DNA from: an uncultured Spirochaetota bacterium
GTDB lineage: Bacteria; Spirochaetota; Spirochaetia; JAFGXN01
NCBI GenBank assembly: GCA_944388995.1
Contig: CALXKN010000011.1
Coordinates: 1-55,829, forward strand
DNA length: 55,829 nucleotides
Direction: 5' to 3'
Shown here: piece by piece, positions 1 through 55,829 of the stretch
Numbering within the stretch: the stretch's first letter is position 1
Layout of the letters: every line of letters starts with the position of its first letter
Translations under genes and position numbers: made by a program
Notes under the pieces: generated by a model
What the model saw: only the letters and a program-made list of their open reading frames with translations
Database searches by the model: none
Told to the model about the DNA's origin: nothing

Positions 1-5631: not shown

Positions 5632-8433
5632 GTGAAAGAGTATTTCAAGGAATTGAGTGATGTTTTGAACGCATACACGTTCGGCGACCTCTTTGAAGCA
5701 ATGCAGGCGGTGGAACTGTGCGATCAATTCATTACCGAAAACGAAATTCCGGAAGAGGAATTGGCGCAAATCCGCCTGTTAAAATCACTTCTGGAATCCA
5801 TCATTCTGCAAGGCTCGTCCGACGAACAGGAAGCTGAACTGCTCCGTATTAAAACGGCTTTGCTTGAAGGAACCGCAGCCGAAGCAGCGCCGGCGGTATA
5901 TGCGCACGGTACTCCCGCCGCAGAAGAGCCTCAAACGCCGACTGTTACGGCCGACGATCTGCTTGCGCAAATGGGCGGTGCCGAACCTAAACCGGCAGAC
6001 GACTTCGCCCGTTTACTCTCGCAGATGAACGATGCTGCCGACAATGACACTCAGCAACAGGACATCGACTCCCTTCTTTCACAAATGCAGCCGCCGCAGG
6101 ACGAAGCGCCGGCTCCGGAAGCCGAAAGCGCGGTACAGAAACAAGAAACGCCGACCGGACCAAAGCCCGGAGAGATGCTGACAATCACCGTCGACGACGG
6201 CGAGACGCTGAATTCGTTTGTAGCGGAATCGACGGAACATCTGGACAACGTTGAAAATCTGATAGTCAATTTGGAAGCCACTCACGACCGGGATACCGTC
6301 AACGCGATTTTTCGCGCCATGCACACCATTAAAGGAATCAGCGGCTTCATGGGATTTTCGCAGATTACGCAGCTTTCCCACCGTCTGGAAAATTTGCTTG
6401 ACGCCCTGCGGTCGAATGCCATCGACTTCTCTTCGGAGCTGATTGACATACTGCTTTCAGGATCCGATATTCTGCGTTCGATGATGAACGTTCTGGCGCC
6501 GGTCGCCGCCCGCTACGCCGCATCGGAGGATTCTTTCGCGGTGGAATTTCCGGTTTACGACCTCTCTTCCATTTTAAACGACATTGAACGGTACATGGCG
6601 GCGCACGAATGCGGTGCGGAAAACAGCACGCCGTCAGAGCCGGCAAAGAACGAAGAAATTCCGCAGCAGCAGCCCGCTGCCGAACCGGCGTTTTCTTCTC
6701 CGATGCTCACCGCCCGCGAATTGGGCGAATACGCGTACGCCGCCAAAAAAGTTTTCGAAAACCTCAAACGCTCACTGACGATATTGCAGCAAGACATTCG
6801 AAACGAAACCGCCATGCGGAAAATCGTAACGGAAATCAAGGCGCTGCACGACGCCTCACTGAAAACCGGCGTTCATGAAATCATCGATTTATGCGAACTG
6901 ATTACCAATAAAATCAACCGAGTATCCGACGGCTATACCCTCTCTTACTCGGACCTCTTTTCGAGCCTCAAAACGCTGGCCGATGCGTTTAAGGCGCGTA
7001 TGGCGCTTTTAAAACAAGCTGCCGGCGAAGAACTTCCGCCTCTCGAGGAAGAGAAGAACGAAGAAGCCGACAAAGCGGCGCCGATCAGCCCGGTTCAACC
7101 GCAGCCGTTTCAGATGCCGACCGCCGAACCTCAAACGGAGCGGCCGCAGTCGGAAGCGGTTCGCTCAACTGCTGCCGTACAGCCCGAACTGCCGAAAGCG
7201 AAGGAAGGCGACGCGCCTCAAAAGACGGTGAGCGCTGCCGCCGCTGCCGCCGATCCCGAAGCGACCACCGTCCGCGTCGACATCAAGAAAATGGATCGCC
7301 TCTTCAATATGATCGGAGAGCTGATTACCGCCCAAGACATTCTGATGGGACAGTTCGACGAAGAGGATGAAAGTCAGGAAATCCAAAAAGCGAAAAATAA
7401 CCTGGAAAACGTCACGCGCGAAATTCAGGAACTCTCCATGCAGCTGCGCATGATCACCCTTAACGGACTCTTCAACAAAATGAAGCGTCTGGTAAGAGAT
7501 TTGTCGCGCAAACTCCAAAAAGAGATCAATTTTACGATTTTCGGCCAGGACACGGAGATGGATCGCAACGTCATCGATGAGATTTCCGATCCGCTGATGC
7601 ACATCATCCGGAACGCGTTGGATCACGGAATCGAAACCGCCGCCGAACGGACGGCCGCAGGCAAACCGCCTGCGGGAAACGTCACGCTCGGAGCCAAATA
7701 TGAAGGCAACAGCATTGTTATCAGCGTCCGCGACGACGGTCGCGGTCTGGATAAAGCCAAAATCAAAGAAAAAGCGATTCGAAAAGGAATCATTACAGCC
7801 GAAGAGGCCGCGAATTTACCCGAACGCAAAATTTTTGATTTGATTATGCTGCCCGGTTTTTCAACATCCGAAACGGTTTCCGATATTTCCGGGCGCGGCG
7901 TTGGTATGGACGTTGTCAAGCGCAGCATCGACGCATTGCGCGGATCGGTCATCATCCGTTCCGAAGAGGGAAAAGGCAGTGAATTTCTTATCCGAATTCC
8001 GTTGACGCTCGCCATTATCGACGCCATCACCTTTAAGCTCGGCGAGCTGACATTCGCGACGCAGATCACCGACGTCGTCGAATTTTACAAATTCAGGGAA
8101 GAACAGGTGACCGTTACGCAGAGTCAGGGCGAAGTTTTAAACCTCCGCGGGGAACTGATTCCGATTTTGGAAATGAGCCGCTGCTACGGCACAGATCATC
8201 ACTATCAGCGTTACGAAGACGGCATCGCCATCATTGCCGCCTCTTCAAACGATAAAAAAGTCGCCGTTGTGGTCGACGAAATCATCGGCAACAAGCATTT
8301 GGTCATCAAACCTTTACCGCAGATGTTTGCCCACCTCTCCAGTTTGTCAGGATGCAGTATCCTGGCCGGCGGAGAGACCTGCCTGATTGTCGACATGAAT
8401 CGTCTGCTCGGCGAAACTCTGGATTTGGTTTAG
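5632..8433 (+). CDS. cheA: Chemotaxis histidine kinase CheA with extended N-terminus
   Basis: I chose the GTG at 5632 because GGGGA lies 7 bases upstream; a TTG at 5626 is only 1 base from that site. The 933-residue kinase is long for CheA (about 650-700). A helical N-terminal segment (about 1-80) is followed by an acidic/proline linker with three LLxQM motifs (ending at residues 114, 132 and 152). An HPt (P1) domain carries the phosphorylatable His231 (MHTIKG). A second HPt-like bundle around residues 370-460 has a histidine (His406, ALHDAS) but not the KG context. After another linker come the P3 dimerisation helices (from about 548), the P4 ATPase with N box (HIIRNALDHG), G1 (DDGRG) and G2 (GRGVGMD), and the C-terminal CheW-like P5. 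I do not see a normal P2 CheY-binding domain. It lies between cheY and cheW. Confidence 0.95.
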   Translation: MKEYFKELSDVLNAYTFGDLFEAMQAVELCDQFITENEIPEEELAQIRLLKSLLESIILQGSSDEQEAELLRIKTALLEGTAAEAAPAVYAHGTPAAEEPQTPTVTADDLLAQMGGAEPKPADDFARLLSQMNDAADNDTQQQDIDSLLSQMQPPQDEAPAPEAESAVQKQETPTGPKPGEMLTITVDDGETLNSFVAESTEHLDNVENLIVNLEATHDRDTVNAIFRAMHTIKGISGFMGFSQITQLSHRLENLLDALRSNAIDFSSELIDILLSGSDILRSMMNVLAPVAARYAASEDSFAVEFPVYDLSSILNDIERYMAAHECGAENSTPSEPAKNEEIPQQQPAAEPAFSSPMLTARELGEYAYAAKKVFENLKRSLTILQQDIRNETAMRKIVTEIKALHDASLKTGVHEIIDLCELITNKINRVSDGYTLSYSDLFSSLKTLADAFKARMALLKQAAGEELPPLEEEKNEEADKAAPISPVQPQPFQMPTAEPQTERPQSEAVRSTAAVQPELPKAKEGDAPQKTVSAAAAAADPEATTVRVDIKKMDRLFNMIGELITAQDILMGQFDEEDESQEIQKAKNNLENVTREIQELSMQLRMITLNGLFNKMKRLVRDLSRKLQKEINFTIFGQDTEMDRNVIDEISDPLMHIIRNALDHGIETAAERTAAGKPPAGNVTLGAKYEGNSIVISVRDDGRGLDKAKIKEKAIRKGIITAEEAANLPERKIFDLIMLPGFSTSETVSDISGRGVGMDVVKRSIDALRGSVIIRSEEGKGSEFLIRIPLTLAIIDAITFKLGELTFATQITDVVEFYKFREEQVTVTQSQGEVLNLRGELIPILEMSRCYGTDHHYQRYEDGIAIIAASSNDKKVAVVVDEIIGNKHLVIKPLPQMFAHLSSLSGCSILAGGETCLIVDMNRLLGETLDLV

Positions 8434-8443
8434 GAGGAGACTC

Positions 8444-8944
8444 ATGTCAAACGATTTCGAAGATTTTCTTGAAGACGATGAGGCCGAAGGGGATGCCGAT
8501 AAATTCCTGCTTTTTGATTTGGGCGAAGAATCTTACGGAATTCCGATTTCGAACATCATTCAGATCGTCGAGATGCAGCCGATTACCCACATTCCCGATA
8601 TGCCGAATTATGTAAAAGGCATCATCAACATCCGCGGACAGATCATTCCCACCATTGATTTAAGAAGCCGCTTTCATCTGCCGGAAAAGGAAGCCGACAA
8701 AAAAACCTGTATCGTCATCATTGCCCATGAAAACAACTCCATGGGACTGATCGTCGACACGGTTTCGGAAGTCCGCTCGATTCCCAAAGATGACGTAGCG
8801 CCGGCGCCGCAGGTAAAAAATCTGAGCATCAACGAGCGTTATATTTTAGGGTTGGCTAAAGTCGGAGACGAAGTCAAAATTTTACTGGATATCAACAAAC
8901 TGTTCTCCGAACAGGATGTTCAAGCAATAGCAAATCGCATTTAA
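8444..8944 (+). CDS. cheW: Chemotaxis coupling protein CheW
   Basis: A 166-residue single CheW domain with an acidic N-terminal extension of about 20 residues. Recognisable segments are FDLGEESYGIPISNIIQIVE, the VKGIINIRGQIIPTIDLR strand pair and GLIVDTVSEVRSIP, all standard for the two-barrel CheW fold. It should link the receptor at 8961-11180 to CheA. A strong AGGAG site precedes the ATG, 10 bases after the cheA stop. Confidence 0.95.
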   Translation: MSNDFEDFLEDDEAEGDADKFLLFDLGEESYGIPISNIIQIVEMQPITHIPDMPNYVKGIINIRGQIIPTIDLRSRFHLPEKEADKKTCIVIIAHENNSMGLIVDTVSEVRSIPKDDVAPAPQVKNLSINERYILGLAKVGDEVKILLDINKLFSEQDVQAIANRI

Positions 8945-8960
8945 GCAGGAGGCGAGAAAA

Positions 8961-11180
8961 ATGAAAAAGACTTTTAAAGTATCAATGATTTTACCGATTG
9001 CCATCACAACGGCATTCGGCATCTTCATTGCCGTTTTGATTACAGCCCTGGTTGGAATGTTTCAGGTCCGCCAGCAGGTGCAAAACATGAACATGGTTTC
9101 CGGTGAAACCGTATTGAGAGAACTGAATGAAAAAGTCGCCGTGGAGATCGCGGTTGACCAGACGCTGATCGACGGCGTGATGAGTTCCTTCAAACTGAAC
9201 AACAATCAGTTTGACATTCCGCTGTTTGCCGAAATGGTCGAAACGATGTTTCTTCAAAAACGGGAAAGCGCATTGTGTGTCGATATTATTCTGTTCGACG
9301 GCTACTTTCTCTACCACCCGATTATCGAAAATTTACGCAACGACCTGAATAACGTCGCCGTCCGCGTTCTGCGCGACCGCGTCGGCAACATTTACCGCGA
9401 TTTTCTGCCTTCCGAAGAGTACCGCAACGGCGAATGGTACACGACGGTGAAAGAAACCGAACAAATGACCATTACCACGCCGCGGCTGGCAAACCTGAAA
9501 AGCTACGGCGACATTTACGTCTTTGAAATATCGTTTCCGTTGATGGCAGGCGAAACTTTTGTCGGCGCCGCTTCGTTCACCTACGAGATGTCAAAAATCG
9601 CCTACATTTCCCCCGAGGATATGAACGCCAACAACGGCGAACAGTGGTTTGCCGTCGATCCGACCGGAACGATCATCACCCATACCCAGGATAAATTCGT
9701 GCAGAGCAATGCGGCCGATTATTTTGGCGCCGAAAACGTCCGAACAATTGAAAACACGTTTAAAAATACGCGTCAGTTTGACGGAACGCTGCGTTTTGAC
9801 GACGGCAGCTGGGTCTGTTCGATTTTCCCGCTGCAGCTGGGCACGACCGTTAAAGAAGGTTTTGTCGGTTTCGCAATGCCGTCAGCCGTTCTGGTCAAAG
9901 CAACGCTGATTCCGCTGCTCTCCGGACTGGGAATCGGTATCGCGGTTCTGATTGTCGTTCTGGTGATTATTTATATCCTGAACAACCGGCTGGCAAAATA
10001 CATTGTGCAGTTAAAGGATACGGCGATCGAAATTGCAGGCGGTAACTACAGCGTCAACCCGCCGAAACTCCCCTTCTCTTCCAAAGACAACGAGCTGGTC
10101 ATCTTCGGCGAAGAACTCGATAAAATGATTGAGTCGATCCGTTACAAAGAGAAAGTCGTCCGCGTCATCGCCAACAAGGATTTAACGATGAACATCGATT
10201 TGGCGTCCGACAAGGACGAATTAGGAAAGATTCTCAAAGGTCTGCAGGTTGCGCTGACGGATTTCTTCGTTCAGACCGACATCGCCGTCAATCAGGTGAA
10301 AAACGGTTCGCAGCAGATTGCCGACGCTTCGCAGTCGCAGTCGCAGGGAGCGACCGAACAGGCGTCCGCAGTCGAAGAAATTTCCGCATCACTGCATGAA
10401 ATCAATGTTCAATCGAAAAACAATGCCGACAAGTCCGATGAGGCCAACAAGTACGCCCGGTTGGCGGCCGACTACGCCCGCGCCGGAAACGAAAAAATGA
10501 ACGTGCTGCTCGGATTAATGAACGAAATTTCGCAGGCGTCGGATCAGACGAAAGCGGTGGTCAAGGCGATCGACGAAATCGCATTCCAAACCAACCTGTT
10601 GGCATTGAACGCTAACGTGGAAGCCGCCCGTGCCGGAAAATACGGCCGCGGATTCGGAGTGGTTGCCGAAGAAGTCCGCAATTTGGCGAAAAAATCGGCG
10701 CAAAGCGTTTTGGAAACCCAGACCATCGTCGATACCATCATCGGAAAGATCCAGGATTCGGTTCAGTTTGCCAATGACACGTCAAAACAGCTGACCGATA
10801 TTCTGAAAGAAGCCGACGTCACCTCGCAGTACCTGCAGGAGATTGCGGTTGCTTCCAAAGAGCAAAGCCAGGGTATCGAACAGATTTCCAAAGCTATCGG
10901 ACAGATTGAACAGGTTACGCAGTCCAACAGCGCCAATGCGGAAGAAGGGGCTGCGGCGGCCGAAGAGTTGGCGGCTCAGGCCGTTCAGCTCCACAGCCAG
11001 TTGGAAGAGATCAAGTTTGAAAGAACCGCCGGAGCGGCCGCGCAGAATTACGCTTCGACTTTCTTGCAGAACGCCCATGCCTCCGTTGCCGCGCAAAAAG
11101 ACGGATCCGATGATTTAAGCGCTGCGCCGTCGGCTGCCTCGGTCATTAAACTGGACGACAGCGATTATGGAAATTTCTAA
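8961..11180 (+). CDS. Methyl-accepting chemotaxis protein with periplasmic Cache-type sensor
   Basis: A 739-residue receptor after a GGAGG site. One membrane helix lies near residues 8-32, followed by a periplasmic sensor of about 275 residues that looks like a double-Cache domain, and a second helix near 313-337. A HAMP-like linker and the cytoplasmic methylation/signalling domain follow. The signalling tip is highly conserved (EIAFQTNLLALNANVEAARAG, about residue 538 onward). No NWETF-type pentapeptide for CheR/CheB tethering is present at the C-terminus, which ends in an acidic tail. The ligand cannot be predicted. Its 3' end overlaps cheR by 14 bases. Confidence 0.93.
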   Translation: MKKTFKVSMILPIAITTAFGIFIAVLITALVGMFQVRQQVQNMNMVSGETVLRELNEKVAVEIAVDQTLIDGVMSSFKLNNNQFDIPLFAEMVETMFLQKRESALCVDIILFDGYFLYHPIIENLRNDLNNVAVRVLRDRVGNIYRDFLPSEEYRNGEWYTTVKETEQMTITTPRLANLKSYGDIYVFEISFPLMAGETFVGAASFTYEMSKIAYISPEDMNANNGEQWFAVDPTGTIITHTQDKFVQSNAADYFGAENVRTIENTFKNTRQFDGTLRFDDGSWVCSIFPLQLGTTVKEGFVGFAMPSAVLVKATLIPLLSGLGIGIAVLIVVLVIIYILNNRLAKYIVQLKDTAIEIAGGNYSVNPPKLPFSSKDNELVIFGEELDKMIESIRYKEKVVRVIANKDLTMNIDLASDKDELGKILKGLQVALTDFFVQTDIAVNQVKNGSQQIADASQSQSQGATEQASAVEEISASLHEINVQSKNNADKSDEANKYARLAADYARAGNEKMNVLLGLMNEISQASDQTKAVVKAIDEIAFQTNLLALNANVEAARAGKYGRGFGVVAEEVRNLAKKSAQSVLETQTIVDTIIGKIQDSVQFANDTSKQLTDILKEADVTSQYLQEIAVASKEQSQGIEQISKAIGQIEQVTQSNSANAEEGAAAAEELAAQAVQLHSQLEEIKFERTAGAAAQNYASTFLQNAHASVAAQKDGSDDLSAAPSAASVIKLDDSDYGNF

Positions 11181-12024
11181 TACGGACACCATCCGTATTT
11201 CGGACGCCGAATTCCACATGATAGCCGATTTCGTCTATCGGGAATTCGGCATCCGTTTTGCCGATCAAAAAAAGTCTCTCGTTGAAGGCCGTCTGAGTAA
11301 AGTGTGGAAAGAGGGGAATTACCGCTCTATCCGCGCTTACCTGGACGACGTCAAAAGCGATCAGTCGGGAAAACGGCTGCAGGAAATGATGAACCGTTTG
11401 ACGACAAACCACTCTTATTTTTTCCGCGAAAATCAGCTACTGACCTACTTCTCCCAAAACGGCGGATTCCAGTCATTGGGATATATGCCGCGGCAGACTC
11501 ATCCCGATATCCGTATCTGGAGCGCCGGCTGTTCGGAAGGACAGGAACCGTACTCGCTCGCCATTACTTTATTGGAATACTTCGGCCCTCATCTGAAGGC
11601 CGTCAATCCGTTTATTCTGGCAACGGACATCTCGGAACGCGCATTAATGAAAGCCGTCAACGGCGTTTATTCCAAATCCGAAATTACAGAAAACGTCAAT
11701 AAACTTTTTTTGGTCAACTACTTCGAGCACGTCGGCAGCGACGAATACCGGGTAAAAAAATCCATCCGCGATATGATTCTGTTCCGCCGGCTCAATTTGA
11801 ATAACGACGCCTATCCGTTCAAGAACCGGTTCGACATTATTTACTGCCGCAACGTGATGATTTACTTTGACAACGACTCCAAAGAGCGGATTATCAACCG
11901 GTTTTACCGATACATCAAACCGGGCGGCTATCTGGTTATCGGGTGTTCCGAATCGATCAACAACCTGAAGCACCCTTTTAAACAAGTCGCCGGTTCTATT
12001 TACAGGAAGATTGAAAAAATATGA
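11167..12024 (+). CDS. cheR: Chemotaxis protein methyltransferase CheR
   Basis: A 285-residue protein with the N-terminal helical CheR domain and a SAM-binding Rossmann domain. The motif WSAGCSEGQEPYSLA binds S-adenosylmethionine, ATDISERAL is the second SAM contact, and YCRNVMIYF closes the family signature. It methylates receptor glutamates for adaptation, opposing CheB. The ATG lies within the 3' end of the receptor gene, and the stop overlaps the cheB ATG by 4 bases, consistent with coupled translation. Confidence 0.95.
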   Translation: MEISNTDTIRISDAEFHMIADFVYREFGIRFADQKKSLVEGRLSKVWKEGNYRSIRAYLDDVKSDQSGKRLQEMMNRLTTNHSYFFRENQLLTYFSQNGGFQSLGYMPRQTHPDIRIWSAGCSEGQEPYSLAITLLEYFGPHLKAVNPFILATDISERALMKAVNGVYSKSEITENVNKLFLVNYFEHVGSDEYRVKKSIRDMILFRRLNLNNDAYPFKNRFDIIYCRNVMIYFDNDSKERIINRFYRYIKPGGYLVIGCSESINNLKHPFKQVAGSIYRKIEKI

Positions 12025-13061
12025 TAAAAGTACTGATTGTAGACGATTCTCCGTCCATCTGTTCGATTCTCAGACGGACAATTAACAAAGAAGAAGATAT
12101 GGAAGTGGTCGGATCGGCCGGAGATCCGTACCAGGCGCGCGAATTGATTCTGAAATTCCAGCCGGACGTGATGACCGTCGATGTGGAAATGCCGAAAATG
12201 GACGGGTTGGAGTTCATCCGCAAACTGCTGCCCCAATACCCGATTCCGACCATTGTCGTCTCTTCACTGGCGCGGAAAAATTCAACGCTTGCCTTTGACG
12301 CGTTGGAAAGCGGAGCCGTCGCTTTTGTCCAAAAACCGCAACTGGCCGGAGCCCAAACCGACATCCGCGATTTTTTCAAAGCGCTTCTTCACGAAATCCG
12401 CCTGGCCTCCAAAGCCGATGTTTCCCGCCTGAAAAAACTGAACTTTGACATCCGCCGTGTTCCGAAGAGCGAATTCCGTTTGATCAGCTCCCGGACAACC
12501 GATAAAGTGATCGTTATGGGAGCCTCTACCGGCGGAACGACGGCTTTGACCTTTCTTCTGAAACAGTTTCCGTCCAATATGCCGGGAACCGTTATTGTTC
12601 AGCATATGCCGCCGGGCTTCACCGCCCGTTTTGCCGAACGGCTGAACGATGAATGCAGTATCTCCGTCAGGGAAGCAAAAAACGGCGATGTTGTCAGACA
12701 GGGCGAAGTTTTGATTGCGCCCGGCGGGCTTCATTTAAAGCTTGTCAAAAAAGGACGGGACATTGCCGTTGAAACCTTTGACGGCCCCCGCCTGCACGGA
12801 GTCATTCCGTCGGTCGACTACCTTTTTTTGTCGGCGGCCGATGTTTTGAAAGAGCGCGCCGTCGCCGTGATTTTAACCGGGATGGGCGACGACGGAGCCA
12901 AAGCGATGGCGCAGTTACGGGTTTCAGGAGCTTATACAATCGCACAGGATAAAGAAACCTCTCTGATTTACGGAATGCCGGCGGCGGCCGTCAGCGCGGG
13001 CGGAGTCACTGTCAGTCTGCCGCTCGACAAAATAACCGAAGAAATCATACGAAGGTTGTAA
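12021..13061 (+). CDS. cheB: Chemotaxis response regulator/protein-glutamate methylesterase CheB
   Basis: A 346-residue two-domain protein. The N-terminal receiver has phosphoacceptor Asp54 in the TVDVEMPKMDG segment. The C-terminal methylesterase carries the catalytic triad Ser169 (GASTGG), His195 (QHMPPGF) and Asp290 (GMGDDGA). It removes receptor methyl groups and deamidates glutamines when phosphorylated by CheA. It overlaps cheR by 4 bases and ends 2 bases before cheD, the usual adaptation module. Confidence 0.96.
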   Translation: MIKVLIVDDSPSICSILRRTINKEEDMEVVGSAGDPYQARELILKFQPDVMTVDVEMPKMDGLEFIRKLLPQYPIPTIVVSSLARKNSTLAFDALESGAVAFVQKPQLAGAQTDIRDFFKALLHEIRLASKADVSRLKKLNFDIRRVPKSEFRLISSRTTDKVIVMGASTGGTTALTFLLKQFPSNMPGTVIVQHMPPGFTARFAERLNDECSISVREAKNGDVVRQGEVLIAPGGLHLKLVKKGRDIAVETFDGPRLHGVIPSVDYLFLSAADVLKERAVAVILTGMGDDGAKAMAQLRVSGAYTIAQDKETSLIYGMPAAAVSAGGVTVSLPLDKITEEIIRRL

Positions 13062-13063
13062 TT

Positions 13064-13552
13064 ATGGAAAAACCGACTTTGGTGGTAAACATTTCCGATT
13101 TTAAAATCTCGAATAATCCGGGCGATCACATTGTCACCTACTCGCTCGGTTCGTGCCTCGGCGTTACCGTTTACGATCCGACGCTGAGATTGGGAGGCAT
13201 GATTCACTGTCTTTTACCCGATTCGACTATCGGCAAAGGAAAAGCGGATTTCAATCCGGCCATGTATGTTGATTCGGGACTGACGCTTATGCTGCAAAAA
13301 CTGACCGAATTGGGCTCCAATAAAAAAAACTGGCAAATCAAGGCTGCCGGCTGCGGCGAACCTGCTTCCGCACTGACGGAACACTTCAACATCGGCAACC
13401 GAAATTTCATTATGCTGAAAAAAATTTTATGGACGAACGGATTGGTTCTCAACAATAAACTGGTCGGCGGCAACCGTCCGAAAACGCTTTTTTTGGACAT
13501 CAAAAACGGAGCCGTTACGGTCAAAATGGGAAACGATATCGTTACATTATAG
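13064..13552 (+). CDS. cheD: Receptor glutamine deamidase CheD
   Basis: A 162-residue CheD with catalytic Cys31 (YSLGSCLGV) and His48 (GGMIHCLLP) at the family's normal positions. It deamidates receptor glutamines and, in Bacillus and Thermotoga, also binds CheC to modulate its phosphatase activity. No typical two-site CheC is seen here; the CheX-like protein two genes downstream is the closest partner candidate. The start is 2 bases after cheB, so translation probably depends on coupling. Confidence 0.93.
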   Translation: MEKPTLVVNISDFKISNNPGDHIVTYSLGSCLGVTVYDPTLRLGGMIHCLLPDSTIGKGKADFNPAMYVDSGLTLMLQKLTELGSNKKNWQIKAAGCGEPASALTEHFNIGNRNFIMLKKILWTNGLVLNNKLVGGNRPKTLFLDIKNGAVTVKMGNDIVTL

Positions 13553-13562
13553 GGAGAAAGAG

Positions 13563-13937
13563 ATGAGCAAAACTGTTTTAATTGTAGATGATTCGGCGAC
13601 GCAGCGTCTGATGCTGAAAAAAATTTTAAAGATGATCGGATTAACCGATATCGTCATTAAAGAAGCCTCCAACGGTAAAGAGGCGCTTGAAATTGTCAAA
13701 TCGCAACCCATTTCCCTGATTTTAACCGATTTGAACATGCCGACAATGAGCGGAGAAGAGCTGATAGCCACTTTAAAATCCGAATCGGACACCTGCAACC
13801 TGCCGATTATCGTCATTACATCAAAAGGCGCCGAAAATATGCAAATTCAGATGATGGAAGTCGGTATTGACGGAATTTTGATGAAACCGTTCGAACCGGA
13901 ACAGTTGGCAACTTTAATCCAACACATAGGAGAGTAA
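13563..13937 (+). CDS. cheY: Second CheY-type response regulator
   Basis: A 124-residue receiver domain with Asp9/Asp10, phosphoacceptor Asp56 (LTDLNMP), Thr86 and Lys108. It is not closely similar to the CheY at 5267-5629. It precedes the CheX-like phosphatase by 2 bases after a GGGAGAAAGAG ribosome site; in Treponema and Borrelia a cheX-cheY pair works together on the motor, so this copy may be the motor-binding one. That division of labour is inference. Confidence 0.92.
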   Translation: MSKTVLIVDDSATQRLMLKKILKMIGLTDIVIKEASNGKEALEIVKSQPISLILTDLNMPTMSGEELIATLKSESDTCNLPIIVITSKGAENMQIQMMEVGIDGILMKPFEPEQLATLIQHIGE

Positions 13938-13939
13938 TT

Positions 13940-14380
13940 ATGGAAGGCGTACAGGAAGCTTTTATCTCGACATTCGAAGAAACGGCTTTTCAATTCCTGA
14001 ATCCGCTTGAAAAACCGGTTCAAGAGTATGACGACATCGGTTACTTTATCGGCCGCTGCCGTTTTGACGGCGCTATCAATGGAATTTTCGACTTGATTAT
14101 CCATGAATCAACCGTCAACGAATACTTGGAATTTCTTTTCAGCGACGAACCGGAAACCGAAATTACCGATGAATTGCGCTCCGATTCCGTCAAAGAACTT
14201 TCCAATGTGTTGTGTGGAAATATGATCTCCAAATGCGTCAATGCGCAGGCATCGGAGTACAAAATCGAAAAACCGGTTATCCTTGCCCTCTCCTCTCTTG
14301 CCGATGCGGGAGATTTATCCCTCTACTCTTTTTTCGAAAACTCCGGAAAAGTTTGCGGATTTTCGTTTCTGGTCAACTAG
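13940..14380 (+). CDS. CheX/CheC-family CheY-P phosphatase
   Basis: A 146-residue protein carrying the complete CheC/CheX/FliY phosphatase signature: Asp82-x3-Glu86-x2-Asn89 followed after 22 residues by Pro112. In the family, the Glu and Asn position the water that attacks CheY-P. There is only one such site, as in CheX. The N-terminus (EGVQEAFISTFEETAFQFL) also fits CheX. It closes the chemotaxis operon directly behind the second cheY. Spirochaetes use CheX as their CheY-P phosphatase. A second, clearly different CheX lies at 39064-39540. Confidence 0.75.
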   Translation: MEGVQEAFISTFEETAFQFLNPLEKPVQEYDDIGYFIGRCRFDGAINGIFDLIIHESTVNEYLEFLFSDEPETEITDELRSDSVKELSNVLCGNMISKCVNAQASEYKIEKPVILALSSLADAGDLSLYSFFENSGKVCGFSFLVN

Positions 14381-14404
14381 ATAAAGTTTTTTTTCGAAAA
14401 AACC

Positions 14405-14433
14405 TTGCCGACTCGCGATTTTTTCACTATTTT
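14405..14433 (+). promoter_or_regulatory. Promoter for the grpE-dnaK-dnaJ operon
   Basis: TTGCCG (14405-14410) and TATTTT (14428-14433) have a 17-base spacer. A search by eye of the 80-base gap found no CIRCE inverted repeat (TTAGCACTC...GAGTGCTAA), so HrcA control is not indicated. An A/T-only hairpin lies just upstream. Confidence 0.45.
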
Positions 14434-14459
14434 GAAAGTAAGATAAGAAAGGAGAATTC

Positions 14460-15077
14460 ATGAGTAAGCCAAAACATCACCAATCTTCCAATTCGGAATC
14501 GAAAACGCAGTTGACGGACAATCAGCCATCAGACGGTCAAACGGAAGATGAACCCCTCAACCCTCTCGGCGACCTGCAAAACGAAATCACCGAACTGCAG
14601 CGGCAGCTCGAAACTGCTCAAGCTGAAGCGGCCGAAGCGAAAGATACACTGCTTCGCAAAGCTGCTGATTTGGAAAACACAAAAAAACGGCTGCAAACAG
14701 AAAAGGAGAAATCGGTTAAAGCGGCCAACAAAGGCTTACTGACGGATCTTCTGGAGGTATTGGATAACTTTGGACGCGCGCTGTCGTCTGTCGGAGACGG
14801 AGAAACGGTTTCAGCCGTCATCGACGGAGTCAGACTGATTGAAAATCAGCTGATTTCCCTGCTGGCAAACAAATACGATGTGAAGGCATTTGACAGCGTG
14901 GGAGAAATCTTCGATCCTGAAAGGCACGAAGCTGTCGCACTCGGAGAACCATCCGAAACCGATGAACAAATCGTGCTGACGGAGTACCAAAAAGGATACA
15001 CTTGGGGAGACGCCGTTTTGAGAACCGCGAAAGTGGTCGTTTCGGCGCCTTCCGATAAAACGGAAAAAACCGAATAA
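14460..15077 (+). CDS. grpE: Nucleotide exchange factor GrpE
   Basis: A 205-residue protein following an AAAGGAG site. The first ~35 residues are polar and probably disordered. A long coiled coil (about 38-90, rich in Leu, Glu and Gln) leads into the beta domain with FDPERHEAV and the C-terminal [17 protein letters not shown] signature. It releases ADP from DnaK. It stands 14 bases ahead of dnaK, in the usual heat-shock order, but hrcA is not in front of it. Confidence 0.96.
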
Positions 15078-15091
15078 AAAGGAGACATATT

Positions 15092-17005
15092 ATGGGAAAA
15101 ATTATCGGAATTGACTTAGGAACAACAAACTCTTGTGTCGCCGTCGTCGACGGCAACGAACCGATCGTCATTCAAAACGCGGAAGGTCAGCGGACAACAC
15201 CGTCGATCGTCGCGTTTACAAACAAAGATGAACGGCTGGTCGGACAAACAGCCAAAAACCAAATGGTCACCAATCCGGAAAACACGATCTTTTCGATCAA
15301 ACGCTTCATGGGACGCCGTTTCAGCGAAGTCAACGAAGAGATCAAATTGGTTCCGTATCATGTGGAAGCCGGTCCTTCGGGCGACGTTCGAGTCAAAATC
15401 AATTCAAAAGATTACTCGGCGCCTGAAATTTCTGCGGCAATTCTGCAAAAAATGAAGCAAACCGCTGAAGATTATTTGGGAGAAACGGTCACCGAAGCAG
15501 TCATCACCGTTCCTGCCTATTTCAATGATGCCCAGCGGCAGGCGACAAAAGATGCCGGTAAAATCGCCGGTCTGGAAGTAAAGCGGATTGTCAACGAACC
15601 AACGGCGGCTGCACTCGCTTACGGTTTGGGAAAAGCCAATAAAGACGAAACGATCGCTGTTTACGATTTGGGAGGCGGTACATTCGATATTTCCATTCTT
15701 GAATTGGGAGACGGCGTTTTTGAAGTCAAATCGACAAACGGCGACACTCATCTCGGCGGAGATAACTTCGACAAATGCATCATGGATTGGCTGATTGCCG
15801 ATTTCAAGGCGCAGACCGGAATCGATCTCAGTCAGGATCGAATGGCTCTTCAACGACTGAGAGAAGCGGCGGAAAAGGCGAAAATTGAGCTTTCCAGCAA
15901 ACAGAATGCCGACATTAATTTGCCGTTCATCTCGGCGGGAGCTTCCGGACCGATTCACCTGACAAACAGCCTTTCACGCGCTAAATTCGAACAGATGGTT
16001 GCTGATTTGGTTGAGAAAACGAAACAGCCGTGTTTGAATGCACTGAAAGACGCCGGACTGCAGGCATCGGATATCGATGAAGTGATTTTGGTCGGCGGTT
16101 CAACCCGCATTCCTGCGGTTCAGGAGTTGGTCAAAAAACTCTTCGGAAAAGAGCCGCACAAAGGTGTCAACCCCGACGAAGTCGTCGCTATGGGAGCAGC
16201 CATTCAAGGCGGAATTCTGGCGGGTGATGTGAACGATGTCCTTCTTCTTGACGTTACGCCGCTTTCGTTGGGAATCGAAACGCTGGGCGGTATCTGCACG
16301 CGTCTGATCGAGCGAAACACGACGATTCCGACCAAAAAGAGTCAGATTTTCAGTACCGCTGCGGACAATCAGACGGCTGTTTCCATTCACGTCCTTCAAG
16401 GAGAGCGCGAACAGGCTTCCGCAAACAGAACACTTGGACGTTTTGATTTGACCGACATTCCTCCCGCGCCGCGCGGTGTTCCGCAAATCGAAGTCACCTT
16501 TGACATCGACGCAAACGGAATCGTCCATGTCTCCGCAAAGGACTTGGGTACCGGCAAGGAGCAGAAAATCCGCATTGAATCCTCTTCCGGATTGAGCGAA
16601 AGCGAAATTGAGAAGATGGTCAAAGACGCCGAAGCGAATGCCGAGGCCGACAAAAAGCTGAAAGAGACCGCCGAAGCAAAAAATCAAGCCGACAGCATGA
16701 TTTATGCAACAGAAAAAGCGGTTAAGGATTACGGCGATAAGATTTCCGCCGAAGAAAAAGCGCAAATCGAAACGGCTATTGCCGATCTGAAAACGGCAAT
16801 GGAATCCGGAACGGTTGATGAAATCAAAGCCAAAACCGAAGCGTTGGCGCAAGCCTCTCACAAGCTGGCTGAAGAAGTCTACAAATCTTCTCAAGGTCAG
16901 CAGCAGGCGGGAGCTGAAACCGCTTCCGGCCCAACCGAGAACGGAAACTCCGGCAACGAAGGCAAACCGAAAGCGGATGACGCCGATTTTGAAGTGATTA
17001 ACTAA
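15092..17005 (+). CDS. dnaK: Chaperone DnaK (Hsp70)
   Basis: A 637-residue full-length Hsp70. The ATPase begins with [14 protein letters not shown], contains [11 protein letters not shown] and ends with the VGGSTRIP motif. The substrate-binding domain follows ([17 protein letters not shown]; the linker is [10 protein letters not shown]). The helical lid ends in a Gly/Gln-rich tail and an acidic DDADFEVIN-type C-terminus for GrpE/DnaJ cooperation. It works with the adjacent grpE and dnaJ products in protein folding. Confidence 0.98.
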
Positions 17006-17021
17006 ACGGAGGAAAGCGAAA

Positions 17022-18158
17022 TTGGCTGAAAAGCGTGATTACTACGAAGTTTTGGGTGTCTCGAAAACGGCGACCAAAGACGAAATCAAGAAGGCTTACC
17101 GCAAACTGGCCATCAAGTATCACCCTGACAAAAATCAGGGTGATGCTTCCGCTGAGGAGAAGTTCAAGGAAGCGACCGAAGCGTATGACGTTTTGAGCGA
17201 CGAGAAGAAACGCAGCGCCTATGATCAGTTCGGTCACGCCGGTGTCAGCGGAATGGGGCACGATTACAGCCACGTCTACCACGATTTTTCCGATATTTTC
17301 GGATCGTTCGGGAGCGGCGGCGACTTTTCCGATCTTTTCAGCTCGTTTTTCGGCGGCAGCTTCGGCAGACGAAGCTCCGCCTCCTCCTTTTCAGGCAGTG
17401 ATTTGCGCTGCAATGTGACGGTTTCGTTTAAAGAAGCGGTTTTCGGAACCTCCGTCGATTTGGCATACACGCGCAACATTCCGTGCGACGAGTGCGACGG
17501 CAGCGGCGCTCAAAAAGGAACCTCTACAAAGACCTGCCCCGACTGCAACGGCCGCGGACAAGTTACTCGTCAAACCGGATTCTTCCAAATGGCGACAACC
17601 TGCCCCCGCTGCCACGGGCAAGGCGTTGTTATCGAAAAACCGTGCGTCAAGTGCAGCGGTAAAGGTGTTTTAAAGGCCAATCAAAAAATCAAAATCACGA
17701 TACCGGCCGGAATCGAATCGGGACAACGGCTGCGCATTCCGGGACAAGGCAATGCAGGGCAAAACAACAGCCGCGCGGGAGACTTATACGTCAGTGTAAC
17801 GGTTAAGCCCCATCCCTACTTTGAAAGAGAAGAACACGATTTGTACATTATGATTCCGATTTCGTTTACGCAAGCGGCGCTCGGTTCGGAAATTACCGTC
17901 TCTACCATCGATGATAAAAAAGTCAAAATCAAAATCCCCGCCGGAACCCCCAACGGCAAACTGCTGAAGCTGAAAGGCTACGGCGTTCCGTTCGGCAGCA
18001 AAACCGCGGCAAGAGGTGATTTTTATATCAAATTGTCGGTACAGACTCCGGAAAAACTCTCCTCAAAAGCCAAAACGCTTTTGCAGGAATTCGCTAAAGA
18101 GTACGGAGAGAATAACGAACCGGCTCCGATCGAGCTTTCAAAAATCGGAAACATTTAA
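17022..18158 (+). CDS. dnaJ: Co-chaperone DnaJ (Hsp40)
   Basis: A 378-residue type I DnaJ starting at TTG (17022) after a CGGAGGAAAG site. The J domain has the HPD tripeptide at residues 34-36. A Gly/Phe/Ser-rich linker follows. The zinc domain has four CxxCxGxG repeats ([32 protein letters not shown]), then the two C-terminal beta domains. It stimulates DnaK ATPase and delivers clients. The stop overlaps the next gene's ATG by one base (TAATG). Confidence 0.97.
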
Positions 18159-18886
18159 TGCGCTATATTTACGGCTATCACGCCATCGAAGAATCCGTTA
18201 AAAAATACCCTCAAGGCACACTGCTGACGGCGCCGCGTCTGTGCGAACGGGCGGAAAAAATCAAGACGGCGGCTCTCAAACAAGGCGTCAGAATCAAAAC
18301 CGCCGACGAGAGTGAATTAAAACGTCTTTCCGGTATTGCCGACTGCAAAGGGCTGCTTTACCAATGCAAAAACAGAAAGGAAAACTTCCCTTCTCTCGCC
18401 GCTTTTTTTAAAGCGATTGAAAAACGGGAAGAAGCTGTCGTTTTCATTCTTGATTCAGTAACGGATCCACACAATTTCGGAGCCGTACTGCGGAGCGCCG
18501 ATCAATTTGATATCGATCTGGTGATCACGCGCTCCAGACGGAGTTCCCGCGAAAACGGCACAGTCGCCGTTACCTCCGCGGGAGCGGTCAATCATGTCAA
18601 TACGCTGACAACCGTCAATTTAAACACCGCCATCGGAGAACTGAAGGAGAACGGTTTCTGGGTTTACGGAGCCGATCTTCACGGCACGCCGTTGCCGCAG
18701 GCCGATTTATCCGGACGAATCGCCGTTGTCATGGGAAGCGAAGGAAAGGGAATCAGCCGGCTGACCGCGGAGAAATGCGACGGAACGCTCACCGTTCCCA
18801 CCGCGGGAAACATCGACTCTCTCAATGTCAGCGTTGCCGCCGGCATTTTAATGTATGAAATCCGCCGCCGGAAAATTACGCTTTGA
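18158..18886 (+). CDS. TrmH/SpoU-family RNA 2'-O-methyltransferase (RlmB-like)
   Basis: A 242-residue SpoU methyltransferase. A short N-terminal substrate-binding domain (YGYHAIEE) precedes the knotted catalytic domain with all three motifs: LDSVTDPHNFGAVLRSA, VMGSEGKGI and IDSLNVSVAAGILMYE. The size and N-terminal domain fit RlmB (23S rRNA Gm2251), but TrmL-like or other rRNA/tRNA specificities are possible. Translation should be coupled to dnaJ. The last 11 bases overlap the convergent gene at 18876. Confidence 0.88.
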   Translation: MRYIYGYHAIEESVKKYPQGTLLTAPRLCERAEKIKTAALKQGVRIKTADESELKRLSGIADCKGLLYQCKNRKENFPSLAAFFKAIEKREEAVVFILDSVTDPHNFGAVLRSADQFDIDLVITRSRRSSRENGTVAVTSAGAVNHVNTLTTVNLNTAIGELKENGFWVYGADLHGTPLPQADLSGRIAVVMGSEGKGISRLTAEKCDGTLTVPTAGNIDSLNVSVAAGILMYEIRRRKITL

Positions 18887-19379
18887 TTTGAAACCGATCC
18901 GCCAGCAACAGCAAAATTTCGGCAACCGGAGGGCAGACGGCGCCGTTGAGTTCGGTTCTGTGCAGAACTTCTTTTGTCATGCCGTCCAATAAATGGGGAA
19001 AATCGCGGCACGCTTTCGGCCGGTCGTTGTAGACCAGGCAGCGGTTATCGTCGCACAGAAACGGACACGGCAACTCGTTCAGAACCGAATCTCCGTCCTC
19101 ATCGATTTCCAGATAACAGGCGGCAAACTGCTTTTTTTTCATCCGGAAATAAGCCGCCAAACGCTCGATATCCTTATCGGCAAAACGGGGACCCAAAACC
19201 GAGCAGCAGTTGGCGCATTCGCCGCAGTCGTAACGGAAAAAAATCTCCTGATACAGCGGATAAAACAGTGAATCAAGCTCTTTTTTTGATTTCTTTTCCA
19301 AAAAACGGAACAGCGCGTTCATCCGCTTCTTTTCCGCCCGGAAACGAGTCAACTGCGCTTCATAAGATTCCGGCAGCAT
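18876..19379 (-). CDS. YkgJ-family cysteine-cluster protein
   Basis: A 167-residue protein with the CxxCxxCC motif (CGECANCC), a second group (PCPFLCDDNRCLVY) and RPKACRDFP, the signature of the YkgJ family of putative zinc- or iron-chelating proteins. The function is not established for the family. The N-terminal ~45 residues are basic and helical. I prefer the ATG at 19379 over the GTG one codon upstream; both sit under the same AGGAGG. It overlaps the histidine-kinase stop and so belongs to the same transcript. Confidence 0.8.
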   Translation of the reverse strand: MLPESYEAQLTRFRAEKKRMNALFRFLEKKSKKELDSLFYPLYQEIFFRYDCGECANCCSVLGPRFADKDIERLAAYFRMKKKQFAACYLEIDEDGDSVLNELPCPFLCDDNRCLVYNDRPKACRDFPHLLDGMTKEVLHRTELNGAVCPPVAEILLLLADRFQIKA

Positions 19380-20770
19380 CACTCCTCCTCCCGGTTTCCG
19401 TCATTGTTCTGTTCCGGTTCCGGCTTGTAAATCGGAATCGTAATCATCATCACGGCCCCGCCGTCAGGATGATTGAAACAGGAAATCTCGCCTCCGTGCA
19501 ACTCAACGATTGACTTGGCGGAAGAAAGTCCCAAACCGAAGCCCGGGCGGTTGCGGTTCTTATCACTGCGGTAAAAGGGTTCGAAGATATTTTTCTGCTC
19601 CGCTTCCGGAATCCCCGCGCCGTTATCATGAACAATGAGAACAAGATTATGTTCATCTCGCCGACAATTAACCTCAACAACGGGATGATCGTTGCAACAG
19701 TATTTGACTGCATTGTCAAAAAGATTCTCAAAACAACGCATCAGCAGTTTGGTATTGCCCTTGATTTGCAAATCAGAATTAAAGTCGACAACAGTATGAA
19801 GTTCCACATGGCGGGCGACCGCTTCTTTTTTGAACATTTTTCCGATTGTTTCCAAAAACGGAAAAACATCAATCGGCAGAAAATTCCGCGCCAAACTGCC
19901 GGAATCAAAAACCGCATACTCAATCAATCCGAGAATCCGGCTCTCCAACAAATCAGCTTTCTCCTTCATAATATCGATATATTCGCAGTACTCTTCGTCA
20001 TTATGAGGAATACCGTCCTGAATCGCTTCCAGATAGCCTTTAATCGAAGTCAGCGGCGTTTTTAAATCGTGAGAAACCGCCAAAAAGAAGCGGGAACGGC
20101 GCTCTTCTTCCTCTTTCAGCTTATGAGCCATCATTTCAACCGTTGTAAAAATTTCTTCAAAATCGCCGGAACGCTCCTCATCAGTAAAGACAATATCCGT
20201 CACTCCGTCGGAGATGGCGATGATTCCCTTCTCCAAAACTCTTAAATCGTGACGCAGCTGAGCGACAACCCGCATTCCCAATAAAGCCGGTACAATCAGA
20301 AAGAAAAGGGAGAGTAAAATCACTCCCGAAATAACCTGCGTCATCCGGTTGGAAACGTTGCTCAGCCAACGCGAATAATAAACAAGAGTTCCCGAAGAAT
20401 TTTTGTACTGATATCGGGTAAACACCAACCCGCGGTCGGTATAGTAAGAAGTGATCAACTGTAAGATATCGGAAGCCGTGAGACGATTGGAATGAAAAGG
20501 AACTTTCGGATTGAGATAATAAATTAAGCCGTCGTCATCGACGACCAAAAAAATATCGGAATCCAACTGACGGTTCACCGAACCGCCCTCCTCAAAAACG
20601 GTTCTCAATAACCCGTGCATATTCCACGGAGCTCCGATCCCCGTCTCTTCATCGTAAATGTATTCTCCGTGAGAAAGTCCTGAAAATAAAATCGCAAAAA
20701 TAATAACACAAAGCAGCGACGGAATAACGATTCCGTAAATCAATAAAAGCAGTTTACTGCGGATTTTCAC
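19379..20770 (-). CDS. Sensor histidine kinase
   Basis: A 463-residue membrane kinase with one helix near residues 7-30, an extracytoplasmic loop of about 110 residues, a second helix near 147-168, HAMP, then HisKA with phosphorylatable His234 (AVSHDLKTPL) and a HATPase domain (NLFDNAVKY, HDNGAGIP, GFGLGLSSAKSI). The loop contains FLVVDDDGLIYYLNP, reminiscent of small PAS/Cache-like sensors. It overlaps the response-regulator stop by 4 bases. It lies just downstream of a sodium:solute symporter, so it may sense the transported solute or its consequences. That is inference. Confidence 0.93.
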   Translation of the reverse strand: MKIRSKLLLLIYGIVIPSLLCVIIFAILFSGLSHGEYIYDEETGIGAPWNMHGLLRTVFEEGGSVNRQLDSDIFLVVDDDGLIYYLNPKVPFHSNRLTASDILQLITSYYTDRGLVFTRYQYKNSSGTLVYYSRWLSNVSNRMTQVISGVILLSLFFLIVPALLGMRVVAQLRHDLRVLEKGIIAISDGVTDIVFTDEERSGDFEEIFTTVEMMAHKLKEEEERRSRFFLAVSHDLKTPLTSIKGYLEAIQDGIPHNDEEYCEYIDIMKEKADLLESRILGLIEYAVFDSGSLARNFLPIDVFPFLETIGKMFKKEAVARHVELHTVVDFNSDLQIKGNTKLLMRCFENLFDNAVKYCCNDHPVVEVNCRRDEHNLVLIVHDNGAGIPEAEQKNIFEPFYRSDKNRNRPGFGLGLSSAKSIVELHGGEISCFNHPDGGAVMMITIPIYKPEPEQNNDGNREEE

Positions 20771-21447
20771 TGCAAATAATAACCTTTTCCGTAGACTGTC
20801 TTAATAAATTCGGGGAAGGAAGAATTGACTTCCAGCCGATCGCGGATTCTTCTGATATGAACGGGTATGGTCGAAATATCCCCGTCTTCATTTCCCCAGA
20901 TAGCGGCATAAAGTTCTTCCGCAGAAACAATCTGTCCGCGATGCCGGGCCAAATAAATCAAAAGCTCCAGTTCTTTAGGACGCATTTTAATCCGGACTCC
21001 GTCTTTTTTAAGGCAAAACGACTCCGGATCAATCACGTAGTCTCCAAAAGCAAAACAATCGGTATCTCTTTCACTGGCCTTTTTTTGCCGTTGAATGTGA
21101 TTCCTGACGCGTGCGGTCAGCACACGGGGAGAAAACGGTTTGCAGACAAAATCATCCGCTCCCATTCCGAATCCCAGCAACATATCGGCGTCTTCATTTC
21201 GGGCAGAAACAATGATAACCGGCGTCAGTTTGGATGCGGAACGGATTTGCTGCAACGTTTCAAATCCGTCCATACCGGGTAAATTCAAATCGAGGATCAC
21301 CAAATCGAACTCTTCCTTGCAGAACAGATCATACCCTTCCTCTCCGCTGACAACGGAAACCGAATCGATTCCCTCTTTATTTAAATAAGCGGAAATCAAA
21401 TTGGAAATCTCGACCTCATCTTCAATAATCAATACTCGTGCCTGCAT
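20767..21447 (-). CDS. OmpR/PhoB-family response regulator
   Basis: A 226-residue regulator. The receiver domain carries Asp10/Glu11, phosphoacceptor Asp53 (VILDLNLPGMDG) and the KPF lysine. The C-terminal winged helix has RPKELELLIYLARHRGQIVSAEELYAAIWG and VHIRRIRDRLE, typical of OmpR-class DNA binding. It is partnered with the overlapping kinase gene. The start is 12 bases after the symporter stop, with GAGGATATT as ribosome site, so it probably shares the symporter transcript. Confidence 0.95.
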   Translation of the reverse strand: MQARVLIIEDEVEISNLISAYLNKEGIDSVSVVSGEEGYDLFCKEEFDLVILDLNLPGMDGFETLQQIRSASKLTPVIIVSARNEDADMLLGFGMGADDFVCKPFSPRVLTARVRNHIQRQKKASERDTDCFAFGDYVIDPESFCLKKDGVRIKMRPKELELLIYLARHRGQIVSAEELYAAIWGNEDGDISTIPVHIRRIRDRLEVNSSFPEFIKTVYGKGYYLQ

Positions 21448-21459
21448 AATATCCTCACT

Positions 21460-23085
21460 TTATTTTATCATATTTTTTATATTTTGGAAACACTTTTTTA
21501 CCGTATCTTCGTTGTCCGTTTTTGTAAAAAACGAGACCGTAACGGTGAAAAACAGCGAAACCGGCAGGGCGTAGACCAACGGATCAACAAAGCGGAAGGT
21601 ATTCATGACAACGGCGGGATTTCCGGTCAACAGGCGCGCCAAACCGAAAACGGCCGATTCGCTTTCATGGAAGAACAGAAATCCGATCAGCGCAACCGTC
21701 AGCCCGGAAACCATACCGGCGACCGCGCCGGCCTTCGTCACTCTCCGCCAATAAAGCGAGAGCAGAAACGGCGCCAGCCATCCGGAGGCCATGATTCCGA
21801 AAAAAATCGACGTCGCGCGGGCAATAATTCCCGCTCCCATTTTCATGGAAAGGAAAACCGTCAGCAAAACGGCCGCGACAATACCGATCCGCGAAATCAG
21901 CGCAGAACTGCGCCGCGAAAGACGGCCGCGCGCCGCCGCCTCCAGCACATCGCGCCCGAAAGCGACGCCGATGGCGTGGAACTGACTGCTGAGCGTACTG
22001 ACGGCCGCCGATAAAATGACCAGCATGAAAAAATAGGAAAACCAGCCGGGCATCGCCTGCTTGATCAGCAGCGGAATGACGCTGTCAACATTGTATCCCG
22101 CTGCAGCCGACGCCAGAACGCCGTCTTTTTCATAAAAGAAAACGTTGGAAAGCGCCCCCAACACGTAGGGCGTCGCCACCGTAATCAAAATAAAAATACC
22201 GCCGACGGCCGCCGCCCGGTTCAATTCGGCGGAAGTTTTGACGGTAAGGCAGCGCACCACCAAATGCGGCTGGGCCAGCACGCCGATACCGACGCCGAAA
22301 ACCAGCGAGGAGTAGAGCGTCCACCACACCGGGGAAAAAACTTTCGGATCGGAGAGCCATCCCTGATGACCGGCTGCCGCCGATTCAGGAGGAACAAGCT
22401 CTTTCATCGCATGGAGCTTCGAAAACGCATCGATCGGTCCGCCGAGTTTGACAAACATCGCAATCAGAAGAAAAAGCATTCCGGCAATCATCAGCGTTCC
22501 CTGGAGGGCGTCCGTATACATAACGCCGCGCAATCCGCCGATGAGGACGTAAACCGCGACCAGCAGCGAAAAAGCCGCCAATGCATATTCATAAGGCACT
22601 CCGAGCAGGCTTTCCAGAATACGCGCCGCTCCGATTAAAACGGCCGCCGCATACAAAGGCATCGAAACGATCATCACCGCAGCCGTAAAATACCGGATAA
22701 ACGGCGAAGCGAACCGCTTGGAGAGAAATTCGGGGAAAGTGTGGGCGTCCAAAGTCAGGCCGATTGCGCGGGTCCGCTTTCCGAAAACGGCGAACGCCAG
22801 AAAAATCCCGAAAAAGATGTTCGCTCCGGCCAGCCAGATCAGACTCAATCCGATTTCCGCCGCCATACCGCCGAATCCGACAATGGCCGACGTGGAGATA
22901 AACGCCGCTCCGTAGCTGAGCGCCATCACCGCCGACGGAATGTTACGTCCGCCGGAAGCAAAGTCGTCGCCCCGGCTTTTGATTCTTCCCAGCCAGCTGA
23001 GAAAGGCAACCGCCCCCAAATAAACAATAATGACGGCGACCATAACAAACAGATTGACATCAAGGGTCACATTAACGGAGTCCAT
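21460..23085 (-). CDS. Sodium:solute symporter (SSS family)
   Basis: A 541-residue protein with about 13 membrane helices. The ATG at 23085 has GGGAGG upstream and forms a TGATG junction with the preceding gene. Characteristic SSS segments are the FASGGRNIPSAVMALSYGAAFISTSAIVGFGG region (helix 1 with sodium-site residues), VYVLIGGLRGVMYTDALQG and VILSAAVSTLSSQFHAIGVAFGRD. The substrate cannot be assigned: the family includes carriers of proline, pantothenate, monocarboxylates and sugars. A small accessory membrane protein precedes it and a two-component system follows. Confidence 0.93.
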   Translation of the reverse strand: MDSVNVTLDVNLFVMVAVIIVYLGAVAFLSWLGRIKSRGDDFASGGRNIPSAVMALSYGAAFISTSAIVGFGGMAAEIGLSLIWLAGANIFFGIFLAFAVFGKRTRAIGLTLDAHTFPEFLSKRFASPFIRYFTAAVMIVSMPLYAAAVLIGAARILESLLGVPYEYALAAFSLLVAVYVLIGGLRGVMYTDALQGTLMIAGMLFLLIAMFVKLGGPIDAFSKLHAMKELVPPESAAAGHQGWLSDPKVFSPVWWTLYSSLVFGVGIGVLAQPHLVVRCLTVKTSAELNRAAAVGGIFILITVATPYVLGALSNVFFYEKDGVLASAAAGYNVDSVIPLLIKQAMPGWFSYFFMLVILSAAVSTLSSQFHAIGVAFGRDVLEAAARGRLSRRSSALISRIGIVAAVLLTVFLSMKMGAGIIARATSIFFGIMASGWLAPFLLSLYWRRVTKAGAVAGMVSGLTVALIGFLFFHESESAVFGLARLLTGNPAVVMNTFRFVDPLVYALPVSLFFTVTVSFFTKTDNEDTVKKCFQNIKNMIK

Positions 23086-23273
23086 CAGACGCCTCCCGTC
23101 CATTCGTCGTCGATTTTTTCTTCTTCATCCAGCCACTTTTCCTCTTCGGTGCGTTCTTTTTCGGAGAGAGGCCGCCGGCGAATTGAGTTGAGAATCCCGT
23201 AAACGATGCACAAAAACGCCGATGCGAAAAGAAAAATTACCCCGAGCAAAACGCTGAATTCGCCGCCGGTCAC
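23085..23273 (-). CDS. Small symporter-associated membrane protein
   Basis: A 62-residue protein from GTG at 23273 (AAGGAGA site 7 bases upstream), whose start overlaps the aminotransferase stop by 4 bases and whose stop overlaps the symporter ATG. It has one membrane helix (SVLLGVIFLFASAFLCIVYGIL) and a highly charged cytoplasmic tail rich in Glu, Lys and Asp. Proteins of this shape precede many bacterial SSS symporters and are annotated as small accessory proteins. The long open frame that extends upstream to 23573 is out-of-frame sequence of the aminotransferase and is not used. Confidence 0.8.
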   Translation of the reverse strand: MTGGEFSVLLGVIFLFASAFLCIVYGILNSIRRRPLSEKERTEEEKWLDEEEKIDDEWTGGV

Positions 23274-24466
23274 GATTTGTCTCCTTGGCAGTCGGCAAAC
23301 GCTTGTTTGAAAGCGGGAATCGAACCGGCAATCACTTTGTCGGCAACGCAGTATGATACCCGAAACCAGCCGGGGTATGCAAATCCGCGTCCCGGAACCG
23401 TTAAAACGTTGTAACGGGCTAACCGCTCGCAGTCCGCGGCATCGTCGCCGGAGGGCGCTTTCACAAACAAGTAAAAAGCGCCTTCCGGTTCGGCGTATTC
23501 GTAACCGATCTCCGACAACGCTTTGCACAGCGTTTGACGGCGGCGGTCGTAAACCGAAATATCGACTCCGCACTCTTCGGGAAGACGGGCGATCACTTTC
23601 TGCATCAGCGACGGCGCATTAACAAATCCGAGAATTCGGTTGCACAAGACGAAGCCGGCGCGCATCCGTTCGGCATCTTCAGCCGCCGGGTTGAGCGCAA
23701 TGTAGCCCAGCCGCTCGCCGGGAATCGACAATTCTTTCGAAAACGAATTGACGACAACCGAATGGGGATATTTATCAAAAAGAGAGGGAACCGTCCGTCC
23801 CCCGTACACAATGCGGCGGTAAGGTTCGTCGCTGATGAGATAGACCGTCCGGCCCGTCTCCCTGCGTTTGCGAAGCAGCATTTCTCCCAAACGTTTGAGC
23901 GATTCATCGGAATAAATTCGTCCCGTCGGATTGTTGGGAGAGTTAATGATGAGCGCCGCCGTCTTCGGAGTGACGGCCGCCTCCAGCGCGTCAACATCAA
24001 GCCCGAAACCGGCCGCCGCCGGCACGGTTTTAAAAACGCCGCCGTGGTTTTCGGTGTAGAAACGGTACTCCATAAAGCACGGGGCGACGGAGAGCACCTC
24101 GTCTCCCGGATTCAGAACCGTCTTCAGTACGACATTCAGCGCTCCGCCGGCGCCGCACGTCATCACCGTATCGTCAGCCGTCAGCCGCGTCCGCTGCTCT
24201 TTCGAAACGCGGGCGGCAATCACCGCGCGCGTTTCCGGATAACCCGCGTTGGACATATAACCGTATTTGCTGACGCCGGGTTCCCTCACATATTCGATGA
24301 TTTTTTCCCCGAAAACCGCCGGCGGCGGCGCGTCGGGATTGCCCAAACTGAAATCAAACACCGCATCGTCGCCGTATTTTTTCCGCAGCTCGTTACCGCG
24401 TTCAAACATCTTTCTGATAAACGAACCGCTTTCGACGGCGGCCGCCGTTTTTTCCGAAACAGCCAT
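23270..24466 (-). CDS. Pyridoxal-phosphate-dependent aminotransferase, class I/II
   Basis: The ATG at 24466 follows AAAGGAG; an open frame continues upstream to 24502 without a good site. The 398-residue fold-type I enzyme has INSPNNPTGRIY (PLP/carboxylate contacts), SDEPYRRIVY (PLP ring Asp/Tyr) and the Schiff-base lysine in VNSFSKELSIPGERLGY. The substrate is probably an amino acid such as aspartate or an aromatic/branched one; specificity is not readable. Overlap with the symporter accessory gene hints that the carrier imports its substrate or exports its product. Confidence 0.92.
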   Translation of the reverse strand: MAVSEKTAAAVESGSFIRKMFERGNELRKKYGDDAVFDFSLGNPDAPPPAVFGEKIIEYVREPGVSKYGYMSNAGYPETRAVIAARVSKEQRTRLTADDTVMTCGAGGALNVVLKTVLNPGDEVLSVAPCFMEYRFYTENHGGVFKTVPAAAGFGLDVDALEAAVTPKTAALIINSPNNPTGRIYSDESLKRLGEMLLRKRRETGRTVYLISDEPYRRIVYGGRTVPSLFDKYPHSVVVNSFSKELSIPGERLGYIALNPAAEDAERMRAGFVLCNRILGFVNAPSLMQKVIARLPEECGVDISVYDRRRQTLCKALSEIGYEYAEPEGAFYLFVKAPSGDDAADCERLARYNVLTVPGRGFAYPGWFRVSYCVADKVIAGSIPAFKQAFADCQGDKS

Positions 24467-24564
24467 AAGTTCTCCTTTATTTTTCATGCCGGCAACGGCC
24501 ATTTTCCCCGCTCCCTGCGATTTTACCTGCTCCTTTCGGAAGTTCCCATCAAAACAATGAACAG

Positions 24565-25143
24565 CTACCGATTCTCTTTATCTGTATGCGTTTCCGTCAG
24601 ATTGACAAGAACCTCTTTTGCCAGACGAAGATATACATCGTCTTCATTTTCAAATAAATTCCATGACCAATCCGTCTCAAACTGAAGCAAAGCATACCGC
24701 CGTCCGCTGCTGTCGGCAACCGCTACCGCATAAGTCTGATATAAAGAAGTGATCAAATAACCGCCATACCAATCCCCATAAAAATCAAATGCGAACGCCG
24801 GAATATAGTCGACGTCATTCCGATAAGACGTCAGAATCACCGAAACAACATAATCGATTTTCTTCCCGGTGAGACAGGCGGCAAACGATTCCTTATCTTC
24901 CGCTTCATGCATCGGATCGATTTGTTTGAGCGAAAACAGTCCGGTGAATCCGTTATTACGGAAAACAGTGAGAAACGCACGTTCCATCCGCATATCGTCA
25001 TTCAAATCTCCTGTCCTGACCATAAACAAAATTTTATGTTCCGGTTTTAAAAAAAATTCTGCATCTTTTGCAAAGTAACCGACAGAGAGTGAAACACATG
25101 ATAATGGAAATATCAGTGTGAGAATCAAAAGAATTTTTTTCAC
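24565..25143 (-). CDS. Putative lipoprotein of unknown function
   Basis: A 192-residue protein from GTG at 25143. The first 16 residues form a lipoprotein leader (MKKILLILTLIFPLSC; Cys16 as acyl site). I do not recognise the mature domain. It has mixed alpha/beta composition and an aromatic segment around residues 110-135 (FDFYGDWYGGYLITSLYQTY), resembling small envelope lipoproteins that often accompany LPS or curli-type machinery, but no family can be named. It has its own promoter and is followed by the aminotransferase-symporter operon after 98 bases. Confidence 0.7.
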   Translation of the reverse strand: MKKILLILTLIFPLSCVSLSVGYFAKDAEFFLKPEHKILFMVRTGDLNDDMRMERAFLTVFRNNGFTGLFSLKQIDPMHEAEDKESFAACLTGKKIDYVVSVILTSYRNDVDYIPAFAFDFYGDWYGGYLITSLYQTYAVAVADSSGRRYALLQFETDWSWNLFENEDDVYLRLAKEVLVNLTETHTDKENR

Positions 25144-25172
25144 TTTTCGCCCTATATGATATCCGACATCTT

Positions 25173-25201
25173 ATTATAAACCGATTCAACCGAATTTTCA
25201 A
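25173..25201 (-). promoter_or_regulatory. Promoter for the orphan lipoprotein
   Basis: On the minus strand, TTGAAA (25196-25201) and TATAAT (25173-25178) have a 17-base spacer; the start codon is about 24 bases past the expected transcription start. Confidence 0.7.
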
Positions 25202-25262
25202 GTCTGTTTTCCAGACGGAATTTTACAGTCCCGCTTGAAACCGAAACTGACAGAAACGGTTT

Positions 25263-27617
25263 TCACCAGTAGCGCGCATCCGGCGACAGCGGTATCACGG
25301 CGGAAACAGTGAATTCCGGATCCATCATCATTGATTCGGTAAGACGCACTCCGATTCGTTCGGGCTGCAAGAGAGCGAACAAAGGCTGCTGCTGAGAAAG
25401 ATCGCAGGCGGGATAACCGGGACTGAAACGCACCCGATTGCGTTTTTCCGTTCCTGTTTCACTCAAAATGCGTCGATGAATCGTTTCGATAACCGCTTCA
25501 GCTGCCTCAGCCAAAAATCCGTAGAGGTAAAACGATTCGGTCAGTTCGCCTTTTTGTCTCAGCAATGACAGCTCTTCGTCCCAACCGCCGCCGAGAGTGG
25601 TGACTACCGCCGCAAAAATATCACCGCCGTCTGCATCCGTATTGTAAAAGTCGCTGAGCGCGATCTTTTCCGTACGGCCGATTCGGGGAAAGGTAAAGGT
25701 TTGCGGCGGCTCGGTTCGGACAACCAAACGGTTCCCGTCGGCAGCGCACGGAAAAAAGCCGTAAACGCCGCCGGCGCCGAGACGGTCCCCGTAACGCCGG
25801 CAAAGGCGGCGGTAAACTTTTTCGGCCTCTTCGTCGGCGCCTGTCAGTTTCCATCGCGAACCGTAGAGAGCGCGGCGGGCGAGAGCCGGTTCCCATTCTT
25901 CAAAAGAAATCGATTCTATTATGCGGCTGCCGATAAACGGAACTGTCGGTTTCGGATGAGCGGAGAAAAGACGGCGCCCCTCCGCGGTTTGAGACTCTTT
26001 TGGAACGGAACGGGTCAACACCGACTTGCCGATCAACCGCGGAAGCGAACCGCTTTCCCTCCACTCCGCTGCGGCTTTCAGCGTCGCAAAGGCGTCAGCG
26101 CAATAAATCACCGGAGCGTCGTAAAGCGGCGCGCACTCGTTTCCGACGAAACTTTCGGTCAGAGCCGCCCCTCCGAGAAGAACGGGTGTCTTCATTTTGT
26201 TTTCTTGAAAAAAGGTTAAATCTTCTTTCATAATCAGGGCCGACTTAACCAGCAAACCGCTGAGTCCGATAAGATCGGCGCCGCATTCGGAAGCCTTCTC
26301 CGCAATCAATTCGGCAGACGCTTTGACTCCGATATCGCAGACAGTAAAGCCGTTGTTTTCCAAAATCATTCCGACGAGATTTTTCCCGATATCGTGCACA
26401 TCGCCTGCCACGGTTGCAAGCAAAACGGTACACGGCCGTTCTGTTTTCCCGGCGCCGGCACTCAAATGCGGTTTCAGCAAATCAACGCCGCGGCGCAGCG
26501 TTTCAGCCGACTGCAAAACAAAAGGCAGCAGCATCTCGCCTTTCCCAAAAAGATCACCGACCTCCTTCATTGCTTCAAGCAGCAGATCATTGAGAATTGT
26601 CTCTGCCGGCATTTGAGGCAACAGATCTTCCACGGCTTGTTCCAAAGCGGTCTTGTCGCCATCAATAACGGCGCGGCGCAGCCGCTCTTCTCCGGAGAGG
26701 TCATCGGTTCTTTCTTCATTGACGGATACGGCGGCGTTAAAAAGTCCTGTCAGCCGCTGCAGCGCATCAAAACGGCGATTTTCGATCAGGTCAAGCGCGG
26801 CATTGCGGAGTTCGGGATCGATTTTCCCGAGAGGAATCACTTTTGACGGATCGATGATAGCCGCATCCAATCCCCGTTTGACCGCTTCCGCCAAAAAAAC
26901 GGAATTGAGAACGCGCCTCGCCTGCGGAGGCAAACCGAAACTGACATTACTGACACCGAGAACAGTCCGCGCCTGCGGGAACCGTTTCTTAATCATTTCA
27001 ATCGCATTCAGCGTCTCCATACCGCTGTTTGCGTAAGAGACATCACCCGAAGCGAGGGTAAATGTCAGAGGATCGAAAAACAGATCCTTTTCTCTTAAAC
27101 CGCAGGCAAAAGCCTCGGCGGCAATGCGTTCGGCAACAGCCGCTTTGCGTTCGGCAGTCAGAGCCATTCCCTCTTCATCAATGGTCAGAGCTACGGCAGC
27201 GGCGCCGTAACGGGCTATGAGGCGGCAGTTTTCACGGAGAGCTTCAATTCCTTTTTCGAGATTGACGGAGTTAACGATCGGACGCCCCGGGTAATTTTTC
27301 AGCGCCGCTTCAATGACGGCGGGCTGTGTGGAATCAATCATCAGCGGAACGGAGAGCTGCAGAGCTGCTTTTTTAATCAGACGCACCATATCTTCCGTTT
27401 CGTTTCGGCCGGCGTAAGCGACTGACAGATCAAGGATGTCGGCTCCGCCTCGTTCCTGTTCTTTTAAAACTGCCAGACAGCCGTCGTCATCGCCGGCAAG
27501 CAGACGATCGCGGAATTTCTTCGATCCGGTGGAATTGGCTCGTTCTCCGATTAAAAGCGGCGGAATTTCTTTATCAAGGGCGAGCGCTTGGTAAAGAGAA
27601 GCAAGAGCGGGTTTCAC
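25263..27617 (-). CDS. metH: Methionine synthase (cobalamin-dependent), folate/B12/activation part
   Basis: A 784-residue protein lacking the N-terminal homocysteine-binding module of full MetH. The pterin-binding barrel covers about 18-275 (LLIGERANSTGSKKFRD, LMIDST, NSVN). The helical B12 cap lies near 310-390, and the B12 domain has the axial histidine His408 in GDVHDIGKNLVG plus the GLSGLLVKS and LLGGAALT segments. The C-terminus is an adenosylmethionine reactivation domain with RFSPGYPACDLSQQQ and GVRLTESMMMDPEFTVSAVI. It transfers the methyl group from methyltetrahydrofolate through cobalamin. The missing homocysteine domain is encoded immediately upstream with a 4-base overlap. I saw no cobalamin riboswitch. 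Confidence 0.93.
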   Translation of the reverse strand: MKPALASLYQALALDKEIPPLLIGERANSTGSKKFRDRLLAGDDDGCLAVLKEQERGGADILDLSVAYAGRNETEDMVRLIKKAALQLSVPLMIDSTQPAVIEAALKNYPGRPIVNSVNLEKGIEALRENCRLIARYGAAAVALTIDEEGMALTAERKAAVAERIAAEAFACGLREKDLFFDPLTFTLASGDVSYANSGMETLNAIEMIKKRFPQARTVLGVSNVSFGLPPQARRVLNSVFLAEAVKRGLDAAIIDPSKVIPLGKIDPELRNAALDLIENRRFDALQRLTGLFNAAVSVNEERTDDLSGEERLRRAVIDGDKTALEQAVEDLLPQMPAETILNDLLLEAMKEVGDLFGKGEMLLPFVLQSAETLRRGVDLLKPHLSAGAGKTERPCTVLLATVAGDVHDIGKNLVGMILENNGFTVCDIGVKASAELIAEKASECGADLIGLSGLLVKSALIMKEDLTFFQENKMKTPVLLGGAALTESFVGNECAPLYDAPVIYCADAFATLKAAAEWRESGSLPRLIGKSVLTRSVPKESQTAEGRRLFSAHPKPTVPFIGSRIIESISFEEWEPALARRALYGSRWKLTGADEEAEKVYRRLCRRYGDRLGAGGVYGFFPCAADGNRLVVRTEPPQTFTFPRIGRTEKIALSDFYNTDADGGDIFAAVVTTLGGGWDEELSLLRQKGELTESFYLYGFLAEAAEAVIETIHRRILSETGTEKRNRVRFSPGYPACDLSQQQPLFALLQPERIGVRLTESMMMDPEFTVSAVIPLSPDARYW

Positions 27618-28504
27618 GGCAGCAGCCCCCTTTGACGCAGGATCGCCGTTAACGCGGCAATGTGCTCCGGTCGAGTTCCGCAGCAGCCTCCGACAACGGA
27701 TAAACCGTACCGTTCCGTCAACCTTTCCATCTGTTGTGCAAACGATTCCGGAGTCAGCGGATAATGAGCCTTTCCGTTTTCAATTTGCGGCAATCCTTGA
27801 TTCGGCATACAACTGATTTTAAACGGCGATTCTCTTTGCAGTGTTTTGAGCGCCGACTCCATTTTGTCCGGACCGGTAGCGCAGTTTAAGCCGAGAGAAT
27901 AAAGCGGATACGGCTCCAATGCAGCAATAACGGCTTCAATTGATGAACCGACCAGCAGCGCACCGTTTTCTTCAACGGTGACGGACACCATCACCGGAAT
28001 CTGAAAACCTTCCTCTTCTTCCCGCTCCCGAATCACCGAAAGAACGGTTTTGATCTGCAGCAGATCCTGACACGTCTCGATCAGCAAAAAATCGGGGCGG
28101 GCCCGGAACAAGGCGGTCAGCTGGCAACGGTAAGCGGCGGCGCATTCGTCGACGGAAATTCCGCCGAGCGACGGCAGCTTTGAACCGGGGCCGATTGAAG
28201 CGGCTACCCGCGCCCCCGGAAAGGCGGCCGCCGCCTCTTTGGCAATCCGGACAGCCGCTTCGTTGATTTCCGCCGTTAAACCGTCCAATCCGTACTCGGA
28301 GAGCACAATCGGGTTGGCTCCGAAAGTGTTGGTTTCGATGACGGTCGAACCGGCGCTCAAAAAAGCACGGTGAACAGCCTTTACATCATCGGGGCGAATC
28401 AAATTTCGATACTCGTTGCAAGAGAGTCGAATATCGGATTCGTCTTTCTCAAAATCCGGCAGCATGGTGCCCATGCCGCCGTCAAAAATCCATTCGATAC
28501 CCAT
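27614..28504 (-). CDS. Homocysteine S-methyltransferase module of split methionine synthase
   Basis: A 296-residue barrel equivalent to the first module of MetH. Zinc/thiol ligands are Cys208 (LGLNCATGPD) and Cys274-Cys275 (VGGCCGTRPEH). The N-terminus has FDGGMGTML and ETNTFGAN of the family. The ATG at 28504 forms a TGATG junction with the upstream ceramidase stop (GAGG in front), preferred over the TTG one codon earlier. It should pair with the downstream protein to make methionine from homocysteine. A stand-alone methyltransferase using S-methylmethionine is less likely given the overlap. Confidence 0.9.
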   Translation of the reverse strand: MGIEWIFDGGMGTMLPDFEKDESDIRLSCNEYRNLIRPDDVKAVHRAFLSAGSTVIETNTFGANPIVLSEYGLDGLTAEINEAAVRIAKEAAAAFPGARVAASIGPGSKLPSLGGISVDECAAAYRCQLTALFRARPDFLLIETCQDLLQIKTVLSVIREREEEEGFQIPVMVSVTVEENGALLVGSSIEAVIAALEPYPLYSLGLNCATGPDKMESALKTLQRESPFKISCMPNQGLPQIENGKAHYPLTPESFAQQMERLTERYGLSVVGGCCGTRPEHIAALTAILRQRGLLP

Positions 28505-31227
28505 CAATCCTCATCGGGGAAGACGGTTTCGTAATAGTTGTCAATTTCCAGAATCTTCCCCTTTTCAACATACACTTTCCCGGGCGGTTGGGGAAGGGCT
28601 CTGTTAAAAAAAACGATTTCACCCAGATCGGGAAGCGCATTTCCTTCCAAATTCGACATATCGACCTGAACGGCAACGGAGCGGATCTCTCTTTCAGGAA
28701 AGGAAATTTCGGAGGCTTCCCCTGCCGGACTCAGAGACCGCAGCGGATACGCCGTTCCGTCGTCAAAAACGATTTTTCCTTTCAGAACCGAACCGGTGTA
28801 ATCCTCTTTCATACGAACCGCCAGGGCGGTCGCCCGGATCGGCGTTTCGCTCCGCCAAACAACCGTTTCGCTTCCGGTCCGCGTCAGCGCGGAAAAATCA
28901 GTAATCCGCAGAACCGGCTCCTCGTCCGAAGCGGTGATTTCAAACTCGGGAGAATACGCATAAACCGGACGGACCGTTTTTCCGCTTTTCGCAACACACT
29001 GTACCACATACCGGTAAACGCCGGGAACGGCCGTCGACGGAATTTTCCACATGGTGTCGATTTTGGCGTAAGATTTCGTTCCCCGGCTTCGGAACCACGT
29101 CGAAAGGCTTGAATCGTCAGCGACGGTCACCCATTTTTCAACCGCCGACAAATAACGTTGAATGTAAAAATAACTGCGGTTGAGCATTTCGGGGCGGTTC
29201 AGCCCGGCAATACGGAACGAAAGCTCCAAATCGTTTCCGGCCTGAACCGAAGCGGGCATTTTCCCGATCAACTCTCCGAAATGGGTTCCGGCCAATGTGT
29301 ACGAATCGGGCGACTGAATCCGTTTAAAAAGAATCTCTTCCGCCCCGATGACCTGAGGACGATCCCTCACCCACTCGGGGTCGCCATCCTGCCGTCCCGA
29401 TGTCTGTTTTTGAATCAGCGAAACCAACCTCTCCGTTTCCTGCATAACGGCTCCCAGCTGATTGATTCCGAAAAGTGTAAAACCGCCTTCGTAATGCTGT
29501 TTTTCGTACTCTTCCGGAGAGGTCATGTAACTCGCATAGGCGTTCGTGTTGCCGTTGTAAACGACTGTCTGAAAAGAGGCGCCGGCTGCTGTCAACGCCC
29601 GCTCCAAATCCTTGCGGATACGGCGGCCGCTGACGGTGGTTGTCTCAAACGGCGCTGCAGCCAAATAAAACCCGCCGATTTTGTAAAGTTGAACCGGTAA
29701 AACCTGCGGCACCCACGACGGTGTCGCCCGCGACGGCACCATCAGAACGCGTTTGGGTTTTTGGAGCTCTTTCAATTCGTCGGGCGCGTATAAAATTCTG
29801 GCAAAGTCGTAAACGGTATCGGTATCCTTTAACGGCTTCAGCAAACCTTGTGCGAAATTAATCAGGCAGGAAGGCGGCGTATCGACCGTCATTCCCTCCT
29901 CCAACGGCAGTCCCGTCTGATGGACTTCAGAGCCGATGCCGGCCGCATAGCCGACCGCTGCCGGCGCCGTCCGAGGCGCATAAACATCCGGTTTGTATCG
30001 ATACCGATCATCCAAAACGACGTGGGTAAAATCGATGTAGTTGACCGCCGCATTTACACCGTCATTTTTTATAACAGTCCCCTCTTCGGCATACAGTTCC
30101 AACGTTCGAGCCGCCAAGAAATTCGCCGTCAGCATTACGTTTTGGTACTCTTCTTCCGTTGTATATCCGAAAAGATTCTTCTTATACTGAACCCTGATTT
30201 CGCCGACGTCGCCTAAATTCGTCTGCGGCTGCGCGCAGACAAAGCCGCCGTCCGATTCATGCCCGCCGTTCATGAAATTTTCGACCAGCAGAGACGCCCG
30301 GCCTTTGGTGTCTCCCGAAACAAGGTGGTTGGAAGCGCTGATTCCGCAGGGATGAACGCCGAACCAGGCAATGCAGCCGAGATCCCGTCCGTCGGCGGCC
30401 GTTATTTTCAGAACCGTCATCTCTTTGTCGGTGTAGGCGGCCTTAAATTTTTCGGCAAACTGTCCGTAATCGTCCATCTCTTCCCACTCGGTCAAAGTTA
30501 AATCGGAGCGTTTATCGGTTTCGTTGTTCAGATGGGCGCCCATCGATCGGTTGTGCGAAACGTTGTAACTGCCCGCCAAATCGCCTTTGGCAAACGAAAC
30601 GACGGCGCTTTCCCGATTTTCATAAGCCAGCGCGACAGAATGGACGATTCCTTCAACAAAAAGATCAAAAACACGGCTGTTTTTGCCGCCTGCGGAGATG
30701 TTGTACATCGTATGATCGTCAAATCCGGCAAATCCGGCGTGAGTGTGCGTCGCCGCAATCATCACATTGGCCTGATTAAAGACCGAAACGCCGTTTCTTC
30801 CTTTAAATACAACAACGCGGCCGTCGTTCATCCGGTAACTGCCGCGCTGCAGCTCAGCGATTACCGCTTCCCTCACAGCCAACGAAACCGACCAGTTGTC
30901 GACCGAAATGTAAACCAAACCGTTTCCCGTCTTCGGATCTTCAAAATAAAATGCTCTCGAATACAAACGATCCAAAACACCTTTGGTGACCTGCTTTGAG
31001 ACGGCGTAACCGCCCATCGTTTGATCGCGTAAATCACCGGTGATATCATATTTTCCCGCTCCGACCGTAAACAACTCTGCAGAACTCTGAGTTTCTCGGA
31101 GAGCCGGCTTGCTGTTCATTTTAAATGTATCGTCTCCAGTATAAAATCCTTCGCGTGCGGCCGTCGTGCAACCGACAAAAAAGAGCAGCCCCGCCGCCAA
31201 ACACTTTTTCCGAAAATCGAATTTCAT
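28504..31227 (-). CDS. Neutral/alkaline ceramidase-family lipoprotein
   Basis: The ATG at 31227 follows AAGGAGA. The 907-residue product has a lipoprotein leader (lipobox FVGC, Cys20). The ceramidase hallmarks are VGAGKYDITGD near the mature N-terminus, ATHTHAG (zinc histidine), NVSHNRS (the Asn/Ser region of the active site) and WFGVHPCGISASNHLVSGDTKG. The family hydrolyses the amide bond of ceramides; bacterial members occur in host-associated and soil bacteria. The C-terminal ~250 residues look like the beta-sandwich found in neutral ceramidases plus extra beta-rich sequence, making it longer than the usual 650-700 residues. Surface anchoring suggests degradation of host or dietary sphingolipids. 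Co-transcription with methionine synthase is odd. Confidence 0.85.
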   Translation of the reverse strand: MKFDFRKKCLAAGLLFFVGCTTAAREGFYTGDDTFKMNSKPALRETQSSAELFTVGAGKYDITGDLRDQTMGGYAVSKQVTKGVLDRLYSRAFYFEDPKTGNGLVYISVDNWSVSLAVREAVIAELQRGSYRMNDGRVVVFKGRNGVSVFNQANVMIAATHTHAGFAGFDDHTMYNISAGGKNSRVFDLFVEGIVHSVALAYENRESAVVSFAKGDLAGSYNVSHNRSMGAHLNNETDKRSDLTLTEWEEMDDYGQFAEKFKAAYTDKEMTVLKITAADGRDLGCIAWFGVHPCGISASNHLVSGDTKGRASLLVENFMNGGHESDGGFVCAQPQTNLGDVGEIRVQYKKNLFGYTTEEEYQNVMLTANFLAARTLELYAEEGTVIKNDGVNAAVNYIDFTHVVLDDRYRYKPDVYAPRTAPAAVGYAAGIGSEVHQTGLPLEEGMTVDTPPSCLINFAQGLLKPLKDTDTVYDFARILYAPDELKELQKPKRVLMVPSRATPSWVPQVLPVQLYKIGGFYLAAAPFETTTVSGRRIRKDLERALTAAGASFQTVVYNGNTNAYASYMTSPEEYEKQHYEGGFTLFGINQLGAVMQETERLVSLIQKQTSGRQDGDPEWVRDRPQVIGAEEILFKRIQSPDSYTLAGTHFGELIGKMPASVQAGNDLELSFRIAGLNRPEMLNRSYFYIQRYLSAVEKWVTVADDSSLSTWFRSRGTKSYAKIDTMWKIPSTAVPGVYRYVVQCVAKSGKTVRPVYAYSPEFEITASDEEPVLRITDFSALTRTGSETVVWRSETPIRATALAVRMKEDYTGSVLKGKIVFDDGTAYPLRSLSPAGEASEISFPEREIRSVAVQVDMSNLEGNALPDLGEIVFFNRALPQPPGKVYVEKGKILEIDNYYETVFPDED

Positions 31228-31251
31228 GATAAATTTCTCCTTATCAGTCAG

Positions 31252-31280
31252 ATTATATGCCCTAGACATCAAAAATGCAA
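31252..31280 (-). promoter_or_regulatory. Promoter of the ceramidase-metH transcript
   Basis: On the minus strand, TTGCAT (31275-31280), a 17-base spacer and TATAAT (31252-31257), then AAGGAGA and the ATG at 31227. It appears to be the only promoter upstream of the split metH genes. Confidence 0.75.
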
Positions 31281-31372
31281 TTTTTTTTATTTTTTTATTT
31301 CCTCACAGGTAATAAACCGCACCTCACTCTTATTTACGCTAATTTACAAAAAAACGCTTCCGTTCCGGGCTG

Positions 31373-31399
31373 TTTAAGCGGGAATAAAAATTGCTTAAA
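31373..31399. repeat. Inverted repeat upstream of the sigma-like gene
   Basis: TTTAAGC (31373-31379) and GCTTAAA (31393-31399) are perfect 7-base arms around 13 bases, about 25 bases before the start codon at 31426. It could be an operator or a weak leader hairpin. I could not identify -35/-10 elements for that gene. Confidence 0.35.
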
Positions 31400-31425
31400 G
31401 CCGACGGGAGGGGAAAGGAGTATTT

Positions 31426-32265
31426 ATGACGCTGAATGAAAAAATCGCGCTTTATCAGGACAAGCGCCTTGCCCTTGCGCCGCTGCGGGACGACATCGCC
31501 CTCACCGCCTACCGTTACCTCCGTTCGAGCCGCTACGCTTTCTCCGACGACGAAATCGGCGACTGCCTCTGCTCCCTGCTGGAGAAAATCCCGGACATTC
31601 TGAACCGCTACCGGGTCTCGGACGCGCCTTTCGAGGCGTACCTGTTCAAGACGTGCAAACTGTCGGTTTTCAACCGGAGAAGAGAGGCCCGCGGTAAATA
31701 CATTCCGGCGGACGCCAAAGAAATTTTCTCCCCCGATGAAAATTACGGCGCCGTCGGAGAAGAGGCTGTCGAATTCGGAGAGGCCGAAAACCGCTTTATT
31801 TCGCTCTTGCGGAAGACGATGGATTCCGTAATGAGAAAACACGACGCCGACAGCTATTTTTACCGCCTTTCGCTGCTGATTGTTCTCCTGAAAAGCGGAT
31901 ACTATTTAAACGCGGGCGAAAAAGAAAAAATTTACGAATGGGGACAGTTTGACAGAAAAACCGTCGAACGCTGGCTGTCGCATCTTCACGCTTCGACCGA
32001 ACGCGCGCGCAACTCCTTCAATCTCTGCGAAATCAGGCGAAACCGTTACGCCGCCCTGCTCTGCGCTCCGAATCCTGAACGCCGCAATCTCAACATCAAC
32101 ATCGTAACGGAACGCCTGCGCCGGTGGAACAACAAACTCACGTCGATTAAAAGGGCGCCGAAGAACATCAGAATCGCCGAACTTCTGAATATCGAATGCG
32201 CCTACATCGACAGACTCTTCGCAAGAGTCAGGCGGCTCCACAAAAGAACCGGAACCGATCATTGA
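31426..32265 (+). CDS. Possible sigma-factor-like protein (uncharacterised)
   Basis: A 279-residue, very basic protein after a GGAAAGGAG site. I do not recognise a named family. The N-terminal part (about 25-90: DDEIGDCLCSLLEKIPDIL, then FEAYLFKTCKLSVFNRRREA) resembles the region-2 helices of sigma-70-type factors. The C-terminal stretch (RAPKNIRIAELLNIECAYIDRLFARVRRLHKR) resembles a helix-turn-helix ending in arginine-rich residues, as in region 4. The middle contains another possible HTH (FDRKTVERWLSHLH). A divergent sigma factor or a DNA-binding regulator are both compatible; the similarity is weak and judged by eye. It heads a run with rdgB and pepF. Confidence 0.45.
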   Translation: MTLNEKIALYQDKRLALAPLRDDIALTAYRYLRSSRYAFSDDEIGDCLCSLLEKIPDILNRYRVSDAPFEAYLFKTCKLSVFNRRREARGKYIPADAKEIFSPDENYGAVGEEAVEFGEAENRFISLLRKTMDSVMRKHDADSYFYRLSLLIVLLKSGYYLNAGEKEKIYEWGQFDRKTVERWLSHLHASTERARNSFNLCEIRRNRYAALLCAPNPERRNLNINIVTERLRRWNNKLTSIKRAPKNIRIAELLNIECAYIDRLFARVRRLHKRTGTDH

Positions 32266-32290
32266 ATTTCCCGCGGATTTTTGCTATTCT
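32262..32290 (+). promoter_or_regulatory. Promoter for rdgB giving a probable leaderless mRNA
   Basis: TTGAAT (32262-32267) and TATTCT (32285-32290) are 17 bases apart. The expected start of transcription, about 7 bases after the -10 box, coincides with the ATG at 32297, and no ribosome-binding sequence precedes that ATG. Confidence 0.5.
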
Positions 32291-32296
32291 GTTTCC

Positions 32297-32881
32297 ATGA
32301 AAATTTATTTGGCGACGGGCAACCGGCACAAACTCGACGAACTGGCGCCGATGTTTCCCGGACATCAAATCGTTTTGCCCGCAGACGAAGGAATTCCGTT
32401 TGCCTTTGAAGAAAACGGAACCACCTATTTCGAAAACTGTTTCGGAAAAGCGCGGACGCTGTTTGACGCCGTCCGCGCGCCGGTACTGGCCGACGATTCG
32501 GGTCTATCGGTTTTTTGTCTCGGCGGCGCCCCCGGAATTTACTCTGCCCGATACGGAAAAGAAGACGGCTGCCAAACAAGCGGCGATCAAATCGACCGTC
32601 TTTTGAAGGCAATGGAACGCGAAAACGACCGCCGAGCCGCATTTGTCTGCTGTCTGACAATGATTTTTTCGCCGTACCGTTTTGTTACGGTTCAGGAAAC
32701 AGCCGAAGGCGTTATCGGCCGGACGAAAAGCGGCAGCGGCGGCTTCGGCTACGATCCGGTTTTTTACCCGACCGGCAGCAGCCGCTCGTTTGCCGGGCTT
32801 TCGCCCGCAGAAAAGGCGGCCGTCTCCCACCGCGGTAAGGCCGCCGCCGCGTTGCGCCGCCTCCTGAGCGGAATGCTTTGA
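32297..32881 (+). CDS. rdgB: RdgB/HAM1-type non-canonical purine NTP pyrophosphatase
   Basis: A 194-residue housecleaning enzyme that hydrolyses (d)ITP and XTP to the monophosphates. The motifs are ATGNRHKLDEL at the N-terminus, ADDSGLSV (catalytic/metal acidic residues), GIYSARYG, GGFGYDPVF and the SHRGKA C-terminal signature. Length and order match the family. No ribosome site precedes the ATG, and the promoter placement predicts a leaderless transcript. pepF follows after 17 bases with its own strong ribosome site. Confidence 0.94.
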   Translation: MKIYLATGNRHKLDELAPMFPGHQIVLPADEGIPFAFEENGTTYFENCFGKARTLFDAVRAPVLADDSGLSVFCLGGAPGIYSARYGKEDGCQTSGDQIDRLLKAMERENDRRAAFVCCLTMIFSPYRFVTVQETAEGVIGRTKSGSGGFGYDPVFYPTGSSRSFAGLSPAEKAAVSHRGKAAAALRRLLSGML

Positions 32882-32898
32882 CTGTAAGGAGATTTTTT

Positions 32899-34695
32899 AT
32901 GGAAACGAAAACCATTCCTCTGCGCCGGGAAGCTGATCCGGCTGACTGCTGGGATTTATCGAAATTGTACAAATCGTTCGAAGAGTGGAACAACGCGTTT
33001 GAAATATGGAAAACCAAACTCCCCGAACTGACAGCGTTTGAAGGCCGTTTGGGAGAGAGCGCCGAAGTGTTGGCCGACTTCCTCGAAGCCGAAACCGCAT
33101 GGAGTATGGAAGAGGAACGGCTGGCCTCTTACTGTATGCTGCGCATCAGCGAAGATCTGGAAAACAGCGAAGCGCAGGAGTGCCGTTTCAGGCTGGCGGC
33201 TTTCGCGGCAGAAGCGGGCGCCCGTCTGAGTTTCGTCCGCGATGAGATTTTGGCCGTTCCCGAGACTCAGTGGCCGCAGCAGCTTGCGGAGAAGCGGCTG
33301 CAGCCGTTCGCCATTGTTCTCAATAAAATTCTGCGCACCCGTCCGCACGCACCGACCAAAGCCGAAGAACGCATTCTGTCGCTTGCTTCCCAATCGAACC
33401 AAACGGCGCACGATGCGTTTGAAGCGCTGACCGACGGCGACTTTTCGTTCGGTACGCTGCCGCTTGAGGGCAAAGAAACGGAACTGAGCCAGTCGACATT
33501 CTCCCTCTTTCTGAACAGCAAAGACCGCCGCGTCCGGGAAACCGCCTACCGCCGCTTTTACGGCGAATTTGAAAAGCACAAAAATACGCTGGCAGCGCTT
33601 TACGCCGGCTCCGTCGCCAAAGACGTCTTCCGCGCCCGCGCCCGCCGTTTTTCCGGGTCGCTGGAGGCTGCGCTTTTCGAAAAAGACGTACCGACCTCCG
33701 TTTACAGCAATCTTGTCGAAGAAGTCAGCCGCGGACTGCCGGTTCTCCATCGTTACTACCGCCTGCGGAAAAAACTGCTGAACATAGATGAACTGCGCCA
33801 CTTCGATGTTTACGTTCCATTAATCGGAGAGGTTAAAATGCACCACACCTTCAACGAGGCGGTTGATTTGGTTTGCCGTGCGCTGCAGCCGCTCGGCGAC
33901 GAATATGTTTCCGTCCTTCGCGGCGGACTGCTCGGCGGATGGGTCGACAAATACGAAAACCGAGGAAAACGATCGGGCGCTTTTTCTGCCGGAACCTACA
34001 CCTCCGATCCGTATATTTTAATGAACTACAAAGAAACCGAATTGCGCGACGTTTTCACATTGATCCATGAAAGCGGACACTCAATGCATTCGTATTACTG
34101 CACGCACAGCAATCCGTTCCAACATTACGACTACACCATCTTTGAAGCCGAAGTCGCCTCAACCTTCAACGAACAGCTCCTGGCAGAATACTTAAAAAAA
34201 GAAGAAAAAGATCCAAAAGTCAGGGCGTTCGTCATCGGCAAACAGATCGACGACATCATTGCGACACTGTTTCGGCAGACAATGTTCGCCGAATTCGAAC
34301 TGATCTGTCACGAAACAGCCGAATCCGGAGGAGCTCTGACGCTCGACTTTTTCCGAACGACTTACCGACGTCTGCTTGAAAAGTACTTCGGACCCGAAAT
34401 GCACTTTGAAGAAGTCAGCGATCTGGAAGGTCTGCGGATTCCGCACTTCTACAGAGCATTTTACGTCTTTCAGTACGCTACCGGCATCTCGGCGGCAATC
34501 GCATTGGCGCAAGGCGTTCTCTCCGGCGACAAACAAAAACGGGATGATTACTTCACATTCCTCAAAACCGGCGGATCGCTTTTCCCGATCGAATCGCTCA
34601 AACGCGGCGGAGTTGATATGTCTCAGCCGGAACCGATCCGGCAGGCCGTCGCTTATTTTGAAAAATTACTGAACGAATTCGAAGAATTTTTTTGA
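32899..34695 (+). CDS. pepF: Oligoendopeptidase F (M3B metallopeptidase)
   Basis: The ATG at 32899 follows AAGGAGA; the upstream TTG at 32878 is ignored. The 598-residue enzyme has an N-terminal helical PepF/M3 domain and the zinc motif HESGH (residues 390-394) with the downstream E in FEAEVAST, the standard third ligand of the family. FQYATGISAA is also characteristic. It degrades short cytoplasmic peptides. No leader is present. Confidence 0.94.
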   Translation: METKTIPLRREADPADCWDLSKLYKSFEEWNNAFEIWKTKLPELTAFEGRLGESAEVLADFLEAETAWSMEEERLASYCMLRISEDLENSEAQECRFRLAAFAAEAGARLSFVRDEILAVPETQWPQQLAEKRLQPFAIVLNKILRTRPHAPTKAEERILSLASQSNQTAHDAFEALTDGDFSFGTLPLEGKETELSQSTFSLFLNSKDRRVRETAYRRFYGEFEKHKNTLAALYAGSVAKDVFRARARRFSGSLEAALFEKDVPTSVYSNLVEEVSRGLPVLHRYYRLRKKLLNIDELRHFDVYVPLIGEVKMHHTFNEAVDLVCRALQPLGDEYVSVLRGGLLGGWVDKYENRGKRSGAFSAGTYTSDPYILMNYKETELRDVFTLIHESGHSMHSYYCTHSNPFQHYDYTIFEAEVASTFNEQLLAEYLKKEEKDPKVRAFVIGKQIDDIIATLFRQTMFAEFELICHETAESGGALTLDFFRTTYRRLLEKYFGPEMHFEEVSDLEGLRIPHFYRAFYVFQYATGISAAIALAQGVLSGDKQKRDDYFTFLKTGGSLFPIESLKRGGVDMSQPEPIRQAVAYFEKLLNEFEEFF

Positions 34696-34724
34696 TTGCC
34701 GATTTCGTATTTCCGATGTAAAAT
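34696..34724 (+). promoter_or_regulatory. Promoter for the SCP2-like/iron-dehydrogenase unit
   Basis: TTGCCG (34696-34701), a 17-base spacer and TAAAAT (34719-34724), followed by an AGAGGAGA ribosome site and the ATG at 34745. It starts immediately after the pepF stop. Confidence 0.65.
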
Positions 34725-34744
34725 GGTCATCAGAGGAGACAGGA

Positions 34745-35290
34745 ATGACTGTTATAAAAAAAGAAATAACGCCAGGGAAAAAGCCGTTTAAAAGTCTCTA
34801 TGTATCCGTCATGCTTTGGTTTGTCGGACGGGCATTGGCGGCGGTTTCGAAAATCGATAAGGAAGTACGGGATGAAATTGCCGCTTTACCGGAAGGGTGT
34901 CTGATCGGAATGGCGGTCTTCCCGTTCGGTTACCCAGGTTTTAAAGCACCGGCCATGTTTGTACAAAAAACCGACGGAAACCGTTTCCGTTACATCGGGA
35001 CCCGCGCAGGCAGCCGGAAACCGGATTTTTTAATCACTTTTAAAAGCATTGAAGCGGCCATGCTCGTCTTTACTTTCAGAGAAAAAACGGTAGAAGCCCA
35101 AGCGTACGCCCGCTTTACAGCCGACGGTTCGCTTGCCGTGGCCTGTACCTTTGTCCGGATTCTGAACAAGACCGAGATTCTGTTGCTGCCGAAAATCATC
35201 GCCGGCCGCGCCGTCCGCCGTTATGACAGACAGGAAAGAAAGCACCGCAAGCGGATTTGTCTTTATGCGCGCACCCTGGCGGGAATTTAA
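34745..35290 (+). CDS. SCP2-like domain protein (tentative)
   Basis: A 181-residue protein. The middle (about 95-145, with FLITFKSIEAAMLVFTFREKTVEAQAYARFTADGSLAVAC) has the pattern of a sterol-carrier-protein-2-like domain: a strand with paired hydrophobics, a helix with Ala/Met, and a closing amphipathic segment. The N-terminal 30 residues are basic and hydrophobic and could touch a membrane; the C-terminus is strongly basic. SCP2-like proteins bind lipids or hydrophobic ligands. It is the first gene of a three-gene unit with two iron-dehydrogenase-like proteins, suggesting it presents a hydrophobic aldehyde or alcohol, or scaffolds the pair. The family call is by eye. Confidence 0.45.
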   Translation: MTVIKKEITPGKKPFKSLYVSVMLWFVGRALAAVSKIDKEVRDEIAALPEGCLIGMAVFPFGYPGFKAPAMFVQKTDGNRFRYIGTRAGSRKPDFLITFKSIEAAMLVFTFREKTVEAQAYARFTADGSLAVACTFVRILNKTEILLLPKIIAGRAVRRYDRQERKHRKRICLYARTLAGI

Positions 35291-35299
35291 GGAGCCGAT

Positions 35300-36409
35300 A
35301 TGAACATCCGACCTTTTTATTCGGGAAGCAAAATTATCTCCGGACGGGGCGCTTTGGATACGCTGAGCTTCGAACTGACAGGAGTCAACGCCCGGAAACC
35401 GCTTCTGATTGCCGCGGAGAATGAAAGAGCCGCCGAAAAGGCGGTTATCAGAGCCTTAAAGGCGACAGTTACCGTTATCGGCGGAATCTGCCGCTGCCGC
35501 AACGGAGAGGAGAATCCGGCGAAAACCATCGTCAGGACCTTTGACTCACTCGGCTGCGACTCTTTGCTGGCAATCGGAAACGCGGATTTAATCAACGCCG
35601 TCAAAACCGCCCGCGCCGAACTGAGTTTCGGCAGACCGCCGGCGGAAACCGACTTCACGCGGCCGTTGGCCCCCCGGCGCGCCGTCGCGTTTGTCACCGT
35701 CGCCGTTCTGACGCCCGAACCGGGCGCCCTGCCCGACGAGCTGATTCTCGATTCGGGAGCCCGCATTCCCTCGCCGGCTTTTTACCCTGACGCGGTCTTT
35801 ATTGATCCGCGCGTAACCGGAAAATCGGCAGCTGTTTCCCGGCGCGGCGAAACGGCCGCCGCCGCGCTCTTCTCTGCGGTTTTTGCGCTCTCCGACGCGC
35901 AGTCGCATCCGGCCGCCCGCGCCTGCGCCCTGGCGGCTTTACAGCAGATCTCCGAAGCCGCCGGAACCCGTTCGCTCCCCGAACAGACACGGCTGATTGC
36001 CGACGCCCGTTTTCTCTCAAAAACCGCGCTGACCGGCTCCCGCTTTGTACCGGAGATTGCCGCGGCGCCGTTTCTGGACGGCGGGAAAAACCCGGCGGAA
36101 ACCCTGAAAATGCTTTTTGAATGCGCATTCCCGGCGCTTTCGTTCGCAAAAGACGATTTGATTCACTCTTTGATGAACCTTGTTCCGGACGAAAGCGCAA
36201 TCGACGGAGACGAACAAACGCTGCGCCGCGAATTCGAGGCGGCGGTCCTCCGGCTGACGGAACGGCTGTTACCGGAATCAGGAAACAAAAAACCGACCCG
36301 CAGCGGACTTTCCGAAGCGGCCGAAGCCGTCAGACGCTCGGCTCTGAACAAAGAACAGAAAGACGGATGTCTCAGAATGCTTCAAAACCTGATGGAGGCC
36401 GCCGAATGA
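35300..36409 (+). CDS. Degenerate iron-containing alcohol dehydrogenase homologue (probable pseudoenzyme)
   Basis: A 369-residue protein following AAGGAGCC. The N-terminus (FYSGSKIISGRGALDTL, then EENPAKTIVRTFDSLGCDSLLAIG) and the FYPDAVFIDPRVT segment show it belongs to the iron-ADH family. The GGGSxxD cofactor loop has become AIGNADLINAVK (residues 91-102). The metal-binding GMDALTHACEAF helix has become RGETAAAALFSAVFAL (no Asp or His), and the downstream HTxGH...HG ligands are missing. It should not bind metal or NAD(P)H in the normal way. The frame is intact, with good codon use and an ATGA overlap with the active paralogue, so it is probably expressed and kept, perhaps as a subunit or scaffold. 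Confidence 0.8.
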   Translation: MNIRPFYSGSKIISGRGALDTLSFELTGVNARKPLLIAAENERAAEKAVIRALKATVTVIGGICRCRNGEENPAKTIVRTFDSLGCDSLLAIGNADLINAVKTARAELSFGRPPAETDFTRPLAPRRAVAFVTVAVLTPEPGALPDELILDSGARIPSPAFYPDAVFIDPRVTGKSAAVSRRGETAAAALFSAVFALSDAQSHPAARACALAALQQISEAAGTRSLPEQTRLIADARFLSKTALTGSRFVPEIAAAPFLDGGKNPAETLKMLFECAFPALSFAKDDLIHSLMNLVPDESAIDGDEQTLRREFEAAVLRLTERLLPESGNKKPTRSGLSEAAEAVRRSALNKEQKDGCLRMLQNLMEAAE

Positions 36410-37638
36410 AAACTTCTCCCTACTTTGAATTTCAGTCAAAAGTCAGAATCTTTGCCGGCAGCAACTCTCTTGAAAAAATCGGCGAAGACATGGAGCTCCG
36501 GGGAGTTTCCCGTCCGATGATTCTTTCGAGCCGGACCGTTGCCCGCAGCGGACTTCTCGGTTTCATCGAAAAGGGATACCGTCCCGGAATGGAAACAGGC
36601 GTTACCGACACCGACATTCCGGCCGACTCGGATTTGGAAACCGTCAGACGGCTGGCCGCGCTTTATACCGAAAAAGGGTGCGACTGTCTGATTGCCGTCG
36701 GCGGCGGTTCGGTCATTGACACGGCAAAAGGAGTCAACATTGCCGTTTCCCTCGGCTGCCGCGGATACGACATCACCCCCTATGCCGGGGCCGGCATGGT
36801 CAAGGAAAAACTCAAACCGCTGACGGTCGTCCCCACGACATCCGGTTCGGGTTCCGAAGCCACAATTGTCGCCGTCATTGCCGATACTGCACAGTCGAAA
36901 AAACTGCTTTTCACATCCCCGTACCTTCTTCCCGACACGGCCGTCCTTGACCCGCGGGTGACGCTCTCTCTGCCGCCGCTTTTGACGGCGCAAACCGGAA
37001 TGGATGCTTTGACGCACGCCTGCGAAGCGTTCTTCTGTCTTGCCCGCAACCCCGTCAGCGACGCGTTTGCGCTGGAAGCGATCCGCACGATTGTCCGCTA
37101 TCTGCCGACGGCCGTCGCCGAACCGTCGGACGAAGAGGCGCGCCTTCAAATGGCAATCGCCTCAAACCTTGCGGGAACGGCCTTCTCCAATTCGATGGTC
37201 GGAATGGTTCACACGCTCGGTCACACGGTCGGAGCCATCGCCCATGTGCCTCACGGAGCCTGCATGGCGGTTCTGCTGCCCTACGCGATGGAATACAACG
37301 CCCGCAAAGCAGGAGAACGTATCGGCGCGCTTTTAACCGTTCTGGAAAACGAAAAGGCATTCCTGTCGACGCCGAAAGAAAAGCGGCCGCAGGCCGCCGC
37401 CAACGCCGTGCGCCGCCTGAACGAAAAACTGAAAACGCTGACGCAGGGCGCCCACGCCGTCTGCTTCAAAGAGTACCGAAACAAAAACGGAGAAATGCCG
37501 GTTACCCGGGATCTGCTGCCCCGTATCGCAAACGAAGCGGTCAACGACGGTTCGATTTTTTACAATCCCGAAGAGCTGTCAAGAAGCGACGCTTTACGGG
37601 TACTGGAAGCCGCATACGAAGGAGTTTCCCTCAACTGA
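36406..37638 (+). CDS. Iron-containing alcohol dehydrogenase
   Basis: The ATG at 36406 overlaps the preceding stop (ATGA) and has GGAGG upstream; the open frame that continues 5' is not used. The 410-residue enzyme has the cofactor loop GGGSVID (99-105), PTTSGSGSEAT, and metal ligands at Asp200, His204 (GMDALTHACEAF) and His269/His273/His283 (MVHTLGHTVGAIAHVPHG). It reduces aldehydes or oxidises alcohols with NAD(P)H. Substrate unknown. Expected to act together with the inactive paralogue encoded just before it. Confidence 0.93.
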   Translation: MKTSPYFEFQSKVRIFAGSNSLEKIGEDMELRGVSRPMILSSRTVARSGLLGFIEKGYRPGMETGVTDTDIPADSDLETVRRLAALYTEKGCDCLIAVGGGSVIDTAKGVNIAVSLGCRGYDITPYAGAGMVKEKLKPLTVVPTTSGSGSEATIVAVIADTAQSKKLLFTSPYLLPDTAVLDPRVTLSLPPLLTAQTGMDALTHACEAFFCLARNPVSDAFALEAIRTIVRYLPTAVAEPSDEEARLQMAIASNLAGTAFSNSMVGMVHTLGHTVGAIAHVPHGACMAVLLPYAMEYNARKAGERIGALLTVLENEKAFLSTPKEKRPQAAANAVRRLNEKLKTLTQGAHAVCFKEYRNKNGEMPVTRDLLPRIANEAVNDGSIFYNPEELSRSDALRVLEAAYEGVSLN

Positions 37639-38272
37639 AATCAAGCAGCCGGCGCATATCCGAAACCGTCCAGTCGGCCGCCGCCGCGCCGGCCTCAACC
37701 GGACTCCAAAGCGTGAAACAGGTTGCGGTTCCGGCGGCGCGCCCCGCTTCGATGTCAAAAAGAGCATCTCCGACAAAAAGCGTTTCCCGGGGCTCCGCTT
37801 TCAGCTGCCGCAGAGCCTCTTTCACGGGCGCAGGATCCGGTTTGTGCTTTTCCGTATGATCCGGCGTCACGATAACGGGGAAAAACGGCGTCAGTCCGAA
37901 GTATTCCAAAAACGGTCCGCCCGATTCTATCGTCCGCGAGGTCACGATTCCCAGCTTCTTGCCCATCGCCGCCAATGCGCCGACCGTCTCCCGGACGCCG
38001 GGGCAAAGCGACAGCGCCGTTTTAAAGACCGAAAGCTGATGTTTCATGTGTTCGCGGCGGATTTGCGTATATAACCGATCCCCGACCGTTCCGAAGAAGT
38101 GATTAATCTGATCCCGGTAGGGAATTCCGATTAAACCGTTGATTTCATCGTCCGTCACTCCGGAAGGACCGCCGAATTTTTCAAATGTATCCCGAAAACA
38201 GGCAATAATCATCCGCCGCGTATCGATTAACGTCCCGTCCAAATCAAAGAGATAGGCCGAATACTCCTTCAT
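37631..38272 (-). CDS. HAD-family hydrolase, phosphoglycolate phosphatase-like
   Basis: A 213-residue HAD enzyme with motif I FDLDGTLIDT, motif II IVTSRT, motif III lysine in HKPDPAP and motif IV VGDALFDIEAGRAAG. An alpha-helical type C1 cap lies between motifs I and II. The sequence resembles Gph/PpaX phosphatases; the true substrate is uncertain. The ATG abuts the stop of the SprT-like gene, and the 3' end overlaps the convergent dehydrogenase by 8 bases. Confidence 0.9.
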   Translation of the reverse strand: MKEYSAYLFDLDGTLIDTRRMIIACFRDTFEKFGGPSGVTDDEINGLIGIPYRDQINHFFGTVGDRLYTQIRREHMKHQLSVFKTALSLCPGVRETVGALAAMGKKLGIVTSRTIESGGPFLEYFGLTPFFPVIVTPDHTEKHKPDPAPVKEALRQLKAEPRETLFVGDALFDIEAGRAAGTATCFTLWSPVEAGAAAADWTVSDMRRLLDFS

Positions 38273-39067
38273 TCATTGCTCCAAACGGCGGTTGACCTCC
38301 GCAAGCCGCTTTTCCAGATTGCGGATGGTCCTTTCCAACCTTTTTTTCTCTTCCAGAAGCCGCTCTTCCTCGGTTTGTTCCTTCCGTTTCGGCTTTGCAA
38401 GAAATTCTTCTTTGACATAGTCGCCCGATTTTCCTTCGCGGAACGCTTCGTTTGCCTTTTGGAGCTCCTGTTCGTCGCGGATTTTCGACAACGTCTTCAG
38501 ATTCTCCCATCCGACCGACGGATCCCCTCCGATTGCGGAGACGCGCATCAGAGTCCGGGCCTCCGCACGGTGAAGACCGAGACAGCGGTCCGTAAAATCC
38601 TCAAAACGGACCCCCTTTTGTACGCACAGCGTAAACGCCTGCGCCAACTCCCGTCCGAATTCCGTCATCAGCACCGCATTGTCTTTCAGGTACCGTTCTC
38701 GCAGGCGCGCCGCCAACGCTTTCAGTTCGGGGTCAGTCCGGTACAGCGGCGCGTAAATTCCTTTCTCCTCGGCAGCATCCAGCAACGAATGAAAGAGCGC
38801 CCAAAACGACTGCGTATGGCAACGGGCTCCGGCAGAGGCCGTTTCGGGGCGGTCGCAAATCAACAGATGGTGGGCATACTCATGAACCGCCGTATAAATC
38901 AAATCCGCGTCGTTTCTGAAATTTTTATTGTGAAGATAAATCGTCCTCTCTTCGTAACGGTAAAACCCGTTCACCCGCTTGCTGGCCTTTCCCGTCATGA
39001 GAACGGAAAAATCTTCCGCCGGCTCCCTTAAACGCAAAAGCGCGGCTTTAACGGCATCCTGATTCAT
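38273..39067 (-). CDS. SprT-like zinc metallopeptidase with C-terminal coiled coil
   Basis: A 264-residue protein with the zinc motif HEYAH (residues 62-66) in a SprT-like context, preceded by a beta segment (NGFYRYEERTIYLHNKNF). After the catalytic part there is a charged helical region and a C-terminal coiled coil of about 45 residues rich in Glu, Lys and Arg. The target is unknown; eukaryotic Spartan proteins of this fold cleave DNA-protein crosslinks, but this does not transfer automatically. Start overlaps the cheX stop by 4 bases. Confidence 0.7.
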   Translation of the reverse strand: MNQDAVKAALLRLREPAEDFSVLMTGKASKRVNGFYRYEERTIYLHNKNFRNDADLIYTAVHEYAHHLLICDRPETASAGARCHTQSFWALFHSLLDAAEEKGIYAPLYRTDPELKALAARLRERYLKDNAVLMTEFGRELAQAFTLCVQKGVRFEDFTDRCLGLHRAEARTLMRVSAIGGDPSVGWENLKTLSKIRDEQELQKANEAFREGKSGDYVKEEFLAKPKRKEQTEEERLLEEKKRLERTIRNLEKRLAEVNRRLEQ

Positions 39068-39540
39068 ACGGATTGAGGCGTATCGACAATTCCGGTCAGA
39101 ATCAAAAACGGGCCGAAATCCGTCACATACGGAATGGCTATCACAGGAAGCGACGGAAGTTTCAGGACATGATCTTTTCCCTGAACAATAAACGGCGGAG
39201 AGACTGTTGCATTGGCCGCTGTCAGTTGTGTTAAAAAATTACTGGCAATAATATTGATAACCTCTTTCAGCATATCGACAGCCAGAAAATCTTTTTCCTG
39301 ATCATCAAAAAACGACAATCCCGTCTTTTCGATTAATTTTTTTGTCAAAAGTTTCGACATTCTCAGAGCGGCAAAACCGGTAACCGAACCCTGAACAACA
39401 ATACCGCCGGAAATCTCCCATCGATGGGAGATTTCCGGTTCATACAAATAATATTTTCCCGGCTCGAGACTGATATTGAACATTGAGGTCATGATATCCC
39501 ATGTTGATCGAATAAACGGATTAATATACTCAGCCTTCAT
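39064..39540 (-). CDS. cheX: CheX-type CheY-P phosphatase
   Basis: The ATG at 39540 follows AAAAGG; in-frame sequence upstream (to 39585) overlaps the promoter and is excluded. The 158-residue product begins YINPFIRSTWDIMTSMF, a typical CheX N-terminus, and has the phosphatase helix Asp89-x3-Glu93-x2-Asn96. The second-site proline is at a slightly different distance (PP about 20 residues on). It should dephosphorylate CheY. It is separated from the main chemotaxis operon and shares a transcript with a metallopeptidase and a HAD phosphatase. Confidence 0.8.
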   Translation of the reverse strand: MKAEYINPFIRSTWDIMTSMFNISLEPGKYYLYEPEISHRWEISGGIVVQGSVTGFAALRMSKLLTKKLIEKTGLSFFDDQEKDFLAVDMLKEVINIIASNFLTQLTAANATVSPPFIVQGKDHVLKLPSLPVIAIPYVTDFGPFLILTGIVDTPQSV

Positions 39541-39556
39541 AACAAACCTTTTAATA

Positions 39557-39585
39557 ATTATAACAAGAAATATTAAAGATAACAA
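39557..39585 (-). promoter_or_regulatory. Promoter of the cheX-SprT-HAD operon
   Basis: On the minus strand, TTGTTA (39580-39585), a 17-base spacer and TATAAT (39557-39562), with the ATG about 16 bases past the -10 box, giving a very short leader. Confidence 0.65.
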
Positions 39586-39620
39586 TAATTTTTTTTATCG
39601 AATCAACCGATTATTATAAC

Positions 39621-41594
39621 ATGATTTTCGATTCTTCAAACGAAGCTGCTTCTTACGAACTCTCTCTTGATGAAATGAGAAAAAATCCCGATATCAACTG
39701 GTATCTCTGGCGCTTGGACGCCCAGAATGAAGAAGATACCGCCGATTTTACTCAGTTCGCATCGCTTCTGAAAAAACAACCGAACGGAGAAGTTCCGCTC
39801 TCCCTTTTAACGGAATGGGGAATCGGATTAACCCGCTCGCGGATCGTCAGGAATTTACTGCGGGAAAAATTGGCAGCGACCACAGACAAAGAACTGCAGT
39901 TAACGTTTCCGCGCATCGACAGCGACAATATTGACAGTTGGGAAACAAAACTCTCCGAATACTATCACTCAAACGCCCAGACGGAACGAATGAAAATACT
40001 GCGTTTTCCGTCTTCATACTTTTGCCTGATTGACAGATCGGTTTGCGTCACCGTTCCCGTACAAAACCTCGGATGGTACTCTTTCGACACGCCGTCGTAT
40101 GAACATAAACTGATTGAAATCACATTTCCGAGATTTCATATTCCGCCGGTCATGGTAACGGCAACGGCGATAGAAGAGTTAATTTTAACCGCAAAAGAAA
40201 AAATCATCTATAAATTATCGCAAACAGCGGCAGAAAACAACGGATTTTTCTCCCGCTACGTCAAATTTGACGGATTTTCAATCAAAAACCGCTTTCCGAC
40301 TCCCTTTGAAGCGGACTTAATTTCTTTGAAAAACAAAAAAGGCCAGGATTATCAATTCGGTTACACTCAGATTTTTCTTGACAAAGTCTTTGCAAAACCG
40401 GAAACCGCCGCGGAGTACATGGATGCCGTCAATTTTGAGTCTTACTCCGATTTGAGTGTCCTTTTTTCACCGTCCAAACGGGAAAATTACGATTTTATTC
40501 AATCATATTTGATTTACAAAGAGCTTGTTCTTCCTCTTAATCATACGCAAAAAGAGGCGACCGAAAAACTCAATACTGCTTTAGCCGGAGCTTTGCGCTT
40601 CTATATGACCGAAGATGAAATCAAAGAACAAATTCTGCTGATTTTACCGGATTCAGGCAAAGAATTTCATGAAAAAATTTTTGCGGATTTCCAAAAAGCG
40701 ATTGAAGAAAGAGACGCCTCCCGTAAAGATCCGACTGTTCTTTCTTTTGATATCGATTTTTACGGCAACCGGGAATCTATCTTTTTTTATGCCTCCAACT
40801 TCAACCGTTATTTGAATAAAACTTTGAGCGATACCACCGATCCGATTGAGAAGCAAATCCGAATCGACTGGAAGAAAAAATTATCCAAATACCGTTTTGA
40901 ACCCGAAATGTTCTCCGATACGCAGTTCAATAAACTGATTTTCGAACTGATCCGCAGCAGAGACAGTGTTCTCTATCAAATTTTGATCCAAAAAAAATGT
41001 CAATACTACCTCTCAAGAATTCACAACCTCAACCGCCTGTCTCAAAAATTGGTTTTATTCGGTATTTTCAATATGGCGGAAACCCTGAAACTGGATCCGC
41101 ATAAAATTTACGCGCAGACGGTTGAGGAAATCAAAAAAGAGAAGTCTTTTTTCGGACGTCTGATTTTCCGGTTTTTTAATTGGTATTACCTGCGGGCGTA
41201 CCGGAATATGAGGGAACAACCGGCCGGAGAGGAGACAGCGCTGCCGAAAAGCGAAAGCGGAGAGGCGCCTGTCTTGGCTGCCGCCGGCGTTTCCGCTGTC
41301 TCTCAAATCGACGGACAGTGCGACCGGATCTGGAGCGAATTGGGCGCCGACCAAATTCCGCGTCAATCGCTGGAAAGCAATATCAAAACCGACTTATTGG
41401 AGTACTTTAAAAACCGCGACCGCATTGTTCCGTCCGGTTTGGATATTATTTTTGAGAGGAACGCCAACCGGATCGTCAAAAAAGCGCCTCATCTGGCCGT
41501 TTACCGGGAAAAGCTGCTCGAATTTATTAAGCTCTACTCCTATAAAATCATCGCTCTGACGCCGTCATTACGGGCGAAATTTCAGGGCGTTTGA
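39621..41594 (+). CDS. Uncharacterised 657-residue protein
   Basis: I do not recognise a domain. The protein is cytoplasmic by appearance: no leader and no clear membrane helix, apart from a short aromatic amphipathic stretch near 520 (FFGRLIFRFFNWYYLRAYR) that might lie on a membrane. It is rich in Phe, Tyr, Lys and Glu and looks mostly helical in the second half; residues 130-190 look beta-rich. A low-complexity linker rich in Ala, Ser and Glu lies near 530-560. The ATG has no ribosome site, and the 80-base divergent gap to cheX is AT-rich. Position next to cheX suggests, but does not show, a motility or signalling link. Its 3' end overlaps hydE by 47 bases. Confidence 0.8.
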   Translation: MIFDSSNEAASYELSLDEMRKNPDINWYLWRLDAQNEEDTADFTQFASLLKKQPNGEVPLSLLTEWGIGLTRSRIVRNLLREKLAATTDKELQLTFPRIDSDNIDSWETKLSEYYHSNAQTERMKILRFPSSYFCLIDRSVCVTVPVQNLGWYSFDTPSYEHKLIEITFPRFHIPPVMVTATAIEELILTAKEKIIYKLSQTAAENNGFFSRYVKFDGFSIKNRFPTPFEADLISLKNKKGQDYQFGYTQIFLDKVFAKPETAAEYMDAVNFESYSDLSVLFSPSKRENYDFIQSYLIYKELVLPLNHTQKEATEKLNTALAGALRFYMTEDEIKEQILLILPDSGKEFHEKIFADFQKAIEERDASRKDPTVLSFDIDFYGNRESIFFYASNFNRYLNKTLSDTTDPIEKQIRIDWKKKLSKYRFEPEMFSDTQFNKLIFELIRSRDSVLYQILIQKKCQYYLSRIHNLNRLSQKLVLFGIFNMAETLKLDPHKIYAQTVEEIKKEKSFFGRLIFRFFNWYYLRAYRNMREQPAGEETALPKSESGEAPVLAAAGVSAVSQIDGQCDRIWSELGADQIPRQSLESNIKTDLLEYFKNRDRIVPSGLDIIFERNANRIVKKAPHLAVYREKLLEFIKLYSYKIIALTPSLRAKFQGV

Positions 41595-42567
41595 TTCCCC
41601 CGCCGGGTTCGTCCATCATCGGTGAAGTTCCGATCTCGTTCCAAAGCGGCCGGCGGTCAAACCGTTTCATCTCCTCTTCCAGAACCCGCGGCCAATCGGA
41701 AAAAGCGTCGGCAGCGCTCTTCTTCTCATAAAGCCGATAGCGTCTGCGAAAATCGGGCGGCGTCAGATTGGGCATATAGACGTTGGCGCCGGCCCTCAGA
41801 GCTTTGTAACGCCCCTGAGGAACCAGGGAATCGAGGGCGGTCACCGACGCCAGATTGACCTTCGGCAACGCCAAGCGGATGCGGCTGTACGCCTGTAAAA
41901 CTTTTTCAAACGGACCGGGAGGAAAGGCGGCCGCCGGCGTTTGCGGGGCCGGCACAAAAGGCCCCACTCCGACCATATGGGGGCGAAACGCAATCAGCGT
42001 TTCCAGATTGAGTTCGAAATCGTCCGGTTCTTCGTGGGGAATACCGATTAAAAAACCCGTTCCGGTCTCATAACCGATCTCCTTCAGCGTATGAAGCGCT
42101 TCCAAACGGCTTTCAAGGGAACGTCCGGGATGATTCAAAGCGTAGACGCGGGGATTGGCCGTCTCAAACCGCATCAGGAAGCGGTCAGCTCCGGCGTCAA
42201 AAAGACGGCGGTACTCGCGGCCGCAGCGCTCTCCGACGGAGAGCGTCACCGCCACCGCTTCACCGCACTGCCGGTGAACGGCTTCGATGATGCGGCAAAA
42301 GTCATCGACTGCGTAAACGGACGCCTCTCCCGACTGAAAAACAAAACTGCGGATACCGGCCTCGTAACCGGCGCGGACGGCCGATAAAATTTCCGCGCGG
42401 TTCATTGTGTAACGGCTGACGTTCCGGCAACTTTTCCGGATGCCGCAGTAAAGGCAGTCGCAGCCACAGACGTTGGAAAATTCCACAATTCCGCGGATGA
42501 AAACTCCGTTTCCGAAGTTTTGCAGGCAAAGCCGTTCGGCCGCGGCCGTCAGTCCGCTGTCCGTCAC
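41548..42567 (-). CDS. hydE: [FeFe]-hydrogenase maturase HydE (radical SAM)
   Basis: A 339-residue radical SAM enzyme starting at GTG (42567), overlapping the hydG stop by 4 bases. The CxxxCxxC cluster motif is Cys34, Cys38, Cys41 (NVCGCDCLYCGIRK). The fold continues with RSFVFQSGEAS and GTGFLIGIPHEEPDDF, matching HydE in length and order. With HydG and HydF it builds the dithiomethylamine-bridged diiron site of the H-cluster. HydF and the hydrogenase are not in the window. The last ~16 codons run into the convergent 657-residue gene and may be an extended tail. Confidence 0.9.
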   Translation of the reverse strand: MTDSGLTAAAERLCLQNFGNGVFIRGIVEFSNVCGCDCLYCGIRKSCRNVSRYTMNRAEILSAVRAGYEAGIRSFVFQSGEASVYAVDDFCRIIEAVHRQCGEAVAVTLSVGERCGREYRRLFDAGADRFLMRFETANPRVYALNHPGRSLESRLEALHTLKEIGYETGTGFLIGIPHEEPDDFELNLETLIAFRPHMVGVGPFVPAPQTPAAAFPPGPFEKVLQAYSRIRLALPKVNLASVTALDSLVPQGRYKALRAGANVYMPNLTPPDFRRRYRLYEKKSAADAFSDWPRVLEEEMKRFDRRPLWNEIGTSPMMDEPGGGIKRPEISPVMTASER

Positions 42568-44036
42568 ACCTTCAAATCCCGTTCGCCGTTTTCCAGCCGC
42601 CGCAGATATTCAGAAACCACCGGCTTGAAAACCGGATCCAGCCTTTCGAACTCATCCCGAATCAATTTTTCGCCGACCTTCTTCGTCTCCTCCGATCCGT
42701 AATCAAGCAGATACTCCTTGAAAGTCAGAATCGCATTGGGCATACAGAAGTGGCTGATTTTGCTGTCTTTCGCAAATCCCATGAAATGCGATCCGGTGCG
42801 GCAGCTGCGGTAGCAGGCGGTGCAGAATCCGGAGATGTAACCGAGCTTCGCCATATCGCGGATAGCCTGATCAAGGGTGCGGGTATCGCCCAGCTCAAAC
42901 TGCTGCTGTTTCAGATTCTGGTCTGCGTTGGAATTTTCAGCCGTGTAAGCGCCGATTCCGATGCGGGAATCGGCGTCAATTTGCGTACAGCCGACCTGCA
43001 CCACCTCGTCGCGCACGGGTGCCGGTTCCCGCGCCGTGACAATCATACCGGTATACGGTACCGAAAGACGCAGCACCGCCACCAGCCGTTTGAAATCGCG
43101 GTCTCCGACAGAATAGCGGGAGTTCTCCGCCATACCGGTGCCGTCGGCTGCCCGCAGGCGGGGAAAACTGATGGTATGGGGGCCGACGCCGTCAAAACGG
43201 GCTTCCAGTTCGCGGGCGTGAGCCAACAGTCCCATCACGTCGAACTTCCAGTGATAAAGCCCGAAAAGCGCTCCGATGCCCATATCGTCAATTCCCGCCT
43301 CCATGGCGCGGTGCATAACGTACAGCCTCCAGCGGAAGTCGGACTTCAATCCCGAAGGATGCATTTTTGCGTAGGTCTGTCTGTGATACGTCTCCTGAAA
43401 AACCTGAAGCGTTCCGATTCCGACTTCCTTGAGCTGCTTTAAATCGGCAACACACATCGGCGCGCAGTTGACATTGACGCGGCGGATCTCCCCGTTACCG
43501 TTCTTAACGCCGTAAATTGTCTTTAACGTTTTCACGAGATAACCGACGTTCGAACACGGATGTTCTCCGACAGAGAGAACCAACCGTTTGTGTCCGACTG
43601 CCGTCAGTCGTTTTACCTCTTCAATTAATTCCGCCTCTGTCAGCTGCAACCGGTGTTCGCCGGCATTTTCCGAACGGAATCCGCAGTAGAGACAGTTGTT
43701 GACGCAGTAATTGGAAGTGTACAACGGGGCAAAGGTCACAATCCGCGGTCCGTAAACCTTCTGCTTGACGCGCAGAGCGGCGGCAAAGATCTCTTCCCAT
43801 AAGACAGGATCTTCGGTATTCAGCAGTACGGCGCACTCTTCCAAAGTCAGAATTTGAATTTCTTCCGATTTGGCGATAATTTCCCTCACGCGGGAAGCGT
43901 CCGCTCTGACTGTATTCAATAATGATTCGATCTCGTCTTCATGAATGAAATCGCGGCCGTCTTTGCCGAGATATTTTTCATACTCTTCGGGACGGATAAC
44001 CTGCTCCATCCAACTTTTTACCTTTGTCGCTTCCAT
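42564..44036 (-). CDS. hydG: [FeFe]-hydrogenase maturase HydG (tyrosine lyase, radical SAM)
   Basis: A 490-residue enzyme with the radical SAM motif Cys111, Cys115, Cys118 (YCVNNCLYCGF). The C-terminal auxiliary cluster binding site is CTACYRSCRTG, which distinguishes HydG from ThiH. HydG splits tyrosine to supply CO and CN for the H-cluster iron. It starts 11 bases after the TM1266-like gene and overlaps hydE. Confidence 0.94.
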   Translation of the reverse strand: MEATKVKSWMEQVIRPEEYEKYLGKDGRDFIHEDEIESLLNTVRADASRVREIIAKSEEIQILTLEECAVLLNTEDPVLWEEIFAAALRVKQKVYGPRIVTFAPLYTSNYCVNNCLYCGFRSENAGEHRLQLTEAELIEEVKRLTAVGHKRLVLSVGEHPCSNVGYLVKTLKTIYGVKNGNGEIRRVNVNCAPMCVADLKQLKEVGIGTLQVFQETYHRQTYAKMHPSGLKSDFRWRLYVMHRAMEAGIDDMGIGALFGLYHWKFDVMGLLAHARELEARFDGVGPHTISFPRLRAADGTGMAENSRYSVGDRDFKRLVAVLRLSVPYTGMIVTAREPAPVRDEVVQVGCTQIDADSRIGIGAYTAENSNADQNLKQQQFELGDTRTLDQAIRDMAKLGYISGFCTACYRSCRTGSHFMGFAKDSKISHFCMPNAILTFKEYLLDYGSEETKKVGEKLIRDEFERLDPVFKPVVSEYLRRLENGERDLKV

Positions 44037-44047
44037 GGTGTCCTCGC

Positions 44048-44302
44048 TTATTTACCGAGAGCCGATTTAACCGAGACTCCGCCGATACGGCCCAGTTTGC
44101 CGGTCAAAGCGCCCAGTTCGTCGGTACCGGCCCGGACGATGAGCGTAATGACGGATAACGTACCGTTTTCAAGATGAGGAAGCCCCATGCGGCCGCAAAT
44201 CAGACCGCTGTATTCGGAAAGGATCCGCTGAACCGCCGGCGCCTGCCCGCGGTCGGAAAGAATGATGCCGACAAAGCCGTAGCGTTTTGCCGTTCCGTCC
44301 AT
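44048..44302 (-). CDS. TM1266-like iron-only hydrogenase system regulator
   Basis: An 84-residue protein. The ATG at 44302 has a perfect AAGGAGG site; the longer open frame upstream is not used. The sequence (YGFVGIILSDRGQAPAVQRIL, then LSVITLIVRAGTDELGALTGKLGRIGGVSVKSA) is the small ACT-like fold of the TM1266 family, annotated as putative regulators of iron-only hydrogenase systems. It is the first gene of the maturase operon, consistent with a regulatory role. The mechanism is unknown. Confidence 0.85.
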   Translation of the reverse strand: MDGTAKRYGFVGIILSDRGQAPAVQRILSEYSGLICGRMGLPHLENGTLSVITLIVRAGTDELGALTGKLGRIGGVSVKSALGK

Positions 44303-44342
44303 AAGACCTCCTTGAGTCAGAAAACCTTCTCTCAGATATTTT

Positions 44343-44371
44343 ATTTTAATACAATATTGAAGAAAAATCAA
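44343..44371 (-). promoter_or_regulatory. Promoter of the TM1266-hydG-hydE operon
   Basis: On the minus strand, TTGATT (44366-44371), a 17-base spacer and TAAAAT (44343-44348), followed after about 35 bases by AAGGAGG and the ATG at 44302. Confidence 0.65.
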
Positions 44372-44487
44372 GTCCGCGTCTGACGACAAATCTTTCGTCC
44401 GCCGAAACCGTGCACCCGCCCGGATCCGCAGTCCGCAGCGGCCGGTAAACAGCTGCAAATGCCCGATCGGCTTCTGCAAAAACCCGC

Positions 44488-44516
44488 CGGGAAAAGCGTA
44501 AATTTTCCCGGGAAAA
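44488..44516. repeat. Overlapping inverted repeats (alternative hairpins)
   Basis: CGGGAAAA (44488-44495) pairs with TTTTCCCG (44503-44510) around a 7-base loop. The same TTTTCCC also forms a perfect palindrome with the following GGGAAAA (44503-44516). The two structures are mutually exclusive. Confidence 0.6.
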
Positions 44517-44540
44517 TCCGCGGAAAAGTGAAAAAACGGG

Positions 44541-44554
44541 CATTAATATTAATG
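44541..44554. promoter_or_regulatory. Perfect 14-bp palindrome, candidate operator
   Basis: CATTAATATTAATG is a perfect palindrome flanked by GGG on each side, about 170 bases upstream of the hyd promoter. The form suits a dimeric regulator, but which one is unknown. Confidence 0.35.
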
Positions 44555-44702
44555 GGGGTCTTTTGTGTTAGTCGCGGCTGAGTTTGTTTTCCGTAAGTAA
44601 CCGCGCGGGGAGGCGCAGCCCTGCCGGAGGCGTCAGGCGCCCGGAGGGGGGGCCGCAAGACCGTCTGCCCGCCGGCGGCCGGGACGCCCGGAACGGAAAA
44701 GC

Positions 44703-45425
44703 CTATTCGGCAATGCGTCCGTCGCGGGTGATCGTGACCACCTGCCACGGGATAAAGCGGCCGCTGTTTTTGAGTGCGGTTTCGGTCATGACCTGAAGAC
44801 CGCCGCAGCAGGGGACTTCCATACGGACGACGGTGACGCTTTTGATGTCGTTGTGAGCAATGATTTGCGTCAGTTTTTCGGAGTAATCGGTACCGTCAAG
44901 CTTGGGACAACCGATAAGGGTGACCTTCCCTTTTATAAAATCTTCGTGCATCGCGGCGTAGGCGTAGGCGGCGCAGTCGGCAGCAACGAGGAGTTTGGCT
45001 CCGTCAAAAAACGGCGCCTGCACCGGCACCAGCTTGATTTGAACCGGCCACTGCCGCAGTTCCGATACGGGACGCGCAGAGGAAACAGGCGCTCCCTCAG
45101 GGCTTGGGGAGGCGGGGCGGAAGACGGCCGTCCCCGAACCCGGACAGCCGCCGGCGTGGCTGCAGCCGCCGCCTCCGGTTGCGGCGGCCGCGCGGCGGGA
45201 GGCGTTGACAGCAGCTTCGTCATAGGCGGGAGCCTCTCTGGTTTCAAAGGCAATCGCTCCTGTCGGACACGCCGGCAAGCAGTCGCCGAGTCCGTCGCAG
45301 AAATTTTCGCGAACCAATTCGGCTTTTCCGTTTATCATTTCGATGGCGCCTTCATGGCAGGCGGCGGCGCACAGTCCGCAGCCGTTGCACTTTTCTTTGT
45401 CGATGTGAATGATTTTCCGTAACAT
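44703..45425 (-). CDS. 4Fe-4S ferredoxin-domain protein
   Basis: A 240-residue protein. The N-terminal ferredoxin domain has Cys13, 16, 19 and 23 (CNGCGLCAAAC), while the second group is Cys43, Cys49 and Cys53 (CDGLGDCLPACP); one cysteine of the usual eight is absent, as is normal for this subfamily. A Gly/His/Cys-rich stretch (GGGGCSHAGGCPGSG) follows in a low-complexity linker. The C-terminal ~120 residues form a conserved domain with further cysteines (LIGCPKLDG, EVPCCGG). This ferredoxin type is widespread in anaerobes and often sits with hydrogenase or reductase genes; its partner is unknown. It lies 13 bases after murE with a weak ribosome site. Confidence 0.85.
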   Translation of the reverse strand: MLRKIIHIDKEKCNGCGLCAAACHEGAIEMINGKAELVRENFCDGLGDCLPACPTGAIAFETREAPAYDEAAVNASRRAAAATGGGGCSHAGGCPGSGTAVFRPASPSPEGAPVSSARPVSELRQWPVQIKLVPVQAPFFDGAKLLVAADCAAYAYAAMHEDFIKGKVTLIGCPKLDGTDYSEKLTQIIAHNDIKSVTVVRMEVPCCGGLQVMTETALKNSGRFIPWQVVTITRDGRIAE

Positions 45426-45438
45426 AGGTTCTTGCGTT

Positions 45439-46950
45439 TTATTGACGGGTTGAGAGGGAAAGCTCTTTCAGCGCCCGGCGCGCCTCTTCGGCTTCGTTCC
45501 ACGGGATTTTTCCGTCCGCCGTAATGATACACGATTCGTGCCCTTTACCGAGCAGGACGACGGTATCGTCTGCGGCGGCGAGACTCACCGCTTTGCGCAC
45601 GGCTTCGCGGCGGTCGGGCAGCAGAAAAAGATTTTCGCCCTCGGTTTTTCCGCGGACGCCGGCGGCAATTTCCTTTAAAATAGCCATTCTGTCTTCTCCG
45701 CGCGGATCTTCATCAGTCAGAATCAGAATGTCGGCGTACCGGCCGGCGATTTCTCCCTGAACCGGCCGTTTTTCGGTATCCCGCTCGCCGGCGCTTCCGA
45801 AAACGGCGATCAGCCGCCCTTTTGTCGCAGCCCGCAGCGCGGGAAAGACGGTTTCAAACGCTCCCGGCGTATGAGCGTAGTCGACAATCAGCCGGAACGG
45901 CTGACCTTCGTCGATGGTGTTCATACGGCCGTTGACTGGCTGTAGCTGCGGCAGCAGCGCGAGGAAAGATTCCTCCGATTTTCCGGTGACGGCAGCCGCG
46001 GCGGCAACCGCTTCCACCGCATTGGAAATATTGAAAAGCCCGGGCATTTCAAGACGGGTTTCCACAACGCCTCGGCCTTTCGGTTGAACGCAAAAATTCA
46101 TTCCCGCTGCGTCGGTTTTAACGCCGAATGCGTAGAGATCGGCGCGGCTCTCCTTCATGCTGCAGAAGACGGTCCGGGATTCCCGGCAAAGCGAAGCGAA
46201 AAACGGCGCGGCGGGATCGTCACTGTTGATGACAGCCTTTCCTTCAGGCTTCAGTTTGCGGAAAAGGTTTCCTTTATCGTCGCGGTAACGTTCCATGGTG
46301 CCGTGAAATTCAAGGTGTTCGTGAGTCAAATTGGTAAAGACCGCCGCATCGAAAAAGACCGTTCCAAGCCGGTTGTTGAGCGGCGAAAGCGAGTGGCTGG
46401 TCGTTTCCAAAACGGCGATTTCGCTGCCGGCGGCGGCCGCTTCTGCCAGTAAGCGCTGCAGTTCCGGCGCTTCGGGCGTCGACTGGCGGTAAGGATTGGC
46501 TTTGACTCCGCCCCCCGCCTGGTATCCGACGGTGGAGATAAACGCGCTTTTGTATCCGGCCAGCCGCAGCAGCTGGTGAATAAAAGAGACCGTCGTCGAT
46601 TTCCCGTCGGTTCCGGTAACGCCGACGATTTTCATCTTCCGCGCCGGATAGCCGTAAAAGGCGGCTGACAGCGGAGCCATCGCCTTCCTCGGCGATTCAA
46701 CGCGCACGTAAGCGGCTCCCGGTACTTTTTCGGCGGAAGGATCGGAATAAACGACGGCGCGCGCCCCTCCGTTGACGGCGGCGGCAATGAAACGGTGCCC
46801 GTCACTGTGCGTCCCGTCGGTGGCAAAAAAGAGGTCTCCCGGCTTTACCTGTCTTGAATCATAACACAGTCCGGAAATCATCGTTTGCGGATCGCCGTCA
46901 AATTCTATAACGTCGACCGCCGGCAAAAGTTCATTGAGCGTTTTCGTCAC
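45439..46950 (-). CDS. murE: UDP-N-acetylmuramoyl-tripeptide synthetase MurE
   Basis: Start at GTG 46950 with AAAGGAGG upstream, inside the end of bioB; the longer open frame is rejected. The 503-residue Mur ligase has the P-loop VTGTDGKSTT (about 111-120), NLTHEHLEFHG, the carbamylated lysine region (Lys226) and the GSAGERDTEKR C-terminal motif. The residue-selecting motif reads DEDPR (413-417). Enzymes adding diaminopimelate have DNPR and lysine-adding ones lack the Arg, so a diamino acid with a free acid or ornithine-like substrate is possible. Spirochaetes often use ornithine. The true third residue cannot be decided from this motif. It adds the third stem-peptide residue in peptidoglycan synthesis. 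Confidence 0.92.
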   Translation of the reverse strand: MTKTLNELLPAVDVIEFDGDPQTMISGLCYDSRQVKPGDLFFATDGTHSDGHRFIAAAVNGGARAVVYSDPSAEKVPGAAYVRVESPRKAMAPLSAAFYGYPARKMKIVGVTGTDGKSTTVSFIHQLLRLAGYKSAFISTVGYQAGGGVKANPYRQSTPEAPELQRLLAEAAAAGSEIAVLETTSHSLSPLNNRLGTVFFDAAVFTNLTHEHLEFHGTMERYRDDKGNLFRKLKPEGKAVINSDDPAAPFFASLCRESRTVFCSMKESRADLYAFGVKTDAAGMNFCVQPKGRGVVETRLEMPGLFNISNAVEAVAAAAAVTGKSEESFLALLPQLQPVNGRMNTIDEGQPFRLIVDYAHTPGAFETVFPALRAATKGRLIAVFGSAGERDTEKRPVQGEIAGRYADILILTDEDPRGEDRMAILKEIAAGVRGKTEGENLFLLPDRREAVRKAVSLAAADDTVVLLGKGHESCIITADGKIPWNEAEEARRALKELSLSTRQ

Positions 46951-47917
46951 AGGAGCCTCCTTTCCCGGTTTGTCGGCGGGCAAGCGCCGCGCGGTCGGCA
47001 TCCGCCTGTCCGCCGCCTGTCGTCAGCAGATCGCCGGTAATGGCGGCGTTGGCGCCCGCGTCAAAGAGCGGAACGCCCGCCTGCGTCAGCGCCGCCCGCC
47101 CGCCGGCCAACCGCAAAAGGGCGGAAGGCAGCAGCATTCGAAAAATGCCAAAAACGCGGCAGGCGGTTTCGTCGTCCGGCGGCGGCAGCGTTTCAAACGC
47201 CGTTCCCCGAATCGGCGACAGGAAATTCAACGGAACCGACCGAATTCCGAGTGACCGCAGCTCCAATGCCATATCGATACGGTCTTCCCAACTCTCCCCC
47301 ATACCGAAAATACCGCCGCTGCACACCTCCAACCCGGCCGTTTGCGCCGCCCGCACAGTGTTGATTTTATCGTCAAAAGAGTGTGTTGTGCAAACCGAAG
47401 GGAAAAATCTCCGGGACGTTTCCAGATTGCAGTGGTAACGGAAAACGCCGGCGCCGGACAGGAGCCGGAAGCCGGAGGCGCTCAAAAGACCGTGGGAACA
47501 GCACACCTTCGTCTTTCCGGAAGCGCTCCAACGGGCGTAAAGCGGCGCAAGCCGTTTCAACTCCCCGTCTGAAAGCGAACGTCCCGACGTGACGACGGAA
47601 AAGCAGTCCAAGCCGTTTTTTTCGGCCTTACGGTACGCTTCTTCCAAAAACGGACCGTCTTTCAGCGGATAAGCGTCAAGATCCGTTTTGTGAAACGCCG
47701 ACTGCGCGCAGTAACGGCAGTTTTCGGAGCAATGCCCGGATTTTCCGTTGACAATCGCGCACAGCTCGGAGCCGGGTGAAAACTGCCGCCGGATACGATC
47801 CGCGAAATCTTTGAGTTCATCAAGAGGAGCGGCGGCAGCCGAAAGGGCTTCCTCCTTCCCAAGCAGCTCTCCGTTTTCCAGCCGTTTAAAAAAAAGAGAA
47901 AAATCACAGCGGATCAT
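46931..47917 (-). CDS. bioB: Biotin synthase BioB (radical SAM)
   Basis: A 328-residue radical SAM enzyme from ATG 47917; further upstream in-frame starts lie within the preceding gene. The cluster motif is CSENCRYCAQS (most BioB have CPEDCKYCPQS), with CNLETSRRFFP and SGGIFGMGESWEDR typical of BioB. It inserts sulfur into dethiobiotin. No other biotin genes are nearby, so the cell may take up dethiobiotin or encode them elsewhere. It overlaps the YhcH gene by 14 bases and murE by 20. Confidence 0.92.
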   Translation of the reverse strand: MIRCDFSLFFKRLENGELLGKEEALSAAAAPLDELKDFADRIRRQFSPGSELCAIVNGKSGHCSENCRYCAQSAFHKTDLDAYPLKDGPFLEEAYRKAEKNGLDCFSVVTSGRSLSDGELKRLAPLYARWSASGKTKVCCSHGLLSASGFRLLSGAGVFRYHCNLETSRRFFPSVCTTHSFDDKINTVRAAQTAGLEVCSGGIFGMGESWEDRIDMALELRSLGIRSVPLNFLSPIRGTAFETLPPPDDETACRVFGIFRMLLPSALLRLAGGRAALTQAGVPLFDAGANAAITGDLLTTGGGQADADRAALARRQTGKGGSCDENAQ

Positions 47918-48380
47918 TCTGAAAACCGGCCGCCGCCGCTTTGACCACAACTTTCCGAACAATCCGGGGGATGTCAACAGCCAGCTGCGGCGCATGCGCA
48001 TCATCTGTAAAATAAAGAGTGAAAAAACCGGGACGCAGAATCAGTTCATTCCTTTCATCAGGAAAAACGCAGAGAGCCGCTTCGTTTACGGCGTTGTAAG
48101 GAACCGCCTCCTTCACTTCCCGACGGTCGTAAAACTCCTGCTTCTCTTCTCCGAAAATCAGAAAATGCAAATCAAGATATTTGTTGTGGACTTCCAAAAC
48201 AGCGTCGGAACGGCTTTTGGTTTCGTACTCCGAAACAATCGCATACAGCCGCTCGCCGTCGATGACATACTTGCCTTTTTCGGTTTTTTCATCAATGGAA
48301 CGGATAAAGCCGTAAATTTTTTCAGCATCAGCGCGGTTCATATATCTGGACAGATTTTCTTCCCGGTCAAAAATCATCAT
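47904..48380 (-). CDS. YhcH/YjgK/YiaL-family protein
   Basis: A 158-residue protein starting MMIFDREENLSRY after GGGAGAGAA; its start overlaps the superoxide-reductase stop by 4 bases. Family signatures are KYVIDGERLYAIVSEYETK and LEVHNKYLDLHFLIFGEEK, with histidines expected to hold a metal in a cupin-like barrel. The family (DUF386) includes a sialic-acid-linked protein and the beta-galactosidase beta subunit, thought to act on sugar anomers. Role in this operon is unclear. Confidence 0.9.
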   Translation of the reverse strand: MMIFDREENLSRYMNRADAEKIYGFIRSIDEKTEKGKYVIDGERLYAIVSEYETKSRSDAVLEVHNKYLDLHFLIFGEEKQEFYDRREVKEAVPYNAVNEAALCVFPDERNELILRPGFFTLYFTDDAHAPQLAVDIPRIVRKVVVKAAAAGFQNDPL

Positions 48381-48757
48381 TTCTCTCCCGTCGCCTTCCA
48401 CAATCCGTGAAGGTTGCAGTATTCGTAAACAGTAAACGCTCCCTTTTCTTCGGCGTAAAAAACCGCTTCCGGCTGATCGGCTGCCGACAGCGTCCGGAAC
48501 ATCATTTTTCCGCCGACGGAGAGCGCTATCCATTGGATGAGGTGTTCTTCGCTCATCGGATGGGCGACGCTTCCGACCTTTACCGAAACACGGTCGCCTT
48601 CAACCGAGACAACGGGAACGTGTTTTTCGGCGGCGCCGTCGCTTTCTCCGGCTTTCAGAAGTTTCATCGGTTCCCCGCAACAGGAGGGCGTAACCGAACC
48701 GTCGTTGACAACATAAACGAGATTGCCGCAATGGGCACAGCGGTAAAATAAATCCAT
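48377..48757 (-). CDS. dfx: Desulfoferrodoxin (superoxide reductase)
   Basis: A 126-residue two-iron protein. The N-terminal rubredoxin-like centre uses Cys7, Cys10, Cys26 and Cys27 (CAHCGN, PSCCGEPM). The catalytic iron site has Glu44-Lys45-His46, His66, His72, Cys114 and His117 (CNLHGLWK). It reduces superoxide to peroxide without producing oxygen, suiting an anaerobe. It is the first gene of the operon leading to yhcH, bioB, murE and ferredoxin. Confidence 0.96.
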   Translation of the reverse strand: MDLFYRCAHCGNLVYVVNDGSVTPSCCGEPMKLLKAGESDGAAEKHVPVVSVEGDRVSVKVGSVAHPMSEEHLIQWIALSVGGKMMFRTLSAADQPEAVFYAEEKGAFTVYEYCNLHGLWKATGEK

Positions 48758-48775
48758 TTGTTTCTCCTTAGAATC

Positions 48776-48804
48776 AGTATAAATCTTTTTGCGTTATTAT
48801 GCAA
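48776..48804 (-). promoter_or_regulatory. Promoter of the dfx operon
   Basis: On the minus strand, TTGCAT (48799-48804), a 17-base spacer and TATACT (48776-48781), then an AAGGAGA site and the ATG at 48757. Confidence 0.75.
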
Positions 48805-48814
48805 GGAAGAGGGC

Positions 48815-48843
48815 GTAAAAAACCCGTCTCCGGGGAGACGGGG
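48815..48843 (-). terminator. Terminator of the GH16 lipoprotein gene
   Basis: CCCGTCTCC (48823-48831) pairs with GGAGACGGG (48834-48842) around a minimal loop. On the minus strand it is followed by TTTTTT, 12 bases past the stop at 48855. Confidence 0.88.
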
Positions 48844-48854
48844 CTGCGCAAACC

Positions 48855-49922
48855 TTACTGCAGGTAATCGCCGTATTTGACGCCGGCTGCGGCGGCGGCC
48901 GCCTTCAAGTCATCGGTAGTGTAATGAACGTACCAGTCGACCATCATGGCGTCCAGTTCGGATTCCAACTGTTTGACATCGGGAAGTCCGGCCCAAACAA
49001 AATCGATATTGCCGACTTCATTGGAAAAATGCATTATCATCGGAACCGGAGAGACCGTCTCGTGAGTTTTATTAATCCGTCGCTTTTTCGAGGCGCTCAA
49101 AATTTCATCTGCTCCGCCGGCAATCGTAAAATAGTTCAGCAACTTCCAATTACAAAAATAGGCGACCGTATCTTTTGTCCAAAGCAATGCATACGTATTC
49201 CAATCGGAAACATTGTCAATGCCATTCATTTTTGTCGCGGTAATTCGACCCGAAGTCAACGGCCAATGCGTCGTGGTGTCGTAACTGTTTGTAGTCCGCG
49301 GATATTCGAAAATATCGAATTCGTAATCGCGTCCGATTTCCCGCCCGGCGGCGGAATTGTCATTACCGTAAAGCCAGAACGCACTCCAATGACCTGGCGA
49401 TTGTTTCTTCATTTTGATTCTGGCGACAAAAAGTCCGTAAAGATCGCCGTCGTTTTTAAGCAAGCCGCCGCTGACAGCCGCTTTTTCATCTCCAGGAAAT
49501 TTTGTGGGAGAGCTATCAGGTTTAACCGTTTTTTCATACTCTTCGGCGCTCAGATTTTTCCGTAAAATTTCATCAACCCGGCTTCCGCTCATCGCCTGAG
49601 TCGTCACATAAAGAGCTCCGTTTTCGGCATAAACCGTATCGCTGAGCCAGTAAGTCGCTCTTCTCTGAGTATTGGGACGATTCCAATCGTCCTGCAAACG
49701 GGTTCCGTCGGTTTCATCGAAATTCATTTCATACTGTTTTTTGTATTCAATTCCGTCGATAACAACCGAAAGAGGAGGAAGATTCTGTGATGCCGGATCC
49801 TCGGTATAAGTTTTATCGGGAATCATTCGGTATTTATTTTTGCTTGCCGGCATAGGATCACCGCACGAGAACAATAAAAGTACGGACACTGCCGCCGTAA
49901 TAACGGATTTAAAATCTGCCAT
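48855..49922 (-). CDS. Glycoside hydrolase family 16 lipoprotein
   Basis: A 355-residue protein with lipobox LFSC (Cys20). The catalytic GH16 signature is E201-F-D203-I-F-E206 (ExDxxE), in which the first Glu is nucleophile and the last is acid/base. GHWSAFWLYG and the DWNTYALLWTKDTVAYFCNW strand are typical of the family's beta-jelly-roll. GH16 members cut beta-1,3/1,4-glucans or galactans; substrate not assignable. Probably surface-exposed. A good AAGGAG site and its own promoter and terminator make it a monocistronic unit. Confidence 0.88.
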   Translation of the reverse strand: MADFKSVITAAVSVLLLFSCGDPMPASKNKYRMIPDKTYTEDPASQNLPPLSVVIDGIEYKKQYEMNFDETDGTRLQDDWNRPNTQRRATYWLSDTVYAENGALYVTTQAMSGSRVDEILRKNLSAEEYEKTVKPDSSPTKFPGDEKAAVSGGLLKNDGDLYGLFVARIKMKKQSPGHWSAFWLYGNDNSAAGREIGRDYEFDIFEYPRTTNSYDTTTHWPLTSGRITATKMNGIDNVSDWNTYALLWTKDTVAYFCNWKLLNYFTIAGGADEILSASKKRRINKTHETVSPVPMIMHFSNEVGNIDFVWAGLPDVKQLESELDAMMVDWYVHYTTDDLKAAAAAAGVKYGDYLQ

Positions 49923-49941
49923 TTTTCAACTCCTTACTCTG

Positions 49942-49970
49942 ATTATAACAGTCTTTTTTTCTCCGGGCAA
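49942..49970 (-). promoter_or_regulatory. Promoter of the GH16 lipoprotein gene
   Basis: On the minus strand, TTGCCC (49965-49970), a 17-base spacer and TATAAT (49942-49947). Confidence 0.75.
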
Positions 49971-50006
49971 GAACAAAATAAAGTAGAAAAATTTTTTTTT
50001 TTGCTC

Positions 50007-50012
50007 TATAAT
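50007..50012 (+). promoter_or_regulatory. -10 element for the flavoprotein reductase gene
   Basis: TATAAT at 50007-50012, 22 bases before the ATG. I see no good -35 match at the expected distance. Confidence 0.45.
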
Positions 50013-50033
50013 GCTTTTATAAAGGAGAATATC

Positions 50034-51200
50034 ATGAACCGTTATATCATCATCGGCGCCGGAATTGCCGGAACGGAAGCGGCCGCGGCTGTTCTGGAAC
50101 GGGATGTGGAAGCCCGCGTCGATTTGTTCAATGCCGAACCCGATCTGCCGTATTACCGTCCGCAGCTGACCAAAATCATTGACGATCTTTCCCCGCCGCG
50201 TCCCATTAAACCGAAGTCGTTTTTTTCCACCCCGGGACTGCATTTCCATCCCGAAACAACCGTTAAATCGATCGACACTCTCGAAAAACGGATTTTCACC
50301 GCCGGGAAAATTTACCCTTACGATAAACTGATTTTTTGCTGCGGTGCCGATGCTTTGCTGCCGGCCATTCAAAACCCGGGAAACGCGCGGCTGTTTTCCA
50401 TACGGACCTTTTCAGATGTGCAGCGGCTTCACGTTGCGGCGAAAAGCCGGAAAACGGCCGCCGTCATCGGAGGCGGGCCTCTCGGGCTGGAAACGGCGGA
50501 GTCGCTGACCCGGCTCGGTCTTCACGTCACCGTTTACGAAACCTTTACCCGCATTCTGGGAAGGCAGACCGACGGCGAAGCGGCGCTTTTCATCACCGAA
50601 TTTTTAAAAAGCAACGGAATTTCGTTTTCCGTCGGCGCGCAGTTTACGGTGACCGCGCCGCACCGCATCGCCCCTTACGGCGAACTGCCGCGGCCGGCCG
50701 ACGTCATTATCGTTTCCGCCGGCATCAAACCGCGGATTCGCTTGGCGGCCGAGGCCGGAATCAAAACCAACCGCGGCATTCTTGTCAACGACCGTATGCA
50801 AACGTCGGTTCCCGACGTCTACGCGGCGGGCGACTGCTGCGAACGGGAAAACGGCGTATTGTGCGGAATGTGGTCGCCGGCAGGCGATCAGGGGCGGACA
50901 GCCGCCGCCAACGCAACCGGCGCTTCGGAGTCCTTTGTCCCGAAAGCCGGCAAGCTGATGATGACGCTTTTCGGGAAAACCGTTCTGTCGCTCGGCCGCC
51001 CGGAGCCGCAGGGAGAAAACGGAACGGCGCGGACTTACCTGAAAAAAAGCAGCGGTTCTTATCTGCGCCTTTTCACGGACGGCGCAAAATGCACCGGACT
51101 GATTTTCCTCGGAACGCCGAACGAAGCCGCCGCCGCGGTATCCGTTTTCGGCCGCGCCGTCGCGCCGGGGACGGGCGCGCCGGTTGAAGGATTTCAATAA
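50034..51200 (+). CDS. FAD-dependent pyridine-nucleotide oxidoreductase (rubredoxin-reductase-like)
   Basis: The ATG at 50034 follows AAAGGAGA. The 388-residue protein has the N-terminal FAD motif IIGAGIAGTEAA, the NAD(P)H motif VIGGGPLGLETAESL and the late FAD motif VYAAGDCCE. The overall layout is that of NADH:rubredoxin oxidoreductases and related nitrite-reductase-type flavoproteins. The C-terminal domain is short. It might feed electrons to rubredoxin or directly to the desulfoferrodoxin encoded 1.3 kb away on the other strand. No rubredoxin gene is in the window. Confidence 0.85.
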   Translation: MNRYIIIGAGIAGTEAAAAVLERDVEARVDLFNAEPDLPYYRPQLTKIIDDLSPPRPIKPKSFFSTPGLHFHPETTVKSIDTLEKRIFTAGKIYPYDKLIFCCGADALLPAIQNPGNARLFSIRTFSDVQRLHVAAKSRKTAAVIGGGPLGLETAESLTRLGLHVTVYETFTRILGRQTDGEAALFITEFLKSNGISFSVGAQFTVTAPHRIAPYGELPRPADVIIVSAGIKPRIRLAAEAGIKTNRGILVNDRMQTSVPDVYAAGDCCERENGVLCGMWSPAGDQGRTAAANATGASESFVPKAGKLMMTLFGKTVLSLGRPEPQGENGTARTYLKKSSGSYLRLFTDGAKCTGLIFLGTPNEAAAAVSVFGRAVAPGTGAPVEGFQ

Positions 51201-51211
51201 CCGGAAAAGAC

Positions 51212-51240
51212 TTGACCGCCCCCGTTTTATCGGCTATGAT
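51212..51240 (+). promoter_or_regulatory. Promoter of the paaK-ACT pair
   Basis: TTGACC (51212-51217) and TATGAT (51235-51240) with a 17-base spacer, then AAAGGAGA and the ATG at 51258. Confidence 0.75.
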
Positions 51241-51257
51241 GAAATAAAGGAGACAGC

Positions 51258-52559
51258 ATGATTTTCAACCCCACTGCCGAGTGTATGCCGGTTCCGGAGC
51301 GGAAAGAGCTTCAGCTGAAGAAACTGCGCGAAACGGTTTCCCGCGCGTACAAAAACTGCGGATTTTATAAAAATAAAATGGATCGGGTCGGCGTCAAACC
51401 GGAGGATATTCAAACGCTTGAAGATATCTCCAAACTGCCGTTTACGACAAAAGACGAACTGCGGGAAACTTATCCATACGGTTTGCTGTCAGTTCCGCTT
51501 TCGGAAATTCGAGAGGTTCACACCTCCAGCGGAACGACGGGGATTCCGGTTGTCGGACTCTACACCGAACACGATTTGCGAATGTGGGGAGAGTCGGCCG
51601 CCCGTTGTTTGGCGATGACAGGCGCGACAAAAGACGACATTATTCAAAACGGATACGGATACGGACTTTTCACCGGCGGTTTGGGAATCCATCACGGCGG
51701 ACGAACGCTCGGAGCAACCGTCATTCCGATTTCTGCCGGAAACACCCCCCGCCACCTTCAAATGCTTCGCGATTTCAAAACGACAACGCTCACCTGCACC
51801 CCCTCCTACGCCCTCTATCTGGCCGAAGCCGCCCGGGAAGCCGGCGTCGATTTGTCGGAAACCGCCCTCTGCCGCGGTCTGTTCGGGGCCGAGCCTTGGA
51901 GCGAAAATATGCGCATCCAAATCGAAAAGCGGCTGGGAATTAAAGCGTATGACATCTACGGATTGACCGAAATCATCGGGCCGGGCGTGGCCTGCGAATG
52001 CACCGAACAGCACGGCCTCCACATCCATGAAGATTTTTTCTATCCCGAAATCATCGATCCGAAAACCGGCAAGGCGCTTCCCGAAGGCGAAAAAGGCGAA
52101 CTGGTTCTGACCACCATTGACAAAACCGGCGCTCCGCTGCTGCGTTACCGGACCAAAGACATCACCTACCTCTTCCGCGACGCCTGCGCCTGCGGACGGA
52201 CAACCGTTAAAATTCACCGCCTGATGGGCCGCAATGACGATATGCTGATTATCCGCGGCGTCAATGTCTTCCCGTCGCAAATCGAAGAGATTCTGGCGGC
52301 AACGGAAGGACTTCAGCCGCACTATCAAATCATTGTCGACCGCACGGGAAACCATCTGGACTCCATCGAACTGAGGGTGGAGGTCGACGAAGCGAGCTTT
52401 TCCGACGAGACGAAGGAAATGGAAGCGCTCCGCAGACGGCTGCAGGAGACCATCAAGAGCAAACTCGGCATCAACGCCAAAATCACGTTAATGGAGCCGA
52501 AATCCATCGAACGCAGCACCGGAAAGTCGCAGCGGATCATCGATAAACGCAAAATTTGA
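51258..52559 (+). CDS. paaK: Phenylacetate-CoA ligase
   Basis: A 433-residue AMP-forming ligase with the P-loop TSSGTTGIP, YDIYGLTEIIGPGVACEC (A5-like), RTKDITYLFRDACACGRT and the C-terminal catalytic lysine region (STGKSQRIIDKR). Length and motifs match the PaaK family, which activates phenylacetate and related aryl acids to CoA esters. In anaerobes such ligases often work with indolepyruvate/arylpyruvate ferredoxin oxidoreductases, not found here. The ACT-domain protein follows after 10 bases. Confidence 0.94.
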   Translation: MIFNPTAECMPVPERKELQLKKLRETVSRAYKNCGFYKNKMDRVGVKPEDIQTLEDISKLPFTTKDELRETYPYGLLSVPLSEIREVHTSSGTTGIPVVGLYTEHDLRMWGESAARCLAMTGATKDDIIQNGYGYGLFTGGLGIHHGGRTLGATVIPISAGNTPRHLQMLRDFKTTTLTCTPSYALYLAEAAREAGVDLSETALCRGLFGAEPWSENMRIQIEKRLGIKAYDIYGLTEIIGPGVACECTEQHGLHIHEDFFYPEIIDPKTGKALPEGEKGELVLTTIDKTGAPLLRYRTKDITYLFRDACACGRTTVKIHRLMGRNDDMLIIRGVNVFPSQIEEILAATEGLQPHYQIIVDRTGNHLDSIELRVEVDEASFSDETKEMEALRRRLQETIKSKLGINAKITLMEPKSIERSTGKSQRIIDKRKI

Positions 52560-52569
52560 GGAGACGAAA

Positions 52570-52989
52570 ATGGCTTTAAAACAAATTTCGGTATTTTTGG
52601 AAAATAAATCGGGAAGATTGGCTGAGGTGACGAAGGTCATCGGAGACGCCGGCATCAACCTGCTCGGAATGACGATTGCCGATACGGCCGATTTCGGAAT
52701 TTTACGCATCATCGTCACCGATTACGAAAAAACAATGAAGGTGCTGACGGAGAACCGTTTTACGGCAAAAATGACCGACGTGCTGGCGATTGAAGTCAGT
52801 GATACACCGGGCGGATTGAGTCATATAATGGAAGTTTTCTGTAAAAATAATATTAATATCGAATATCTTTATTTTACAATCGATCGGCGCAGCGGCAAAC
52901 ACCTGGTGATTCTGAAAACCGAAGACCCGAATCAAGCGTTGGCGATGATCGCCTCCAACGGACTGACCGCGCTCTCGTCGCTCGAATAA
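52570..52989 (+). CDS. Tandem ACT-domain protein
   Basis: A 139-residue protein with two ACT domains: one at about 4-65 (ISVFLENKSGRLAEVTKVIGDAGINL) and one at about 72-135 (VSDTPGGLSHIMEVFCKNNINIEYLY). It is of the type found beside paaK in many anaerobes, where it probably senses an aromatic or other amino acid and regulates the ligase. No enzymatic domain is present. GAGGAGA ribosome site. Confidence 0.92.
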   Translation: MALKQISVFLENKSGRLAEVTKVIGDAGINLLGMTIADTADFGILRIIVTDYEKTMKVLTENRFTAKMTDVLAIEVSDTPGGLSHIMEVFCKNNINIEYLYFTIDRRSGKHLVILKTEDPNQALAMIASNGLTALSSLE

Positions 52990-52990
52990 C

Positions 52991-53016
52991 GGTAGCTGCC
53001 GTCAGAGGCGGCTACC
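52991..53016. terminator. Hairpin between the convergent ACT and typA genes
   Basis: GGTAGCTGCC (52991-53000) and GGCGGCTACC (53007-53016) form a 10-bp stem with one G-T pair around a 6-base loop. No T run follows on either strand, so terminator function is uncertain; it overlaps the typA stop. Confidence 0.5.
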
Positions 53017-54823
53017 GTTCGCGTTTGCGTTCCGACGCGGAAAGAATTCGTTTGCGCATTCGGACAGACTGCGGCGTCACTTCTACCAATTCATCTTCAT
53101 TGATGAATTGAATCGCTTTCTCCAATGTCATAGGAACAACGGGAGTCAAAACAACGGCATCGTCTTTACCGGCGGCGCGCATATTGGTCAGCTTCTTTGT
53201 TTTGCACGGGTTAACGCTCAAATCATTGTCGCGGTTGTGTTCACCGATGATCATTCCTTCATAAACAGGGTCGCCGGGAATGACAAAAAGACGACCGCGC
53301 GGTTCAATCGAATTCAATCCGTAAGGAATGCAAACCCCCGTACGGTCAGCTATCAACGCACCGTTGGCTCGCTCCGGAAAATCGCCTTTATACGGTTCAT
53401 AACCGATCAGGTAGGAACTCATTAATCCGGTTCCTTTGGTATCGGTGAGAAATTCATCGCGGAACCCGATTAATCCGCGCGAAGGAATTTTAAATTCGAT
53501 ACGAACGCGGCCGCCGGCAGAATAAGTCATATTCAGCATGACGCCTTTTCGTTTGGAGAGCTTCTCTGTGACCGTTCCTCCGGTCTCTTCGGCGCAATCA
53601 ATGTACAAATGCTCTACCGGTTCGGTTTTTGTGCCGTTTTCGTCCCGTTTAAAAATAATGTGAGGACGGCCGACGCACAACTCGAATCCTTCCCGCCGCA
53701 TGGTTTCAATGAGTATCGCCATTTGAAATTCGCCGCGGCCTTTGACAATGTAACTTTCATCGACCGCCGACTTTTCGACTTTTATCGAAACATTCATCAA
53801 CGACTCTTTCTCCAATCGTTCCGCGATTTTCGTCATCTGCACCTGCTTTCCCTCTTTGCCGGCGAAGGGCGAAGTATTGCGGTAAAAACTCATGGAAACG
53901 GTCGGTTCATCAACGCGAAGCCGCGGCAGCGGTTCAGCAAATTCCCGACTGCAAATCGTATCCCCAATGGAAACGGTGTCGATGCCTGCCAAAATGATGA
54001 TGTCGCCCGTTTCCGCTCGGGCGCACTCTTTCACTGCCGTTCCTTGGTAACTTTGCAGCGCTGAAACCCTCAAAGGCCGATGACGACCGTCTTCTCCGAT
54101 CCGCAGTAGCGCTTCGTTGGCCGCAACCGAACCGGAAACCACCTTTCCAATCGCCAAGCGGCCGAGAAAATCGGAGTACCCCAAATCGGAAACCAACATT
54201 CGAAACGGAGCGGTTTCATCGTAAACAGGCGCAGGCAAATAATCGACAATCAAATCAAGCAGCGGACGCAAATCACTCCCCGGCTGACGGAAATCGGGTC
54301 CGGCGATTCCGGCGCGGCCGTTGGCATACAGCACGGGCGATTCCAAAAGCGACTCATCGCCGTCCAGCTCGATCAGTAAATCGTACACGGCATTCAGCGT
54401 CGCTTCGGGAACGGCGTCTTTGCGGTCGATTTTGTTGATCACAATGATAATTTTCAATCCGGCTGCCAACGCTTTGCTCAGCACAAAACGGGTTTGCGGA
54501 AGCGGTCCTTCAGCGGCATCCACCAACACGACGGCGCCGTCAACCATGGAGAGCCCCCGTTCGACTTCTCCGCCGAAATCGGCGTGTCCCGGCGTATCGA
54601 TGATGTTGATTTTCCGTCCTTTCCAGTGAATCGAACAGTTTTTAGCCGCAATGGTGATGCCCCGTTCCCGCTCTAAATCCATGCGGTCCATGACGCGTGT
54701 CTGAATTTCCTGCCGCGAATGAAAAAGACCGCTTTGTCTGAAAAGCGCATCGACCAACGTCGTTTTTCCGTGATCGACGTGCGCAATAATGGCAATGTTG
54801 CGTATATGATCGTTTTGAGTCAT
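53012..54823 (-). CDS. typA: GTP-binding protein TypA/BipA
   Basis: A 603-residue translational GTPase with G1 AHVDHGKTTL, G2 RGITIAAKN, G3 DTPGHADFGGEVERGL and G4 NKIDRKDA, then EF-G-like domains III and V and the TypA-specific C-terminal domain (RGLIGFRDEFLTDTKGTG, TNMRAAGKDD). It acts on the ribosome in assembly or stress. It has a poor ribosome site (only GAAG), and the terminator of the upstream gene ends a few bases before its ATG. Confidence 0.97.
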   Translation of the reverse strand: MTQNDHIRNIAIIAHVDHGKTTLVDALFRQSGLFHSRQEIQTRVMDRMDLERERGITIAAKNCSIHWKGRKINIIDTPGHADFGGEVERGLSMVDGAVVLVDAAEGPLPQTRFVLSKALAAGLKIIIVINKIDRKDAVPEATLNAVYDLLIELDGDESLLESPVLYANGRAGIAGPDFRQPGSDLRPLLDLIVDYLPAPVYDETAPFRMLVSDLGYSDFLGRLAIGKVVSGSVAANEALLRIGEDGRHRPLRVSALQSYQGTAVKECARAETGDIIILAGIDTVSIGDTICSREFAEPLPRLRVDEPTVSMSFYRNTSPFAGKEGKQVQMTKIAERLEKESLMNVSIKVEKSAVDESYIVKGRGEFQMAILIETMRREGFELCVGRPHIIFKRDENGTKTEPVEHLYIDCAEETGGTVTEKLSKRKGVMLNMTYSAGGRVRIEFKIPSRGLIGFRDEFLTDTKGTGLMSSYLIGYEPYKGDFPERANGALIADRTGVCIPYGLNSIEPRGRLFVIPGDPVYEGMIIGEHNRDNDLSVNPCKTKKLTNMRAAGKDDAVVLTPVVPMTLEKAIQFINEDELVEVTPQSVRMRKRILSASERKRER

Positions 54824-54829
54824 CTTCAG

Positions 54830-54870
54830 AAAAAAAAGAAGACCTGCCGGCCGAAACCGCAGGTCTTTTT
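54830..54870 (-). terminator. Terminator between the barrel-protein gene and typA
   Basis: AGACCTGC (54840-54847) pairs with GCAGGTCT (54859-54866). T tracts lie on both sides, so it can act in either direction. On the minus strand it ends the barrel-protein transcript (stop at 54878) and its T tract finishes about 7 bases before the typA ATG at 54823. Confidence 0.88.
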
Positions 54871-54877
54871 CAACAAA

Positions 54878-55681
54878 TTATTTAATCAAACCGCCGGCAT
54901 TAATGGCAACCGCTACGCCGCGGCTGCTGTCAAGCAAATCGGTTCCGACAATATCCAGCCCGAGCATGTATTTTTCGTATTTACCGCCGTTAAGAAGCGA
55001 AAAACGCAAACCGGTGTTGAAAACGGCGCGGTTTTCGGCATTCAAACCGGTCGAATGACCTCCGCCCAAATAAGAAAAGTTGGCAAAATCGCAAATCAGG
55101 TAAACATAATTTTTAAAGACTTGCGGGAAAAAGTTCAACTCGAATGCGATACCGGCATCAATATCATCACTCATGTGTTCCTGAAAGGTGTAACCCAAAA
55201 GCAGACTGGTACGCGCCGGCAGGGAGAAAAAATTCCCCTGATAACTCATGACAAAATAGAGCTGTCCGTAGTAAGCGTAAGAGCTGTTATTGACCAGCAG
55301 GTCGACCGCCTGAAAATTTCCGCCCAGCGCCATCGCCGAGTTTCCTTTTTTGGAAAAAAGTTCGGAAAACTGCCATTTCAGGTTGACCATGAAGTCGGCC
55401 GTTGTCCGGTGATCGATGTCAACCGCAAACCCGACTTCGGCCTGTTTTAAAAATCCCAATTCGGCGTACAGAATATGGGACATTCCGCCGGCAGAGTTAT
55501 CGCGGTAGAGGAATTTATAACCGCCGTCCAAACCGACCGTTCCCGATTCGTAGTTCACGAACGCGGAAGGAACCACCCAGGCGCCGGTCGCCCCGCCGAA
55601 AGTCGGAAACATTCTGCCGGCCTGCGAAAAAGCCGCCGCCGAAAGAAGCGCAAACAAAAGAACGAAAAGAATTTTTTTCAT
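54878..55681 (-). CDS. Exported protein, probable outer-membrane beta-barrel
   Basis: The ATG at 55681 follows TGAGGAGA. The 267-residue product has a clear signal peptide (cleavage near AAAFSQA, residue ~21). The rest alternates hydrophobic and polar residues in strands of 8-12 with aromatic girdle positions (VGLDGGYKFLYRD, VGFAVDIDHRTTADFMVNLKWQF, TSLLLGYTF), as in small porin-like barrels. No family is recognised with confidence; similarly shaped proteins are frequent in Treponema. It ends with a terminator. Confidence 0.7.
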   Translation of the reverse strand: MKKILFVLLFALLSAAAFSQAGRMFPTFGGATGAWVVPSAFVNYESGTVGLDGGYKFLYRDNSAGGMSHILYAELGFLKQAEVGFAVDIDHRTTADFMVNLKWQFSELFSKKGNSAMALGGNFQAVDLLVNNSSYAYYGQLYFVMSYQGNFFSLPARTSLLLGYTFQEHMSDDIDAGIAFELNFFPQVFKNYVYLICDFANFSYLGGGHSTGLNAENRAVFNTGLRFSLLNGGKYEKYMLGLDIVGTDLLDSSRGVAVAINAGGLIK

Positions 55682-55729
55682 TTTATATCTCCTCAATTTT
55701 AATTCACTCTATCAAATTCAGCGTTTTTT

Positions 55730-55829
55730 TTAAACACTTTTCCGGAAATTAAACGGTTTTTTTCCGAATTTTCGGCGAATGCGATTGAGCGCCTGCTCGG
55801 TTTTTTCCGATGAGAGAATTTTCAGAATC
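55730..55829 (-). CDS. 3' end of a gene continuing beyond the window
   Basis: A minus-strand frame open from the window edge to TAA at 55730-55732 encodes 32 residues with a plausible natural C-terminus (EKTEQALNRIRRKFGKKPFN). The pattern of a helix followed by IRRKFG resembles the end of Y-family DNA polymerases, but this is too short to name. About 49 bases separate it from the barrel-protein start. Confidence 0.4.
   Translation of the reverse strand, partial: ILKILSSEKTEQALNRIRRKFGKKPFNFRKSV

Follow-up and report, generated by a model that had tools for sequence, protein, structure and literature searches.

In the histidine kinase CheA, P2 (PF07194) is a folded domain placed between P1 and P3, whose role is to keep CheY near the HPt. 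According to a survey of this domain (PMC10782961), P2 is missing in about 52% of CheAs, its deletion from E. coli CheA slows phosphotransfer without abolishing it, and profile-profile searches are more sensitive than HMMER in detecting it. How the P2-less kinases, more than half of all CheAs, keep CheY near the HPt is the question touched by this work. Short peptides that bind CheY are found also outside CheA. Indeed, the LSQxEIDALL stretch of FliM and FliY, present in a single N-terminal copy, is a site for CheY-P that is disordered until bound (PMC6700473; PMC9126983), and the CheZ peptide (tail QVDDLLDSLGF) occurs once, at the C-terminal end of the protein, and finishes with a Phe residue. 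Lastly, the CheA-LID of Vibrio, a lineage-restricted extra segment of the kinase, recruits a partner by binding the CheW-like AIF domain of ParP (PMC5706961).

The spirochaete CheA described here carries three short peptides in a linker that precedes the HPt. The likeness to P2 would concern the proposed role only, i.e., the keeping of CheY near the HPt; P2 is folded and lies between P1 and P3, whereas these peptides are unfolded and lie before P1. As in the P2-less CheAs of the survey, P2 is absent and an unstructured linker is present; a repeated peptide, in contrast, is not mentioned in the parts of that source considered here (PMC10782961). The parallel with the Vibrio CheA-LID is one of description.

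Organization of the Chemotaxis Locus and Domain Structure of CheA

The window, i.e., the whole stretch of 55,829 nucleotides analyzed in this work, belongs to a spirochaete genome of 1.93 Mb and embeds a chemotaxis operon with the order ORF 4731–5270, cheY1, cheA, cheW, MCP, cheR, cheB, cheD, cheY2, cheX. This operon plan recurs in other spirochaetes, together with a CheA whose N-terminal domain is related to that of the window. The two candidate receiver partners of CheA are the products of cheY1 (5267–5629, + strand; Pfam Response_reg) and cheY2 (13563–13937, + strand; Pfam Response_reg and alignment). The C-terminal part of the MCP (10782–11180, + strand) ends in DDSDYGNF; this acidic-aromatic tail might serve as a tether of the CheR type. 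The genome harbors a second chemotaxis cluster (contig C2, locus L084), containing a P2-bearing CheA, a CheW-CheR-like fusion, a CheX-like protein, and a CheY, the members of which were named by eye, except for CheA, which was identified by Pfam.

The gene cheA (5632–8433, + strand) codes for a protein of 933 amino acids, and its GTG start codon at position 5632 pairs, in the alignment, with the initiator Met of the orthologue from G002, a genome of the same family. The protein is a CheA histidine kinase, with HPt (residues 192–281), H-kinase_dim (545–604), HATPase_c (652–792), and CheW (798–927) domains in this order, all above the Pfam cut-off. The first part of the molecule is a helical domain (residues 1–82; 5632–5877, + strand) which the alignment reveals to be common to the spirochaete orthologues, and which was modelled as four helices (pLDDT 53–68) and matched no Pfam family. 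It is followed by a low-complexity linker (residues 81–184; 5872–6183, + strand) including the insertion of about 65 residues discussed below (pLDDT below 50 at residues 80–176), and then by the HPt (P1) domain (6205–6474, + strand; Pfam Hpt, 1.9e-15), whose His231 is invariant. The interval between HPt and P3 contains a helical, HPt-like region (residues 361–463; 6712–7020, + strand), where most orthologues possess a second HPt; the HxxKG signature (HTIKGNAG in the orthologues) has been lost in the CheA of the window. A second low-complexity linker leads to the P3-P4-P5 core, that is, the dimerization, HATPase, and CheW-like domains found by Pfam (7264–8412, + strand), sharing 44–58% identity with the spirochaete orthologues.

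Between the second HPt and P3, five orthologues (L007, L008, L009, L010, and L011) exhibit two tandem LGE[IL]LVEMG...ALxxQ units, which are absent from the CheA of the window. We take these units to recall the c-di-GMP-binding motif of MshEN/GspE N-terminal domains; Pfam did not detect MshEN in the CheA orthologues.

Absence of a P2 Domain

The preliminary description of this locus had reported that no normal P2 lies between P1 and P3, and the searches carried out here agree with this finding. Pfam finds no P2 in the whole CheA, and an HMM search for this domain revealed none in the pieces 1–185 and 307–543 at E values up to 1; as a positive control, the second CheA of the genome (contig C2) was recognized as PF07194 at 43 bits. 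A P2 hidden elsewhere in the protein was also considered and rejected on the basis of the absence of any Pfam match and of the model of the interval between HPt and P3, composed of helices and not of an alpha/beta domain. The lack of P2 is common in this kinase family. Two CheAs of other spirochaetes were also scanned with Pfam (L150, and L009 from G002), and P2 was found in neither.

The further idea that the repeats stand in place of a folded P2 is not supported. It is not literally right because the repeats sit before the HPt, whereas the P2 slot is the one between P1 and P3. Moreover, other spirochaete orthologues possess neither P2 nor the repeats, which therefore are not needed to compensate for the absence of P2.

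The LLxQM Repeats of the Linker

The translation places three short repeats in the linker before the HPt, and their last residues (114, 132, and 152) coincide exactly with those previously described. Their LLxQM cores are LLAQM (residues 110–114; 5959–5973), LLSQM (128–132; 6013–6027), and LLSQM (148–152; 6073–6087), embedded in motif 1 (ADDLLAQMG, residues 107–115; 5950–5976, + strand), motif 2 (DDFARLLSQMN, residues 123–133; 5998–6030, + strand), and motif 3 (QQDIDSLLSQMQ, residues 142–153; 6055–6090, + strand). The surrounding linker abounds in A, P, Q, D, T, and E, and the motifs collect six of the seven Leu, three of the four Met, the sole Ile, and the sole Phe of its 104 residues (81–184). 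On the whole, 11 of the 17 large hydrophobic residues fall within 27 of the 104 linker positions (P = 0.00025, a value that is only indicative because the windows were picked once the motifs had been seen).

The repeats did not arise by chance. When the linker was shuffled 200,000 times, at least one LLxQM was obtained in 320 cases and two or more in none. A stricter control, counting any pattern with four fixed positions in five that occurs at least three times, was satisfied by 112 of 20,000 shuffles (0.6%) owing to the low complexity of the linker; this represents a caveat to the exclusion of a chance origin. Nor is a recent DNA duplication supported as the source of the repeats; only 2 of 10 synonymous codon pairs are identical among the motifs, 3.4 being expected from the codon usage of the operon. 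Since the codons are scrambled, the repeats have the peptide in common, with no trace of recent copying at the DNA level.

The AlphaFold2 model of CheA, built with five sequences, is poor (mean pLDDT 50). The only helices modelled in the linker (residues 80–176) correspond to residues 107–113, 123–134, and 142–150, that is, one per motif, with very low confidence, and this does no more than suggest a helical propensity of the three motifs. The same model sets the linker against no CheA domain, again with low confidence.

The possibility that LLxQM might be a docking motif used throughout the genome was examined and discarded. The pattern has 41 matches in the genome vs. 69 for a reversed control pattern, and the clear protein matches that were inspected are isolated, falling in unrelated enzymes, in a glycosidase-like N-terminus, and in a GGDEF helix. 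A search of the PDB sequences with 52 residues of the linker gave no significant match, and a literature search on CheA with short linear motifs retrieved no paper.

Similarity to CheY-Binding Peptides

The preliminary description had also proposed that the repeats mimic the CheY-docking peptide of FliM. At the level of sequence, this proposal is supported by motif 3, which carries the FliM/FliY core, and in part by motif 1, which is closer to the CheZ tail; motif 2 does not fit. In this genome, FliM and FliY begin with LSQDEIDELL and LSQEEIDALL, respectively, and motif 3 (QQDIDSLLSQM) likewise possesses an I-D-x-L-L core after an acidic residue and a Gln. The EIDxLL-like core is not strictly present in motifs 1 and 2, and motif 2 (FARLLSQM) retains the hydrophobic pattern only, the key Asp of the IDxLL core being missing. 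Both the FliM/FliY peptide and the motifs are short peptides in a disordered region; however, the former exists in one N-terminal copy, whereas the linker contains three copies sharing LLxQM, two of which (motifs 1 and 2) depart from the FliM/FliY sequence. In addition, the genome codes for unrelated proteins that also contain [DE]IDxLL (e.g., a recombinase-like and a PurN-like protein, named by eye from their sequences), and a single match means little because this core has a sizeable genomic background.

Motif 1 matches the E. coli CheZ tail VASQDQVDDLLDSLGF, as read from the PDB entry 1KMI. The correspondence is between D-D-L-L-x-x-L-G in CheZ and D-D-L-L-x-x-M-G in motif 1. Nevertheless, motif 1 is not a CheZ C-terminal peptide proper, being internal to CheA and having no final Phe. 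A probe with an approximate E. coli cheZ DNA sequence gave no match.

As for the receivers, we compared positions 95, 106, and 108 (E. coli numbering), which we take to be FliM contacts, using as a reference an E. coli CheY sequence that we assume to be correct. CheY1 has Lys at 95, Trp at the position of Tyr106, and Gln at 108; E. coli CheY has Ile95 and Val108, and the orthologous CheYs keep Val at 108. Variants of CheY with the Y106W replacement have been studied together with the FliM peptide, according to titles cited in PMC9126983.

Distribution of the Insertion

In the alignment of the orthologues, about 65 residues are inserted in the linker of the window's lineage; in the other aligned sequences, including that from G002, the genome of the same family, the linker is shorter and has no motifs. 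When the motif segment was compared with 395 Spirochaetia genomes, the match was significant only in the sister genome (G001), the others having E values of at least 0.05, and a search of viral contigs for CheA relatives gave none. The genus is represented by two nearly identical genomes and the order by three genomes in the library. The motifs are absent outside the genus and, within it, could be compared only between these two genomes. In this comparison the linker differs by three non-synonymous and no synonymous changes, one of which is A126T in motif 2. On present data the repeats are genus-private, which weakens the idea of a function and does not refute it.

The divergence between the two genomes is mosaic. 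The synonymous divergence of cheA from the sister locus (L001) is 0.25 in the P3-P5 region, compared with 0 to 0.11 over residues 1–543, and the mosaic pattern in the region 7200–11600 therefore suggests recombination.

Possible Partners of the Repeats

Judging from their sequence, the repeats look like short docking helices. The explanation that we favor, tentatively and well short of considering it probable, is that the genus-specific insertion carries three docking peptides that become helical by induced fit, a receiver of the CheY type being their most likely partner. According to this idea, the CheA linker would have gained in this genus a segment of about 65 residues presenting three copies of a short peptide; each of them, disordered alone, would fold on the partner into an amphipathic helix (h-x-x-LL-x-Q-M), and the partner, a receiver of the CheY type, would be bound through the surface that receives the FliM peptide (alpha4-beta5-alpha5) and the CheZ peptide. 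Several weak sites might thus make the receiver more concentrated in the vicinity of the HPt histidine. The existence of a partner, its identity as CheY, and an effect on phosphotransfer are what we infer. In favor of CheY docking we count the occurrence of the repeats far above chance, their scrambled codons, the single helix predicted for each motif, the fit of motif 3 to FliM/FliY and of motif 1 to CheZ, the absence of P2, and the Trp of CheY1 at the position of Tyr106. Against it we count the orthologues outside the genus that lack both the motifs and P2, the missing Asp of motif 2, the residues of CheY1 at positions 95 (Lys) and 108 (Gln), the presence of [DE]IDxLL in unrelated proteins, the location of the motifs before the HPt and not in the P2 slot, and the very low confidence of the linker model. 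The broader reading, by which a P2-less CheA lineage would have re-evolved CheY docking through a repeated FliM/CheZ-like linear motif, as a convergent, multivalent, and unfolded substitute, seems to us rather doubtful. If linear peptides of this kind can replace a folded docking domain, then disordered CheA linkers could be read by a simple and testable rule, and multivalent CheY capture could be studied in a clean system; if they bind something else, then they would represent a lineage-specific array or regulatory element.

In fact, it is possible, and nearly as likely as CheY (which remains the best single guess), that the docking helices recognize an internal or scaffold partner: one of the domains of CheA itself (the N-terminal bundle, the HPt-like bundle, or P5), CheW, or a scaffold, in the same way as the Vibrio CheA-LID binds the ParP AIF domain, a precedent for a lineage-restricted CheA segment that interacts with a CheW-like domain (PMC5706961). 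The pattern common to all three copies is LLxQM and not IDxLL, motif 2 fits neither FliM nor CheZ, and the signature of the second HPt has also been lost in this lineage, the internal layout of CheA having therefore been reworked. On the other hand, motif 1 and motif 3 each recall a CheY-binding peptide, a different one in the two cases, and the low-confidence model does not set the linker on any domain.

We regard as unlikely the idea that the repeats are a by-product of the growth of a low-complexity linker, in which helix-capping pieces would tune length and flexibility with no specific partner. The low complexity of the linker, the 0.6% of shuffles reaching some four-in-five pattern at least three times, the restriction of the insertion to one genus, and the changes in the sister linker (three non-synonymous, one of them in motif 2, and none synonymous) would agree with it; however, LLxQM never appeared twice in 200,000 shuffles, and the codons do not bear the trace of recent copying that slippage would leave. 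It is very improbable that the receiver captured by the linker is the CheY of the contig C2 system, as cross-talk or as a CheY-P sink and not as docking of its own CheY. In favor of this possibility, a P2-bearing CheA belongs to a second system of this genome, the residues of the C2 CheY at E. coli positions 95, 106, and 108 (Val, Tyr, and Val) bring it nearer than CheY1 to a FliM binder, and the sequence of motif 3 agrees with FliM/FliY. Against it, the fit to FliM is good in only one of the three motifs.

The ORF Upstream of cheY1

The ORF 4731–5270 (+ strand), located directly upstream of cheY1, codes for a small membrane-anchored protein with LQFEDYTAQIRDHI, a stretch that we assume to resemble the catalytic one of CheZ (FQDLTGQV). 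In other spirochaetes this position is occupied by an MCP-like protein in which LQFQDxxRQ occurs late in the sequence; the protein of the window has no MCP domain, yet LQFEDYTAQI is kept. Pfam did not call it CheZ, and in the counterpart from another genome (G003) the CheZ profile falls on the LQFQDxxRQ stretch with a weak score, below the cut-off (E 0.0083). The structure model of the protein is of poor quality; on the basis of its sequence, it is possibly a candidate CheY-P phosphatase. The region 4600–5250 shares about 63% DNA identity with the sister genome (L001), in surroundings that are about 99% identical (about 99.5% across the greater part of the first 4.6 kb); the two proteins share 60% identity, LQFEDYTAQIR being unchanged, and we read the divergence of this region as an allele replacement.
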